The notes under the pieces are model-generated. The model was not told the DNA's origin. It was given only the letters and a program-made list of their open reading frames with translations, and did not search any database. From Phyllobacterium phragmitis (GTDB lineage Bacteria > Pseudomonadota > Alphaproteobacteria > Rhizobiales > Rhizobiaceae), in contig NZ_PVBR01000028.1 in NCBI RefSeq assembly GCF_002980495.1, positions 1-56,159 of the forward strand: a stretch of 56,159 nucleotides of DNA, in the 5' to 3' direction. Positions 1 through 56,159 of the stretch are shown here, piece by piece. Position numbers and translations under genes: made by a program. Position 1 is the first letter of the stretch. Every line of letters starts with the position of its first letter.

Positions 1-46
1 CCTTGATCCGTTCCCATTGATCATCCCGAAGAACATCGCAATCCAT
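1..46 (-). mobile_element. 5' end of an IS5-type transposase gene, cut by the window edge
   Basis: Reading the minus strand, an ATG at 46 preceded by a GGAGG box (53-57) opens a frame beginning MDCDVLRDDQWERIK. This resembles the N-terminus of IS5-family transposases, which typically have an [L/V]-T/R-D-x-Q-W-E motif here. Only 15 codons are visible. The insertion sequence end must lie between about 47 and 130; I could not fix the terminal repeat, although the AT-richer stretch 66-105 is a candidate. The element lies directly behind the sugar-binding protein gene, where permease genes would be expected. Confidence 0.6.
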
Positions 47-132
47 CACTGACCTCCAAAAGTCAGTGTTGAATCTGATTTGCCGGAATTTTGGAATCCC
101 AAAACCTTAAATCGTCACTACGACCTAACGGC

Positions 133-1398
133 TCACTGTGCTTCCTTGGCTTTGCCGGCGATATCCTGATCGATACGCTGATAGGCCTCATCAAGGGTGA
201 GTTCGCCCGCCATGACCTGGCTGATGCGGCTGACGAGCGCGCCATAATAGGTGTCGGACCACTTCCAGCCTGCAAGCTTCACAGCTTCGGGCGCAGTCGT
301 CGAGGACACCTTGATGAAAGTGTCCAGCGCGTCCTTCACCAGTTGGCTGTCGGTCTTGAAATCAAGACCGTTGGCAATGACTTCCTTGTTGGCCGGCAGG
401 AACAATGTCCGCTCGGCGAACTCCTTGGCGACAGGCGTGGAGGCAAGATAATCCATCACCTTGGCCACGTCCTTGGGGTTCTTGGTCGCCTTCATGGCAA
501 CAAGGCCAGCGCCACCGGGCATACCGGTGCAGGCAGCGGGACCGCAGGGGCTGCCGGTTGCAACCCAGTCGAAGCCGTCATCGATCTTGGTCATGAAATT
601 CGGGATCTGCCAGGAACCGGCGTAGTAGAACGCCACCTGCGCGTTGATGAAATCGTCGGCGGCCGGACGATAGGTCGTGCCGGCGGCCGAAACCCAGACA
701 TCCTTTTCGGCGATGCCGTCCTTCGTCCAGCCAACCAGATCCGAGATGAACATCTTGGCGCCATCGTCGAGCGGCGCCGGCATGCCGTCCGCGCCGATAT
801 AGTTGGCGCCGTAGGAGATCATCGGACCGGTGATGCGGTGACCGGAACGGTCGATCGCGACGGGATAGGGAATTTGCTGGCTGTCGGCTACTTTCTTGGC
901 CGCCATCACCCAGTCTTGCCAGGTCGCGCCCTCGCCCGGCAGCTCGACACCGGCCTGTTCGAACAGCGTCTTGTTGGCAAAACCGCCGGTCAGCGTCATT
1001 TGTGTCATGAAGCCCGGAATGACGTCGGAACCATCGGGACGCATCCAGTCGAGCGTGTCGCCGTAGTTCTTCTTCCAGACATCGGCATCCTTCAGATAGG
1101 GCGTCATGTCCAGCCAGTACTGCGAAAGCGACTTCAGATTGGTGACACGGGCGATATCAGGACCGTGGCCAGCGGCAAGCTGCACGGGCAACTGCTCCTT
1201 GATGGTCGAATAGGCCACTTCATCGATGGTGACGTGAATATCCGGATTTTCCTTCTCGAAGCGGCTGATCAGGTCTTTCAGGACCTCGCCCTCGACACCA
1301 TCCGAATACCACATGATACGCACGTCGCCGGCAAAGGCTGCCGTTGTCGAAAGCAGCGCCAGACCAGCCGCCGCTAGAATTATCTTGCTCCTCATCAT
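133..1398 (-). CDS. Sugar ABC transporter substrate-binding protein (family 1)
   Basis: A 421-residue periplasmic solute-binding protein with a clear signal peptide (positively charged MMRSK, hydrophobic stretch, cleavage near AFA-GDV at about residue 23). The mature part has the family-1 pattern: an SDGVEGEVLKDLISRFEKENP-type opening and a KNPKDVAKVMDYLAS segment near residue 290. It has a strong AAGGAGG ribosome site before ATG 1398. It is the last gene of the operon with GH105, kduI and the 843-residue enzyme, so the likely ligand is an oligo-uronide or pectin fragment (inference from context). No permease or ATPase gene follows, because an insertion sequence starts within about 90 bp of its stop. 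Confidence 0.88.
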   Translation of the reverse strand: MMRSKIILAAAGLALLSTTAAFAGDVRIMWYSDGVEGEVLKDLISRFEKENPDIHVTIDEVAYSTIKEQLPVQLAAGHGPDIARVTNLKSLSQYWLDMTPYLKDADVWKKNYGDTLDWMRPDGSDVIPGFMTQMTLTGGFANKTLFEQAGVELPGEGATWQDWVMAAKKVADSQQIPYPVAIDRSGHRITGPMISYGANYIGADGMPAPLDDGAKMFISDLVGWTKDGIAEKDVWVSAAGTTYRPAADDFINAQVAFYYAGSWQIPNFMTKIDDGFDWVATGSPCGPAACTGMPGGAGLVAMKATKNPKDVAKVMDYLASTPVAKEFAERTLFLPANKEVIANGLDFKTDSQLVKDALDTFIKVSSTTAPEAVKLAGWKWSDTYYGALVSRISQVMAGELTLDEAYQRIDQDIAGKAKEAQ

Positions 1399-1476
1399 CG
1401 TCTCCTCCTTCGATGGACGGTCAATCCGTCAGTTGCAATGGGTGATGGCCTCCATCCCAAGCCACCGCCGCATTTT

Positions 1477-4008
1477 CTAGCCCCCCGAGCCGATCGGCCC
1501 TGGCGGAAGCTTTGTCGCGTTGCCTTCAATACCCCACTGACCTGGATCGACCAGCCGCCCTTCGGCAGCGGTACGGCCGTCCGCATGGAAAGTGACCGGA
1601 CCGTAGTCCGGGTCGTTGATGACAAGCGCGTCGTTCTCGCCCGGCACGAGCGCGAGACCGGCGAAACGGGCGGCAAACGCCTCTTCGGATCCATCCCGGC
1701 CGGCATCGCCAAGCCGGATGATCCAGATGCCCCTGCGCCCCGGCAGCCGCATCTCATTGCCCGCCGTCGGTCCCTCGCCGACGCGTTCGAGCCGCGCGCT
1801 GCCTTTCAGCAGCACCAGACCGTTTCCGGACCGCGCCACTGCGGTCTCGCCAGTCACCACTGAGGCGTCGAACACCTGCCGCGGGAACCAGGCATGGGTG
1901 AAATCCGGCTGTTCCGGCGCGCATTCGAAGATCATCACCGCCAGGCCGCGATAGTGCCAAAGGCGCGGCAGGCTGCCGGACCCGCCCCAATAGGATGGGC
2001 GACCATAGCCGGAATGGATCGTCTCGCCGGGATGATTGATCCAGATTTGCGCATCGGGATTGTCGCCAAGCCGGATGTGCAGAACCGTTTCCTGATAGCC
2101 CCACTCGTTCCAGCGGTAATGCGCCGCCGTGCCGATCGAATAGGCTTGCGTCTTGTAATGATAGAGCCGTGCGACGCGGTCCTGCCCTTGGGCGAAGCAC
2201 CATTCCTGGGCTTCGCTCTCCTGCCAATCGGCAATGGCGGTGAGATCCGCTGGAATCTCGAGGCCGTGGTCGCGCAGGCAAAGCGCCATCTGCGGCAGGG
2301 CATGAACGCGCCGTCCGTAATTGCCTTTCCCCCAGATGAGGCGAGAAATGCCGGAGAGCTCCAGCGAGCCGGCGGCGCGCAGCGTGTGTTCATAGGAGCG
2401 CCCCTGCGCCCCGGTCAGGATGCCATGATGGGCCGAGCGGGCGATGATCGTGACCAACCGCCGGACCGCCTTGTGGGCGCGCTCGCGGACATCGGCATCG
2501 GGGGCCAGGGCGAAGAGCGCCGTCAGCCCCTTGAGATCGATCGGGAAATAAGGCGCGGAATTGAATTCGGCCATCTCCCATTTCTCGAAATGATCGAGCC
2601 ATGCGCAGACGCGGGCAAGGCCGATCGCAGACTGCTCGCGGCCAAGCCGCCCGGAACGCTTGAACCGGGCTTTCGGCAAAAGCGCGCCCGCAAGATAGGC
2701 GGCGGTGTGGAAAAGCAGCGCATGGTTTTCGGAGAAGTACCACTGCACGTCATTGCCCGGCTCATCCATCCAGTAGCGGTAGCTGAGAATCGCTTCGTCG
2801 ATCTCAGCAACCACCTCCGGCGCGATATTTGCACCATAAGCGGTCCGGCACCAGAGAAGCGGCACCAGCGCGAAGTCTGCGCAATCGTGGCAATCGATAA
2901 TCGCCGGCAGCGTATCGGCGATCATTCGGTCCGTTTCCGGCCCGAAACGACCGGAACCGAGGCGGGCGAGCGCCGTCACATTGTCCGGCTCGCCATATCT
3001 GGAGATTTCGTCGAGGGTTTCCCGGACGCGGCCTGCGAGATCGCCGGCGGCCTGGCCCTGCCGTTCAGCGTGGCAGATCTCCACACCGAAGACGCGCGAT
3101 GCGGTAAATCCACCGAGGGAAACAGCCACATGAAAATGCCTGAAATCGGATGAAAGCGCCTCGGTTTCACCCACGATCAAACGGGTTACACCGGCCTTCA
3201 GGCCGCGTTCGATTTTCACAGGGTCTTCGCGGGACATGAAATCGCCGGCAATCGTGATCACCGCCGCGGCATCGACGGAAAGTGCTGCTGATGTCATCAG
3301 CGCCACCTCGCCGGACCGGTAGACCGGCCGTTCGAAATGCATCTTGTCGAGGGCGGCTTCGATCTCTCCGGCCACATCAGCCTGAACCGGCACCGGCAGT
3401 GCCTGCTCGGCCGCAGGCCCGCAGACATAATCCATCTGGAAGAAGTAGCGGGCGTCGCGCTCGGCGAGATCGTCGAAGAAGATCGCAATCTCGTTTTCAC
3501 CGGCCTGAAGCGCGACGGAGAACGCCTGCCTGGCTTCAAGGTTGCGCACATAATCCGCCATCCAGCCGACTTCCGCGCCATTGACGAAAAGCACCGCGCC
3601 GCCGCAAGTCCCGAGCCGCAGCGTGGCGGAGCCCGCCTGTTTCACCGCGATCGTCGTCCGGGCCCAGGTGCCGATCACGGTCGGGCGGAACCAGAAACTG
3701 GAGAGATCGACGCGCGGCGAGCCGAAAGGCAGCCAGAAGCGGGAAAGCTCGAAGGCGCCCACGACATTCGGACGCTTGCCGCGCCGCTCGGCGGCGAAGG
3801 CCGTGCGGCAGGGATATTCGTGCGGAATGAAGTTCTTGTGCTTGGTCATGAAGAAGAAGGGATCCATTTCCCCCTTCATCGGCTGGTCCGGCACATCGTA
3901 GCGCGCTTCGGCGGTGGCGCCGAGCTGCCAATAGGTCACCGGCATGCCTTCGCCAAGCGGGCGGCGGAGGTAATCCATCTTTGCAGTCGAGGTCACAGCC
4001 ATGTTCAT
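1477..4008 (-). CDS. Unrecognised 843-residue protein, putative polysaccharide-active enzyme
   Basis: I do not recognise a named family. The start ATG (4008) overlaps the kduI stop as ATGA, so the two genes are translationally coupled. Visible layout: an N-terminal beta-rich module (about residues 70-200, with FWFRPTVIGTWARTTI and VLFVNGAEVGW) that resembles the sugar-binding jelly rolls of glycosidases; an alpha-helical middle (about 340-600) rich in Trp/His/Glu, including VQWYFSENHALLFH and WEMAEFNSAPYF; and a beta-rich tail (about 640-830). This helix-toroid plus beta-sandwich order is seen in several polysaccharide lyases and hydrolases. There is no signal peptide, so it would be cytoplasmic. 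Context suggests action on an unsaturated or acidic oligosaccharide delivered by the ABC importer. Confidence 0.75.
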   Translation of the reverse strand: MNMAVTSTAKMDYLRRPLGEGMPVTYWQLGATAEARYDVPDQPMKGEMDPFFFMTKHKNFIPHEYPCRTAFAAERRGKRPNVVGAFELSRFWLPFGSPRVDLSSFWFRPTVIGTWARTTIAVKQAGSATLRLGTCGGAVLFVNGAEVGWMADYVRNLEARQAFSVALQAGENEIAIFFDDLAERDARYFFQMDYVCGPAAEQALPVPVQADVAGEIEAALDKMHFERPVYRSGEVALMTSAALSVDAAAVITIAGDFMSREDPVKIERGLKAGVTRLIVGETEALSSDFRHFHVAVSLGGFTASRVFGVEICHAERQGQAAGDLAGRVRETLDEISRYGEPDNVTALARLGSGRFGPETDRMIADTLPAIIDCHDCADFALVPLLWCRTAYGANIAPEVVAEIDEAILSYRYWMDEPGNDVQWYFSENHALLFHTAAYLAGALLPKARFKRSGRLGREQSAIGLARVCAWLDHFEKWEMAEFNSAPYFPIDLKGLTALFALAPDADVRERAHKAVRRLVTIIARSAHHGILTGAQGRSYEHTLRAAGSLELSGISRLIWGKGNYGRRVHALPQMALCLRDHGLEIPADLTAIADWQESEAQEWCFAQGQDRVARLYHYKTQAYSIGTAAHYRWNEWGYQETVLHIRLGDNPDAQIWINHPGETIHSGYGRPSYWGGSGSLPRLWHYRGLAVMIFECAPEQPDFTHAWFPRQVFDASVVTGETAVARSGNGLVLLKGSARLERVGEGPTAGNEMRLPGRRGIWIIRLGDAGRDGSEEAFAARFAGLALVPGENDALVINDPDYGPVTFHADGRTAAEGRLVDPGQWGIEGNATKLPPGPIGSGG

Positions 4009-4841
4009 TTCAGGTCCGCCACAGGAACCGGGTCAAATTCGGTATAGGCCTGGTTTTCGCCGGTCATGCCCCAGACAAAGGCATAGGGGCCGGTACCGGC
4101 GCCCATATGAATCGACCAGGCCGGGGAGATGACGACATCCCCATTTGCCACGATGAGATTGCGTGTTTCGTCCGGCCGGCCCATCAGATGGATCACCCGG
4201 TCGGCCTCGGCGAGGTCGAAATAGCAATAGGCTTCCATGCGCCGCTCATGCAGGTGCGGCGGCATGGTGTTCCAGATGCTGCCGGGTGCAAGATCGGTGA
4301 TCCCCATCAACAGGAGGCATGACGGGGCGACCTCGGGATGGATGTACATTCTCAAGCGCCGCTTGTTCGACCGTCTGTCTTCGCCGAGATCGAGCGGCTT
4401 GGCTTCGTCCCTGGTGATCAGACGGTGCGCGATATCGCGGCCCGCCGGCACGGAATTCATGTAGAAGCGGGCAGGATTGGCCGGATCGTCGCTTGCAAGC
4501 GTGACCTGCTCCGCACCCCGGCCGACATAGAGGATATCGCGATTGGCGAGAGCGAATTCCTGCCCGTCGACGATGATCCTGCCTGCATCGCCGAGATTGG
4601 CGATCCCCATCTCGCGGGCGGTGAAGAACAGCGGCGTGCCGACATCAGCGCCATCGCCGAAAATGAGCGGCGTTTGCGCCGGGCAGGCTGCGCCGACGAC
4701 CATGCGGTCGACATGGGTATAGGCGAACTCGATATTACCGGGCGCAAAGAGGCCTTCGATGAGGAATTCAGCCCTCAGCCTCTTCGTGTCGAATGACGGA
4801 ATGTCGTTCGGAGAGACGCCATAGAGAACGCGCATCGTCAT
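4005..4841 (-). CDS. kduI: 5-dehydro-4-deoxy-D-glucuronate isomerase KduI
   Basis: A 278-residue cupin enzyme that converts 5-keto-4-deoxyuronate (released from unsaturated uronides made by pectate lyases and GH105 enzymes) to 3-deoxy-D-glycero-2,5-hexodiulosonate. The length equals that of Escherichia coli KduI, and the zinc ligands fall at the same numbers: His196 and His198 in PPHLHERRMEAY, Glu203, and His245 in WSIHMG. It overlaps the GH105 stop by ATGA on one side and the 843-residue gene on the other, giving a tightly coupled operon. The following pathway enzyme KduD is not obvious in the window. The Gfo/Idh and KdgD genes nearby belong to other steps. Confidence 0.96.
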   Translation of the reverse strand: MTMRVLYGVSPNDIPSFDTKRLRAEFLIEGLFAPGNIEFAYTHVDRMVVGAACPAQTPLIFGDGADVGTPLFFTAREMGIANLGDAGRIIVDGQEFALANRDILYVGRGAEQVTLASDDPANPARFYMNSVPAGRDIAHRLITRDEAKPLDLGEDRRSNKRRLRMYIHPEVAPSCLLLMGITDLAPGSIWNTMPPHLHERRMEAYCYFDLAEADRVIHLMGRPDETRNLIVANGDVVISPAWSIHMGAGTGPYAFVWGMTGENQAYTEFDPVPVADLK

Positions 4842-5941
4842 GCCGCCACCTCCGCTTCCGCGCCCGTGTGCTTCAATCCTTCGGTGAGGCAGAGGATCGC
4901 CAGCGCCTGGCCGTAGCCGGTCGGCTGGATCGGGATATCCCTATAGAACTGCAGATCGTGGCCCATGCGCGTACCATAGGACACATTCGCGACGGTCCCC
5001 GTCTCGTCGATATTGGCCAGCAACACGTCAAGCGCCCGCAAACCGGCCTCACGGCAGCCCGCCGGGCCGAGCCCAAGCCGGGCAGCCTTCAATAGTCCGT
5101 AGCCGAAGCCGGCGGTCGCGGAAATTTCTTCGTAGGAAGACGGATCGTCGAGCAGCGTGTGCCAGGCGCCGGATGGGGCCTGCAGCTTCAAGAGCGCATC
5201 GATCTGCGTCTCCAGAACGCCGAGCAGGAAGGTGCGGATCGGAACCGGAATATCGGCAAGCTCGATCAGGTCGAGAATGCCGAGCGTGATCCAGCAATTG
5301 CCGCGCCCCCAGAGCGCCTGGGCGAAATTGTGCCGGCCATCGAACGTCCACCCATGGAACCACAGGCCGGACTTCGTGTCGGCGAGATAGCGAGTGTGCA
5401 GGAGGAACTGACGGCAGGCTTCATCGACGAGTTCCCGCCGGCCGCTTGCCTGGCCGTAGGATGCAAGGAACAGTCCGACCATGACGAGTGTGTCGTCCCA
5501 CAATTCGCGGTCGTTGATCTTGTCTGAAACGATGTGCGGCAGACCGCCCTCCGGCGTGCGCGGCATGTCCGTCAAGATCCGGTCGGCCCATTTATCCATG
5601 ATTTCGGCCCAGCGCGGATCGCGGGTCTCGCGCCACAAAAGCGAAAGGGCGAGCATCGGCGCCGTGGTATTGATGTTGAGCGCCGGCAGGCCTTCGGAAA
5701 TGCGATCGGCGTACCAGTTTTCCACCAGCGCTTTCAGCGCTTCATCGCCCGTCTGCCGCCACAGCCGTACCAGACCATAGAGCCCGATGCCTTGCGGCCA
5801 TTCCCAGGAATTGAAACTGATATAGTCGCCGGGCGTCCCGTCCAGATTGGGTTCGTCATACCGCCCGTCGTGACGCAAATTCGTCATACCCGCGACAAGC
5901 GGCTTCAAGCGTTCGCGCAAAGCGCGGCCGTCTGGCACCAT
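4838..5941 (-). CDS. GH105 unsaturated rhamnogalacturonyl/glucuronyl hydrolase
   Basis: A 367-residue cytoplasmic alpha/alpha-barrel enzyme of the YteR/YesR type that removes the unsaturated uronic acid from the non-reducing end of pectin-lyase products. Recognisable segments are SWEWPQGIGLYGLVRLW, the acidic pair in ELWDDTLVMVGLF (Asp149/Asp150, probable catalytic acid region), WFHGWTFDGRHNFAQALWGRGN, and ATAGFGYGLL. I chose ATG 5941 because a GGGAGG box lies 9 bases upstream and the family consensus begins just after; the frame stays open far upstream, but that part is the antisense of the LacI gene. It is the first gene of the uronide operon and divergent from the LacI regulator. Confidence 0.9.
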   Translation of the reverse strand: MVPDGRALRERLKPLVAGMTNLRHDGRYDEPNLDGTPGDYISFNSWEWPQGIGLYGLVRLWRQTGDEALKALVENWYADRISEGLPALNINTTAPMLALSLLWRETRDPRWAEIMDKWADRILTDMPRTPEGGLPHIVSDKINDRELWDDTLVMVGLFLASYGQASGRRELVDEACRQFLLHTRYLADTKSGLWFHGWTFDGRHNFAQALWGRGNCWITLGILDLIELADIPVPIRTFLLGVLETQIDALLKLQAPSGAWHTLLDDPSSYEEISATAGFGYGLLKAARLGLGPAGCREAGLRALDVLLANIDETGTVANVSYGTRMGHDLQFYRDIPIQPTGYGQALAILCLTEGLKHTGAEAEVAA

Positions 5942-6094
5942 TTCGCATTTCCTCCCAACTCTCGCCGTCATGAGATCGCTGGAGAGCTCCTCATGACGAT
6001 TTGAAATCGGTGACACATGAAAATTAGTTGCGCAATCTGAAAATTTTTTGCAGCTTCCTTCATCTGCAATCAGAAGAGGAACGAGTGTGCGCGC
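5942..6094. promoter_or_regulatory. Divergent GH105/LacI promoter region with a candidate LacI operator
   Basis: This 153-bp gap separates divergently transcribed GH105 and lacI genes. It holds an 8-bp palindrome TTGCGCAA (6028-6035) flanked by two copies of TGAAAATT (6018-6025 and 6038-6045), in an AT-rich stretch. LacI-family operators usually centre on a CG dinucleotide as here, so autoregulation and control of the uronide operon from this site is plausible. No second copy is seen. Confidence 0.35.
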
Positions 6095-7150
6095 ATGATC
6101 GGTAAACGGGGCAAACCGAGCCGCAAGGTCAGGCTGGAGGATATCGCGGCGCGCTGCGGCGTTTCGCTGAGCACCGCGTCGCGCGCGCTTGCGGGTGAAA
6201 AAGGGGTGAGGCCGGAGATCCGCGCCCAAGTCGCCGAAATGGCCAAGGCGCTCAACTATTCCGTCCCTTCCGCAATTGCCGGCAAGAAGATCATCCTGGC
6301 GGCAAGCAGCGTCGCCATGATCGATTATGTCCGCAATCAGTTCACCGCACAGGTTCTCGAGGGTTTGCATCAGCGGGCCGAAACACTGGGCGTCCGGATC
6401 GTCACCCAACCCATGTCGAGCGGAACGCATGACATTGCCGTGCTGCAGGAGGCGCTGGATGACGACGATGTCGCCGGCTTCCTGTTTCTCACCCTTGACG
6501 ACGAGGATGTACTGGCACTGACCCGGGATTTCGGCAAGCCGGTGGTGCTGGTCAATGGCGACGATCCCCTGATGCGGCTTTCGAGCGTCACGCCCTGCAA
6601 CCGATCCGCCGCGCGCATGGCAACGGAATATCTGCAAAGGCTCGGACACGAGCGCATCCTGTTCCTCATGCGCCGCGGCCGGCGGACCATCGAGCGGCGA
6701 TTCGAAGGCTGGAGGGATGCGATGCTGAGCCGCAACGCCGTGGATATCGATCAGCTGGTGATGGAAGTCGGGGACTGGCTGCCCGAACTTGCAGCCGAGA
6801 CCCTCGGCAAACGCATCGCCGAACGCGGTCTCGATTTCACGGCCGTTCTGACGGCAGGCGAGAGCCTTGCCGCCGGCGCGATTCTCGGCCTGCAGAAGGC
6901 CGGCTATAGCGTGCCGCAGGATGTTTCCGTCATGGGTATGGACGACCTGCCCCAGGCCGCGTTCTACAATCCGCCGCTGACGTCGATCCACATACCGATG
7001 CGCGATATCGGCGCCACGGCGCTCGACCTTCTGCTCGACAACGTCGGCAGCCTTACTGCCGGTCGGGCACGACGCATCGAACTGGCTTGCCACATTGTCG
7101 AACGGCAATCCACGGCCGCGGCCAGACCGGGCGAGGCGCGCGGCGTATAA
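6095..7150 (+). CDS. LacI-family regulator of the uronide operon
   Basis: A 351-residue repressor with an N-terminal helix-turn-helix (VRLEDIAARCGVSLSTASRAL, residues 13-33) and a hinge at about residues 48-60, followed by a periplasmic-binding-protein-like effector domain ending with MGMDDLPQAAFYNPPLTSI. It is divergent from the GH105-kduI operon and convergent with the Gfo/Idh gene. The natural inference is that it represses the uronide operon until a pathway intermediate binds. The effector cannot be read from sequence. Confidence 0.88.
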   Translation: MIGKRGKPSRKVRLEDIAARCGVSLSTASRALAGEKGVRPEIRAQVAEMAKALNYSVPSAIAGKKIILAASSVAMIDYVRNQFTAQVLEGLHQRAETLGVRIVTQPMSSGTHDIAVLQEALDDDDVAGFLFLTLDDEDVLALTRDFGKPVVLVNGDDPLMRLSSVTPCNRSAARMATEYLQRLGHERILFLMRRGRRTIERRFEGWRDAMLSRNAVDIDQLVMEVGDWLPELAAETLGKRIAERGLDFTAVLTAGESLAAGAILGLQKAGYSVPQDVSVMGMDDLPQAAFYNPPLTSIHIPMRDIGATALDLLLDNVGSLTAGRARRIELACHIVERQSTAAARPGEARGV

Positions 7151-7191
7151 GCGCCCGTGCCTGCCGGAACTTAACTGCGGCGGATAGGCCA

Positions 7192-8304
7192 TCAGACCAC
7201 CCTATAGCTCACGGCGGAAAGATCGACCGCCTTGCCGGTCGCCGCGGACTGCTGTGCGGCCAGCCCCATGGCGACTGCCCACCAGCCATCATCCAGACTG
7301 ACCTCAACCGATTGGCCGCCATTGGCCGCCCGCTGGAAACGCTGGTGCTGGTAGAAAGTCGAACCATTATGGTCGCCGGCGGCGAGAAGCTGCGGATCGA
7401 CCGGGATTTCCACCATCTTCGGGCCTTTCGGATCACGTGGCGAGACCACCACCCGGGCGACAGGCGGCGCGCCCAGGTGGTCCGGCCAGAATCGGCCCGG
7501 ACCCGGCACATGGCATTCGATCTTGCCGAGCGGACCGACGGCGGAAATTTCCTCCTGATAGCGAGAGCCCTCGGCAAACATGCACAGTTCCAGCATGGCG
7601 CGGGCGCCGGAGGCGAAATCGACGATCACATAGGCATTGTCCCAGATATCGGAGTGCTCTCCCCCGTAGACCTCTTCCAGATGGTTCACGTCCTGACCGC
7701 CTGACGCCATCACCCGCACCGGATCGGATTTGAGGATGTGACGCATCAGGTCGAAGAAGTGGCAGCATTTCTCGACCAGCGTGCCGCCGGTATTGCTGTT
7801 GAAGCGGTTCCAGTCGCCGACCTTTTCGAGGAACGGAAAGCGATGCTCGCGGATCGTCAGCATACGGATACCACCGGTGGCGGCCTCCGCCTCTTCGACC
7901 AGCCTGGCGACCGGCGGCATGTAGCGGTACTCCATCGCCACCCAGATCGGCGCGGGATAGGCGACGCGCAAGGCGGCAAGACGCGGCGCATCCTCGGGCG
8001 CGGTGAACAACGGTTTCTCGACCAGGACCGGCAGCGGACGGATGAAGGCGATCTCTTCGAGCTGGCGCAGATGCAGATAGTTGGGGCTGGCGATCAGCAG
8101 GCAGTTGACCGCCTCCACCGCCAGTAGCTCGGCAACCGAACCGGTTATGACCGCCTTTGGCGCCATAGCGGATGCAGTCGCCCGCATGGCCGGATCCGGC
8201 TCGAAGATCGCCGCGACGCCTGCATTCTCCAGAAGCGCAATGTTGCGCAAATGCTCCTGCCCCATCATTCCACAACCGATAATGCCATAGTTCAGCTTGG
8301 GCAT
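7192..8304 (-). CDS. Gfo/Idh/MocA-family NAD(P)-dependent oxidoreductase
   Basis: A 370-residue sugar or inositol dehydrogenase-like protein. The N-terminal Rossmann motif GIIGCGMMGQEH (residues 6-17), the signature EKP in PVLVEKPLF (about 95-103) and a C-terminal beta-sheet domain with EKCCHFFDLMRH mark the family. It starts 8 bp after the GntR gene stop on the same strand, so the two are probably co-transcribed. Substrate unknown. Proximity to uronide genes and to a flavin monooxygenase operon allows either a uronate derivative or a sulfo/amino sugar. Confidence 0.85.
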   Translation of the reverse strand: MPKLNYGIIGCGMMGQEHLRNIALLENAGVAAIFEPDPAMRATASAMAPKAVITGSVAELLAVEAVNCLLIASPNYLHLRQLEEIAFIRPLPVLVEKPLFTAPEDAPRLAALRVAYPAPIWVAMEYRYMPPVARLVEEAEAATGGIRMLTIREHRFPFLEKVGDWNRFNSNTGGTLVEKCCHFFDLMRHILKSDPVRVMASGGQDVNHLEEVYGGEHSDIWDNAYVIVDFASGARAMLELCMFAEGSRYQEEISAVGPLGKIECHVPGPGRFWPDHLGAPPVARVVVSPRDPKGPKMVEIPVDPQLLAAGDHNGSTFYQHQRFQRAANGGQSVEVSLDDGWWAVAMGLAAQQSAATGKAVDLSAVSYRVV

Positions 8305-8312
8305 GTTTCTTC

Positions 8313-9017
8313 CTATTTCAGGCGGGCGACGTAGCGGGCGATCTCAGGATCGAACCAGGTGAGCGAGACTTCCGCCCGCGCGCCATCCTGCGCCTGGCTG
8401 ACGCGGCTGACCAGCGGCGCCGGAGCACCCGCCGGCATGGCAAAGACGCCGGGCCTCCAGTCCGGAATGGCGCCGAGCCCGACCTGATCCTCCGCCCGGA
8501 CGATCCAGAGCCCGAGCTTCTGCCGGTAGAAAAGGTAGAGGGATTCCGAGAGATCATCCTTTGTGATTACATCGGCATAGCTGCCATCGAGCCAGATTTC
8601 TTCGAGCGCCGCCGGCTTGCCGGACAGGAAACGTATGCGCCGGATGCGATACGCCTCAGCCGAACTGCCGAATTTTGGCAGGTGCTCCGGTTTTTCCAGA
8701 CGCGAAACCTCCAGCACCTCCGCCGTCGGCAGGCCACCGCCCTCGACCAGTTCGAGCCGGAACATTGCATAGACGCTGTTGGGGTCACTGATGGCGCGGA
8801 CGTAATTGCCCGAGCCCTGCACACGCTCGAGAAGGCCCCTCGCCTGCAGCTCGGCAAGCGCCTTTCTCAGCGTTCCGACCGCCACGCCAAGTTGCTGGGC
8901 CATGTCCCGCTCGGGCGGCAGGCGTTCGCCATCGATGAGCCGGTTGGCCGCGATATCGCGTACCAGAAGCTCGGCGAGTTGAATGTAAATCGGCAGGCTG
9001 CCGGGGGGCTGATCCAT
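8313..9017 (-). CDS. GntR-family regulator, HutC subfamily
   Basis: A 234-residue regulator with an N-terminal winged helix (PIYIQLAELLVRDIAANRL, then LPPERDMAQQLGVAVGTLRKAL) and a C-terminal UTRA-type ligand domain (FRLELVEGG through SLTWFDPEIARYVARL). It is first in a two-gene unit with the Gfo/Idh dehydrogenase and divergent from the flavin monooxygenase operon, so it may control both directions. ATG 9017 opens with MDQPPGSLPIYIQLAE, the usual start of such proteins. Confidence 0.85.
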   Translation of the reverse strand: MDQPPGSLPIYIQLAELLVRDIAANRLIDGERLPPERDMAQQLGVAVGTLRKALAELQARGLLERVQGSGNYVRAISDPNSVYAMFRLELVEGGGLPTAEVLEVSRLEKPEHLPKFGSSAEAYRIRRIRFLSGKPAALEEIWLDGSYADVITKDDLSESLYLFYRQKLGLWIVRAEDQVGLGAIPDWRPGVFAMPAGAPAPLVSRVSQAQDGARAEVSLTWFDPEIARYVARLK

Positions 9018-9124
9018 CGCCTGACACGTCCTCCCAAACGCCGGACCGAAAATTGATACATCATTGATTTACACAGAACTTGATGATACGCAAGAAAAAA
9101 CCGCGAGGTTCGGGAGGAGCTTTC
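9018..9124. promoter_or_regulatory. Divergent region between GntR gene and monooxygenase operon
   Basis: A 107-bp gap with an AT-rich core. GATACATCA (9055-9063) and TGATGATAC (9081-9089) form an imperfect inverted repeat that could be the GntR site or overlap the promoter. A GGGAGGAG ribosome site (9111-9118) precedes the monooxygenase ATG. Confidence 0.3.
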
Positions 9125-10282
9125 ATGACAATCGTACCCGTCACATCCGCAGATCTCGACGCAGCAGAAATGTCATGGTTTTCAGCGCTTTGCTCGGATG
9201 ACTATGCATATCTCGGCGTGCCGGACGGGCGCCTGCGCTCGAGCTTCGAACACTGTTCCTCGATTGCCAGGAAGGCGGAATCCCTTGGTTTCCGCAACAT
9301 CCTCTGCCCGTCGTCCTATCAGGTCGGCCAGGACACGCTTTCCTTCGTCGCCGGCTGCGCACCGCTGACCGACAGCATCAATTTTCTGGCCGCCATCCGC
9401 TGCGGCGAAATGCAGCCGATCATGCTGGCGCGCACGATCGCCACCCTCGATCACATGTTGAAGGGTCGGCTGACACTGAACGTCATCAGCTCCGACTTTC
9501 CGGGCGAAACCGCCGACAGCGCCTTCCGCTACAGGCGCAGCCATGAGGTGGTGGAAATCCTCCGTCAGGCCTGGACGCGCGACACGATCGACTTTGAAGG
9601 CGAGGTCTACAATTTCAAGGGTGTGTCCACCGATCCGGCCAGACCCTACCAGCACAATGGCGGACCGCTTCTCTATTTCGGCGGCTATTCGCCGGACGCC
9701 CTGGAACTCTGCGGCGCGCAATGCGACGTCTACCTGATGTGGCCGGAGCCCAAGGAACAGATCGCGGAGAGGATGAAGGCGGCCAACGAACGCGCCGCCG
9801 CCCACGGCCGCACGCTGGACTACGGCCTGCGCGTCCACATGATCGTCCGCGATACGGAGAAAGAAGCGCGCGAATATGCCGAGCACCTGGTCTCCAGGCT
9901 GGACGACGAATACGGCAAGCTGATCCGCGACCGGGCACATGATTCGATATCGCTCGGCGTGTCGCACCAGGCCCGCGCCCGTGAACTTGCCGACAAGTTC
10001 GGCTATGTCGAACCGCATTTGTGGACGGGCATCGGACGGGCCCGCTCCGGCTGCGGCGCAGCCCTCGTCGGCTCCACCGACCAGATCCTGTCCGAGCTGG
10101 AGACCTATCGCAAAATGGGCATCCGCGCCTTCATCCTCTCCGGCTATCCGCATCTTGACGAAGCTGAACATTTCGGCACCAAGGTCCTGCCGCAGTTGAA
10201 GACCTGTTCTCTGCCGCATGCACATGGACGCGTCCCGGCCGAAACGCCGGCAACGCCGCTTGGAAACGGAGTACGCCGCTAA
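9125..10282 (+). CDS. LLM-class flavin-dependent monooxygenase (SsuD-like)
   Basis: A 385-residue bacterial-luciferase-fold monooxygenase of the alkanesulfonate monooxygenase group that would use reduced FMN. Family segments include IARKAESLGFRNILCPSSYQ, DHMLKGRLTLNVISSD, RYRRSHEVVEILRQAW and GPLLYFGGYSPDALEL. I place the start at ATG 9125, 7 bases behind a GGGAGGAG box; an upstream in-frame ATG at 9080 would add a basic, low-complexity tail. It is followed without a gap by an aldo-keto reductase and a flavin reductase, which makes a self-contained two-component monooxygenase system. Substrate unknown: a sulfonate, or a halogenated or sulfur-containing sugar or acid. Confidence 0.85.
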   Translation: MTIVPVTSADLDAAEMSWFSALCSDDYAYLGVPDGRLRSSFEHCSSIARKAESLGFRNILCPSSYQVGQDTLSFVAGCAPLTDSINFLAAIRCGEMQPIMLARTIATLDHMLKGRLTLNVISSDFPGETADSAFRYRRSHEVVEILRQAWTRDTIDFEGEVYNFKGVSTDPARPYQHNGGPLLYFGGYSPDALELCGAQCDVYLMWPEPKEQIAERMKAANERAAAHGRTLDYGLRVHMIVRDTEKEAREYAEHLVSRLDDEYGKLIRDRAHDSISLGVSHQARARELADKFGYVEPHLWTGIGRARSGCGAALVGSTDQILSELETYRKMGIRAFILSGYPHLDEAEHFGTKVLPQLKTCSLPHAHGRVPAETPATPLGNGVRR

Positions 10283-11175
10283 TGGAACGCATCGACCTTG
10301 CCCCCGGGCTGAATTTCAGCCGCCTCGTTTGTGGCATGTGGAGGCTGGCAGACGGTGATGACACCTCCCCCGCATCGGTCCAGGCCAAGGTGGAAGCCTG
10401 CCTCCAACAGGGCATCACCACCATGGACCACGCCGACATTTACGGCGGCTATGCGGTCGAAGGCCTTTTCGGTGCAATGCTGAAGACAGCGCCTTCACTG
10501 CGTGATCGGATCGAGATCATCACCAAATGCGATATCGTTGCACCCGTCGGACGCTACGCATCGGCACGGGTCAAGCACTACGACACGACCGCCGCGCACA
10601 TAATCGCATCCGTCGAAACCTCGCTTGAGGAAATGGCGATAGACCATATCGACCTCTTGCTGATCCATCGCCCTGATCCACTCATGAACCCGGACGAAAC
10701 CGGCTCGGCGCTCGATGCGCTGGTCAAATCCGGCAAGGTCAGAAGTGTCGGCGTTTCCAATTTCCGGCCATGGGACTTCTCGCTGCTGCAATCCTCCATG
10801 GAAGAGACGCTGGTCACCAACCAGATCGAGATGAGCCTGATTGCGCCGCAGGCCTTTACGAATGGCGATCTTGCCTTCTTGCAAGAGCGCATGATCGCGC
10901 CGATGGCCTGGTCTCCGCTCGGCGGCGGCTCATTGTTCGACGGTTCGCGACCGGAACTTGTGGCGGCGCTGAAGCGGATCGGCAAGGAACAGAATGTGGA
11001 CGAAACGGCGGTTGCCATCGCCTGGCTGCTGCGTCACCCGGCCCGGATCCTGCCGGTCGTCGGTACGAACAATCTCGACCGAATCGTCCGGATCGGTGAT
11101 GCGGCGAAAATCGAACTTGACCGGCAGGCTTGGTTCGAACTCTACACTCTGGCAATCGGAAAAGAGGTGCCCTGA
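10282..11175 (+). CDS. Aldo/keto reductase
   Basis: A 297-residue NADPH-dependent (beta/alpha)8 reductase. The catalytic tetrad is visible as Asp49 and Tyr54 (MDHADIYGGY), Lys82 (IITKCD) and His129 (LLLIHRPDP). C-terminal AWLLRHPARILPVVGTN matches the cofactor-binding part of the YdhF-like branch. The ATG overlaps the monooxygenase stop (TAATG). It probably reduces the aldehyde or ketone released by the monooxygenase, an inference from operon position. Confidence 0.88.
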   Translation: MERIDLAPGLNFSRLVCGMWRLADGDDTSPASVQAKVEACLQQGITTMDHADIYGGYAVEGLFGAMLKTAPSLRDRIEIITKCDIVAPVGRYASARVKHYDTTAAHIIASVETSLEEMAIDHIDLLLIHRPDPLMNPDETGSALDALVKSGKVRSVGVSNFRPWDFSLLQSSMEETLVTNQIEMSLIAPQAFTNGDLAFLQERMIAPMAWSPLGGGSLFDGSRPELVAALKRIGKEQNVDETAVAIAWLLRHPARILPVVGTNNLDRIVRIGDAAKIELDRQAWFELYTLAIGKEVP

Positions 11176-11702
11176 TGACGGTTGCAGGCAATCTGTCATC
11201 CCATGGCGAACATGTATTCGTGCCGGATGCAACGAACGCCCGCACATTCCGCAATGCGCTTGGCAGTTTCACGACCGGCGTCACCGTCGTGACGGCGAGG
11301 GGACCGGGCGGGCCGACCGGCATGACGGTCAACAGCTTCGCCTCGGTTTCGCTCGATCCGCCGCTGGTCCTCTGGTCGCCGGCCAAGCGTTCGGCAAGGC
11401 ACGGCATTTACACAAAGGCCGAGCATTACGTGATCCACGTGCTGAGTGCCGACCAGGACGCGCTGAGTGTCCGCTTCACGCGCGGCGGGGGCGGCTTTGA
11501 CGGGCTTTCCTGGTACGTGAACGAGGAAGGCGCGCCGATCATTCCAGGTACGCTGGCCCGGTTCGAATGCATACGCTCGATGCTGCACGATGCCGGCGAT
11601 CATACAATCATCATCGGCAAGGTCCTGCGGGCCGCACACCGCGAGGGAGATCCCTTGTGCTTTTCGCGCGGCAGCTTCGGGCGCTTTGCGCATAAGGCCT
11701 GA
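11175..11702 (+). CDS. Flavin reductase family protein (FMN-binding split barrel)
   Basis: A 175-residue protein with the flavin-reductase-like signature RTFRNALGSFTTGVTVVTA, TGMTVNSFASVSLDPPLVLW, and HTIIIGKVL. It should supply reduced FMN to the monooxygenase two genes upstream. The start ATG overlaps the aldo-keto reductase stop (TGATG at 11173-11177); an earlier in-frame ATG lies within that gene and was rejected. About 276 bp of sequence follow before the next gene, holding nothing I can identify beyond a repeated GAGATCATC motif. Confidence 0.88.
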   Translation: MTVAGNLSSHGEHVFVPDATNARTFRNALGSFTTGVTVVTARGPGGPTGMTVNSFASVSLDPPLVLWSPAKRSARHGIYTKAEHYVIHVLSADQDALSVRFTRGGGGFDGLSWYVNEEGAPIIPGTLARFECIRSMLHDAGDHTIIIGKVLRAAHREGDPLCFSRGSFGRFAHKA

Positions 11703-11978
11703 GGGCAGCGCAAACTCCATAGATGTAGCGGCTTGAGATCATCCGCGCTCGGACGCGAGATCATCGCGGCTTTTGGGTCAGATAGCTTGATCTACGGATT
11801 GTCAACTACGGTGCTGCCGTTTGCGAACTGGACATCCTATGATCTTAGCCGATTTGCTGGGCTCAACTAACATCGAAATACAAACCGATTGTAAGCGTAT
11901 ACTACAGATTTCCTTTACATATGACATGAATAATCATCTGACATTTATAGTCTCAAGATGATGCAGAGTACTTAAACG

Positions 11979-13088
11979 ATGCGGCTTGCTTTCCCACTTC
12001 TAGCAATTTCCGGCCTTTTTGTGTCTCTCGCGGCAATTCCCGCAGATGCGGCGAGTTTTAACTGCGCAAAAGCAAGCACGCCCGACGAGCGCGCCATTTG
12101 CGCAGATGCTGGCCTTTCCCTGGAAGATGAAAAACTGGCCGGTCTTTATAGCAAGTTGGAGCAACTCCTGAATGGCACGAGGCGGCAGAAATTGGCTGCA
12201 AGTCAACACGAATGGCTACAGGTGCGCGCAAAGTGTCACGATGACTTCGTCTGTCTTGTGTCCGCATATGACCATCGGACAAAACAGCTCCGGAACCTTC
12301 TTGCCGAACCCAATACAGCTGCTCTGGACTTGTTCAGGCGGACCGGCCAATGCAAGAGCTGCAATCTTTCGGGGGTCGATTTGAGCGGCATCGAACCGGC
12401 GGCACATGCAGATGGCGGGAAGCTGCAATGTACCATCGATGCTGTCGCCAACGGCGTTTTTGACGGCGCGCGCATCGACCACGCCAATTTCGTCAGCTGC
12501 AACACGAAGTATCAATCCGCGCTCAACACCATGACTTGGGACGGAGCCAGCCTGAAAGGTACGGATTTCACCGGAGCCAATCTGGGAGGAAATTCGTTCA
12601 AAGGCACCAACCTGACCGGAGCCAATTTGAGCGGCGCAAACCTCTTTTGGGTCGATATGAGCAATGCCACATTGAGGCGAGCGAATTTAACGGGCGCGCA
12701 GAGCGGGCCGGACGCCATGAACGGCATCTGCTCCGATTTCACCAATGCCGATTTTTCGGACGCAAAGCTCGAAAAAGCCAATCTTTGTGGCAGTTTTTAC
12801 AATGCAAACCTCAACGGCGCAGATTTGAGAAACGCAACGATTTTCGGTAACGTTATGGGGCTTTCGAAACGAGCGGCGGAAGCCCCTGGCGTCGAAATTG
12901 ATCCCTCGACCACCGATACAAAGCCCTCTCCAGGGCGGTTCGGCGGAAAGATCGATCTGACGGGAGCGGATTTGCGGGGCGCCACCATTTTTTCCGAAAC
13001 AAAGCTGACGCCCCATGGCTATGGCTTCGCCATTTTGTGCCGCACGAAAATGCCCGACGGCTCAACCTCAAATCGGAACTGCAAATAG
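11979..13088 (+). CDS. Secreted LprI-like (DUF1311) plus pentapeptide-repeat protein
   Basis: A 369-residue protein with a signal peptide (MRLAFPLLAISGLFVSLAAIPADA). Residues 25-110 form a small four-cysteine helical domain (FNCAKASTPDERAICAD, WLQVRAKCHDDFVCLVSAYDHR) of the LprI/DUF1311 type, known for lysozyme-inhibitor-like proteins. Residues 125-330 are pentapeptide repeats of the A[D/N]L/F-x-x form (GANLGGNSFKGTNLTGANLS and others), which fold as a right-handed quadrilateral helix. Many extra cysteines in the repeat region suggest periplasmic disulfides. It stands alone. Cell-envelope protection is a guess; no function is shown. Confidence 0.8.
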   Translation: MRLAFPLLAISGLFVSLAAIPADAASFNCAKASTPDERAICADAGLSLEDEKLAGLYSKLEQLLNGTRRQKLAASQHEWLQVRAKCHDDFVCLVSAYDHRTKQLRNLLAEPNTAALDLFRRTGQCKSCNLSGVDLSGIEPAAHADGGKLQCTIDAVANGVFDGARIDHANFVSCNTKYQSALNTMTWDGASLKGTDFTGANLGGNSFKGTNLTGANLSGANLFWVDMSNATLRRANLTGAQSGPDAMNGICSDFTNADFSDAKLEKANLCGSFYNANLNGADLRNATIFGNVMGLSKRAAEAPGVEIDPSTTDTKPSPGRFGGKIDLTGADLRGATIFSETKLTPHGYGFAILCRTKMPDGSTSNRNCK

Positions 13089-13164
13089 GCTGTCCGGTAC
13101 GGCGAGTGATGCTTACATCGCGGCGGCGACCTGCGATGGCACAAACTCGTTATCGCCGTAGCCG

Positions 13165-13322
13165 AGTTGCTCGGAATTCGCGACCAACGAGCTGGTCGCC
13201 GGTTTCTGGCTCTGGCAGGTCAAGGACGTGGCCGAGGCGGTCGAATGGGCCAAACGCTGCCCCAAACCCGATGCCCGGCCCGAGCGAGCTCGTGCGGGAT
13301 TTCCATCCAAGAGGATGTGATG
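13165..13322 (+). pseudogene. 3' remnant of a YCII-domain gene with a frameshift
   Basis: From 13180 a frame reads ATNELVAGFWLWQVKDVAEA then VEWAKRCP, the conserved central part of small YCII (YciI-like) proteins. At the run CCCCAAACCC (about 13260-13268) the expected continuation NPMPGPSE is found only one base out of frame, so a single-base insertion has broken it. No start or N-terminal half is present upstream, and the downstream end is degenerate. Confidence 0.6.
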
Positions 13323-13374
13323 CAGATCCGCTAGCTGCCGCTAAAGCAAACCCTTGGCGCGCAGATGCTGTACC

Positions 13375-13403
13375 CCCATCCGCCTTAGCGGATGGGATTT
13401 TTT
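13375..13403 (+). terminator. Rho-independent terminator
   Basis: A perfect 9-bp stem CCCATCCGC (13375-13383) and GCGGATGGG (13388-13396) with loop CTTA is followed by ATTTTTT. It points in the plus direction and would have ended the broken YCII gene, or reads from the pentapeptide gene upstream. Confidence 0.8.
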
Positions 13404-13430
13404 CTTGTGTTCCGGTATCTGATTATGGTG

Positions 13431-14642
13431 CTACGCGAGTGCTGCCTCCGGCGTCGAAGATCCGGCCGGGAACTGGAGCGTCCGGTAGCCGATCAGCGCG
13501 GTCGTCAGGGCGACAGCGGCGGCCACCACCAGAATCCAGAAGCCGTTGCGGGCGCCATAGACGTCGATCACATAGCCTGAGGCGAAGGAGCCGGTGGCCA
13601 TACCGATGCCCATGCCGGTCATCACCCAGGTAATGCCCTCGGTGAGTTGCGAGGACGGCACCAGACGCTCGATCAGCCCGAAAGCGGTGATGAAGGTCGG
13701 CGAAATCGACGCGCCGGCGAGGAACATCAGGAGCGCCATGCTCCAGATACTGCCGATCAGCAAGAGCGGCAACGCGGTGAGCATTGCAACGCAGATGGCG
13801 AACAGGAACTGGCGCGACAGCGGCATGGTCAGCCGGAGCGTGCCGAACACCAGGCCGACAAGCAGCGATCCCCCGGCATAGCCGGCCAGGATGAAGCTTG
13901 CGGCCCCCTTGTGGCCCAGTTCCTCCGAAAACGCGATGACGGTGACTTCCGCCGCGCCGAACATCGTGCCGATGGCGATGAGCGTGAACGTCAGCACCTG
14001 CACCGCGCCAAGCCTGATAGCCGAGCGCCCGCCCGCAGCCTCTACCGGATGCACCGGCGGCTCCGTCGATTTCTGCGCCAAAAAGAGCGTCGTGCCGACC
14101 GCGAGGAACAGCGTTGCCAGAAGCGGTCCCGCCTCGGGGAAGACCGTGACGCTCAGCCCGATGGCGAACACGGAACCCAGCATATAGATCGCCTCGTCGA
14201 GGATGGATTCGAGGGCGAAAGCGGTGTGCAGCTTAGGCGTATCGCGATAAATCGCGGTCCAGCGCGCCCGCACCATGGCGGGCATACTGGGCATCACCCC
14301 GGCAATGAAGGCGAAGAGGAACAGCAACCAGTTCTGCCAGCCATAATGCGCGGCAAGAATGAGGCCGGTGAACCCCGCCACGGAGATTGTTGTAACGGGC
14401 GCCAGCACGCGGCTTTGGCCATAGCGATCCACCAGCCGCGATATCTGCGGCGAAACGAAAGCGTTGGTGAGCGCGAAGGTGGCGGAAACAGCGCCCGCCA
14501 GCCAGTATTCGCCATGGGTTTGCGACAGCATCGCCACCGTCCCCATGGTGACCATGGAAAGCGGCAGGCGCGCGAGGAAGCCGGTCGAGGCGAAGGCCTT
14601 GGTTCCCGGAGCCTTGAAGATTTCGCGATAGGGGTTGGACAT
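13431..14642 (-). CDS. MFS transporter, probable drug or metabolite efflux
   Basis: A 403-residue major-facilitator protein with about 12 hydrophobic segments (for example STGFLARLPLSMVTMGTVAM, LGAVQVLTFTLIAIGTMFGA, ILVVAAAVALTTALI). The motif ISRLVDRYGQSRV (about residues 66-78) is the loop 2-3 signature. I set the start at ATG 14642; the frame continues upstream through the operator region but without family similarity. It is divergent from a TetR regulator with three shared operators, the usual layout of a regulated efflux pump. Confidence 0.87.
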   Translation of the reverse strand: MSNPYREIFKAPGTKAFASTGFLARLPLSMVTMGTVAMLSQTHGEYWLAGAVSATFALTNAFVSPQISRLVDRYGQSRVLAPVTTISVAGFTGLILAAHYGWQNWLLFLFAFIAGVMPSMPAMVRARWTAIYRDTPKLHTAFALESILDEAIYMLGSVFAIGLSVTVFPEAGPLLATLFLAVGTTLFLAQKSTEPPVHPVEAAGGRSAIRLGAVQVLTFTLIAIGTMFGAAEVTVIAFSEELGHKGAASFILAGYAGGSLLVGLVFGTLRLTMPLSRQFLFAICVAMLTALPLLLIGSIWSMALLMFLAGASISPTFITAFGLIERLVPSSQLTEGITWVMTGMGIGMATGSFASGYVIDVYGARNGFWILVVAAAVALTTALIGYRTLQFPAGSSTPEAALA

Positions 14643-14678
14643 TGACGGAGTCCTTGATTTCGGTTGGGTGCCTCTGAT

Positions 14679-14746
14679 ATACGGGACGTATGTGAATTGG
14701 GTAGATGCATACGCTGCGTATGTCAATGACAATATACGCGTCGTAT
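14679..14746. promoter_or_regulatory. Three TetR operators, ATACG-N3-CGTAT
   Basis: The 118-bp gap between the MFS and TetR genes contains three 13-bp palindromes of identical arms: ATACGGGACGTAT (14679-14691), ATACGCTGCGTAT (14709-14721) and ATACGCGTCGTAT (14734-14746). Each is followed by GT. Centre spacing is 30 and 25 bp. Their position between divergent genes makes them the probable sites of the adjacent TetR protein. Confidence 0.8.
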
Positions 14747-14760
14747 GTGAAAGGATGAAG

Positions 14761-15399
14761 ATGGCACACAAGCCCCGCAGCGAAATGATTGCCGAAACGC
14801 GCGCCAAGCTCATTGCGGCGGCGCGCGCGGCCTTCGGGACAGTCGGCTATGCGGATGCCTCGATGGATGATTTCACCGCCGCCGCCGGGCTGACGCGCGG
14901 CGCGCTCTATCATCATTTCGGAGACAAGAAGGGCTTGTTGCAGGCGGTCATCGCGCAAATCGACGCAGAGATGAATGAGCGGCTGCGGATTGTGATGCAA
15001 AAAGCCCCGACTCGCTGGCAGGGCTTTATCGATGAATCCATCGCCTATATCGAAATGGCGCTGGAGCCGGAAATCCAGCGCATCGTGCTGCGTGACGGAC
15101 CGGCGGTTTTAGGCGACCCGACGTCCTGGCCGTCCCAGAACGCCTGCCTCCGCGACATGACCGAAAATCTGCGGCTTTTGGCCGAGGAAGGAACGATCGT
15201 GGCGACCGACCCGGAAGCCACGGCGCAACTCATCATTGGCGCCACGCTGAACGCCTCCCTGTGGATCGCCAAAGCACCCGACCCGGAAGTGACATCGAAG
15301 AAGGCGATACAGGCCACCAAAGCGCTGCTGGAGGGGCTTCTGGTGGCCTCCTCCTCCCCCCGTATCGAGGGGGGAAGCCCCAATATTCGGGGTATCTAG
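14761..15399 (+). CDS. TetR-family repressor of the MFS transporter
   Basis: A 212-residue regulator. The helix-turn-helix is at residues 31-52 (SMDDFTAAAGLTRGALYHHFGDK follows LIAAARAAFGTVGYADA) and the rest is the all-helical ligand domain. ATG 14761 has an AAGGA box at 14751-14755; ATG 14755 is an alternative start two codons earlier. It is divergent from the MFS gene and probably represses both from the three operators. Confidence 0.87.
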   Translation: MAHKPRSEMIAETRAKLIAAARAAFGTVGYADASMDDFTAAAGLTRGALYHHFGDKKGLLQAVIAQIDAEMNERLRIVMQKAPTRWQGFIDESIAYIEMALEPEIQRIVLRDGPAVLGDPTSWPSQNACLRDMTENLRLLAEEGTIVATDPEATAQLIIGATLNASLWIAKAPDPEVTSKKAIQATKALLEGLLVASSSPRIEGGSPNIRGI

Positions 15400-15435
15400 G
15401 GCGGTTATTGTTCTGATGGAAACAGCGCCAAGCGT

Positions 15436-15572
15436 CCTCGTCCTTCGAGGCTCCCCTTCGACAAGCTCAGGGTCACACCTCAGGATGAGGACTACTGCAG
15501 CGTTGCCGACCCTTCACCCTCATGGTGAGGTGCGACCCTGAGCCTGTCGAAGGGGAGCCTCGAACCACGAGG
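15436..15572. repeat. Long inverted-repeat (palindromic) intergenic element
   Basis: The left arm (CCTCG at 15436, then TTCGAGGCTCCCCTTCGACA from 15444) pairs with the right arm ending at 15564-15572 (GGGGAGCCTCGAA, then CGAGG). Inner parts CAGGGTC-ACACCTCA and TGAGGT-GCGACCCTG continue the pairing, leaving a roughly 40-base centre. Elements containing CTTCGACAAGCTCAGG are scattered in many alphaproteobacterial genomes. It sits between the TetR gene and a convergent dehydrogenase gene, and could act as a two-way terminator. Confidence 0.75.
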
Positions 15573-15618
15573 GTGAAGGGCTCACCGTGGTTTCGATCTA
15601 AGTATGAAAGCGTCCAAA

Positions 15619-16917
15619 TCAGGCCCCCGTCACCCGCCAGATCACATCGCCCACATCGTCGGCGACCAAGAGCGAGCCGTCCGGGCCGATGGCCACGCCG
15701 ACCGGGCGGCCGTGGGATTCGCGCTCATCCGCCGAGAGGAACCCGGTGAGGATATCGCGCGGCGGCCCGGCAGGGCGGCCCTGCTCGAACGGCACGAACA
15801 CCACCCTGTAGCCGCTCAGCTTGCTGCGGTTCCAGGAGCCATGCTGGCCGATGACCATGCCATCGGGGAAGCCCGGCAAGGTGCCCGCCGGCATCCAGCA
15901 CAGGCCCAGCGAGGCCGTGTGGCCGCCCAGCGCGAAATCCGGCTTGATCGCCTTGGCGACCATGGCCGGGTCTTGCGGCACGCGGTCGTCGACGATCTGC
16001 CCCCAATAGCAATAGGGCCAGCCATAGAAGCCGCCATCCTGCACCGAAGTCAGATAATCCGGCGGCGTCTCGTCGCCCAACCCGTCGCGCTCGTTGACCA
16101 CCGTCCACAGCGTGCCCGTCGTTGGTTCCCACGCCGTGCCCACGGGGTTGCGCAAGCCGGAAGCGAAGATGCGGGTTTCACCGGTATCGAGGTCGAGTTC
16201 ATGAATCGCCGCCCGGCCCTCTTCCACCGCCATGCCTTCATCGGCAATATTGCTGAGCGAGCCGACGCCGATATAGAGCTTCTTCCCATCGGGGCTGGCA
16301 AGCAGGCTTCGCGTCCAATGCCCGCCGGGCTTCAGGCTGTTCAGCTTTTGCCCTTCTGCGGTGATGCGGGTGTCGCCGGCCGTATAGGGGAATGCTACCA
16401 CGCCATCGGTATTGCCGACATAGAATGTGTCACCAAGCAGCGTCATGCCGAAGGGCTGGTTCAGTTTGTCGAGAAACACCTGGCGCGTTTCAGCCACGCC
16501 GTCGCCATCCGCGTCACGCAACAGCGTGATGCGGTTCGGACTCACGCCGATTGCGGCGGCACGCTTCATCGTGCTGTACTGCGCATAGTCGAAAACCGAC
16601 TTGATTCCACCCGGCGTGCTCAGCGCTTCGGCCGTCAATACGTCGCCATTCGGCAGGACATGGATCCAGCGCGGATGCTTCAGGCCAGCTGCGAAAGCGT
16701 TCACCTTGAGCCCCGCCGCAGCGACCGGCGTCTGTCCCTCGATCCATCCCTTCGCAGTCGGCATCTTCAGCGTTGGAATGCCCTGCGGCTTTGCGGTCGG
16801 TATAGCCGGCGCGCTGCCGAAGGCGGGCGACTTCGGATTGTCTTTGCGGTGCCGCAAGAAGATCGCCACGTTGCCGATGAGCGCCACGATGCGAGCGAAG
16901 ATATCTGACAGACTCAT
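15619..16917 (-). CDS. PQQ-type sugar (sorbosone-like) dehydrogenase
   Basis: A 432-residue six-bladed beta-propeller of the glucose/sorbosone dehydrogenase family. Typical segments are LKHPRWIHVLPNGDVLTAEA, HWTRSLLASPDGKKLYIGVG, GETRIFASGLRNPVGTAWEP and GQHGSWNRSKLSGYRVVFVP. These proteins sit in the periplasm and oxidise aldose sugars with pyrroloquinoline quinone. The N-terminus has one hydrophobic stretch (IFARIVALIGNVAIFL) that would act as a membrane anchor. ATG 16917 follows AAGGGGGG. No PQQ synthesis genes are in the window. Confidence 0.85.
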   Translation of the reverse strand: MSLSDIFARIVALIGNVAIFLRHRKDNPKSPAFGSAPAIPTAKPQGIPTLKMPTAKGWIEGQTPVAAAGLKVNAFAAGLKHPRWIHVLPNGDVLTAEALSTPGGIKSVFDYAQYSTMKRAAAIGVSPNRITLLRDADGDGVAETRQVFLDKLNQPFGMTLLGDTFYVGNTDGVVAFPYTAGDTRITAEGQKLNSLKPGGHWTRSLLASPDGKKLYIGVGSLSNIADEGMAVEEGRAAIHELDLDTGETRIFASGLRNPVGTAWEPTTGTLWTVVNERDGLGDETPPDYLTSVQDGGFYGWPYCYWGQIVDDRVPQDPAMVAKAIKPDFALGGHTASLGLCWMPAGTLPGFPDGMVIGQHGSWNRSKLSGYRVVFVPFEQGRPAGPPRDILTGFLSADERESHGRPVGVAIGPDGSLLVADDVGDVIWRVTGA

Positions 16918-17152
16918 TGGTCCCCCCTTAATCTGGATGCGCGCATCCCTATACGAAACGCCATCAGGTTGATACCGATGATGCACTATTTCAACACTTT
17001 GTCTGTTTGATAAAGGCTGGCAACCGCCCTGAAACGGATGTTGCGCGTACTCAATACCAATCGCGCGTCCGAGCAAACTAGGAAGCTGTGGTAAACAAGG
17101 CGTTACCGGAGGCGCTTGTGAGACTAAGTGTCATCAACTTAGAATTTCGATC

Positions 17153-17275
17153 ATGGCAAGCACGCCAACGACCTGGGCGGTTTCGGGTAGCCATCGTGAA
17201 GAGGAGACCGAATTCGTTACGATATCCTACTGGGAAAGCGTTGAGGCGATGCGCGTCTTCGCCGGGAACGGGTGA
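17153..17275 (+). pseudogene. Remnant of an antibiotic-biosynthesis-monooxygenase-like (ABM) gene
   Basis: A 40-codon frame contains EEETEFVTISYWESVEAMRV then FAGN, which matches the conserved middle of small ABM-domain proteins (..FVTLTFWESxEAIRAFAG..). The N-terminal half and the C-terminal third of the usual 100-110 residues are missing. The rest of the 708-bp gap between the sugar dehydrogenase and the LacI gene holds only this and the repeat below. Confidence 0.5.
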
Positions 17276-17464
17276 GGAATTGCTCATCGAGCTTCCGAAG
17301 GAGGTACGGATTCTCCGGTTGCTCAAGAGCCATGGCATCACTGGATGGGCGCGCTATAGTTCCAAATTCCCTGACGAATGTAGAAGCCAGGCGCTTGGTA
17401 CCGGCGACCTTCGAGCTGTTCCTTAGAGTCTGTCAGGACTAGCTTGAAACAGCTTCCACCTGGC

Positions 17465-17573
17465 CGTCATTCTCGGGCTTGTCCCGAGAATCTACCGCAG
17501 TTTGAGCTGTTCGTACGGTAATTGCTTTTCTTTTTACTTATGGCAGATTCTCGGGACAAGCCCGAGAATGACG
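17465..17573. repeat. Paired palindromic repeat, two inverted copies
   Basis: CGTCATTCTCGGGCTTGTCC plus CGAGAATCT (17465-17493) recurs exactly in inverted orientation at 17545-17573. Each copy is itself a near-palindrome (TCTCGGG / CCCGAGA). The 51-bp spacer is AT-rich. This resembles a small palindromic mobile or REP-like element common in rhizobial genomes, and it lies just beyond the LacI gene stop. Confidence 0.8.
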
Positions 17574-17625
17574 ACGAGACAAGACCCCTTGTCGTATCAA
17601 CGATTCAATTAATCCATGACAGACT

Positions 17626-18696
17626 CTAATCCCGGGGCGGAGCCGTCGACCCGCGGACGACGAGCTCCACATCGATCTTCTCCCGCCAGGTTTCGCCGCT
17701 GTGGTCCAGGATCGCCCTCACCGCCCGGCAGCCGATTTCCGCGATAGGCTGCTGGATGGTGGTGAGCGGCGGGCTGGAGGTGGTGCTCTCCGGCACACCG
17801 TCGAAGCCGACGATCGAAACGTCACCGGGCACCGAGATCCCCCCTGCCTTGAGCCAATCCATGGCGATGAATGCGATCCGATCCGATTGCGCGAGGATCG
17901 CCGTCGGCGGCACAGGCGACGAGAAAATCTCCTCCAGCGCCGGGTGAATGGTGGCTTCGTCGCTCTGGGTTTCGAAGATCGGCACCGCCGCCGTATCGAT
18001 GCCGAACGCTTCCAGCGCCTCGAAATAGCCTCTCACGCGATCGCCCGACGCCGATGTCGTCGTCGTATTCACGCGCTCCATGGCAACCTTGCCGAAGCCG
18101 CCTTCACCGGACTGCATGGCGAGAACGGCAAATCGGCGATGCCCGAGCTCCGCCAGATGCCGGGCGACCAAACGCGCGCCTTCGACATTGTCGATGCCGA
18201 CCGCCGACATGGTCTCGTCCCTATGACCAAGGGTCAGCGCGACGAACGGCAACTGCCGCTCGTGCGACAAGGCGACCAGCCGCTCCGCGCCTTCGAGGCA
18301 GAAAAGGATGAAGCCGTCGACAAGCGCGCTGCGCATGTTCCACGCGAGCTCTTCCTCGTTTGCCGCCGAAACCAGCGAAATGCCCGTGCCGCTGGCGTCG
18401 CAGGCCTCGGTGATGCCCGTCATCAGGACACGAGCGAACGGATCCTCGAAAAAATAGCCGAGCGGCAGCACCGTCGCGACGCCGATGGCATTCACCTTTC
18501 CCGCACTCAACAGCCGCCCCTTGGGGTCCGGGCCGTGATAGCCGACTGATTTGGCGACTTCGATCACGCGCCGGCGGACTTCGTCCCGCACGATTTCCGG
18601 CCGGTTGAAAACATTGGAAGCAGTGCCTTTGGAAACGCCCGCCGCCCTGGCGACATCGGCCAATGTCGCTGCCTTTCCGAAGGTGATCTCTGCCAT
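17626..18696 (-). CDS. LacI-family repressor
   Basis: A 356-residue regulator with a helix-turn-helix at residues 11-31 (TLADVARAAGVSKGTASNVF), a hinge at about 46-62, and a sugar-binding-type effector domain (DGFILFCLEGAERL, VSIVGFDGVPESTTSSPPLTT). Three near-identical 14-bp TTGAACCGGTTCAA operators lie in its 170-bp upstream region, around a promoter reading toward a DUF1127 gene. No sugar operon is next to it. Confidence 0.9.
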   Translation of the reverse strand: MAEITFGKAATLADVARAAGVSKGTASNVFNRPEIVRDEVRRRVIEVAKSVGYHGPDPKGRLLSAGKVNAIGVATVLPLGYFFEDPFARVLMTGITEACDASGTGISLVSAANEEELAWNMRSALVDGFILFCLEGAERLVALSHERQLPFVALTLGHRDETMSAVGIDNVEGARLVARHLAELGHRRFAVLAMQSGEGGFGKVAMERVNTTTTSASGDRVRGYFEALEAFGIDTAAVPIFETQSDEATIHPALEEIFSSPVPPTAILAQSDRIAFIAMDWLKAGGISVPGDVSIVGFDGVPESTTSSPPLTTIQQPIAEIGCRAVRAILDHSGETWREKIDVELVVRGSTAPPRD

Positions 18697-18741
18697 GCGT
18701 CCTCGCCGATTGACCGTTCAATCCTTGATATAGCATCGATC

Positions 18742-18838
18742 TTGAACCGGTTCAAATTCTGACTTGACGGGCATAATGCAAGGCGTATTATTTGAACCGG
18801 TTCAACCGGCGTCGACTTCACGAATTGAACCGGTCCAA
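18742..18838 (+). promoter_or_regulatory. LacI-controlled promoter with three operators
   Basis: Perfect TTGAACCGGTTCAA palindromes lie at 18742-18755 and 18792-18805, and a one-mismatch copy TTGAACCGGTCCAA lies at 18825-18838. A sigma70-type promoter TTGACG (18764-18769), 16-bp spacer, TATTAT (18786-18791) faces the DUF1127 gene. Operator 1 is upstream of the -35 box and operator 2 abuts the -10 box. A degenerate fourth site, TTGACCGTTCAA (18710-18721), is next to the repressor start. Confidence 0.85.
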
Positions 18839-18866
18839 TCCTACAATCTTCGGAAGGAACCTCCAA

Positions 18867-19130
18867 ATGACCACGACAACGGTTTCCGGAGAAATTCGCG
18901 AAGAACGCGTCAGATATGATTTTCTCGGCACCCTAAAGGCCGGTTGGCGGGCCATGCGGCGTCACCGTCAGGAACGCCGTGCGCTCGTTGCCCTTTCGCG
19001 CCTTCCCCCGCACGTCATCCGCGACATGGGTTGCGATCCGGAGCAGATATATGCGGCGCTGGATGGCAGCTGGGACGAGGTCGATCCCGGTAATTTCAGG
19101 AACCATCTGCCCAGGAAGGAACGTATTTAG
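18867..19130 (+). CDS. DUF1127 (YjiS-like) small protein
   Basis: An 87-residue basic protein whose C-terminal half, ALSRLPPHVIRDMGCDPEQI, matches the arginine-rich DUF1127 motif (L..L....LRD.G). Such proteins are common in alphaproteobacteria; short members have been linked to RNA binding and phosphate or carbon responses, but this one is longer than the usual 45-70 residues. A GGAAGGA box (18852-18858) precedes the ATG. It is the only gene downstream of the three-operator LacI promoter. Confidence 0.8.
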   Translation: MTTTTVSGEIREERVRYDFLGTLKAGWRAMRRHRQERRALVALSRLPPHVIRDMGCDPEQIYAALDGSWDEVDPGNFRNHLPRKERI

Positions 19131-19216
19131 GGCGACCACCAGCACCTTGCGGCTTTGCGCGGCTAGCGATTTGATCCGGTCAATCAGCAGATCAGGCGGC
19201 AGCGCCCTCTTTCCTG

Positions 19217-19657
19217 CTACGCGGTCAATGCCAGACGCTGCCGTATTCCCTGAGGCTTGGCGACAAGATCAGACAGGCTGAGCCGGTCAAGTTCCGCAAT
19301 GAAAGACCCGAGCGCCCGCTGCAACGCAGCGGTGAGACGGCAGGCGCCGATCAGTACACACTCCGACGGCCCGTTTCCCAGACATGACACCAGGGCCATA
19401 TCAGTTTCGAGCGCTTGCACGACCGCTCCCATTCGGATGTCCTCGGGCGCCTTCGCCAACATCAATCCGCCGCCGCGGCCGCGAACGGTTTTCACAAGTC
19501 CAAGACCGACCAGCGTCTGGACAACCTTCATCAGATGGTTCTTCGAAACCCTATGGCGCCTCGCGAGATCGTCGATCGTAACGAGCCGGCCGTCCATGAC
19601 GGCCAGCGTCATGAGCACTCGAAGCCCGTAATCGGTATGAACCGTCAGTTTCATCAA
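19217..19657 (-). CDS. nsrR: NsrR-like Rrf2-family nitric oxide-sensing repressor
   Basis: A 146-residue winged-helix regulator. The DNA-binding part (VTIDDLARRHRVSKNHLMKVVQ, residues 26-47, then GLVKTVRGRGGGLMLA) is typical of Rrf2 proteins. Three cysteines (Cys92, Cys100, Cys106 in SCLGNGPSECVLIGAC) sit where NsrR binds its iron-sulfur cluster. The next segment, RLTAALQRALGSFIAELDRL, is also NsrR-like. It is divergent from a truncated haemoglobin gene with two shared palindromic sites, so a nitric oxide response is likely. Confidence 0.9.
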   Translation of the reverse strand: MMKLTVHTDYGLRVLMTLAVMDGRLVTIDDLARRHRVSKNHLMKVVQTLVGLGLVKTVRGRGGGLMLAKAPEDIRMGAVVQALETDMALVSCLGNGPSECVLIGACRLTAALQRALGSFIAELDRLSLSDLVAKPQGIRQRLALTA

Positions 19658-19668
19658 TCACTCCAAAT

Positions 19669-19724
19669 GAGGTATTTACAATACCTCTTTTCCTACTTAA
19701 TAAAAGAGGCATCTAGAATACCTT
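19669..19724 (+). promoter_or_regulatory. NsrR operators and haemoglobin promoter
   Basis: Site 1, GAGGTATT-TAC-AATACCTC (19669-19687), is a perfect 8-bp-arm palindrome. Site 2, GAGGCATC-TAG-AATACCTT (19706-19724), is a weaker copy with the same spacing. A promoter TTTACA (19675-19680), 17-bp spacer, TAATAA (19698-19703) lies between them, so bound repressor would cover the -35 box and the start region. Confidence 0.82.
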
Positions 19725-19737
19725 TTACGGAACGCCG

Positions 19738-20166
19738 ATGCTCCCTCCCCGACCAGCAGAGATGTCAGAAGCACTTGTCGCAAAGCTCGTGCATAGCTTT
19801 TATGGCCGCATCCGCGAGGACGCCGTTCTAGGCCCGATTTTCGAACAACGGGTCGGCCACCGCTGGAATGAACATCTCGCCACCATGGTGGATTTCTGGT
19901 CCTCGGTCGCGCTGACGAGCGGCCGCTACAGCGGCAGACCGCATGCGGCGCATCATGGCCTTGGTCTTAAGCCGGAGCATTTCCAGCGCTGGCTGGCGCT
20001 GTTCGAAGCAACCGTGAGCGAGGTTTGCCAGGGGCAGCCCGCGGCTTTCTTTATCGATCGTGCCCAACGCATTGCCGAAAGCCTGCAGATCGGCCTGAAC
20101 ATCGGGCCGAATGCGTTGCACCTCCCGCCACGCGCAACTGCCGAGGGCGGAGCGAAACGTTCCTGA
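19738..20166 (+). CDS. Group III truncated haemoglobin
   Basis: A 142-residue haem protein of the trHb3 class. Diagnostic parts are the B-helix pair Phe21-Tyr22 (HSFYGRIRED), LGPIFEQRVGHRWNEHLATM, VDFWSSVALTSGRYSGRPHAAHHGL, and the probable proximal His81 with Trp85 (KPEHFQRWLALF). Known roles in other bacteria include nitric oxide or peroxynitrite handling, which fits the divergent NsrR gene. ATG 19762 (MSEALV) is an alternative start closer to the family consensus. Confidence 0.9.
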   Translation: MLPPRPAEMSEALVAKLVHSFYGRIREDAVLGPIFEQRVGHRWNEHLATMVDFWSSVALTSGRYSGRPHAAHHGLGLKPEHFQRWLALFEATVSEVCQGQPAAFFIDRAQRIAESLQIGLNIGPNALHLPPRATAEGGAKRS

Positions 20167-20231
20167 ACCAGCCTGTGCTGGTGGCCATCGCGTCGACGCA
20201 CGCCAGGGATCGGGACAGAAATAAGCGATGC

Positions 20232-20254
20232 CACCTTCATGACGAAGGTGTTTT
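20232..20254 (+). terminator. Terminator after the truncated haemoglobin gene
   Basis: A 7-bp stem CACCTTC / GAAGGTG (20232-20238 and 20244-20250) with loop ATGAC is followed by TTTT. It lies 66 bp beyond the haemoglobin stop. Confidence 0.65.
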
Positions 20255-20356
20255 CATCCTTGGTTAGAAATTTTTCGGCGACTTTATCAGGCGCATAGCC
20301 CCACCGGTCGAAACAGGTCTTGCAACATGTTATCCTCCCGCTAATCGCCCCATATT

Positions 20357-20370
20357 GTATGACATCGTAT
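20357..20370. promoter_or_regulatory. Candidate FadR-type operator upstream of the regulator gene
   Basis: GTATGACATCGTAT lies 31 bp before the regulator ATG. A related palindrome (21241-21254) lies before kdgD. The reverse complements of both share ATGTCAT and TACAA elements with different spacing, so the match is suggestive only. Confidence 0.35.
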
Positions 20371-20400
20371 TAGGAGATAAAATTCGTATCAAGGTCTCTT

Positions 20401-21213
20401 ATGAAAAAGACATCCCACAACGTACACTCGCCAAATATGGATTTGAAAAATAAGGGAATGCCGGGGATGAAAGTGGAACGAATGGCAGGTACTGGCAAGA
20501 GAGAAACACTTACAGAACAACTTGTTAAGCAGATCGCGGAGCGAATTGCCGCCGGCCGCTACAAGCGTGGAGACAAGCTTCCGACCGAACAGGAGCTCAT
20601 TGCCGAGTTCAATGTCAGCCGCACCGTCGTTCGCGAGGCGATCTCCAATCTGAAGGCAAAAGGTCTCGTCCAATCGCAACAAGGTGTCGGGGTATTCATT
20701 CTTAGGGATATTTCGTTGAATGCCTTCCGCATCGAGGAAGAAAACCTCGAGCTGATGGAGGAAATCATCAGCGTCATGGAACTGCGTATCAGCATCGAAC
20801 TGGAGGTCGCGGCACTTGCGGCCATTCGCCGAAGCGATGAAGATCTTCGCAAGATGAAGGCCGCACTCGACCTGATGAGTGAGGCGATACCGCGTGGAGA
20901 GAGTTCGATTCACGCCGATCTGGAGTTTCATCGAGCGATCGCCAGCGCAACAAGGAACAAGCATTTTCTCGCCATTTTCAACTATTTAGGCGAAGTTCTC
21001 ATCCCGCGTGCGCGCGTTCAGACCCACAAGCTCAATGGCGCTACCCAACAGGAGTATCTTGAGCGGATCAGCCAGGAACATCAGCAGATTTTCCTCGCCA
21101 TTAAAAACCAGGATCCCGACGGCGCACGCGCGGCAATGCGCCTGCATCTCGGCAGCAGCCGCGACCGGCTGCGCCTCGCCATGGAACGGTCGTCCCGAGC
21201 CGACACCGGGTAA
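20401..21213 (+). CDS. GntR-family regulator, FadR subfamily
   Basis: A 270-residue regulator. The winged helix is at about residues 36-100 (LTEQLVKQIAERIAAGRYKR, then LPTEQELIAEFNVSRTVVREAI), followed by an all-helical FCD domain with metal-binding residues in DLEFHRAIASATRN and the late EHQQIFLAI. The first ATG (20401) is assumed; ATG 20458 or 20467 would give a start nearer the family consensus. It precedes kdgD by 85 bp in the same direction and probably senses a hexarate or keto-deoxy sugar acid. Confidence 0.85.
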   Translation: MKKTSHNVHSPNMDLKNKGMPGMKVERMAGTGKRETLTEQLVKQIAERIAAGRYKRGDKLPTEQELIAEFNVSRTVVREAISNLKAKGLVQSQQGVGVFILRDISLNAFRIEEENLELMEEIISVMELRISIELEVAALAAIRRSDEDLRKMKAALDLMSEAIPRGESSIHADLEFHRAIASATRNKHFLAIFNYLGEVLIPRARVQTHKLNGATQQEYLERISQEHQQIFLAIKNQDPDGARAAMRLHLGSSRDRLRLAMERSSRADTG

Positions 21214-21240
21214 GTGGTGGAGAAACAGCTAAGCTCACTT

Positions 21241-21254
21241 GTATGATGACATAC
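21241..21254. promoter_or_regulatory. Candidate operator upstream of kdgD
   Basis: GTATG-ATGA-CATAC is a palindrome with 5-bp perfect arms, 44 bp before the kdgD start, and is followed by GTCATG. It resembles the FadR-subfamily site form GTATGAT..CATAC. It is the likely target of the GntR protein encoded just upstream. Confidence 0.45.
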
Positions 21255-21280
21255 GTCATGCTAGGCAGGATTGAACATAG

Positions 21281-22222
<942 letters not shown>

Positions 22223-22426
22223 AGCCGGAATGCGCCCAGGCCATAGTACGCCAGAAAGGCAGAAGCTGGTTTTCTGTTCAAATCCCGTACAAAAAGGATT
22301 GGAGCGGTTCCCAGCTTCCCTTTGAAGGAGCGGCTCCGATCGGCGGGGAGCGGCCATCTGCACTCCGCCACTGCAGCGTGGCTTTCCCATATTTCAGCGC
22401 GTGATGAAGCCATCATGGTCGCGAAC

Positions 22427-23209
22427 TCAGCCTGCCGGAATTGGCCGCCATACGAGCAGACGCTTCTCCACCAGGCTTACCAGCCAATCGACGACGAGGA
22501 CGAAGAACGTCAGCACGAACATGCCGGCAAAAACGCCCGTGACATCGAAAACGCTTTCCGCTTCGTGGATCAGATAACCGAGCCCGGCTGCCGATCCCAG
22601 ATATTCACCGACAACAGCGCCGACGACCGCAAACCCGACCGAGGTGTGAAGCGATGAAAACATCCATGACATCGCCGAAGGCAGATAGACGTGCCGCAAG
22701 AGCTGGCGTCCGTTCATGCCAAGCATCCGGGCATTGGAAAGAACGGTGGGGCTGACTTCCTTGACGCCCTGATAGACGTTGAAGAAGACGATAAAGAACA
22801 CCAGCGTCACCCCGAGCGCCACCTTGGACCATATTCCAAGTCCAAGCCAGAGCGCGAATATCGGCGCAAGGACAACGCGCGGCAAGGCATTGGCGGCTTT
22901 GACATAGGGGTCGAAAACCGCGGCGAGCAGAGGCTTGCGCGCAAACCAGAAGCCGATGATCACACCGCCCATGGAGCCGATGATGAAAGCGAGCGTCGCT
23001 TCGGTTAGCGTAATGCCGAGATGATACCAGATCGATCCGTCAATGAACCAATCGACGATCCGCTTGCCCACCGCGATTGGTTCGGCAAAGAAAAAACTGA
23101 TCGTCCTGGGATCACCGAAAAGCGTGGTCGTGGAAGCGATGTGCCAGATGACCAGCACGATCAGCGCGACCGATAATTGCAGCAATAACAATATCCGCTT
23201 GTCGATCAT
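22427..23209 (-). CDS. ABC transporter permease, SsuC/TauC type
   Basis: A 260-residue inner-membrane protein with about six hydrophobic segments and the permease loop motif in YLPSAMSWMFSSLHTSVGFA, with the EAA-like LSNARMLGMNGRQLLRHVYL. It is the last gene of the SBP-ATPase-permease operon and overlaps the ATPase stop by 4 bp. The 204-bp gap to the convergent kdgD gene shows nothing recognisable. Confidence 0.88.
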   Translation of the reverse strand: MIDKRILLLLQLSVALIVLVIWHIASTTTLFGDPRTISFFFAEPIAVGKRIVDWFIDGSIWYHLGITLTEATLAFIIGSMGGVIIGFWFARKPLLAAVFDPYVKAANALPRVVLAPIFALWLGLGIWSKVALGVTLVFFIVFFNVYQGVKEVSPTVLSNARMLGMNGRQLLRHVYLPSAMSWMFSSLHTSVGFAVVGAVVGEYLGSAAGLGYLIHEAESVFDVTGVFAGMFVLTFFVLVVDWLVSLVEKRLLVWRPIPAG

Positions 23210-24054
23210 TGCCGCTCTTCCGCCTGTCTGTAGCCCTTGAGCACTTCTTCCTTCAGCGCGTTCCAGATTTCCCGATGTATCTCCTGGAACTGCGGTTCCG
23301 ATTTTATATCGGCGATATCGCGTGGACGCGGCAGGGTAATGCTGTAATCTCCGATGATCCGTGAGGATGGACCTGCCGACATGATGATGACCCGGTCGGC
23401 AAGACCGATGGCTTCATCGAGATCGTGGGTGACGAACATCACGGCTTTGCGGTCCGCCGACCACAGATCGAGGAGAAGATCCCCCATGATCAGCCTGGTC
23501 TGCGCATCCAGCGGCCCGAAAGGTTCATCCATCAAAATGATTTGCGGATCCCGGATCAGAACCTGCGCCAAGCCGACACGCTTGCGTTGACCTCCCGAAA
23601 GCATGTGCGGATAACGATCGCAGAAAGCCGACAGCCCGACTTTTTCCATCCAGAGACGCGCCTTCTCGAGCGCCTCGCGACGGGGTATGCCCGCGATCTC
23701 AAGCCCGATCGCAACATTATCGATGGATGTCTTCCAGGGCATCAGCGAATCCTGCTGGAAGAGATAGCCCGCATGACTGTTCAGCCCGGTGTGGTCCTTG
23801 CCGAATATCCTGATCCTGCCCTGTGCAGGAACAAGAAGTCCGGCGGTCGCGTTAAGCAGGGTAGACTTTCCGCAACCGGTCGGACCGACGATCGCCACGA
23901 ATTCGCGATCCCTTACGCTGAGATGCGTTTGTCCAACGGCCTCATAATTTGTGCCGTCGGCCATGGGGAATGCAATCGTGATGTCCTGAAGCTCAACGGC
24001 ATATGATTGCGTGCGCCCGGACCCCCCAGCCTGAAACGTCTGCTCGATCTTCAT
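23206..24054 (-). CDS. ABC transporter ATP-binding protein, SsuB/TauB type
   Basis: A 282-residue ATPase with Walker A GPTGCGKST (about residues 56-64), Q-loop YLFQQDSLMPWK, signature LSGGQRKRV, Walker B IILMDEPFGPLD and switch VTHDLDEA. I start it at ATG 24054, 11 bp beyond the binding-protein stop; the frame stays open upstream inside that gene. It would energise import of a sulfonate, nitrate, taurine or pyrimidine-precursor type ligand. Confidence 0.88.
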   Translation of the reverse strand: MKIEQTFQAGGSGRTQSYAVELQDITIAFPMADGTNYEAVGQTHLSVRDREFVAIVGPTGCGKSTLLNATAGLLVPAQGRIRIFGKDHTGLNSHAGYLFQQDSLMPWKTSIDNVAIGLEIAGIPRREALEKARLWMEKVGLSAFCDRYPHMLSGGQRKRVGLAQVLIRDPQIILMDEPFGPLDAQTRLIMGDLLLDLWSADRKAVMFVTHDLDEAIGLADRVIIMSAGPSSRIIGDYSITLPRPRDIADIKSEPQFQEIHREIWNALKEEVLKGYRQAEERQ

Positions 24055-24064
24055 CTGGATTGTC

Positions 24065-25084
24065 TTATCCCTGGATGAAGCGATCATCGAAGGTAGCCGC
24101 AAGGTCGACATCGGCCTGTGCAAACTGGGGATCGAGCGTTTTCAGGGTGTTGAGCACGGACTGCATGCCTTCCATGGTCAAAACGCCATCAAGAGAATAG
24201 GTCGGCAGCGAACTCTTGACCGCCTTCAGATAAAGCGGCTTGTCGCCCAGCAGGTACTCGACCGGCACCGCGTCGGCGATCTCTTCAGGCGATGCGTCAT
24301 GGATCCATTTCAGGGATTTGACGAATGCTTTGACCAGCGCCCTGGACGTATTGGGATTCTCATCGGCGAATTCCTTTTTGACATAAAGAACCGCAGCTGG
24401 ATTGGAACCGCCAAACAGGGCCCGCGTCCCGGCCTCCGTACGCGTGTCGATAAGGACCTCTATGTCGCCATCGGATTCGAGTTTTGCGATGACGGGGTCG
24501 AGATGGGAAATGATATCGACCTGCCCCTGCTTGATAGCGGCAACGGCGCTGGCGCCACCGCCAATGCCGATGAGCGGCGCATCGTTGGCCTTCAATCCGG
24601 CTTTGACCATGGCGTATTGCGCGGTGAGTGCCGTCGACGACCCGGGTGCGGTGACGCCTATTTTATACCCGGCAAAGTCGGCGGACGACTTGATCTTGTC
24701 GGCCAGTTCCTTGCGAACGGCAATCACGATAGCGGGAAAGCGGCCCAGCTCGCATAAGGCCCTGATGTCCTGCCCTTTGACCTGCATGCGGATCGTGTGT
24801 TCGTAAGCGCCGGTCACGGCATCCACCGATCCGCCGATCAGGGCCTGCAAGGACTTCGAACCACCGCCAAAATCGTTGATCGCGACATCGAGACCTTCTT
24901 CCTTGAAGAAGCCGCGACGCTCGGCGATCGTCAGGGGAAGATAATAAAGAAGAGGCTTGCCGCCGACGCCCAATGTCAGGCTGGTCTTTTCAAGCGATGC
25001 GTCAGTCTGCGCCCGGGATCTTACACTCGAAGCGCCCAGCACGGAAAGTGCTGCGCCTCCCACCAGGAATTGGCGACGTTTCAT
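24065..25084 (-). CDS. ABC transporter substrate-binding protein, SsuA/TauA/NMT1 type
   Basis: A 339-residue exported protein. The N-terminus MKRRQFLVGGAALSVLGASS has a twin-arginine signal. The mature part has YYLPLTIAERRGFFKEEGLDV (residues 48-68), GGSVDAVTGAYEHTIRM and GYKIGVTAPGSSTALTAQY, all typical of the NMT1/THI5-like family that binds sulfonates, taurine or thiamine precursors. First gene of a three-gene importer; the ligand cannot be told from sequence. Confidence 0.88.
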   Translation of the reverse strand: MKRRQFLVGGAALSVLGASSVRSRAQTDASLEKTSLTLGVGGKPLLYYLPLTIAERRGFFKEEGLDVAINDFGGGSKSLQALIGGSVDAVTGAYEHTIRMQVKGQDIRALCELGRFPAIVIAVRKELADKIKSSADFAGYKIGVTAPGSSTALTAQYAMVKAGLKANDAPLIGIGGGASAVAAIKQGQVDIISHLDPVIAKLESDGDIEVLIDTRTEAGTRALFGGSNPAAVLYVKKEFADENPNTSRALVKAFVKSLKWIHDASPEEIADAVPVEYLLGDKPLYLKAVKSSLPTYSLDGVLTMEGMQSVLNTLKTLDPQFAQADVDLAATFDDRFIQG

Positions 25085-25211
25085 ATCTTTCCTCCGCTAT
25101 TTTTCCGGATATTACAGAGACTTGAAGCAAAGAATCTCGATATTTTCCAGCTTTTGAAAAAAGCTAGCATCCGGTTTCTGGCGGCGCAAGGCGCAAGCCT
25201 TGCGGAATTCC

Positions 25212-25859
25212 TTATTGGCCGAGAGAAACGGCGACATTGACAGCGGCGGCAACGAGCACCGTATTGAAGAAAAATGAAACGATGCCGTGAAGCAGATTGA
25301 TCTTGCGCATATCCGTATTCGTGATTGCGGTATCCGATGTCTCCGCTGCCATGCCTATCACATAGGAAAAATACAGAAACTCGATCCCTCCGGGCTCCTT
25401 GTCCCCCTGGAAGGCCAGTCCACCGGCGTATTCACGCAGCATGCCGTCGGTGGCTTGCCCATCGACCGACTGCCAGTAAAGATGCGCATAATGGACAGCT
25501 GCCATCATATGGATCGCCAGCCAGCCAAGCGGCACCGCGGCAAGCGTCAAAGACAGGTCAAGCGGGTGAAAACGCTGCGCCGAATTGATCAGGACGAAGA
25601 GCGAACCGACGGCAACCATGACGGCACCGAAAGTGACGGCAAAAATGATCCAGATCGGCTCGTCGGACCTTGCGATGTTGCTTCGAAGCAAATCCGGCGT
25701 CAGTTTCAACATTTTACGTCCAGTCAACACAAGATAGACCACAAAGAACGCATCAACCGTGATGACATAGGCGACACGCGGCGCGACAATCAGGCTCACA
25801 AGAAGCGTCGCAAGTCCGACGGTGGCAGCAATATAAAAGGAATTGTGTCGCTTTCTCAC
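25212..25859 (-). CDS. DUF1345 integral membrane protein
   Basis: A 215-residue protein with about five membrane spans and the DUF1345 signatures FYIAATVGLATLLVS near the start, AVHYAHLYW (about residues 122-130), FLYFSYVIGMAAETSDTAIT (161-180) and HGIVSFFFNTVLVA. Function unknown for the family. The start is a GTG (25857-25859) behind CGGAG. The roughly 300-bp stretch to the RpiR gene holds the RpiR palindrome and AT-rich promoter-like DNA. Confidence 0.82.
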   Translation of the reverse strand: MRKRHNSFYIAATVGLATLLVSLIVAPRVAYVITVDAFFVVYLVLTGRKMLKLTPDLLRSNIARSDEPIWIIFAVTFGAVMVAVGSLFVLINSAQRFHPLDLSLTLAAVPLGWLAIHMMAAVHYAHLYWQSVDGQATDGMLREYAGGLAFQGDKEPGGIEFLYFSYVIGMAAETSDTAITNTDMRKINLLHGIVSFFFNTVLVAAAVNVAVSLGQ

Positions 25860-26110
25860 TTTATACTCCGTGGCCGGAACGGCTGGCGGCCTTTTCCATG
25901 AGTTTACCCCGGATGTTCTTCAGGAATAGTTTATCGCTACCGTGAATTGAACCATCGCATCAAGACCGGCGCTTCGTCAGCCAATCACCGGCGCGCCGCA
26001 AGGATCCGCCTAAATAGTAGCCATACCCGTCTCATGCACAGGCAATGGCCGAATGCGCTTGCGCATGATAAAAAAATATCGTTATTATCCTCGTAATGAA
26101 AATAATCAGT

Positions 26111-26134
26111 CATACGCCTGACGGCAGGCGTATG
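26111..26134. promoter_or_regulatory. Perfect 24-bp palindrome before the RpiR gene
   Basis: CATACGCCTG (26111-26120), ACGG, CAGGCGTATG (26125-26134) is a 10-bp-arm inverted repeat just upstream of the probable RpiR start at 26156. This position suggests autoregulation of the peptide operon by its RpiR protein. Confidence 0.6.
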
Positions 26135-26155
26135 CGAGGTGGAACAAGAAGATCG

Positions 26156-27103
26156 ATGGCGACGCTCCCCGGCAATCCCTCCATTGCGCAGCGCATTGCA
26201 CATGCGGCGCTGTCGCCATCGCACCGCCAGATCGCCGATTATGTGCTCGATCATCCGTTGCGGGTCGCCGCCATGCCGATCGACGAACTGGCATCCGTGG
26301 CCGGTGTCTCGGTTGCCACAGCCAATCGCTTCGCCCGGGCGCTCGGCTTTGAGGGTTACGCGCAGTTCCGCGCAGCACTTGTGCTCGGTTTCGAGAGCGC
26401 CTTGGCGCCGGTGGAAAAGCTGCGCAGCAAGCTGGACCAATCGGCTAACGTGGGCGATGTCTTTACCGCAGTACTCGCCGATATGGCCGGCAACATCGAA
26501 AGGACCCGTCAGGGGCTGGATAGGCAAGAATGCGCGCGCGCCGTCGAAACCATTCTCGGCGCATCACGGGTTTTCATCGTCGGCTTCGGCAACAGCAGCT
26601 GGCTTGGCGGCCTGCTTCTGCGCAATCTCGAGTTACATTGCGAGAACGTGCAATTGCTCGCCAGCATTGAAGGATCGTCCTATGCCGCACGGGCCCTTCA
26701 TCGTCTGAGGCCCGATGATCTGGTGATCGCGATCGCCTTTCCGCGCTATTTTTCCGACACGGTGCTGCTGGCACGGCGCGCGCACGAAGCCGGAATAGGC
26801 CTGCTGGCGCTGACCGACAGCGCCAATTCTCCCATCGCATCGCTGTCGAGCATCGCGCTTTATGCAAACACCGACAGCCAATATCACGCCAGTTCCGACG
26901 CAAGCGCGCTGGCCATGATCGAGGCGCTCAGCAGCGCCGTCGCCCACGCCTCCGGGCGATCGGTCAAAGCCGCCGAACAACTCACCGAAGCCGTGCTTCC
27001 CTGGCTGCATGGCAGCCACTCCGGCAGGCTGCGCCCCGTAGCCGAAGGGCCGACTGCCAAAGGGCGCGATCAAGCAGCCCCATCCCGCAAGGAATTGAAA
27101 TGA
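26156..27103 (+). CDS. RpiR/MurR-family regulator
   Basis: A 315-residue regulator: an N-terminal RpiR helix-turn-helix (IADYVLDHPLRVAAMPIDEL then ASVAGVSVATANRFARALGF) and a C-terminal SIS domain (FIVGFGNSSWLGGLLLRNLE, LVIAIAFPRYFSDTVLLARR). SIS domains bind phosphosugars such as MurNAc-6-phosphate. I choose ATG 26156 because a perfect palindrome covers the earlier in-frame ATG at 26132; ATG 26096 is also open. The stop overlaps the iaaA start (ATGA), so it leads the nine-gene peptide operon. Confidence 0.87.
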   Translation: MATLPGNPSIAQRIAHAALSPSHRQIADYVLDHPLRVAAMPIDELASVAGVSVATANRFARALGFEGYAQFRAALVLGFESALAPVEKLRSKLDQSANVGDVFTAVLADMAGNIERTRQGLDRQECARAVETILGASRVFIVGFGNSSWLGGLLLRNLELHCENVQLLASIEGSSYAARALHRLRPDDLVIAIAFPRYFSDTVLLARRAHEAGIGLLALTDSANSPIASLSSIALYANTDSQYHASSDASALAMIEALSSAVAHASGRSVKAAEQLTEAVLPWLHGSHSGRLRPVAEGPTAKGRDQAAPSRKELK

Positions 27104-28071
27104 CCCCGATCCAACCCGTTATCGCCATTCACGGCGGCGCCGGCACTCTCACCCGGGCGGCCATCGAGCCGGCCCAGGAAACGGCCTATCATGCGGCGCT
27201 TGGCGATATTCTTGCCGAAGCGCAACAGGCGCTGAGCGATGGCGCTGCGGCGCTCGACGTGGTCGGGCTCGCGGTGCAGCGGCTGGAGGACAACCCGCTT
27301 TTCAATGCCGGTCTCGGTTCCGTGTTCACGCGCGCCGCCACTCACGAGCTTGACGCCGCGGTGATGGACGGAGCGACATTGCGTGCCGGTGCGGTCGCCG
27401 GCGTCAGCCATATCCGCAATCCGGTTCTCGCCGCGCGCGCTGTGCTCGACCAGGGTGAGCATATCCTCATGGCCGGCCACGGAGCGGAAGCGCTCGCCCG
27501 CGAACTGGGGCTTGAAATGGTGGAGCCCCTTTATTTTTCCACCGCGTTCCGGCGCGAACAGCTTCGCCGCGTTCAGGGCACGACAACAAGCGTTCTCGAT
27601 CATGACGGCGGCGCACCTCTCGACGAAGACAGGAAATTCGGCACGGTCGGCGCTGTCGCGCTCGACGCGCACGGCAATCTCGCCGCCGCGACCTCCACGG
27701 GCGGAATGACCAACAAGCGGCCAGGACGCATCAGTGACTCGGCGATGATCGGCACTGGAACCTACGCCGACAACCGCACTGCCGCGATATCCTGCACCGG
27801 CACGGGCGAGGCGTTCATCCGCATCGCGGCCAGCCACGACCTTTGCGCACGCATGGCCTATGCCGGCGCGACACTGGACGAGGCGGCGCATCACATCGTG
27901 ATGGAGCGACTGCCTGATGTTGGCGGCAGTGGCGGCCTGATCGCGGTGGATGCGAAGGGCAATGTCGCGCTGCCCTTCAACACCGAGGGGATGTATCGCG
28001 GATATGCCCGCGTCGGCGAGGCTCTCCATACCGCAATCTTCGCGCATCCTGGCGATGCGTCCTCGTCCTGA
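27100..28071 (+). CDS. iaaA: Isoaspartyl peptidase / L-asparaginase (Ntn hydrolase)
   Basis: A 323-residue type 2 asparaginase precursor that self-cleaves before a threonine. IAIHGGAGTL (residues 8-17) starts the alpha chain, and KFGTVGAVALD places the nucleophile at Thr182 (Thr179 in the E. coli protein). STGGMTNKRPGRISDSAMIG and CTGTGEAFIR are substrate-loop motifs. In E. coli iaaA also heads the gsiABCD glutathione/peptide importer operon, as here. It probably hydrolyses isoaspartyl or beta-linked dipeptides after uptake. Confidence 0.93.
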   Translation: MTPIQPVIAIHGGAGTLTRAAIEPAQETAYHAALGDILAEAQQALSDGAAALDVVGLAVQRLEDNPLFNAGLGSVFTRAATHELDAAVMDGATLRAGAVAGVSHIRNPVLAARAVLDQGEHILMAGHGAEALARELGLEMVEPLYFSTAFRREQLRRVQGTTTSVLDHDGGAPLDEDRKFGTVGAVALDAHGNLAAATSTGGMTNKRPGRISDSAMIGTGTYADNRTAAISCTGTGEAFIRIAASHDLCARMAYAGATLDEAAHHIVMERLPDVGGSGGLIAVDAKGNVALPFNTEGMYRGYARVGEALHTAIFAHPGDASSS

Positions 28072-28086
28072 TCGAGTGGGTCGTTC

Positions 28087-29988
28087 ATGTCTTCTTCCGC
28101 AACCTTAACCGCTCCCCTTTCGGCCCGCTCACCTGCCCTGGCGGCAGGGCAGGTTCTGCAAGTCAAAGCCCTCTCGGTGCGCTTTTCCACATCCGAGCGC
28201 ACGGTGACGGCGGTGCGCGATCTCTCCTTCCATGTTTCGCATGGCGAAACGCTGGCGATCGTCGGTGAATCCGGTTCCGGCAAATCCGTGACCTCGCTCG
28301 CCCTGATGCGTCTCGTGGAGCATGGCGGTGGCCGCATCGATGCAGGCAGCATGACTTTCCGCTGCCGTTCCGGTGAGGTGCTGGATCTCGCCCGGGCAAA
28401 CAATGCGACGATGCGCACCATTCGCGGCGCCGATATCGCCATGATTTTCCAGGAGCCGATGACGTCGCTCAATCCGGTTTTCCCCGCCGGAGACCAGATC
28501 GCCGAGGCGATCCGCGTGCATCAGGGCAAGAGCGCAAGCGAGGCGCGCACCGAAGCCTTGCGGATGCTGGACCTGGTGCGTATCCCCGAGGCGCGCAATG
28601 TGCTCGACCGTTATCCGCATCAACTCTCAGGCGGAATGCGCCAGCGCGTGATGATCGCGATGGCGCTCTCCTGCAAGCCTTCGCTGCTGATTGCCGACGA
28701 ACCGACGACCGCGCTCGACGTCACCATCCAGGCGCAGATCCTGCAATTGATCCGCATGCTGCAGGACGAGATGAAAATGGGCGTGGTGTTCATCACCCAT
28801 GACATGGGCGTCGTCGCCGAGGTCGCCGATCGTGTGCTGGTGATGCGCCATGGCGACAAGGTGGAGGAGGGAAACTCCGAAACCGTGTTCTCCGCGCCGC
28901 GCCATCCCTATACCCGTGCGCTTCTGTCGGCCGTGCCCCGGCTCGGCGCGATGACAGGGGTGGAACTGCCGCGCAAGTTCGACCTGCTGCACACCGATGC
29001 CGGCATCCCTACCGAGGAAGCGCGCCCGCAAGACACAGTAAAGGCGGACACGGCCCCGATCCTGCGTGTGAAAGATCTGGTGACACGCTTCGACATGCGC
29101 GGCGGCATGTTCAATCGTGTCAGCCGGCGGGTCCATGCCGTCGAAAAGGTCAGCTTCGATCTTCATCCCGGAGAAACGCTGTCGCTCGTGGGCGAATCCG
29201 GCTGCGGCAAATCCACCACCGGCCGTTCGCTCCTGCGTCTCGTCAACAGCCAGAGCGGCGCGATCGAATTCGACGGCCGCAACGTTCTCGACCTGCCGAG
29301 GAGCGAATTGCGCAATCTGCGGCGCAATATCCAGTTCATCTTCCAGGACCCGTTCGCCTCGCTCGACCCGCGCGTCACCGTCGGCTTTTCCATCATGGAG
29401 CCGCTTCTGGTGCATGGCATTGCCAGCGGTTCCAAGGCGCGTGAAAGGGTTGAGTGGCTATTGGAGAAAGTCGGCCTGTCGCCGGCCCATGCGCAGCGCT
29501 ATCCGCACGAGTTTTCCGGCGGCCAGCGTCAGCGCATCGCCATCGCCCGCGCGCTGGCGCTCAATCCGAAAGTGGTGATTGCCGACGAGGCGGTCTCGGC
29601 CCTGGACGTCTCGATCCAGGCGCAGATCGTCAATCTGATGCTCGATTTGCAACGCGAGCTCGGTGTCGCCTATCTCTTCATTTCGCATGACATGGCCGTG
29701 GTCGAACGCATCAGCCACCGTGTGGCGGTGATGTATCTTGGCCAGATCGTCGAGATCGGCCCGCGCCGCGCGATCTTCGAAAATCCGCAGCATCCCTATA
29801 CCCGCAAGCTCATGGCAGCCGTTCCGGTTGCCGATCCGGCCCGGCGTCATCTCCGCCGTGAGCCTGATACCGACGAGTTGCCGAGCCCCATGCGTGCGCT
29901 CGGCGACGAGCCTGTGGTCGAGCCTCTCGTCGAGGTCGGCCCCGGCCATTTCGTCGCCCGTCACCCCATCGGCGTCTTCGGCCGCTGA
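28087..29988 (+). CDS. gsiA: Fused double ATPase of a peptide ABC importer (GsiA-like)
   Basis: A 633-residue protein with two complete ABC domains. Domain 1: Walker A GESGSGKS (about 60-67), signature LSGGMRQRV, Walker [13 protein letters not shown]. Domain 2: GESGCGKST (about 371-379), [21 protein letters not shown]. Each is followed by the HPYTR(A/K)L oligopeptide-binding tail. Fusion of DppD- and DppF-like halves is the GsiA arrangement. It energises the GsiC/GsiD permeases downstream. Confidence 0.92.
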
Positions 29989-30026
29989 TGCAACTTTCAA
30001 CCACCAACAACAGAGGGAACAATGCA

Positions 30027-31580
30027 ATGAAAACTCTGCTCTACCGAGGTCGAAGATTGGCTTTAGGCCTTCTCGCCCTGATGGCGCTCGGCGCTGGGCC
30101 GGCAATCGCCGCAAAAGACGTGGTGCTGGCCATCAGCAACCAGGCCGAGACGCTCGACCCCTACAACACGAACACCACGCTGACGACCGCCGTCACGAAG
30201 TCGTTCTACCAGGGCCTGTTCGAGTTCGATAAGGATCTCAAGGTGCGGCCAGTGCTGGCCGAGAGCTACACCGTCTCCGACGATGGTCTCGTCTACACCT
30301 TCAAGCTGCGCGAAGGCGTCAAGTTTCACGACGGCACCGACTTCAATTCGCAAGCCGTCAAGGTGACGCTCGAGCGGGTGATGAACCCGGAGAACAAGCT
30401 CCTCCGCTATAATCAGTTCAACCGCATCGCCAAGGTGGAAGCGGTCTCGCCTTATGAGGTGCGGATCACGCTGAAGGAGCCGTTCAGCCCCTTCATCAAT
30501 TCACTGGCCCATGCCTCGGCCGCCATGATCTCGCCCGCAGCGCTTGCCAAATATGGCAACAAGGACATCGCCTTCCATCCCGTCGGTACCGGCCCTTTCG
30601 TCCTCGAGGAGTGGAAGCAGACCGACCACGTCAAGGCGAAGAAGTTCGACGGCTACTGGCGCAAGGGCTATCCGAAGGTCGATACCATCACCTGGAAGCC
30701 GGTGCCTGAGAACAACACCCGCGCCGCCATGCTGCAGACGGGCGAGGCGGACTTCGCCTTCACGCTGCCCTACGAGCAGGCGGCAGCGCTCAAGGCGAAC
30801 GATAAGCTCAATGTGACGACCGCCCCGTCGATCATCGAGCGTTATGTCAGCTTCAACGTGCTGCACAAGCCGTTCGACGACATCCGCGTGCGCCAGGCGA
30901 TCAACTACGCCATCAACAAGGAGGCGCTCGCCAAGGTCGCCTTCAACGGCTTTGCGGCGCCGGCCGAGGGCATCGTGCCCGAGGGTGTGCTCTACGCTCA
31001 TAAGATGAAGCCCTGGCCCTATGACCCGGCGAAAGCGCGCGAACTCTTGAAGGAGGCGGGTTATCCCGACGGCTTCGAAACCGTTCTCTGGAGTGCCTAT
31101 ACCACGACCACGGCACAGAAGACGATCCAGTTCCTGCAGCAGCAGTTGGCACAGGTCGGCATCAAGGTGCAGCTCCAGGTTCTCGAGGCCGGCCAGCGCA
31201 CCGAACTGGTGAGCGCCTGGCCGGATCCGAAGACCGCCAAAGTGCGCATGTACTATAGTGGCTGGTCGGCATCGACGGGCGAGGCCGACTGGGCGTTGCG
31301 TCCGCTGCTCTCGACCGAAGCCTGGCCTCCCGGACTGAACAACACCGCCTATTACAGCAATAAGACGGTAGACGATCTCCTCGCCAAAGCCCTGCGTTCG
31401 GTCAAGGACGATGAGAAGGTTGACCTCTACCGGCAGGCGCAGGAACAGATCATGAAGGATCTGCCCTGGGCGCCGCTGGTGACGGAGAAAAACCTCTACG
31501 CCTCCTCCAAGCGCCTGTCCGGCGTCTATGTCCAGCCGGACGGCAGTATCGAATCCAGCGAGATCGCCGTTTCGGAGTAA
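30027..31580 (+). CDS. gsiB: Peptide/glutathione ABC substrate-binding protein (GsiB-like)
   Basis: A 517-residue family-5 solute-binding protein with a signal peptide ending at AIAA-KD (about residue 29). [38 protein letters not shown] and [20 protein letters not shown] are classic. ATG 30027 follows GAGGGAA; the in-frame ATG at 29988 overlaps the gsiA stop and would spoil the signal peptide. It captures short peptides in the periplasm. Confidence 0.9.
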
Positions 31581-31595
31581 ACGACATCCGACTGG

Positions 31596-31628
31596 CCGGC
31601 GCGCATCGTCCCCCGCGATGCGCGCCGG
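31596..31628. promoter_or_regulatory. Stable hairpin between gsiB and gsiC
   Basis: CCGGCGCGCATCG (31596-31608) and CGATGCGCGCCGG (31616-31628) form a perfect 13-bp stem with a 7-base loop and no T-run. A stem directly after the binding-protein gene often protects its mRNA and raises its level relative to the permeases, as known for malE-malF. Confidence 0.6.
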
Positions 31629-31667
31629 GGCCCATATCCATTCATCCAGCAGATCGGTCCTTGATCC

Positions 31668-32588
31668 ATGCTCTATTATTTTCTGAAACGGCTGACGGGC
31701 TTGCTTCCCACGCTGTTGATCGTTTCGGTGCTCGTCTTCCTTTTCGTGCACATGCTGCCGGGCGATCCGGCGCGGCTTGCAGCCGGGCAGGATGCCGACG
31801 AGCAGACCGTGGCGCTGGTGCGCAGCGAGTTGGGACTGGACCGGCCATTGCCCGAACAGTTCATCACCTATTTCAGCCATCTCATCCAGGGCGATTTCGG
31901 CCAGTCTATCCGCACGCGCCGTCCGGTTTCCACCGAGATCGCCGAGCGTTTCATGCCGACGCTGCTGCTCACCCTGACCAGCATGATCTGGGCCGTTACC
32001 TTCGGCATGGGTATCGGCATTATCTCAGCCGTCTACCGCAATCAATGGCCGGACCGGCTCGGCATGACGCTGGCGGTATCGGGCATTTCCTTTCCGGCCT
32101 TCGCGCTGGGAATGCTGCTGATGCAGATTTTTTCAGTGCAGCTCGGCTGGCTGCCCACGGTCGGCGCCGATAGCTGGAAAAATTACATCCTGCCGTCGCT
32201 GACGCTCGGCGCAGCGGTAGCTGCCGTCATGGCGCGCTTCACGCGGGCCTCCTTCGTCGACGTGATCCAGGAAGATTTCGTGCGCACCGCACGGGCCAAA
32301 GGCCTGAACGAACGCGTGGTCATCGCCAAGCATTGCCTGCGCAATGCGCTGATCCCGGTCGTCACCATGATGGGCCTGCAGTTCGGCTTCCTGCTCGGCG
32401 GCTCGATCGTCGTGGAAGCGGTGTTCAACTGGCCGGGGCTCGGCCGCCTGCTGGTCGATTCCGTCAACCAGCGCGACTATCCCGTGATTCAGGCGCTGGT
32501 TCTCCTGTTTTCGCTGGAATTCATTGTAATCAACCTCATCGTGGATGTGCTTTATGGCTTCATCAATCCCACCATCCGCTACAAGTGA
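31668..32588 (+). CDS. gsiC: Peptide ABC permease, GsiC/DppB type
   Basis: A 306-residue permease with six membrane spans. N-terminal [20 protein letters not shown] and the loop [19 protein letters not shown] are typical of DppB-like subunits, as is the motif [20 protein letters not shown] (about 204-223), which contacts the ATPase. Last segment [13 protein letters not shown] is diagnostic. Confidence 0.92.
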
Positions 32589-32595
32589 GCCGACG

Positions 32596-33495
32596 ATGAT
32601 GCAAACCATTCCGCTCGATCCTGGCGCTGTCGCCGCAACCGAAGCCGTGCGCACGCCCTGGAGTGAATTCTGGCGCAAGTTCCGCAAGCAGCCGGTTGCG
32701 CTTGCCGCCCTTGGCTTCGTGGCGCTCCTGGTCGTCGTCGCAGTGCTCGCGCCGGTGATAGTGCCCTATGACGCGGAGAATTATTTCGATTACGACCAGA
32801 TCAATGCCGGCCCCTCGTGGTCGCATTGGCTTGGTGTCGATCCGCTCGGACGCGATATCTTCAGCCGCATCCTGGTCGGAGCGCGCATTTCGCTGGCGAC
32901 CGGCCTGTTGTCGGTGGCGCTCGGCGGGTTGGTGGGCACCATGCTCGGATTGCTCGCCGGCTATTACGAAGGCTGGTGGGATCGCATCGTGATGCGGATT
33001 TCCGACGTGCTGTTCGCGTTCCCCGGCATCCTGCTGGCGATCGGTGTCGTCGCCATTCTCGGCAGTTCCATGGTCAATGTGGTGGTCGCGGTGTCGGTGT
33101 TCTCGGTGCCGGCCTTCGCCCGCCTCGTGCGCGGCAATACGCTGGTGCTCAAGCACATGACCTATATCGAAGCGGTCAAGAGCATCGGCGCATCGGACTG
33201 GACCATTCTCGTGCGCCATATCCTGCCCGGGACGATCTCCTCCATCGTCGTCTATTTCACGATGCGGCTCGGCACCTCCATCATCACCGCCGCCAGCCTG
33301 TCGTTTCTGGGCATGGGCGCGCAACCGCCGACGCCGGAATGGGGCGCCATGCTCAATGATGCGCGCGCCGACATGGTCAACGCACCGCATGTGGCGCTGT
33401 TTCCCAGCCTCGCCATTTTCTTCACGGTGCTGGCTTTCAACCTGCTCGGAGATGGCTTGCGCGATGCGCTCGACCCCAAGATCGACCGTGCATAG
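32596..33495 (+). CDS. gsiD: Peptide ABC permease, GsiD/DppC type
   Basis: A 299-residue permease with an N-terminal cytoplasmic tail, six spans, and the DppC motifs [16 protein letters not shown] (about 77-92), [20 protein letters not shown] and [20 protein letters not shown] 32596 lies 7 bp after the gsiC stop. It completes the importer with gsiA, gsiB and gsiC. Confidence 0.92.
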
Positions 33496-33501
33496 GAGGC
33501 A

Positions 33502-34584
33502 ATGTTGAAACGCCCCTCCGTTACGCCACCGCATATCGGCCGGCTTACCACCGGCCCGCGCAATGCGATCACCGATGTGGCCGGCGTCGCTGTCGGCCAC
33601 GCGACGCTGGCCGACGGTCCGATCCAGACCGGCGTGACCGTGGTGCATCCTCATTCAGGCGATATCTATCGCGACCGCGTCCCAGCGGCTGCCACGGTGC
33701 TGAACGGTTTCGGCAAGAGCATCGGCCTCATGCAGGTGGCGGAGCTCGGCGCGCTGGAAACGCCGATCGCGCTCACCAATACGTTTTCAGTGGCGGCAGT
33801 TGCGCAGGCGCAGATCCGTCAATGCGTGGCGGCCAATCCGCAATGCGGGCGGCGATTGCCGACGGTCAATCCGCTCGTCTTCGAATGCAATGACGGCTAT
33901 CTCAACGATATCCAGGCGATGGCAATTACCGAGGAGCACTATCTCACCGCCTGCGCCGCCGCCGGCCCCGTCTTCGCGGAAGGCGCAGTAGGCGCTGGAC
34001 GCGGCATGTCGAGCTTCGGCCTCAAGGGCGGCATCGGCAGCGCGTCGCGTCGCGCGCCCATCGCCGATGGGTCCGAGTACACCGTTGGCGCCCTGGTGCT
34101 TTCGAACTTCGGCAGACCATCACAACTGACCATCGCCGGTCGGGCGATTGGACCTTTGCTGGAAGAAAAGCTCGCCTCAACAGCACAGGCGCCGGACGAA
34201 CCGGAAAAAGGCTCCATCATCCTCATCATCGCCACCGATGCGCCGCTCGATGCGCGTCAGTTGCGCCGCTTGTCCTTGCGTGCCGGTGCAGGGCTTGCGC
34301 GCACAGGCTCGGTCTTCGGCCATGGCAGCGGCGATATCGCGCTCGCCTTCTCCACCGCCTATAGGCTGCCGCAGGATCCGGCGCATCCCATGCCCAGCGT
34401 CGCGGTGCTGCATGATGCGCTGCTCGACCCGCTGTTTCAGGCAGTGGCCGACAGTGCCGAACAGGCGATCATCCATTCGCTGTGGCACGCCGAAACGGTC
34501 GTCGGTCGCAACGGCCATCGCCGGCAGGCGCTTCTCGATGTGATGGCCGGCCAGCTTTCGACCTCCCCGGAGCAACGCACATGA
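33502..34584 (+). CDS. P1-family (S58) aminopeptidase, DmpA/BapA type
   Basis: A 360-residue N-terminal-nucleophile peptidase that cleaves itself into alpha and beta chains. The cleavage site is KG-SIILIIATDAPL with nucleophile Ser238, followed by QLRRLSLRAGAGLARTGS and HGSGDIALAFSTA. NAITDVAGVAVGHAT (residues 21-35) is the conserved start. Characterised relatives release N-terminal D-alanine, beta-amino acids or L-residues from short peptides. It is 6 bp behind gsiD and overlaps dppA (ATGA). Confidence 0.92.
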   Translation: MLKRPSVTPPHIGRLTTGPRNAITDVAGVAVGHATLADGPIQTGVTVVHPHSGDIYRDRVPAAATVLNGFGKSIGLMQVAELGALETPIALTNTFSVAAVAQAQIRQCVAANPQCGRRLPTVNPLVFECNDGYLNDIQAMAITEEHYLTACAAAGPVFAEGAVGAGRGMSSFGLKGGIGSASRRAPIADGSEYTVGALVLSNFGRPSQLTIAGRAIGPLLEEKLASTAQAPDEPEKGSIILIIATDAPLDARQLRRLSLRAGAGLARTGSVFGHGSGDIALAFSTAYRLPQDPAHPMPSVAVLHDALLDPLFQAVADSAEQAIIHSLWHAETVVGRNGHRRQALLDVMAGQLSTSPEQRT

Positions 34585-35399
34585 AAATTCTCATCTCCGT
34601 CGATATTGAAGGCGTCGCGGGCGTCTATCACCCCGAGCAGACCCGTCCCGGTCACGCCGAATACGAGCGCGCGCGCCTTTTGATGACGCAGGAGGCCAAC
34701 GCCGCCATCGCCGGTGCCTTCGACGCGGGCGCGTCGGAAGTTCTGGTCAATGACTCCCACGCCAACTTTCGCAACATGCCCGCCGATCTCCTCGATCCAC
34801 GCGCGCTGGTGGTGCAGGGCAAGCCGCGCTATCTCAGCATGATGGCCGGCGTCGAACAGGGCGTAAGCGCCGTCTGCCTGATCGGATATCATTCCCGCGC
34901 ACATGGTCGCGGCATTCTCGCCCATACCATCAACAGCTTCGCCTTTGCCCGCATCGCATTCAACGGGATGGAACTCGGCGAAGCCGGCATTTACGGGGCT
35001 CTGGCCGGTGAATGTGGCGTTCCCGTCATCCTGGGCAGCGGTGACGACGTGTTCATTGCCGAAAACCGTGATCTCTTCCCGCGTACCGTCTTCGTGGAAA
35101 CGAAGCGCGCCTATGGCTGCAACAGCGGAACGAGCCTGTCTCCGGTGCGCGCGTGCAACGCAATCCGGAACGGAATGAAAGAGGCGCTCAACCGACCGGA
35201 ATCAGCCCAGCCTTTCAATCTGCCGGGTCCCATCGAGGTGCGGATCCGGGCTCAGACACCGGCATTGGCGGATCTGTTTTGCCAATGGCCCGATCTCGAC
35301 CGGCTTTCCGGCGATGAGATCGGCTTCCACGCCCCGACGGTCGAGGCGACGGTACGCATCATCAACTGCCTCTCCGCAATGTCCGCCATTCTGCGATGA
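34581..35399 (+). CDS. dppA: D-aminopeptidase DppA (M55 family)
   Basis: A 272-residue zinc peptidase. Ligands Asp8 and Glu10 (SVDIEG), His60 (VNDSHANFRNM), His104 (GYHSRAHG) and Glu134 (GMELGEAG), with nucleophile His115, fall at essentially the same numbers as in Bacillus subtilis DppA, which cleaves D-Ala-D-Ala-type peptides. ATG 34581 overlaps the previous stop. This gene and the next one point to D-peptides as the main substrate. Confidence 0.93.
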   Translation: MKILISVDIEGVAGVYHPEQTRPGHAEYERARLLMTQEANAAIAGAFDAGASEVLVNDSHANFRNMPADLLDPRALVVQGKPRYLSMMAGVEQGVSAVCLIGYHSRAHGRGILAHTINSFAFARIAFNGMELGEAGIYGALAGECGVPVILGSGDDVFIAENRDLFPRTVFVETKRAYGCNSGTSLSPVRACNAIRNGMKEALNRPESAQPFNLPGPIEVRIRAQTPALADLFCQWPDLDRLSGDEIGFHAPTVEATVRIINCLSAMSAILR

Positions 35400-35455
35400 A
35401 CCTGCAACACCGCGCCTAGCCCAATTCATCAGCCACCGAAACAGAAAGGCTTTCC

Positions 35456-36322
35456 ATGGCAGACGCATCTCCCTCCCGCATCGTCTACGTCAATGGTGCA
35501 TTCCTTCCCATCGAGACCGCGTCCATTCCCGTGATGGATCGAGGGTTCCTGTTTGGTGACGGTATCTATGAGGTAACGGCGCTGATCGAAGGGCACCTCG
35601 CCGATAATGAGGCGCATCTGCGGCGGCTCGACCGCTCCCTGCGCGAGATCGAAATTCCCAACCCGCATTCACAGGAGAAATGGACCGCCATCCAGCAGGA
35701 ACTGGTGATGCGCAATGGCCTGACCGAGGGGCTCATCTATATCGAGGTGACACGCGGCGTCTCCGAGCGTGATTTCCTCAGCCCCGCCGATCTGAAACCG
35801 ACGGTCGTGATGTTTACGCAGGCCAAGTCGGTGCGGGCCAATGCTGCCCTGTCGAAAGGTGCGGATGTGATCACCGTGCCCGACCTGCGCTGGGCAAGGC
35901 GCGATATCAAATCGACCTCGCTGCTGGCGCAGGTATTGGCCAAGCGGGCAGCAGCCGAAGCCGGCGCCAGCGAGGCCTGGATGGTCGAGGACGGCGCCGT
36001 CACCGAGGGCGCGTCATCGACAGCCTTCATCGTTACGCAATCAGGTGAAATCGTCTCCCGACCGCTCTCCCATGCAGTTCTGCCCGGCGTGACACGACGC
36101 GCCATCCTGCGCCTCGTCGACGAACGAAACCTGACATTCGTCGAGCGCACGTTCACGGTCGAAGAAGCGCTGCGGGCGCGCGAGGCCTTCTTCACCAGCG
36201 CCTCCACCATCGTCATGCCAGTTGTCTCCATCGACGGCCAGCCTGTCGGCGATGGCAAGCCCGGGCCACTGGCCCTGCAGTTGCGCGAGCTCTATATCGA
36301 AACTGTGCTCGGAACCCGTTGA
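35456..36322 (+). CDS. D-amino acid aminotransferase (class IV PLP enzyme)
   Basis: A 288-residue enzyme. VMDRGFLFGDGIYEVTALIEG (26-46) and the PLP Lys152 in RWARRDIKSTSLLAQVLAKR are typical of D-alanine aminotransferases, as is DGAVTEGASSTAFIV, which holds the glutamate facing the pyridine nitrogen. It would convert the D-alanine freed by DppA and the P1 peptidase to pyruvate. Last gene of the operon. A branched-chain or aminodeoxychorismate role is less likely here. Confidence 0.88.
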   Translation: MADASPSRIVYVNGAFLPIETASIPVMDRGFLFGDGIYEVTALIEGHLADNEAHLRRLDRSLREIEIPNPHSQEKWTAIQQELVMRNGLTEGLIYIEVTRGVSERDFLSPADLKPTVVMFTQAKSVRANAALSKGADVITVPDLRWARRDIKSTSLLAQVLAKRAAAEAGASEAWMVEDGAVTEGASSTAFIVTQSGEIVSRPLSHAVLPGVTRRAILRLVDERNLTFVERTFTVEEALRAREAFFTSASTIVMPVVSIDGQPVGDGKPGPLALQLRELYIETVLGTR

Positions 36323-36380
36323 TCTTTTTTCCCCGCATCGCCCTCTCCGTTCCCCAGCTTTCATCGGCGCGCAACGTCAT

Positions 36381-36405
36381 AAATGCGCGATTCAATCGCG
36401 CATTT
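36381..36405. terminator. Hairpin between the peptide operon and the LysR gene
   Basis: AAATGCGCGATT (36381-36392) pairs with AATCGCGCATTT (36394-36405). The two genes flanking it converge, so it may end transcription from both sides, but there is no long T-run. A separate T-tract lies at 36325-36331. Confidence 0.45.
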
Positions 36406-36474
36406 GCAAGGCGGACGTTGTGGACAAGTTGGCGGTATGGCCTTGCCATCGGTCCACGAGAACGGTCATGCCGC

Positions 36475-37389
36475 CTATCGTATAGCATTTAATACATACG
36501 TCGAGCCGGAGGCCGGATGAGCCGCTTCAATCGCTCTCAGCAGCCACTGCCGAAACGTCCTCATAGCCGGTGTTTCGATGCGAGACTTCAAGCGCGTCAG
36601 CCAATAACTCCCCGTCAGGGCCATTATTTCGAACGGCTGCACGATTCGCCGCTCTTCCATCTGGCGAACGAACATGGCGATGGGGACGAGAGCGATCCCG
36701 ACCCCCTGGGCTGCGGCATCCACAAGCGTCAAGGAAGAATCGAACATCCAGCCTCGCAGGCTTGGCGGCTGGATGCCCGCGGCCCTAAACCAGATCGCCC
36801 ATTCATCCATTCGATAAGACCGCAACAGTTCCTCGTCTGCCAAATCCGCGGGCTCATGGAGACGCTCGGCAAGCGCAGGCGCACAAACAGGGGAAAGCGG
36901 GGCATCCATGAGAGGGATCGCATCCGTCCCATGCCACGCACCGTCGCCGAAACGGATAAAGAAATCCAGACCGTCGAGGAGAATGTCGGAGCGGTTGTTG
37001 TTCGTCTTGAGACGAAGATCCACATGGGGATGCTCGTCCTTGAACGTCTTCAGCCGTGGCAACAGCCAGCCGATGGCGAAGGTCCCGACCACGCCAACGG
37101 TCAGGACTTCACGAAAATTTCCTTCCTCGAATTGACTGAGCGTCGCGCTCATCCGGCGAAACGCATCGGTGAGAACCGGCAGCAATGCATGTCCCTCGTC
37201 GGTCAGGGCGAGCCCCCGCGGAAGACGCTTGAACAGGGTCACGCCCAACGTCTCCTCCAGCGCCTTCACCTGATGGCTCACGGCTGTTTGTGTGACCCTG
37301 AGTTCCAGTCCAGCACGCGTGAAGCTGCCATGTCGTGCAGAGGCCTCGAAAGCACGCAGAGCGTTGAGGGGTAATTGCGGTACGTCCAT
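36475..37389 (-). CDS. LysR-family regulator, AmpR-like
   Basis: A 304-residue regulator with the AmpR/GcvA-type N-terminus: PLNALRAFEASARHGSFTRA then VTQTAVSHQVKALEETLGVTLF and RGLALTDEGHALLPVL. The effector domain includes NNNRSDILLDGLDFFIRFGD and AAQGVGIALVPIAMFVRQ. It is divergent from a class A beta-lactamase, the arrangement of inducible AmpR-beta-lactamase pairs that sense muropeptides. ATG 37389 fits the family; ATG 37416 would add nine residues. The 156-bp divergent gap should hold the LysR site, which I could not assign exactly. Confidence 0.87.
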   Translation of the reverse strand: MDVPQLPLNALRAFEASARHGSFTRAGLELRVTQTAVSHQVKALEETLGVTLFKRLPRGLALTDEGHALLPVLTDAFRRMSATLSQFEEGNFREVLTVGVVGTFAIGWLLPRLKTFKDEHPHVDLRLKTNNNRSDILLDGLDFFIRFGDGAWHGTDAIPLMDAPLSPVCAPALAERLHEPADLADEELLRSYRMDEWAIWFRAAGIQPPSLRGWMFDSSLTLVDAAAQGVGIALVPIAMFVRQMEERRIVQPFEIMALTGSYWLTRLKSRIETPAMRTFRQWLLRAIEAAHPASGSTYVLNAIR

Positions 37390-37545
37390 TGCCTGATGAG
37401 CCCAAGTTTTTCTCATATCAGAGCGAAGAAATCATCGTTTGTCCAGGGCAATAGCCTTGCGCATAGTCCGCCACGGCTGACTGCCGAAGGATTGTTGAAG
37501 CGTCGGCGGTTTCCACGGAACACCTACCAAGGATGGAAAACAGGA

Positions 37546-38439
37546 ATGACGATATCGATTTCACGCCGTCAGGCACTCGCCGGCAGCTTGCTCGCGATTC
37601 CCGCACTTGCCTCGCTCACAGTCGCCACACGGGCGCAAGCCGACCAGAACCTGGGGAGCCGGCTCGCCGAACTCGAGGGCAGACATGGCGGCCGCATCGG
37701 CGTCGCCGTGCTCAATCTCGCCACCGGCGAGCGGATCGGACATCGTTCCGACGAGCGCTTTTTGATGTGCAGCACGTTCAAGGCCCTGGCGGCGGCATTC
37801 ATTCTCGCACGCGTCGATCGGGGAGAAGAGCAGCTTGGCCGGCGGATCGTCTATTCGAAGAAGGATCTCGTAACCTGGTCACCGATCACAGAAAATCATG
37901 TCGGCGGTGCCGGCCTGTCGGTGGCGGAGCTTTGCCAGGCGACCGTGACCCTGAGCGACAATACCGCCGCCAATCTTCTGCTCGCCAGCTTCGGCGGACC
38001 AGCCGCGCTGACGACTTTTTTACGATCCATTGGCGATGAGATCACGAGGCTCGACCGCACCGAGCCCGAGCTGAACCAGCACGATAAGCCGGGTGACCTG
38101 CGCGACACCACGACACCTGCTGCCATGCTGGGAACGCTGCGCAAGCTGGTTTTCGGCGATGTACTTTCCCGACCCTCACGCGCCCAGTTGGCTGCCTGGA
38201 TGATCATGAACAAAACAGGCGATGCGAAATTGCGGGCCGGCTTTCCCGGGAACTGGACTGTCGGCGACAAAACGGGGGGCAATGGCGACAAGTTCGGCAA
38301 CAGCAATGATATTGCCATTGCCTGGTCGCCGGACCGGGGCGCCGTCATCGTCGCCGCCTATTGCGAGATACCGTCGGTCTCCGAGGAAGAGCGCGGTGCG
38401 GTTCTGGCTGAAGTGGGACGGATCGCCGCGCAGGTATGA
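37546..38439 (+). CDS. bla: Class A beta-lactamase
   Basis: A 297-residue serine beta-lactamase precursor with a twin-arginine signal (SRRQALAGSLLAIPALASL). All active-site boxes are intact: Ser76-x-x-Lys in CSTFK (Ambler 70-73), SDN at residue 137 onward (Ambler 130), EPELN with Glu173 (Ambler 166), and Lys242-Thr-Gly (Ambler 234). This predicts penicillin and possibly cephalosporin hydrolysis in the periplasm. The adjacent AmpR-like gene suggests induction. The substrate range cannot be read from these motifs. Confidence 0.94.
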   Translation: MTISISRRQALAGSLLAIPALASLTVATRAQADQNLGSRLAELEGRHGGRIGVAVLNLATGERIGHRSDERFLMCSTFKALAAAFILARVDRGEEQLGRRIVYSKKDLVTWSPITENHVGGAGLSVAELCQATVTLSDNTAANLLLASFGGPAALTTFLRSIGDEITRLDRTEPELNQHDKPGDLRDTTTPAAMLGTLRKLVFGDVLSRPSRAQLAAWMIMNKTGDAKLRAGFPGNWTVGDKTGGNGDKFGNSNDIAIAWSPDRGAVIVAAYCEIPSVSEEERGAVLAEVGRIAAQV

Positions 38440-38456
38440 GATCAGGGCAGACGGAA

Positions 38457-38486
38457 GCAGCATCGGCGCTTGCGTGCCGATGCTGC
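38457..38486 (+). terminator. Hairpin after the beta-lactamase gene
   Basis: A perfect 11-bp stem GCAGCATCGGC (38457-38467) / GCCGATGCTGC (38476-38486) with an 8-base loop lies 17 bp past the stop. There is no T-run, so it is either a weak terminator or an mRNA-stabilising stem. Confidence 0.5.
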
Positions 38487-39026
38487 TGCGAAAGCCAGCC
38501 GGCTGAGCAAATCGCTCGCTTTGCCGCGCTCTACCCCGACAATGCTCGTCCGATCCAGCCCCTTACATCATCGCCCGATCCTCGAGGACTAACAGGCTGT
38601 TGCCTGTTCTGGCTTTGAGGGTAACCTCATCATCATGAACCGGGACAGGCGAACAGGCTCGAAAGTCGGCACCAGGGCCGGGCCTGCAAGGCCGGCTCCG
38701 TCATACGCAGCCCCTTGGCGCCCACAACGCGCAGGCAACTGGCGGCACACCCCTTGACGCCCGGCACCGTACTGATAAGTAAAAAAGCGATCCTGCCCTC
38801 CAGACATCGAAACGCGGGATGAACATTGGTGCCGGGCCCCTCTGGCGAGAGTTTTTACGGCGCTCTCGTGATGTCGGTGCCGCCAGCAAATCAAGCCAGC
38901 GGATTAGCTAAATATGAAAACTGATCTCATGCCTAATGCATGTGCCCTTTCGGCCGTGTCGGGTTTCGTTGCGAAACCACGTTTCTACACCGAACCCAGT
39001 GTCGCTCATTCGATGGAGACCCGTCG
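38487..39026. other. 540-bp gap with nested inverted repeats before the DUF475 gene
   Basis: No convincing gene. GCCCGGCACC (38759-38768) pairs with GGTGCCGGGC (38828-38837), and CGAGAG..CTCTCG forms a short hairpin near 38846-38868 with T5 in its loop. TerC-superfamily genes often have structured metal or pH-sensing leaders, so this could be a leader RNA, but I see no yybP-ykoY core. A GGAG box at 39014-39017 serves the next gene. Confidence 0.35.
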
Positions 39027-40106
39027 ATGATGCTTGGTTATTTCAAATGGGCTTTCATTGTCACTGCGGTTGGCTTGGTGCTCGGCGCCTGGCTTGGATG
39101 GCAGTCGAGCGGCACGCTCGCCGGAATGGCCTCCGTCTTCTTCATCTGCGCCGTGCTCGCGGTGCTCGAAATCTCGCTGTCGTTCGACAACGCGATCGTC
39201 AATGCCAACAAGCTCAAGGACATGACCCCGGTCTGGCAGCAACGCTTCCTGACATGGGGCATCATCATTGCCGTCTTCGGCATGCGCATCGTCTTCCCCC
39301 TGCTGATCGTCGTCATCGCTGCCGGCATCGGTCCAATCGATGCGGTCGTTCTAGCCGCGGCGAAGCCCGAGGAATACGCCCGCATCATGAATGATGCGCA
39401 TCTGCCGATCGCCGCCTTCGGCGGTACCTTCCTGATGATGGTCGGGCTCACCTATTTCTTCGATCATGAGAAGGATGTGCACTGGATTCAGTGGCTCGAG
39501 AGCAAGATGGCCCGTTTTGCGACCATCAAGGGTATCGAGATCGCTTTCGTGCTTATCCTTATTTTCGGTGTCTCGTCGCTGCTTCAACCAGCCGACGCCC
39601 ACACATTCGTTTACTCAGGTATCTATGGGCTGCTGACTTACCTCCTGGTCGAGATCGTCGGCGGCCTGCTTGATGCCTCACAGGAAACGATGAGTGCGGC
39701 CGCCAAGGGCGGCTTCGGCGCCTTCCTTTATCTGGAAGTGCTCGATGCCAGCTTCTCCTTCGACGGCGTCATCGGCGCCTTTGCACTGACGCAGAACCTC
39801 TTCATCATTGCGATCGGTCTCGGCATCGGTGCGATGTACGTGCGCTCAATGACGATCATGCTGGTGGAAAAGGGGACGCTCAACGAATACCGCTATCTCG
39901 AACACGGTGCGTTCTATGCGATCCTGGTCCTTTCGGTCGTGATGTATTTCCAGACCCTGATCCACATTCCGGAAGTCATCACAGGCCTTGGCGGCGCGGC
40001 TTTGATCGGCATCTCGCTCTGGTCATCGATCCGCCACAACAGGCGGGAACGCGATGCTGAAACGGCAAAGGCAGATGCTGACGATCGTCTGCGCGTCGAG
40101 ACATAA
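39027..40106 (+). CDS. DUF475 (TerC-superfamily) integral membrane protein
   Basis: A 359-residue protein with about nine membrane spans. Two acidic membrane motifs, LEISLSFDNAIVNANKL (about 47-63) and LEVLDASFSFDGVIGAFAL (about 237-255), match the TerC/DUF475 pattern thought to bind a divalent metal (manganese or calcium). HDEKD-type loops and a charged C-terminus follow. It stands alone with its own terminator. The direction of transport and the metal are unknown. Confidence 0.87.
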   Translation: MMLGYFKWAFIVTAVGLVLGAWLGWQSSGTLAGMASVFFICAVLAVLEISLSFDNAIVNANKLKDMTPVWQQRFLTWGIIIAVFGMRIVFPLLIVVIAAGIGPIDAVVLAAAKPEEYARIMNDAHLPIAAFGGTFLMMVGLTYFFDHEKDVHWIQWLESKMARFATIKGIEIAFVLILIFGVSSLLQPADAHTFVYSGIYGLLTYLLVEIVGGLLDASQETMSAAAKGGFGAFLYLEVLDASFSFDGVIGAFALTQNLFIIAIGLGIGAMYVRSMTIMLVEKGTLNEYRYLEHGAFYAILVLSVVMYFQTLIHIPEVITGLGGAALIGISLWSSIRHNRRERDAETAKADADDRLRVET

Positions 40107-40139
40107 TCCGGACCGGAGGCGCTCCCATAAACAAGCCAG

Positions 40140-40168
40140 GAGCCCGGCGTCAAAGCGCCGGGCTCTTT
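40140..40168 (+). terminator. Terminator of the DUF475 gene
   Basis: GAGCCCGGCG (40140-40149) and CGCCGGGCTC (40156-40165) form a 10-bp stem with loop TCAAAG, followed by TTTGTTG. It lies 33 bp past the stop codon. Confidence 0.85.
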
Positions 40169-40308
40169 GTTGCTCCCTTTGTCGAGAACAAGGTCATGCA
40201 GTGCTTGTCACGGTGGGAATGGGCAATGGCGGATAGTATGAAAGCGCCTGAACTTCCGACCGAAAAATGCATGACAGGGGACCGGATCTCGACGTCTTCT
40301 TCGATATG

Positions 40309-41484
40309 TCACGAACGAAAGCGCAGGTTCCCTCGCGTGAGCTCATCGACCGAGGTGCAACCCATCAGCTTCATGCCGCGCTCGATCTCCATGTGCATCA
40401 ATTCCAGCGCGCGTTCGACGCCGGCCTGCCCGGCGGCAGCCAGTGGGAAGAGATAGTAGCGGCCCAGTCCGACCGCCTTGGCGCCCAGCGAGAGGGCCTT
40501 GAGCACGTGGGTGCCACGCTGCACGCCACCATCCATCATCACATCGATCCTGTCTCCCACCGCATCGACGATCTCCGCAAGCTGGTCGAATGCGGTACGT
40601 GAGCCGTCGAGTTGGCGACCGCCGTGATTGGAGAGGACAATTCCGGTGCAGCCAATCTCGACCGCACGCCTGGCGTCCTCGACCGACATGATGCCTTTCA
40701 GGCAGAATTGCCCGCCCCAGTGCTGCACCATTTCGGCAACGTCGTCCCATGACATGGAAGGATCCAACATCTCCGTGAAATAGCGGCCGATCGACATCAC
40801 GCCATCGCCCATATCGACATGGCCATCGAGTTGCGGCAGCCTGAACCGCTCATGCGTAAAGTAGTTGATCGCCCACGATGGCTTGATCGCGAACTGGGCG
40901 ATGCCAGCAAGGTTGAGCTTGAAGGGAATAGCGAAGCCTGTTCGCTTGTCACGCTCGCGGTTGCCACCAGTGATGCTGTCCACGGTCAGCATCATCACCT
41001 CAACCCCCGCCTGCTTGGCCCGAGCCATCATCTCACGGTTCAATCCACGGTCCTTGTGGAAGTAGAATTGGTAGACCTGCGGCCCATTGCTGATCCGGCG
41101 CGCCTCTTCGAGGCTGACGGTGCCAAGCGAGGAGACGCCGAACATCGTGCCATATTTCGCCGCCGCTGCCGCCACCGCGCGTTCGCCCTGATGGTGGAAC
41201 AGGCGCTGGAGCGCCGTTGGCGAACAGTAGACCGGCATCGCCAGATTCTGCCCCATGACCGTCACCGACATGTCCACTTCGGTCACGCCGCGCAGGACGT
41301 TCGGCACCAGGTCGCAGTCATCGAAGGCGGCCATGTTGCGCCGATAGGTGACCTCGTCATCGGCTGCACCGTCGATGTAGTTGAAGATCGGTCCCGGGAG
41401 GCGCTGCTTGGCCATCCGGCGGAAGTCATGGAAGTTGTGGCAGTTTCTCAGACGCATCTCATCACTCTGTTGGCTCGGGCTCAC
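40309..41484 (-). CDS. lldD: FMN-dependent alpha-hydroxy-acid (L-lactate) dehydrogenase
   Basis: A 391-residue TIM-barrel flavoenzyme. RLPGPIFNYIDGAADDEVTY (about 28-47), PVYCSPTALQRLFHHQGE, the active-site GIVLSNHGGRQLDGSRTAFD with its catalytic histidine, and DVMMDGGVQRGTHVLKALSL then GAKAVGLGR are diagnostic. It oxidises L-lactate or a similar 2-hydroxy acid and passes electrons to the respiratory chain. The longest frame starts at GTG 41484; ATG 41457 (MRLRNCHNF) is an equally good start. Glycolate or mandelate are alternative substrates. Confidence 0.88.
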   Translation of the reverse strand: MSPSQQSDEMRLRNCHNFHDFRRMAKQRLPGPIFNYIDGAADDEVTYRRNMAAFDDCDLVPNVLRGVTEVDMSVTVMGQNLAMPVYCSPTALQRLFHHQGERAVAAAAAKYGTMFGVSSLGTVSLEEARRISNGPQVYQFYFHKDRGLNREMMARAKQAGVEVMMLTVDSITGGNRERDKRTGFAIPFKLNLAGIAQFAIKPSWAINYFTHERFRLPQLDGHVDMGDGVMSIGRYFTEMLDPSMSWDDVAEMVQHWGGQFCLKGIMSVEDARRAVEIGCTGIVLSNHGGRQLDGSRTAFDQLAEIVDAVGDRIDVMMDGGVQRGTHVLKALSLGAKAVGLGRYYLFPLAAAGQAGVERALELMHMEIERGMKLMGCTSVDELTRGNLRFRS

Positions 41485-42288
41485 CTGTCCGATAGCGCAT
41501 TGCCGCGCAGTGCTTCTCCCTTACAGACCCTCGTTGAATGACAAACAGCCGTGGGGGTGGCGCGTTGATTTATCGTATCGATCGGAAGGTTGCCGTATTC
41601 CGAGGTGCTGGCCTGGAGATACATATGATCAGCACTCTTCCTTTATTACATGCCACCTTCCTTGAAAAACTCGTCGCAAACTTCATTGCGCCGGATATGC
41701 CTGATCTGTTGATGCCGGTATCGGCAGCCAAATGAGTTGTTTCGCAACGTCTGCATAGGGTGGTGGAAATCTGCTCGAGCGCATTTCTCCATTTCCATTA
41801 ACGCAAAGTCCTCCGCTTTTGCGTTTGACGCAGCGCGCAGTGCAGCTACCATGGTCGGAAGCCGGCATATGATGGTTTAACCGGCCCGATCTCCGAGGGA
41901 TGGCCGTGGCGGGACGGGGGGCACGACCGGACGCTTCGACCGGGGATACGCAAGTTTCGCCCAGAGCGCCTACAGCTTCCACTATCAGGACACCGAAGCC
42001 TTCAAGGAGAAGGACACGGGACGAGGGTTCAACCTGGCGACGTCGCAGTTCACCGGGCTGGCGCGGGGGTGACATGCCGATGGCGGCTCTGGCACGGAAC
42101 CAGCGGACCCATTGAATACGAAAAATAGAACCACGATTTATAATAACGCCTTGAAACGATAATGAATAGATAACCGGCATTACCTATATTTTTTGTTTAA
42201 GCATTAACTACACCAACAAAACAAAACTTCATTTCAGAATTTCTGTGACAGTATAGATCATCATCTTTTTGCAAAATGGAGTCTTCAC
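41485..42288. other. 800-bp gap with only weak coding fragments
   Basis: No convincing gene. On the minus strand an ATG at 41799 behind GGAGG could start a 50-residue peptide (MEMEKCARADFHH...), which I do not recognise. On the plus strand an open stretch to a stop near 42072 reads FDRGYASFAQSAYSFHYQDT and then EAFKEKDTGRGFNL, without a start codon, and looks like a gene remnant. An 8-bp inverted repeat AACGCAAA/TTTGCGTT lies at 41800-41825. The last 160 bp are AT-rich promoter-like DNA of the YfdX gene. Confidence 0.35.
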
Positions 42289-43017
42289 ATGAAATTAAGA
42301 ACATTCTCGGCGTATCTCTTGTCCGCAACCATCGTTTCTTCTTTTGTTGTAGCTCCAGGTTTTGCGCAGGAGCCAAATGCAGCCGCAACATCGCAAGCCT
42401 CCCAGCCGACCCCTGCACAGCTTGCAGCCATGAAGAAGCTGCAGATCGTCTCCGATGAAGGCTATGCCGCGGTACGCGGAATCGCTCTTGCCAGACTGGC
42501 CATTTTTCAGGGTGCGCCGGACCGCGCCAAGAGCATTCTGACGGCGGTCAAGCAAAGCCTCGACAAGGCCCAGGCCGGTACGGCCGGTCTGGCCGGAAAA
42601 CTCAAGCAGGCCAATGGTCCGCAAGATGAGGTTGCCGCGATACAGTCGGGCCAGGTTCCGATAGATTTCGCCGTCGGTATGAATGATGATTATACCGTAA
42701 CGCCGGAAACCGCCAAGAACATTGCAAATGCCAACCAGCATCTCAACAATGGCAACACGCAGAAAGCCGTTGAAGAGCTGAAGCTTGCCAATGTCGATGT
42801 CTTCGTTACCGAAACCGACGCGAATCTTCCTGTTCTTGCAAAAGCAGTTGATGCGGCATTGACCCAGATTGCAGGTAAACAATATTATGAAGCAAACCTG
42901 AGCCTGGTGAAGGCTGGCGACGCCATTACCATGCGTACGATATCCGAAGGCAAGGACGCAGCTTCACCGGACAAGACCGGCGCTGTACCGAAGCCAACGC
43001 CTGCCCCAGCGCAGTAG
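42289..43017 (+). CDS. YfdX-family secreted protein
   Basis: A 242-residue protein with a signal peptide (MKLRTFSAYLLSATIVSSFV... cleaved near GFA-QE). AAVRGIALARLAIFQGAPDRAKSIL (about 60-84), a GMNDDYTVTP segment, NANQHLNNGNTQKAVEELKL and EANLSLVKAGDAITMRT match the helical YfdX family, which has been linked to acid stress and antibiotic susceptibility in enterobacteria. A proline/alanine-rich C-terminal tail follows. Single gene with a strong terminator. Confidence 0.82.
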   Translation: MKLRTFSAYLLSATIVSSFVVAPGFAQEPNAAATSQASQPTPAQLAAMKKLQIVSDEGYAAVRGIALARLAIFQGAPDRAKSILTAVKQSLDKAQAGTAGLAGKLKQANGPQDEVAAIQSGQVPIDFAVGMNDDYTVTPETAKNIANANQHLNNGNTQKAVEELKLANVDVFVTETDANLPVLAKAVDAALTQIAGKQYYEANLSLVKAGDAITMRTISEGKDAASPDKTGAVPKPTPAPAQ

Positions 43018-43040
43018 TCGGCGCAGTAAAAGCCAAATGA

Positions 43041-43105
43041 CCGTCTCGGGGCAGATTCGCGCCAGCTTTGCTGGAGTGGGTCTGCCCCGAGACGGTTTGC
43101 GTTTT
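43041..43105. terminator. Strong terminator between YfdX and Hint genes
   Basis: A perfect 15-bp stem CCGTCTCGGGGCAGA (43041-43055) / TCTGCCCCGAGACGG (43081-43095) encloses a second hairpin CCAGC-TTT-GCTGG and is followed by TTTGCGTTTT. It can serve both converging genes. Confidence 0.8.
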
Positions 43106-43164
43106 CGGAGCAATGCCGATCTTGAGAAATTATGCTCCCTGGTTCCCGCAAAACAGGAACGCTC

Positions 43165-44019
43165 TTAGACTTGCTCTAGCGATTGCTCCGCGCGTGCCGC
43201 GATCCGCTGATAGGCTTTCTGGATCGGGTCACGGACCTGAGTAACGTAACTGGCCCCGAGGCGGAGAAGGGCCTGCAGGTGCTCCCGCCCACCTTCATAG
43301 CCCACGATCGGTGCGAAAGGCTTCATGGCAGATCGCTGTTCGGCGGGATAAAGGCGCTTGTATTCAACGAAGTTCGTGAAGCTCTCATAGTTGTCGGCGC
43401 CCAGAAGATAGGTCTCGGCAGGAACACCCTCGGCCAGGATCGCCTCATGAGTATCAAACACGATATTGAAATACTCGATCGTCTCCCGATCCGAAGGGAG
43501 GGCTGGTGCAATCGAGATCCCATTGACCAGTTCCTTCACTCGAATGAGGACGCCGTCGATGAACAGGGCGTGGCTGGGAGAGAGATAAAGATCGGTGTGA
43601 GGCGTCCGTTGATCAAGAGCTTGTCGCGAAATGCGGATGGGCATAACACTGTCATGCCAGGACGCGCCGCTTTTCCTGAAGATCTGGCGACCGATCCATT
43701 TGATCATCCTGGCTTCGCCGCGCACGGTTTCAACGAGATCGCCGATCTGAAGATCCTCGATACGAACCTCCCCTTTCGGTGTCATGATAGAGGTGCCTCG
43801 GAGGAAACAATGAGCACCGCCTCCGCCGGAACCGCCACCGGGATTGCCCTTTCCAGGGCCCTTTCCCCAGTTGTTCCCCATGGCTTTGACCGGCAAAGAC
43901 GAAACGGTCATCGCTACGGCGCTTATCGCCGCCACTTTGGCGCTTGTCGCAACCGCCACGCCTAGAAAATGACGTCTCGCCCGATTACGCGGCATTTGCC
44001 GATCTGTATTTAGCGGCAT
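43165..44019 (-). CDS. Exported Hint-domain protein
   Basis: A 284-residue protein. The N-terminus RNRARRHFLGVAVATSA looks like a twin-arginine signal; residues 48-69 are a glycine-rich linker (GKGPGKGNPGGGSGGGG). A Hint (hedgehog/intein) domain follows: the splice-type Cys71 in AHCFLRGTSIMTPKGEVRIE, IGDLVET, and His150 in LYLSPSHALFIDG. About 90 residues remain after it. Hint domains of this kind self-cleave or transfer the N-part to a nucleophile. It lies 184 bp behind the bufferin genes on the same strand and may be an independent unit with its own GGAGAGGGA ribosome site. Confidence 0.8.
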   Translation of the reverse strand: MPLNTDRQMPRNRARRHFLGVAVATSAKVAAISAVAMTVSSLPVKAMGNNWGKGPGKGNPGGGSGGGGAHCFLRGTSIMTPKGEVRIEDLQIGDLVETVRGEARMIKWIGRQIFRKSGASWHDSVMPIRISRQALDQRTPHTDLYLSPSHALFIDGVLIRVKELVNGISIAPALPSDRETIEYFNIVFDTHEAILAEGVPAETYLLGADNYESFTNFVEYKRLYPAEQRSAMKPFAPIVGYEGGREHLQALLRLGASYVTQVRDPIQKAYQRIAARAEQSLEQV

Positions 44020-44203
44020 AGTCCCTCTCCTTGTGTCCCTATTCCATTTTCTGACAGCTATCCTACATCGACCTGCACCGGCTGAACTCTTCCGAATTCG
44101 TCCTTATGCGATGGTGAAATAGGCGTAGCCATTCCGCAAAAGATGTATGGCAGGAAGCGACTTGGCTTCTTGGAAGAGGATGTGCGTCGTATGCGTGGTT
44201 TCT

Positions 44204-44725
44204 TCAGCTTTGCCGTACGCGGCGTCTGTCGTTGCCGATCAAATGATCGAGCGAAATCCGACCCGCGCCCCACGCCATGATGCCGAGCGCCATCGCCGCC
44301 CAGGTCAGGTGAAGCGGCCAGCCCGTAGGCACCGTGAGTTGGACGACAATGGTCATGACGAGAAGTCCCAGTGCCGCCAATCGTGTCCCCAGGCCAAGGA
44401 CGAGGAGAATGGGCAACAGGATTTCCGCCGATCCAGCAGCAAACGCCGCGACACCGGGCGCGGGGAAGGCATAGGGGCCGCCGGGCAAATACAGCTTGAA
44501 TTCACTGCTGAAGAGCAACACCGCAACATCGTTCAGTTGCAGAAATCCATCCCATTTGTTGATGCCCGAGCGCCAGAATGGAACCGCGAGTGCGATGCGC
44601 AGGGCAAGCTGGGTGAGAGACGGCTGGGCAATGGCGCGAACACTGGCGTCCACCCGCCCAAAAAATCCGCTTATTCCATGCCAACCGGCGGCCTGTCCTT
44701 CGGGAGCCATTGTCTCAATCTCCAT
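44204..44725 (-). CDS. DoxX-family membrane protein of the bufferin operon
   Basis: A 173-residue protein with four membrane spans. LALRIALAVPFWRSGINKWDGF (about 41-62), PGVAAFAAGSAEILLPILLVLGLGTRLAALGL and WAAMALGIMAWGAG are DoxX signatures. It overlaps the DUF2063 gene by 11 bp, so it is translationally coupled. DoxX proteins are frequent partners of DUF692/DUF2063/DUF2282 gene sets (HvfD or BufD); an electron-transfer or quinone role is proposed but not established. Confidence 0.9.
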   Translation of the reverse strand: MEIETMAPEGQAAGWHGISGFFGRVDASVRAIAQPSLTQLALRIALAVPFWRSGINKWDGFLQLNDVAVLLFSSEFKLYLPGGPYAFPAPGVAAFAAGSAEILLPILLVLGLGTRLAALGLLVMTIVVQLTVPTGWPLHLTWAAMALGIMAWGAGRISLDHLIGNDRRRVRQS

Positions 44726-45509
44726 GAACGATTGCCGAGAACGCGCCCGCCTCGATCATTCCGGCAATATTGGCGGATAGATCGAATTGCGGGCTTTTTT
44801 CAAACGCCGCTGCGGTGGCCGCGACGAGCGCCCCACCTTGGGCGAGATGCGCCAGAAAAACCGCTCCACCGGGCGGCAACCGCCGGACGATGACCTCCAG
44901 ACCGGGTCGGGTGACCAGTGCATCCTCTGATGTGGCCGCTTCGATGGGGCCAACCGGTCCGTCGCCCCGGTTTGAGGCGAAAATGCTGACAGCCGGAAAT
45001 CGCGAGCGCAGGATCCGCGTCGAGGGATGCGGCGTCAAAACGCTATCGGCCAATCGCTCCGGCGCAATTGCAGCCAAAGCCTCGGGCTTTAGCGGCTCCG
45101 CATCCGCCGCGTGATAAGCGTCAAGCCATGCCCGTTCGATCCGCGCCACATCCGCCAGCCAAGGGATTTGCGCCGCATATTCGTAGCGTTCGATAAAATC
45201 CGGGAATTCCCGGCCATATTCGAACAATAGCGGCGAAGCCGGCGGCGTAGCCCGCACATGAGACCGCGCCATCGCACGGAAAAAATCCACACCTGTAATG
45301 CGCTGCGTTGCCGGGAACACCGCCGCCAGAGCATTGATCAGGCTGACCGTCACATTGTTGCGATAGACATTATACCGCTTGCGCGCGGCCTTGCCGTTTG
45401 GACCGCAAACTGCGGTGGGAGCGGTGCGCTGGGGGTCGAGCAGCGCCGGGACGAAATCATCCGCGTAAGAGAGCGCGGCGAGACCCTCGTTATGTTCAAC
45501 CGACCGCAT
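44715..45509 (-). CDS. bufC: DUF2063 protein, partner of the MNIO maturase (BufC/HvfC)
   Basis: A 264-residue protein. [20 protein letters not shown] (about 43-62) with [15 protein letters not shown] is the DUF2063 N-domain; [21 protein letters not shown] lies in the middle. In characterised relatives this subunit recognises the precursor leader and brings it to the DUF692 enzyme. ATG 45509 overlaps the DUF692 gene by 14 bp; an earlier ATG at 45548 would add 13 unrelated residues. Confidence 0.9.
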
Positions 45510-46422
45510 GGGCTTTTCCCTGTATGAAACCGCGTGCATATCCGTCAAGGATCGCCTGAGCCGCTGCAGCCTCCGCCTTGAGCACCGGCCAGTCGGGAAT
45601 GGCGCTGTCCCACTCGACGAGCGTCGGGATTGGGCCTGTCTGGCCGATCACCCTGTCGAAAAGTTTCCACACGGCATCGGCAACGGGTCCGTCATGGCTG
45701 TCGATGAGGAGGAGATCACCCTCGTCATCGCTCTGCTCGGCATGTCCCGCCAGATGGATTTCGCCCACATGCTCAAGCGGGAAATCCGCGAGATAACCCA
45801 GTGCGGAGTAGCCGTGATTGGTGGCTGAAACGAAGACATTGTTGATGTCGAGCAACAGCCCGCATCCGGTGCGCCGGACCAATTCGCGCAGGAATGCCGT
45901 CTCGCTCATCGTCGACTCCGCAAAGAGGACGTAAGTCGAGGGGTTTTCCATGAGGATCGGCCGACCGATCGTCTGCTGGACTTCGTCGACGTGGTCCGCA
46001 ACACGTCCAAGCGTGGCTTGTGTGTAAGGCAGAGGCAGCAAATCATTGTAGAAGGTGGTGTCGTGGGTCGACCAGGCGAGGTGCTCCGAAACGAGTGCCG
46101 GCTCATAACGCTCGACCAGCGTCTTGAACCGGCCAAGATGCGCCTTGTCGAGCGGTTGCGGTCCGCCGATCGACATGCATACGCCATGCAATGAAACGGG
46201 ATGATCGCGGCGGATGCGGGTGAGCGCGTCATGAGGCGGCCCTCCCGCGCCCATGTAGTTTTCCGCATGGACCTCGAAGAAGCCGTGCTGCCTGCCGGCA
46301 GCCAGGATCGCCGGCAGATGTTCATGCTTGAAGCTCGTGCCGGCGAGCCCGGCTATGGCATGCGCCGGAAAGCGGCAGGCTCCCGACGCATGTGAATCAG
46401 GATGTGCCGTTAATTCATTCAT
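45496..46422 (-). CDS. bufB: DUF692 multinuclear iron (MNIO) peptide-modifying enzyme
   Basis: A 308-residue TIM-barrel protein of the MbnB/HvfB/BufB family that modifies cysteines of a ribosomal peptide. Metal-ligand residues are in place: [10 protein letters not shown] (Glu50, His52, Glu54, Asn55), SLHGV (His79), VSEHLAW (Glu113, His114), LMENPSTY (Glu159, Asn160), [16 protein letters not shown] (Asp192, Asn194, His203), EIHLAGH (His223, His227), DSHDGPV (His243) and LVEWD (Glu270). The start has GGAGG at good distance. Neighbours make bufferin maturation the likely job. Confidence 0.94.
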
Positions 46423-46447
46423 CGTGACCTCCGCTTTCCGGCGAATT

Positions 46448-46557
46448 ACCTAAAGCGCGTTGCGTTCAACTGAACTCATGCGCTGCGCTTTAGGTCTTTG
46501 TTTTTGCGCATGTCTTTGTCCCAAAACCGGTTCCCACTTTTGGGAGACATGCTTTAG
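46448..46557. repeat. Brucella/rhizobial-type palindromic repeat between bufA and bufB
   Basis: Two adjoining hairpins: ACCTAAAGCGC (46448-46458) with GCGCTTTAGGT (46485-46495), then GCATGTCT (46508-46515) with AGACATGC (46545-46552) enclosing CCCAAAA/TTTTGGG around CCGGTTCCCAC. The AAAACCGGTTCCCAC core and the GCGC..TTTAG arms resemble the Bru-RS-like elements scattered in Brucella and relatives. It fills almost the whole gap within the operon, where it may hold back readthrough or shield the bufA mRNA. Confidence 0.8.
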
Positions 46558-46568
46558 AACCCCTGGAT

Positions 46569-46892
46569 TTATGATGGGACGTCGCGCATCAGCGGCTCGG
46601 GCGAGCCCATGCGGTCGCCGGGTAGATCCATGGTGGTGCAGGTGCCGCCATCGACGAATTTCCAGGCATTGCCCTGATAGTCTACGGTCGACGTGCCCTG
46701 GCAGGTCGTTCCCGGACCGGCGGCGCAATCGTTCTGCCCCGCCATGGCGACGCCGTAACACTTCTCCATACCCTTATCCATGGCCTCCTTGGCCTGCTCC
46801 GGCGACAACGGTGCGGCGGCGGCGGCCGATGCAAGCGCGGTCGCGACGGCACCCGCCAGGAACGCCGAATTCACGGTTGATCTGATGGACAT
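46569..46892 (-). CDS. bufA: DUF2282 bufferin precursor peptide
   Basis: A 107-residue secreted peptide: signal sequence to about residue 27 ([20 protein letters not shown]), then a short mature part with four cysteines at 45, 56, 64 and 85 (EKCYGV, NDCAAG, TTCQGT, GGTCTT). This size and four-cysteine layout fit DUF2282 precursors of copper-binding bufferins, whose central cysteines become thiooxazoles by MNIO action. ATG 46892 follows GAGGAG by 6 bases. First gene of the buf operon, with a candidate SigF promoter about 60 bp upstream. Confidence 0.9.
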
Positions 46893-46949
46893 ATTCCACT
46901 CCTCGGATTGGTTGCTCAGCGTGTTGTTCTTCAATCACGCCAGTACCAG

Positions 46950-46975
46950 TTCGCTCCGGTCGGGCTTTTGTTACA
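46950..46975 (-). promoter_or_regulatory. Candidate SigF promoter of the bufA operon
   Basis: On the minus strand TGTAAC (46975-46970), a 16-base spacer and CGAA (46953-46950) precede bufA, giving a leader of about 50 bases. As I recall, Caulobacter SigF promoters have the form GTAAC-N16-CGAA. A matching pair precedes the sigF gene itself. Confidence 0.7.
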
Positions 46976-47038
46976 TCTTCCAATTCATATAAATTCGTGA
47001 TTGGTACTCGCAATCGTCCGGGCGAATTTTGCCGGCCC

Positions 47039-47065
47039 TGTAACAAAGGGCCGCGTGCGAGCGAA
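47039..47065 (+). promoter_or_regulatory. Candidate autoregulatory SigF promoter
   Basis: TGTAAC (47039-47044), a 17-base spacer and CGAA (47062-47065) precede sigF. The predicted start of transcription (about 47072) would fall inside the GGGGAGGAAG ribosome site, so the leader would be very short; either the start codon is further downstream or this box is weaker than the bufA one. Confidence 0.55.
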
Positions 47066-47082
47066 TTGGGGAGGAAGCAGAC

Positions 47083-47619
47083 TTGGACGGCAAGGACGAA
47101 GAAGAACTTGCCCGCCTCATGCGCGCCGCCATCGCGGGGGATGAACGAGCCTATGGTGAATTTCTGCAACGGGCCTCTTTCCTCGTGCGAGGTTTGGCCC
47201 GGCGGAAGATCACCCACGGCGGAATTGACCCGGAGGACATCGTGCAGGAAACGCTGCTGGCAATCCATATCAAGCGCCATACATGGCGGAGCGACCAGCC
47301 CATCACACCGTGGCTTTATGCCATTGCGCGCTACAAGATCATCGATGCCTTTCGCCGTGGCGGTCGCCGTATCGAGATCGAAATCGGCGAAATCGCGGAG
47401 ATATTTGCCGCGCCCGAACCTGAAACGGTCAGCGAGCGGGAGATCGGCCGCGCACTTTCCACTCTTGCGCCCGGCCAGCGCTCGGTGGTGGCGGCCATTT
47501 CCGTCAATGGGCGCTCGATCGGCGAGACGGCCAAGAGCCTCAATATGAGCGAAACGGCCGTGCGGGTCGCATTGCATCGCGGGCTGGCAGCGATCGCCAG
47601 ACGATTCGGGCGGAACTGA
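47083..47619 (+). CDS. sigF: ECF sigma factor, SigF type
   Basis: A 178-residue sigma factor with region 2 (GIDPEDIVQETLLAIHIKRH then PITPWLYAIARYKIIDAFRR, about 47-90) and region 4 (LAPGQRSVVAAISVNGRSIG then LNMSETAVRVALHRGLAAIA). The best start is a TTG at 47083 with GGAGG 9 bases upstream; the first in-frame ATG (47119) would cut into region 2's leading helix. nrsF follows after 2 bp. In Caulobacter this sigma is released from NrsF by metal stress such as chromate, cadmium or copper and switches on MNIO peptide operons. Confidence 0.9.
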   Translation: MDGKDEEELARLMRAAIAGDERAYGEFLQRASFLVRGLARRKITHGGIDPEDIVQETLLAIHIKRHTWRSDQPITPWLYAIARYKIIDAFRRGGRRIEIEIGEIAEIFAAPEPETVSEREIGRALSTLAPGQRSVVAAISVNGRSIGETAKSLNMSETAVRVALHRGLAAIARRFGRN

Positions 47620-47621
47620 GA

Positions 47622-48260
47622 ATGGATACGAGCGAACTCATCAAGACCTTGGCGGCAGATACGCGGCCGCGTACGTTATCGCTTTCGGTCGCCTGGTGGG
47701 GCGCCGTGGCAGTCGCCATTGCCATTGCCGCCGCCGTGTTTTTCACAACGCTCGGCCCACGGCCCGATATTGCCGCTGCCGCCGATACCGTACGTTTTCT
47801 GTTCAAGTTCGTCTTTACGTTCACGCTCGCAGGAAGCGCCTTGATCGTCACGCAGGCATTATCGCGGCCAGGCAGCCAGTGGCGCCGAGCCATGCCCTAT
47901 CTCGCGGTAGCGCCAGTGCTGTTGGCATTCGCGGTCATGCTCGAACTCTTCGCATTGCCGCCCGCGACGTGGTCTGCCAACCTGATCGGAACGAACAGCA
48001 TGGTATGCCTCGTCTATATCCCGCTGATCGGCATCGGTCCGCTCGGCGTTTTTCTGCTGGCCCTGCGCCATGGCGCGCCGACGACGCCGGCGCTTGCCGG
48101 CGCCGCCGCGGGACTTCTCGCCGGGGGCCTCGCCGCGACATTCTATGCCACGCATTGCCCGGACGATTCACCGCTTTTCGTGGCGACCTGGTATATGATC
48201 GCTATCGCTATACTTACGCTTGTCGGGGCCATCACTGCCAGCCGCCTTGCCCGTTGGTGA
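47622..48260 (+). CDS. nrsF: NrsF (DUF1109) membrane anti-sigma factor
   Basis: A 212-residue protein with six membrane spans (for example LSVAWWGAVAVAIAIAAAVF and FVATWYMIAIAILTLVGAIT). Two periplasmic-side cysteines, Cys129 (SMVCLVY) and Cys179 (THCPDDSP), correspond to the pair Cys131/Cys181 described as essential for metal sensing in Caulobacter NrsF. GIGPLGVFLLALRHGAPTTP is the conserved middle. It is coupled to sigF. Confidence 0.92.
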   Translation: MDTSELIKTLAADTRPRTLSLSVAWWGAVAVAIAIAAAVFFTTLGPRPDIAAAADTVRFLFKFVFTFTLAGSALIVTQALSRPGSQWRRAMPYLAVAPVLLAFAVMLELFALPPATWSANLIGTNSMVCLVYIPLIGIGPLGVFLLALRHGAPTTPALAGAAAGLLAGGLAATFYATHCPDDSPLFVATWYMIAIAILTLVGAITASRLARW

Positions 48261-48307
48261 CGGGCTGACGCCGCCCGGAAATGGGCGGCGTTCCTGTTTC
48301 CATCGGT

Positions 48308-50611
48308 TCACACGCTGAGCTGTTCCTTCACCGGCAATTGCCGGATCCGCTTGCCCGTCGCCGCAAAGATCGCGTTGGCGATCGCCGGCGCGATCGGCGG
48401 TACCCCGGGTTCACCCACACCGCCGAGCGGCTGCGCGTAGTCCGGCCCGGGCACCAGATGGACATGGATCTCCTTTGGTGAAGCATCGATCCGCGCCACC
48501 TCGTAGCCGTCGAAATTGTTCTGCTCGACGCGCCCGTCCTTGAAGGTGATCTCGCCAAGCAGGGTATTGCCGACGCCCATGATCGCCGCGCCCTCCATCT
48601 GGGAGCGGATGCGGTCCGGGTTCACCTGCGGCCCGCAATCGATGGCAATGTCCATCCGCGGGATCGTCAGCAGGCCGTGCTCATCAACCTCGACCTCCGC
48701 TGCGACCGCCACATAGGTGACGAAGCTGTAGTGGGCAGCAAGACCAAGCCCTCGGCCCTTCGGCAGGCTGCGGCCCCAGCCGGCTTCCTGCGTCGCGAGC
48801 TCGATAACCCCTTTGAGACGGCCCGTGTCGATCGGATAGAGCTTGGGATCCTCCCCATAGTTCCAGCCATCGCCGATAGCAGTCGGATCAATCTTCCGAT
48901 CGGGACCGATCAGTTCGAGCAGATAATCCTTATGATCGCGTCCGGCTGCATGGGCTAATTCCGCCACAAAGGACTGAATCGCGAAGGCATGCGGGATATT
49001 CGAAACGGACCGGTACCAGCCGATCCGCGTCATCGCCACCGCTTCCGGATTTTCGATCCGTATATTGGGAATGGAAAACGGCAGGTTCACCAGCCCCATA
49101 CCCAGCTCGAATGGCAATTCGTGCTTTGGATCCGGTCCGAAGAGTGAACCGATGGTCGGCGCCACGCTGCGATGCAGCCAGGCGGCAGGCTTTCCGCCCG
49201 CATCGAGCGCGGCTTCGAGCCGCTCGACGGAAACAGTGTGGAAATAGGCGTGCTGCACATCGTCCTCGCGCGTCCAGGTCACCTTGACCGGCGCGCCATC
49301 CATGGCCTTGGAGAGCAGGCCCGCCTCCACCACAAAATCGGGTTTCGACTTCCGGCCGAAGCCACCGCCGAGCAACGTGACATTGACGGTGACATCCTCC
49401 ACCGGGATGCCGAGCCGGCCGGCCAGGCGGTCGCGGGTCGCCTGTGGCGCCTGCACACAGGCCCAGGCTTCGCATTTGCCATCCACGATGCGTACCGTTG
49501 CCGCCGGCGGCTCCATCGATGCCTGGGCGAGATGCGGAATGTAATATTCCGCCTCCAGCCGTTTCTCAGCCTTGGCCAAGACGCCATCGGCATCGCCCGA
49601 ATTCCGAACAACCGCGCCGGGCTTGCGCGCGGCAGCTTCGAGCGTCTCCCGATAAGTGTCGGACGAATAGGCCTTGTTGGGGCCATCATCCCAGGTGATC
49701 TCCAGCTTGGAGCGCCCCTGGATGGCGGCCCAAGTGTTCCTGGCGATGACGGCGACACCGCCGAGCGGTTGGAACTCGGAAGGGATCGGCGTCGGTTCGA
49801 TGGTCACCACCTTGAGGACGCCAGGTACCTTCAAGGCCTCGGCGTCGTCATAGCTGGCAATCTTGCCGCCATAGACGGGCGGGCGCGCGACAACTGCATA
49901 GACCATGTCGGGCAGACGCGTATCGATGCCGTATTGGGCCCGGCCGGTGGTCATGTCGAACCCGTCGATCAAGCCGATCTCGCCCTTGCCGATATACCGG
50001 AACCGGGATGCATCCTTCAGCTCGATCGCGTCGCGTTCCGGGACGGGCAGTTCGGCTGCCGCCTTGGCCACCGCGCCATAGCCGATACGTCTGCCGGACG
50101 GCTTATGCTCGATCTCGTGGTTACTTGCCTCGACCTCGGTGACCGGCACGCCCCATTGCTGGGCGGCCGCCTCCTCAAGCATTGCGCGTGCCGCGGCGCC
50201 ACAGCGCCGCATCGGCATGAAGAAATGGCGTATGGAGCGCGAGCCGTCCGTATCCTGATTGCCGAAGCGGGCCTCATCACCTTGGGCCTGAGCCACCTTG
50301 ACCCTGGCCCAGTCCGCCTCGAGCTCGTCGGCGACGATGAGAGCAATCGACGTGCGGACCCCCTGCCCCATCTCCTGGCGGCTGCAGGTTACCGTCACCG
50401 TTCCGTCATCGGCGATGGCCACAAAGATTTTCGGGTCGTCGCGCAAGCCGTTCGGCATGCCGTCGCCGCCATATTTGGCGTCCTGTGCCTTAGCCGGGAT
50501 GCTGCCTGGAACACCGACCGCCAGCACGAAAGCGCCCGCTCCAAGTCCGGTAAGCACACCGCGGCGGCTGATATTCGTAATCGTGGATGAAAGATTCAAA
50601 GGGTTGGTCAT
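48308..50611 (-). CDS. Periplasmic molybdenum hydroxylase large subunit (IorB-like)
   Basis: A 767-residue xanthine-oxidase-family molybdoprotein with a twin-arginine signal ([16 protein letters not shown]). Molybdopterin cytosine dinucleotide contacts appear in [20 protein letters not shown] (about 72-91), [15 protein letters not shown] and [17 protein letters not shown]; the catalytic glutamate is in [14 protein letters not shown]. Such proteins oxidise aldehydes or hydroxylate N-heterocycles such as isoquinoline. The ATG overlaps the small-subunit stop (ATGA). No cytochrome c subunit or XdhC-type chaperone is next to it. Confidence 0.88.
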
Positions 50612-51075
50612 AGCTTGGCCCCCTGAGTGGCGGCGGCAGCCTGTTTGATCGCTGCGCGGATGCGCGGATAGGTGCCGCATCGGCAGATATTGCCGCTCAT
50701 GGCGCTGTCTATGTCTTCATCGGTCGGCTGCGGCGTGTCCTTCAAAAGCGAGGCCGCCTGCATGATCTGGCCGCTCTGGCAGTAGCCGCATTGCGGCACG
50801 TTGAGCTCGCGCCAGGCTATCTGGAGCGGATGATCGCCATCAGCCGCCAAACCTTCGATCGTGGTCACCGACAGTCCGTCGGCATCGGCGATCGTCGTCT
50901 GGCAGCCGCGCATGGCCGTGCCATCGACATGGATCGTGCACGCACCGCACAAGGCCTGGCCGCAACCGAATTTCGTGCCGATCAGGCCCAGTTCGTCCCG
51001 CAGATACCAAAGCAGGGGCATGCTGGAATCGCCATCATATTGCCGCTCCTCGCCATTCACACGCAATATCGCCAT
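50608..51075 (-). CDS. [2Fe-2S] small subunit of the molybdenum hydroxylase (IorA-like)
   Basis: A 155-residue iron-sulfur protein. The plant-type cluster uses Cys38, Cys43, Cys46 and Cys58 ([11 protein letters not shown]); the second uses Cys96, Cys99, Cys131 and Cys133 (CGYCQSGQ and ICRCG). It relays electrons from the molybdenum subunit. ATG 51075 follows GAGGAGG. It lacks its own signal and is probably exported together with the Tat-tagged large subunit. Confidence 0.9.
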
Positions 51076-51465
51076 CAGTGGGTTCCTCCTCAGGTCGGAT
51101 GAAAAAGATGAATAAAACAGTCGCAAAGGCTTCCGCTCGCCATAGTCGCACAGACTCGGCCACCATAGTGACCGCCCGTAGCAAGCGTTACAAATAAGGT
51201 TTTAGTGATCTGCGCTACAATAATCCCAACCAACGGCGGTGTGAAGCCTGCTGCTTTGCAAACGTCCGAGCCCTGGCCATAGCCGCCACAGGCATCGAAT
51301 TTGACACCCAGCATCGTTGAACCGCCGTCTCTGGCTTGGAACATGGGCTCTCTGGGGCTCTCTGCCCTGTTCTACAAAGACCCACACCAGGGAGAGGCCC
51401 TCCTGCGGCGCAGGCACAGCATGGTGCGCGGGCGAAGACCAATCTCCAACGCAAGCACGCCTTTC
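51076..51465. other. 390-bp gap without a convincing gene
   Basis: A minus-strand frame (51090-51344) is open but has no recognisable motif or good ribosome site. I see no repeat or terminator here. Confidence 0.3.
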
Positions 51466-52068
51466 TCAGCCTCGCGACGCATCTTTCGTTTCCGCCAAAG
51501 GCAAATCGATGGCTGACATGAGCCGGCCTTGCCCTCGCCGATAGAGCATCGTATGAGCCGCCGGAGCCAACAGATCTGCATAGGGCGTAAACCCCTCGAT
51601 CGTCTTGTTGAACGGGACAGCGCCGCAGCCAGGCACCGCACAATCGGGCTTGCCCTTGGGACATGCGTTGAAGTTGCAAAGCCGGCCGAGATAATGATCG
51701 CTTCCCGGTTCGAAAAGAAAGACCTCCACCTGATGAGCCGTGACGCTCGGGCCAGTTCCGGCGGAAAAGGCATCGCGCAGGGCGAGATCGCGCATCCGGC
51801 GCAGCGCGCCCAACCGACTCTGCGATGAGAGCCACACGGCAAGATCGAGATCCTTGCATTCGTGCCACACCTCGATGCCTGCCCGGCGGAACTCCCGAAA
51901 GCGCGGAACCTCCTTCCACAATGGCCTGGCAACCGAGCCGATCACCGCCACGGCTTCGATCTCCTCAAAGCCCATGAAAGCTTCCGTCACCACGTCGGCC
52001 GCCATGCGAAACTCATGCTGCCGCCTCAGCATGAACCTGTTTTGCTCATCGATCGCCGAACGCCGCAT
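51466..52068 (-). CDS. Nucleotidyltransferase-like protein
   Basis: A 200-residue protein with the Pol-beta-type core AVAVIGSVARPLWKE (about 38-52) and the acidic pair in ECKDLDLAVWL (about 70-80). A later cysteine group CNFNACPKGKPDCAVPGCG could hold a metal. ATG 52068 follows the stop of an overlapping small frame. The target is unknown; a minimal nucleotidyltransferase modifying RNA, protein or a small molecule is possible. No HEPN or antitoxin partner is evident. Confidence 0.65.
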   Translation of the reverse strand: MRRSAIDEQNRFMLRRQHEFRMAADVVTEAFMGFEEIEAVAVIGSVARPLWKEVPRFREFRRAGIEVWHECKDLDLAVWLSSQSRLGALRRMRDLALRDAFSAGTGPSVTAHQVEVFLFEPGSDHYLGRLCNFNACPKGKPDCAVPGCGAVPFNKTIEGFTPYADLLAPAAHTMLYRRGQGRLMSAIDLPLAETKDASRG

Positions 52069-52073
52069 CGGCT

Positions 52074-52220
52074 TCACTCCAAAAGCTTCATGAAATTGCG
52101 CTTCCACCCGTGACGTTCCTTGATATTCGCCAGGTAGGCCGCCTGCTCCGCGGTGCCACGCAGAGCACCCATGCGGGCAATCTGTGCGGCCACGAATCCG
52201 CGATAGTATGACGATCTCAC
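52074..52220 (-). pseudogene. C-terminal remnant or very small gene before the nucleotidyltransferase
   Basis: A frame reads SYYRGFVAAQIARMGALRGT then AEQAAYLANIKERHGWKRNF-MKLLE, clearly protein-like. It is open from the TetR stop (52265) but has no ATG; GTG 52220 with GGTGGAA upstream could start a 48-residue peptide. More likely it is the 3' end of a larger gene, perhaps of the SWIM-finger/DUF6880 kind, joined here by a deletion. Confidence 0.45.
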
Positions 52221-52262
52221 GATATTCCACCAGATTTCAAGAATGGCGTTGATGAGGTTGGC

Positions 52263-52919
52263 TCATGGCCGATCGGCCCCGTCGGCATGACGCGCACGCC
52301 CGCCAGCACTCCTATCCACCATCGCGATGATCGTTTCGAAGAGTTCGTCCTTCGCCTGCGCGGCAGTGATGTCTCCGGTCGCGGCGGCATAGGATAGAGC
52401 TTCAGCCGCTCCGAGCATTCCCCAAAGGCCGGCTGGAGCGATAACACCAGCTCCAGCGAATGGAGTGAGGACAATCCGGCACTTCTCGATGAACACCGCC
52501 TCATATTGTCGCTTGATCTTTTCAAGCTCCGGCGAACCGGCAAGTGCTGCAATCACGCCCGGTATCTCGCGTCCCTGGAGGAGCACGCAATCGACATAGG
52601 ACGATGCGATGACCGCCGCCCGGCTCGGCAAGGTCGGTTGGCTCGCCTGGAGCGCTGAATCCATGATTGCCGTCTGGCGCGCGTCGAAGTCCTGGTAGAG
52701 CGCTGCCAGCAGCCCGGCCCGCGTGCCGAAATGATCATAGACGACAGGTTTTGTAACATTCGCCTGCTCGGCGAGCCGCCCGAGCGTCAGGGCTTCCGTT
52801 CCCTCCTCGCGGGTCAGCCGCCATGCAACGTCCAGGAGTTGGCGATGGCGATCCTGCCTCGACAGCCGGCGGCGCGGCTGCGGATGGGAAGACTGGTCTC
52901 TCGTTTCGGTGCTTGACAT
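52263..52919 (-). CDS. TetR-family regulator
   Basis: A 218-residue repressor. Helix-turn-helix: LTLGRLAEQANVTKPVVYDH-FGT (about 43-65), after RQLLDVAWRLTREEGTEA. The C-domain is helical. ATG 52919 is preceded by a long AT-rich palindrome shared with the divergent quinone reductase gene, its probable target. This NQO-TetR pairing usually senses quinones or electrophiles. Confidence 0.87.
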   Translation of the reverse strand: MSSTETRDQSSHPQPRRRLSRQDRHRQLLDVAWRLTREEGTEALTLGRLAEQANVTKPVVYDHFGTRAGLLAALYQDFDARQTAIMDSALQASQPTLPSRAAVIASSYVDCVLLQGREIPGVIAALAGSPELEKIKRQYEAVFIEKCRIVLTPFAGAGVIAPAGLWGMLGAAEALSYAAATGDITAAQAKDELFETIIAMVDRSAGGRARHADGADRP

Positions 52920-52922
52920 ACC

Positions 52923-52955
52923 TATATACCAAAAGTAACTTACTAAAAGTATATA
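52923..52955. promoter_or_regulatory. Concentric 33-bp palindromic TetR operator
   Basis: TATATAC (52923-52929), N4, AGTAACTTACT (52934-52944), N4, GTATATA (52949-52955): inner and outer palindromes share one centre at 52939. It lies between the divergent TetR and oxidoreductase genes. Confidence 0.75.
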
Positions 52956-52999
52956 ACACCAAGCCTTCCCACGCAATCCGTTCGCAGGAGTTTTCCCAT

Positions 53000-53629
53000 A
53001 TGCACGCGCTGATCGTTGTCTCGCACCCGAATCCCGCATCGTTCACCCACAGTGTCGCCGCGCATCTCGCAGAAGGCGTCACCTTGTCCGGTCCAGGCAA
53101 TTCCTTCGAGATCGCGGATCTTGCGGCGGAAGGTTTCGACCCAAGGTTCACCTCGGCGGATATCGCGGCCCATCTGAGAGAAGCGCCGTCCTCTGCCGAT
53201 GTAACTGCCGAGCAGGCGAGGATCGATCGCGCCGATGCCCTCGTGCTGGTCTATCCCGTCTATTGGTGGTCGATGCCGGGGCTTCTCAAGGGATGGATCG
53301 ATCGCGTCTTCAGCAATGGCTGGGCTTATGACGACGGGCTGGGCGCCAAAGTCGTCAAAAAACTCCAGCACCTCCCCGTGCATCTCGTCGCCATTGGCGG
53401 CGCCGATTTGGGGACCTATGAGCGGCATGGTTATTTCGACGCCATGAGAACGCAGATCGATCATGGGATCTTCGACTATTGCGGCGCGCCGGTCAAAACA
53501 TCCGAGTTCCTGCTGCCGTCGGAAGCGCAGGACCCGTCCGCTCATCTCGATGCCGCGCGCAATATCGGCCGCAATCTATTCGATGCATCTGGGGCATCCC
53601 GACGCGGCAAAGCAGCCGAAGCGGCGTGA
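53000..53629 (+). CDS. NAD(P)H-quinone oxidoreductase, flavodoxin-like fold
   Basis: A 209-residue flavoprotein of the MdaB/KefF/NQO1 group. HALIVVSHPNPASFTHSVAA (2-21) is the FMN/FAD phosphate region; VLVYPVYWWSMPGLLKGWID-RVF (about 83-105) and GGADLGTYERHGYFDAMRTQ follow. It reduces quinones or electrophiles by two electrons. ATG 53000 follows AGGAG. Divergent from its probable TetR repressor. Confidence 0.88.
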   Translation: MHALIVVSHPNPASFTHSVAAHLAEGVTLSGPGNSFEIADLAAEGFDPRFTSADIAAHLREAPSSADVTAEQARIDRADALVLVYPVYWWSMPGLLKGWIDRVFSNGWAYDDGLGAKVVKKLQHLPVHLVAIGGADLGTYERHGYFDAMRTQIDHGIFDYCGAPVKTSEFLLPSEAQDPSAHLDAARNIGRNLFDASGASRRGKAAEAA

Positions 53630-53637
53630 ACATCTGC

Positions 53638-53665
53638 GCACCGGCAGAACTCATTCTGCCGGTGC
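53638..53665 (+). terminator. Hairpin after the quinone reductase gene
   Basis: A perfect 12-bp stem GCACCGGCAGAA (53638-53649) / TTCTGCCGGTGC (53654-53665) with a 4-base loop lies 8 bp past the stop codon. No T-run follows. Confidence 0.6.
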
Positions 53666-53799
53666 GCCAGTTCGTCATCCGAAAGCCGCCGTTTTCGGCC
53701 CAGGTTTGAACCCATCGCTTTGGCCCACCTCCGAAGAAGTTGCTAAAGACGCCCCGGCAGGATGCGATTAGTATTGGTGCACAACAACGGAGGTGTAAT

Positions 53800-54468
53800 G
53801 TGTCCATGGTTCAAAAACACAGGATCGGGCTTGCCATCATTTCGGCTCTCCTGCTGATCACTGGCATCGCCGTATCAAAGATCTACGCTCAACCGAAAGC
53901 CGATGCGGCCTGCGCAACGAAGTTCCTCGAGATCACGCCCATGGCTGCGGCCTGCGGCTTTGCTTTGTCGAAGACGGGTACTTTCACTCGAGACGGGCGA
54001 ACGCTCGCCGATCCACTCGTCGCATCCTATGAAGATGACGGCAGTGGTCAAAAGCCTGTTGCCGCCGAGCAGGTGGTGTTGTTTCCGCCCTCCCCTTCCG
54101 GCCGGTTCCGCATCGTCCAGGGTTGCGGCGGCGCGGGAGAAGACGCGCTGTGCTGGCAGACGCTCGTCTTGGATCAGGAAAAAGCGCAGCTTCAAAATAC
54201 CTTCGCCGGGCGCTATGGCCCCGAGCATTGGCAGAGCTGGAGCCCGGACGAACAGCATGTGGTGCTCGCGAACAGTGACGAGGGGGCATGGTGGCTTCAC
54301 GTGATTGATCCAATGAGCGGAAAATCGCATGATTTCCCTGCCGACGACTCGACGGAGAACTGGATCATAGAGCCGCAGACGTTGAGCTGGACGGGACCGC
54401 GCAGTTTCACGATGACAATCAAGACATGTGAGGATTGCCCAGCCGCTCAGAAGGAAATACGATTTTGA
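53800..54468 (+). CDS. Membrane-anchored or secreted protein of unknown function
   Basis: I do not recognise this 222-residue protein. A basic start and a 20-residue hydrophobic stretch (IGLAIISALLLITGIAVSKI) mark a signal sequence or anchor. Six cysteines follow (ACATKF, AACGFA, GCGGAG, LCWQTL, and a CEDC pair near the end), suggesting disulfides. SWSPDEQHVVLANSDEGAWW and FPPSPSGRFRIVQGCGG look beta-propeller- or sandwich-like. GTG 53800 is favoured because GGAGG lies 6 bases upstream; ATG 53806 is the alternative. Confidence 0.7.
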   Translation: MSMVQKHRIGLAIISALLLITGIAVSKIYAQPKADAACATKFLEITPMAAACGFALSKTGTFTRDGRTLADPLVASYEDDGSGQKPVAAEQVVLFPPSPSGRFRIVQGCGGAGEDALCWQTLVLDQEKAQLQNTFAGRYGPEHWQSWSPDEQHVVLANSDEGAWWLHVIDPMSGKSHDFPADDSTENWIIEPQTLSWTGPRSFTMTIKTCEDCPAAQKEIRF

Positions 54469-54495
54469 GCATCGGCTGGTGATGAACATGGAGCA

Positions 54496-55203
54496 ATGAT
54501 GCCGCACGCATTGATAACGGGGGGCACGAGCGGCATCGGTGCCGGGATTGCGCGGACATTGCTTGCCGCCGGCTATCGCGTCACGGCCACGGGCCTGAGC
54601 GAAGCGGAACTGGCCGCGGTCCCGGCAGCCGATAATCTGACATTGCGGCAGCTCGATGTTACCGATGACCGCTCGATTGCCGGATGCTTCGAGGAGATTG
54701 AAGCGCTCGATGCGCTCGTCAATTGTGCCGGTATGATCATGCGTGGCGGCGCCGAATACGAAATCGAGAATTTCAGCCGCGTCATCGACGTCAACCTGAC
54801 CGGAACGATGCGCATGTGTGTCGCCGCAAAGCCGCTTCTGACGCGCAGCCGGGGGGCTATCGTCAACACCGCGTCCATGCTGTCCTTCTTCGGCGGGCCG
54901 ATGGTGCCCGCATATACCGCCTCCAAGGGCGGCGTCGCACAATTGACGAAGGCGCTTGCTGCGGCATGGGCGGCAGACGGCATACGCGTGAATGCCGTTG
55001 CGCCTGGCTGGGTGGAAACGGAACTCACGCGGAACCTGGTCGCGGACGAAAGCCGCTCCGCCGCCATTCTGGCACGCACACCGATGGGGCGCTGGGGCAA
55101 GCCGGACGATATCGGCGGAGCGGTGCTCTTTCTCGTGTCGCAACAGGCCAGCTTTATCACCGGAGCCATCCTGCCGGTCGATGGCGGCTACGCAGCCGTC
55201 TGA
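54496..55203 (+). CDS. Short-chain dehydrogenase/reductase
   Basis: A 235-residue NAD(P)-dependent enzyme. GGTSGIGAGIA (9-19) binds the cofactor; NCAGMIMRGG, the catalytic serine in NTASMLSFFGG and YTASKGG (Tyr-x3-Lys) complete the active site; WVETELTRNL and FITGAILPVDGGYAAV end it. It is 58 bp ahead of a cupin dioxygenase-like gene in the same direction, so the two may form a small catabolic unit. Confidence 0.9.
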   Translation: MMPHALITGGTSGIGAGIARTLLAAGYRVTATGLSEAELAAVPAADNLTLRQLDVTDDRSIAGCFEEIEALDALVNCAGMIMRGGAEYEIENFSRVIDVNLTGTMRMCVAAKPLLTRSRGAIVNTASMLSFFGGPMVPAYTASKGGVAQLTKALAAAWAADGIRVNAVAPGWVETELTRNLVADESRSAAILARTPMGRWGKPDDIGGAVLFLVSQQASFITGAILPVDGGYAAV

Positions 55204-55261
55204 AAACTTGCAGGCTCAAAGGCTGCGTGAAATTTGGAACGGACACTGGGAGGTTTTGTTG

Positions 55262-55807
55262 ATGACAACGCACACACAACGCAAGGTGCTCGAAAGCGCG
55301 GATGACGCCCGCATCCCATATCGCCATCCTCAACCCAAGGAATCGCCGCCGGAGATCGTCGTTGCGAGTGTCATTCCGCAGGACGATCGGGTTTGGGTGC
55401 CACAGGCGGAAAATGTCTGGTTCCGCCCGCTTTGCCTGTCGGCGTCACGCGGCTACTGGGTCAATCTTCTCAAGGTGCGGAAGTCGGGCGTCCTGTCGCG
55501 CCACCGCCATCCGCAGCCCGTCCATGGTTATGTCATCAAGGGTGCGTGGCGCTATCTCGAACATGATTGGGAAGCCGTGGAAGGCGGATATGTCTATGAA
55601 GCGCCTGGCGAGACCCATACGTTGGTGGTCGATCCCCATATCGAGGAAATGATCACGCTGTTCCAGGTCAATGGCTGCATGATCTATGTCGATCCGGATG
55701 GAAAGCAGCTCGGCTATGAAGACGTGTTCACCAAAATAGACCTGTGCCGTGCCCATTATGAACGGGTCGGATTGGGGATCGATTATGTGGACCAGTTCAT
55801 TCGGTGA
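55262..55807 (+). CDS. Cupin of the 2,4'-dihydroxyacetophenone dioxygenase family
   Basis: A 181-residue protein with a metal-binding cupin: LSRHRHPQPVHGYVIKGAWRY (about 79-99) and YVYEAPGETHTLVVD (about 110-124) hold the histidine and glutamate ligands. PQAENVWFRPLCLSASRGYW is typical of the DAD-like family, which cleaves a carbon-carbon bond in an aromatic ketone. ATG 55262 is used; the frame is open upstream inside the SDR gene. The actual substrate is unknown. Confidence 0.8.
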   Translation: MTTHTQRKVLESADDARIPYRHPQPKESPPEIVVASVIPQDDRVWVPQAENVWFRPLCLSASRGYWVNLLKVRKSGVLSRHRHPQPVHGYVIKGAWRYLEHDWEAVEGGYVYEAPGETHTLVVDPHIEEMITLFQVNGCMIYVDPDGKQLGYEDVFTKIDLCRAHYERVGLGIDYVDQFIR

Positions 55808-55969
55808 GGCTGCCGGCTTGATCATTCCAGGATTTGATCTCCGCGTTGGATGCGAAACTGCGGAATGTTCGAAGAGCGGCTGCCGGCAGGGCAATCGCTT
55901 GAAGAACAGCGCTTCCATCGGCGGAATTGTTATGATTCATAGGGAACCTCGATTTTATGGAGGTTTCCT

Positions 55970-56159
55970 ATGTCCGGCAAAGCACTACTCGATCAGTTTG
56001 GCTCCCTTGAAGACCCGCGCCAGTCGTGGAAAGTGCTGTATCCTTTAGCCGAGATATTGCTTTGCGTGCTGTGCGCGACGATGGCCGGGGCGGACGATTT
56101 CGTTGAGATCGAGCGCTGGGCCAGGCGGAAGCTGGATTTCCTGCGCCGTTTTCTCCCCT
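55970..56159 (+). mobile_element. 5' part of an ISAs1-family transposase gene, cut by the window edge
   Basis: ATG 55970 with GGAGG six bases upstream opens MSGKALLDQFGSLEDPRQSW and continues with YPLAEILLCVLCATMAGADD and EIERWARRKLDFLRRFLP. These are the N-terminal segments of ISAs1 (H-repeat) transposases. Sixty-three codons are visible. The left terminal repeat should lie between 55808 and 55965; I could not fix it. Confidence 0.88.

Follow-up and report, generated by a model that had tools for sequence, protein, structure and literature searches.

Six genes in two divergent operons

The window, the whole stretch of 56,159 nucleotides of Phyllobacterium phragmitis that was analysed, carries six genes at 44204-48260: bufA, bufB, bufC and doxX on the reverse strand, and the divergent pair sigF-nrsF on the forward strand. 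Each of them matches its Pfam family. A first-pass annotation had placed this gene set here, and all its parts are present; the profile search that it proposed, with the DUF2282, DUF692, DUF2063 and DUF1109 models, gave a match for every one (PF10048, PF05114, PF09836 and PF06532).

Gene bufA (46569..46892, reverse strand) codes for a DUF2282 (Buf1) precursor peptide of 107 residues (PF10048, 84.1 bits against a cut-off of 22.4), the sole DUF2282 match in the genome. The length and the four cysteines given by the first-pass annotation are borne out: all 86 aligned rows share Cys45, Cys56, Cys64 and Cys85. These rows are the window and 85 relatives, out of 109 with a BufA match; the other 24 were dropped for a short or stop-containing tblastn match. 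BufA thus has both marks of a Buf1 precursor, the DUF2282 family and four conserved cysteines. A BufA2-type (Buf2) precursor would have 6 or 12 cysteines; the score of BufA with the corresponding model, NF050166, is 22.2 bits against a cut-off of 60, and EGKCG repeats are absent from its sequence. The N-terminus is hydrophobic and Ala-rich, a candidate signal peptide by inspection and alignment. Against PDB sequences BufA gave only matches with E of 0.2-0.5, and its AlphaFold2 model is poor (pLDDT 53.4).

The MNIO (DUF692) maturase BufB (45496..46422, reverse strand; 308 residues) passes the NCBI cut-off for this type of enzyme (NF050167 MNIO_BufB, 375.4 bits against 310; PF05114, 344.9 bits) and is the genome's single PF05114 match. 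By sequence it resembles PDB entry 3bww, TglH and MbnB. Nine residues (His79, His114, Glu159, Asn160, Asp192, His223, Asp241, His243 and Glu270) show no variation across all 109 rows, from the window and 108 of 110 relatives, and they fall in blocks that align with at least one of these three proteins. This agrees with the earlier claim that all expected metal ligands are in place; which of the invariant residues bind iron is an assignment that we presume. A search of viral contigs with BufB patterns gave no match.

The partner protein BufC (44715..45509, reverse strand) belongs to the DUF2063 family (PF09836, 86.7 bits, over the cut-off) and, as expected of a Buf1 partner, is of the DUF2063 plus RRE type (PME type 1); with the HvfC model NF050145 it scores 44.2 bits, under the cut-off of 142. 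Its start is more likely the ATG at 45509, which gives 264 residues and a 14-nt overlap with bufB, than the TTG at 45548. BufC had no match among PDB sequences. Its AlphaFold2 model (pLDDT 88.8), compared by Foldseek with a threshold of E ≤ 0.001, found TglI (8hci/8hi7) and NGO1945 (3dee) at E of 4e-5 or better, with TM values of 0.48-0.55 of the query, so that the predicted fold class matches that of these MNIO partners and the DUF2063 partner of the earlier annotation stands. The last gene, doxX (44204..44725, reverse strand), overlaps bufC by 11 nt and codes for the expected DoxX membrane protein of 173 residues (PF07681, 63.5 bits, over the cut-off; HvfX-family NF050144, 60.6 bits, under the cut-off of 80), which places doxX in the core operon, as in Buf1 clusters. 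Of 80 named relatives, 79 have the genes in the order bufA-bufB-bufC-doxX; the remaining one has no bufA match.

On the other strand, sigF (47083..47619, forward) codes for an ECF16-type sigma factor of 178 residues with PF04542 (Sigma70_r2) and PF08281 (r4_2) matches (NF009165, 241.8 bits against a cut-off of 198), and starts at a TTG at 47083 preceded by GGGGAGG. It is followed by nrsF (47622..48260, forward), coding for an anti-sigma factor of 212 residues (PF06532, 196 bits; 94.7 bits with the NCBI NrsF equivalog NF042994, under its cut-off of 300). The cysteine pair reported earlier at 129 and 179 is present and conserved: all 42 rows (the window and 41 relatives, out of 42 that gave a match) have Cys129, and all but one have Cys179. 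An ECF sigma gene and then an NrsF/DUF1109 gene with two conserved cysteines make up an ECF16 switch.

Promoter motifs and a repeat in the bufA-bufB spacer

Two predicted ECF16 promoters, exact matches to TGTAAC(C)-N16/17-CGAA, lie back to back within 190 bp between the two operons: that of bufA (46950..46975, reverse strand; TGTAAC-N16-CGAA) 57 nt 5' of the start codon, and that of sigF (47039..47065, forward strand; TGTAAC-N17-CGAA) 17 nt 5' of its own. Among named relatives with a divergent sigF, the bufA-side motif was found in 17 of 18, against 0 of 79 for two control patterns, and the sigF-side motif in 15 of 18, the controls covering the bufA side only; these 18 are mutually related, so that they are not independent counts. 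In a sample of the order, the exact bufA-side motif was missing in five of seven divergent loci; it is missing on both sides in one relative (G187), and on the sigF side in one of the same genus (G297). All 14 relatives with the bufA motif and no neighbouring sigF match above 70 bits have NrsF in their genomes. This linkage is one-way only, since 29 of 34 motif-less loci with no local sigF are likewise in genomes with NrsF. Genome-wide, TGTAAC-N15..18-CGAA gave 13 matches against 44 for a reversed control; with no enrichment, support for the motif comes from its position only. As for a second SigF target, we examined 10 of the 11 matches outside the window's pair (C47:8717 was left out), and one lay close to a credible frame: at C3:198791, 12 nt before a frame of 250 residues, which we take to resemble the gluconate dehydrogenase small subunit. 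This single match is a lead.

Between bufA and bufB we found an inserted repeat of about 118 bp (46446..46563, reverse strand) with two strong stem-loops on the operon strand. It resembles RIME/BASRCI27, the name RIME being one that we presume, and the Rfam family RF02600 matches 46407-46564 barely over its gathering score (59.9 against 59.8 bits). In the genome, with 150 of 423 candidates scored, at least eight RF02600 matches reach E ≤ 0.001, one of them over the cut-off. From the bufA stop to bufB there are 146 nt here, against about 41 nt in a same-genus relative that carries the cassette and lacks the repeat; the median spacer of 109 relatives is 37 nt. The window's spacer, which folds at -51.6 kcal/mol (z -3.75), contains three or more of four RIME-like words; no other spacer compared does. 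Of 46 folded spacers of 40-350 nt, the window's included, 20 had z below -2 (median -1.57), so that the idea of intercistronic hairpins as a general device of bufferin operons is suggestive, not general.

Counterparts in other bacteria

The closest system that we compared is SMb20527-SMb20532 on pSymB of Sinorhizobium meliloti 1021, which comprises RpoE7-EcfR7 and its target operon and has the same six genes in the same divergent layout (identities: BufA 80%, BufB 76%, BufC 57%, DoxX 71% over 144 residues, sigma factor 62%, NrsF 58%). Overexpression of RpoE7 raises the operon orthologous to the bufA operon, and the RpoE7 promoters in Table 1 of that study are of the same motif type (PMC6180224); both promoter sequences printed there were recovered as motif matches in our S. 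meliloti record. The two loci differ in the bufA-bufB spacer, which in S. meliloti has about 32 nt and no repeat, and in promoter spacing, which is swapped (N17 for bufA and N16 for the sigma gene in S. meliloti).

In Caulobacter crescentus/vibrioides, sigF-nrsF and CC3254-CC3257 (bufferin 1) show the same families and operon order; the ECF16 promoters, GTAACC-N16-CGAA, are of a similar motif type, and Cys131/181 of NrsF are the equivalents of Cys129/179. This operon is SigF-controlled and copper-induced (PMC8224329), and its Buf1 peptide is reported to carry thiooxazoles and to chelate copper, with the central cysteines modified and the outer pair disulfide-bonded (PMC12452194). In Caulobacter the control by SigF extends to another bufferin operon and to an MsrPQ-like pair, whereas the present genome has a single match for each of DUF2282 and MNIO. 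Buf2 bufferins, oxazolin/fontiphorin (captophorins), methanobactin and TglHI likewise use an MNIO and a partner protein on a peptide. The TglI fold is the one matched by the predicted BufC fold. The precursor at this locus is a DUF2282 peptide and not a Buf2 one. Brucella BcrS-AbcS (ECF16), with bcrXQP, is a switch of the same type with the same Cys129/179 numbering; its targets, a methionine-rich peptide and MsrPQ, respond to HOCl and are not bufferin genes (PMC8315932).

A probable bufferin-1 cassette with its own switch

Gene families, gene order, the NrsF cysteines, the two ECF16 promoters and the 80% identity of BufA to that of the RpoE7 operon lead us to read 44204-48260 as most probably (about 0.88) a copper-buffering RiPP cassette of the bufferin-1 (DUF2282) kind that carries an ECF16 switch of its own, and support the self-contained metal-responsive RiPP system proposed in the first-pass annotation. 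The architecture is already published: Buf1 clusters that include genes for a sigma factor and for NrsF are in print (PMC12452194), and the pairing is no surprise. Our analysis adds both promoters, the promoter survey in relatives, the BufC fold class, the cassette edges and the bufA-bufB repeat.

Starting from the genes, conserved residues, promoter motifs and BufC fold class shown here, we infer the inducer, peptide chemistry, localisation and role of DoxX in this genome by analogy. In the resting state, NrsF would keep the sigma factor bound at the inner membrane. Metal stress in the envelope, for which an excess of copper that acts on Cys129/Cys179 is the likeliest cause, would release it, and the free sigma factor would then act on both divergent promoters, the one in front of sigF and the one in front of bufA-bufB-bufC-doxX. 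BufC would present the precursor to BufB, an iron enzyme that may convert the central Cys56 and Cys64 to thiooxazole-type groups, Cys45 and Cys85 would be joined as a disulfide, and the product, exported by Sec, would chelate copper in the periplasm.

That sigF-nrsF governs other genes and adjoins the bufferin operon by chance is a most improbable reading; 48 of 79 named bufA loci do have no sigF match above 70 bits, but it would have to account for two matching promoters back to back, for the recurrence of the motif 5' of bufA in divergent relatives and not in controls, and for the response of the orthologous operon to RpoE7 overexpression (PMC6180224). Nor do we think it probable, though the case is slightly better, that the repeat is polar, with BufA made, little BufBC and a mostly unmodified peptide: two strong stem-loops do split bufA from bufB within a spacer of 146 nt, but every frame is open, bufB retains a good ribosome-binding site (GGAGG), and strong folding is seen in the spacers of relatives too (z below -2 in 19 of 45).

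A more serious alternative, still unlikely, is that the same cassette answers mainly to another stress, for example gold, silver or oxidants such as hypochlorite, as other ECF16 switches do. The Brucella melitensis pair answers hypochlorous acid (PMC8315932), Au, Ag and Cu each induce the gig counterpart of Cupriavidus (PMC8224329), and the Caulobacter operon is inducible by chromium and by cadmium, with metal-dependent sigma release reported there under chromium stress. However, the target genes adjoining sigF here are bufferin genes and not msrPQ, and in Caulobacter copper induced the SigF regulon under each of the four conditions examined, and loss of sigF led to copper sensitivity (PMC8224329). 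Two findings tell against our main reading: the Caulobacter sigF mutant showed no rise in chromate or cadmium sensitivity (PMC8224329), and the S. meliloti promoter fusions gave no response to H2O2, cadmium or chromate (PMC6180224), a silence that leaves room for other stresses. Together with the Caulobacter copper data, this silence also makes copper the better guess for the inducer in this genome than cadmium or chromate. Of the three metals that the first-pass annotation had named, copper keeps its support from Caulobacter; cadmium and chromate, inducers there, drew no response in S. meliloti.

The similarity in DNA to the only other carrier among six genomes of the genus stops at the cassette edges, and five flanking genes had no match in the DNA of 114 other loci. 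These observations suggest, tentatively and with the odds against it, that the six genes are a sealed 4-kb module, with its own sensor, sigma factor and one clear target operon, able to settle at new sites, and that a mobile hairpin repeat has inserted into the bufA-bufB spacer of this strain, where, by shielding the bufA transcript, it may increase the amount of precursor relative to enzyme. When window positions 43000-51000 were compared with a plasmid collection, none of 25 records covered 80% of the query at one place.

These results add one more bufferin-1 cluster, well supported and with a switch of its own, and leave the general picture unaltered. They raise the question of copper as a trigger of the RpoE7-type switch, which the available part of the S. 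meliloti study does not report (PMC6180224). Among close relatives, an ECF16 promoter 5' of bufA usually accompanies a divergent sigF.

Composition and conserved residues of the cassette

The six genes of the cassette form two divergent units. The minus strand carries bufA (46569-46892; Pfam DUF2282), bufB (45496-46422; MbnB_TglH_ChrH), bufC (44715-45509; DUF2063) and doxX (44204-44725; DoxX), and the plus strand carries sigF (47083-47619; Sigma70 regions 2 and 4) and nrsF (47622-48260; NrsF), all six above the Pfam cut-offs. This confirms the first-pass annotation, which had described a secreted four-cysteine peptide, a DUF692 enzyme, a DUF2063 partner, a DoxX protein and divergent sigF-nrsF; the HMM check it proposed for the DUF2282, DUF692, DUF2063 and NrsF families ended with every family assigned by Pfam. 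BufB also passed the NCBI BufB equivalog (375.4 bits, cut-off 310), and BufC, DoxX and NrsF fell under the cut-offs of the NCBI HvfC, HvfX and NrsF equivalogs. Since BufA scored 22.2 bits with the NCBI BufA2 model, which requires 60, the peptide is Buf1 and not Buf2. PF05114 and DUF2282 each match only once in the genome.

The residues singled out in the first-pass annotation are conserved as well. BufA cysteines 45, 56, 64 and 85 were identical in 86/86 alignment rows (our sequence plus 85 of the 109 relatives matching BufA; 24 with a short or stop-containing tblastn match were left out). For Buf1 peptides, modification of the central two cysteines and a disulfide between the outer pair are reported (PMC12452194). 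In BufB, nine residues (His79, His114, Glu159, Asn160, Asp192, His223, Asp241, His243 and Glu270) were invariant in all 109 rows, with 108 of 110 relatives kept, and they fall in blocks aligning with 3bww, TglH or MbnB. NrsF Cys129 was kept in 42/42 rows and Cys179 in 41/42 (41 of 42 relatives kept); these are the equivalents of Cys131/181 in Caulobacter NrsF (PMC3511200) and of Cys129/179 in Brucella AbcS (PMC8315932).

No PDB entry matched BufC by sequence. Its AlphaFold2 model (pLDDT 88.8, from 40 rows) matched three chains at E <= 0.001, namely TglI (8hci, 8hi7) and NGO1945 (3dee), with moderate TM-scores of 0.48-0.55 of the query; both proteins serve as reference MNIO partners in PMC12452194. 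The BufA model was poor (pLDDT 53.4) and was given no weight.

Predicted ECF16 promoters

Two predicted promoters lie back to back within the 190-bp gap between the units, TGTAAC-N16-CGAA 57 nt 5' of bufA and TGTAAC-N17-CGAA 17 nt 5' of sigF. We surveyed the best 80 named relatives listed, retrieved by BufB, of which 79 showed the order bufA-bufB-bufC-doxX; the locus of the remaining one gave no bufA match. Among these 79, sigF was divergent in 18, on the same strand in 13, and without a match above 70 bits on the locus in 48. The bufA-side motif was present in 17/18, 8/13 and 14/48 of these groups, respectively, and reversed and scrambled control patterns, applied to the bufA side only, in 0/79; the sigF-side motif occurred in 15/18 divergent and 2/13 same-strand loci. 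Other loci point the opposite way: among 30 further loci of the order, the bufA-side motif was found in only 2/7 divergent loci and 0/23 others. The divergent sigF locus of a relative genome (G187) gave no ECF16 motif, and the other bufferin carrier of the genus (G297) has the motif 5' of bufA and lacks the exact motif 5' of sigF. The exact hexamers are therefore kept in close relatives and fade with distance.

Where the locus had no sigF match above 70 bits, all 14 motif-bearing loci were in genomes encoding NrsF (42/47 genomes overall), and the five genomes lacking it were all motif-less. This association is consistent with a link between motif and NrsF but is no proof, because 29/34 motif-less loci likewise occur in NrsF-encoding genomes. 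The motif was not enriched in the P. phragmitis genome (13 matches against 44 for the reversed control); the evidence for these predicted promoters is their position, not their number.

Nineteen Bradyrhizobium bufferin loci (L094, L097, L098, L100, L101, L103-L108, L110, L112, L113 and L115-L119) lack both the exact motif and an adjoining sigF match above 70 bits. NrsF is nonetheless encoded in their genomes, and perhaps these operons answer to a different regulator. In the P. phragmitis genome, an ECF16-like motif at C3:198791-198816 (L122), 12 nt 5' of a 250-aa frame whose start is twin-arginine-like, is a possible further SigF target or a chance match. On contig C33 (L140, 808-990), a short frame contains a second, partial NrsF match (62/204 profile positions, E 4.4e-12), suggestive of a relic of a further ECF16 anti-sigma gene.

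Intercistronic repeat, distribution and possible mobility

A gap in the alignment with G297 (46446-46563) corresponds to a BASRCI27-like repeat, probably of the Rhizobium intergenic mosaic element (RIME) type, inserted between bufA and bufB; the insertion is absent from the spacers of G297 and S. meliloti. The repeat scores 59.9 bits with Rfam BASRCI27, barely above the 59.8 cut-off, and the seven further matches in the genome at E <= 0.001, among 150 of 423 candidates scored, are all below it. Counted from the stop codon, the spacer measures 146 nt, compared with about 41 nt for G297 and 32 nt for S. meliloti. The operon-strand RNA of the P. phragmitis spacer has a folding energy of -51.6 kcal/mol (z -3.75), and 0/200 shuffles were as stable. 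RIMEs are described as repeats of S. meliloti intergenic regions (PMC2245857). At four loci from other genomes of the order (L016, L023, L026, L028), the folds of the bufA-bufB spacers also greatly exceed those of shuffled sequences in stability (z -6.4 to -7.8), a hint that some bufferin operons have RNA structure between their genes.

DUF2282 occurs in 154/297 genomes sampled across the order and in 2/6 of the genus, P. phragmitis included. The six genes of G297 share 76-93% protein identity with ours, and alignment of 40001-51000 with 17 kb of G297 is confined to 44231-48263; furthermore, five flanking genes had no match in the DNA of 114 other bufferin loci, within the limited flanks covered. 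The cassette has therefore apparently been kept or moved as a unit. Its neighbours, a Hint_2-domain protein (43165-44019, minus) and a YfdX protein (42289-43017, plus), were unmatched in the DNA covered for those loci. A terC RNA (RF03067, 59.9 bits; 38824-38886, plus) lies a short way 5' of the gene for a TerC/DUF475 membrane protein (38940-40106, plus). In a plasmid collection, BufA relatives were found on 249 records, including 60 from Escherichia, 17 from Klebsiella and 8 from Salmonella.

Counterparts in S. meliloti and Caulobacter

The six genes recur in identical layout on pSymB of S. meliloti 1021 (BufA 80.4%, BufB 75.7%, BufC 57.4%, DoxX 70.8%, sigma factor 61.8% and NrsF 58.5% identity), and the two motif hits in that record are the two promoter sequences of Table 1 in PMC6180224. 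According to that paper, expression of the anti-sigma gene and of every gene in the four-gene operon rises when RpoE7 is overexpressed; promoter fusions showed no response to H2O2, CdCl2 or chromate. Caulobacter SigF is reported to control two bufferin operons, one of them CC3254-57, together with an MsrPQ-like pair, and CC3255 is induced by chromium and cadmium in a SigF-dependent manner (PMC3511200). PMC8224329 describes copper induction of the regulon in all four conditions tested and a copper-sensitive sigF::Tn5 mutant, and states that a sigF mutant has no raised sensitivity to chromate or cadmium. A survey of MNIO clusters notes that sigma and NrsF genes occur within those of Buf1, and describes Caulobacter Buf1 as carrying thiooxazoles and chelating copper (PMC12452194); a second group found 5-thiooxazoles in related products, proposing the name captophorins (PMC13097082).

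Together, these results support a metal-responsive bufferin RiPP system in P. phragmitis, in which copper would be the inducer by analogy. The cassette is a known kind of system, whose close counterpart in S. meliloti has already been tied experimentally to its sigma factor.
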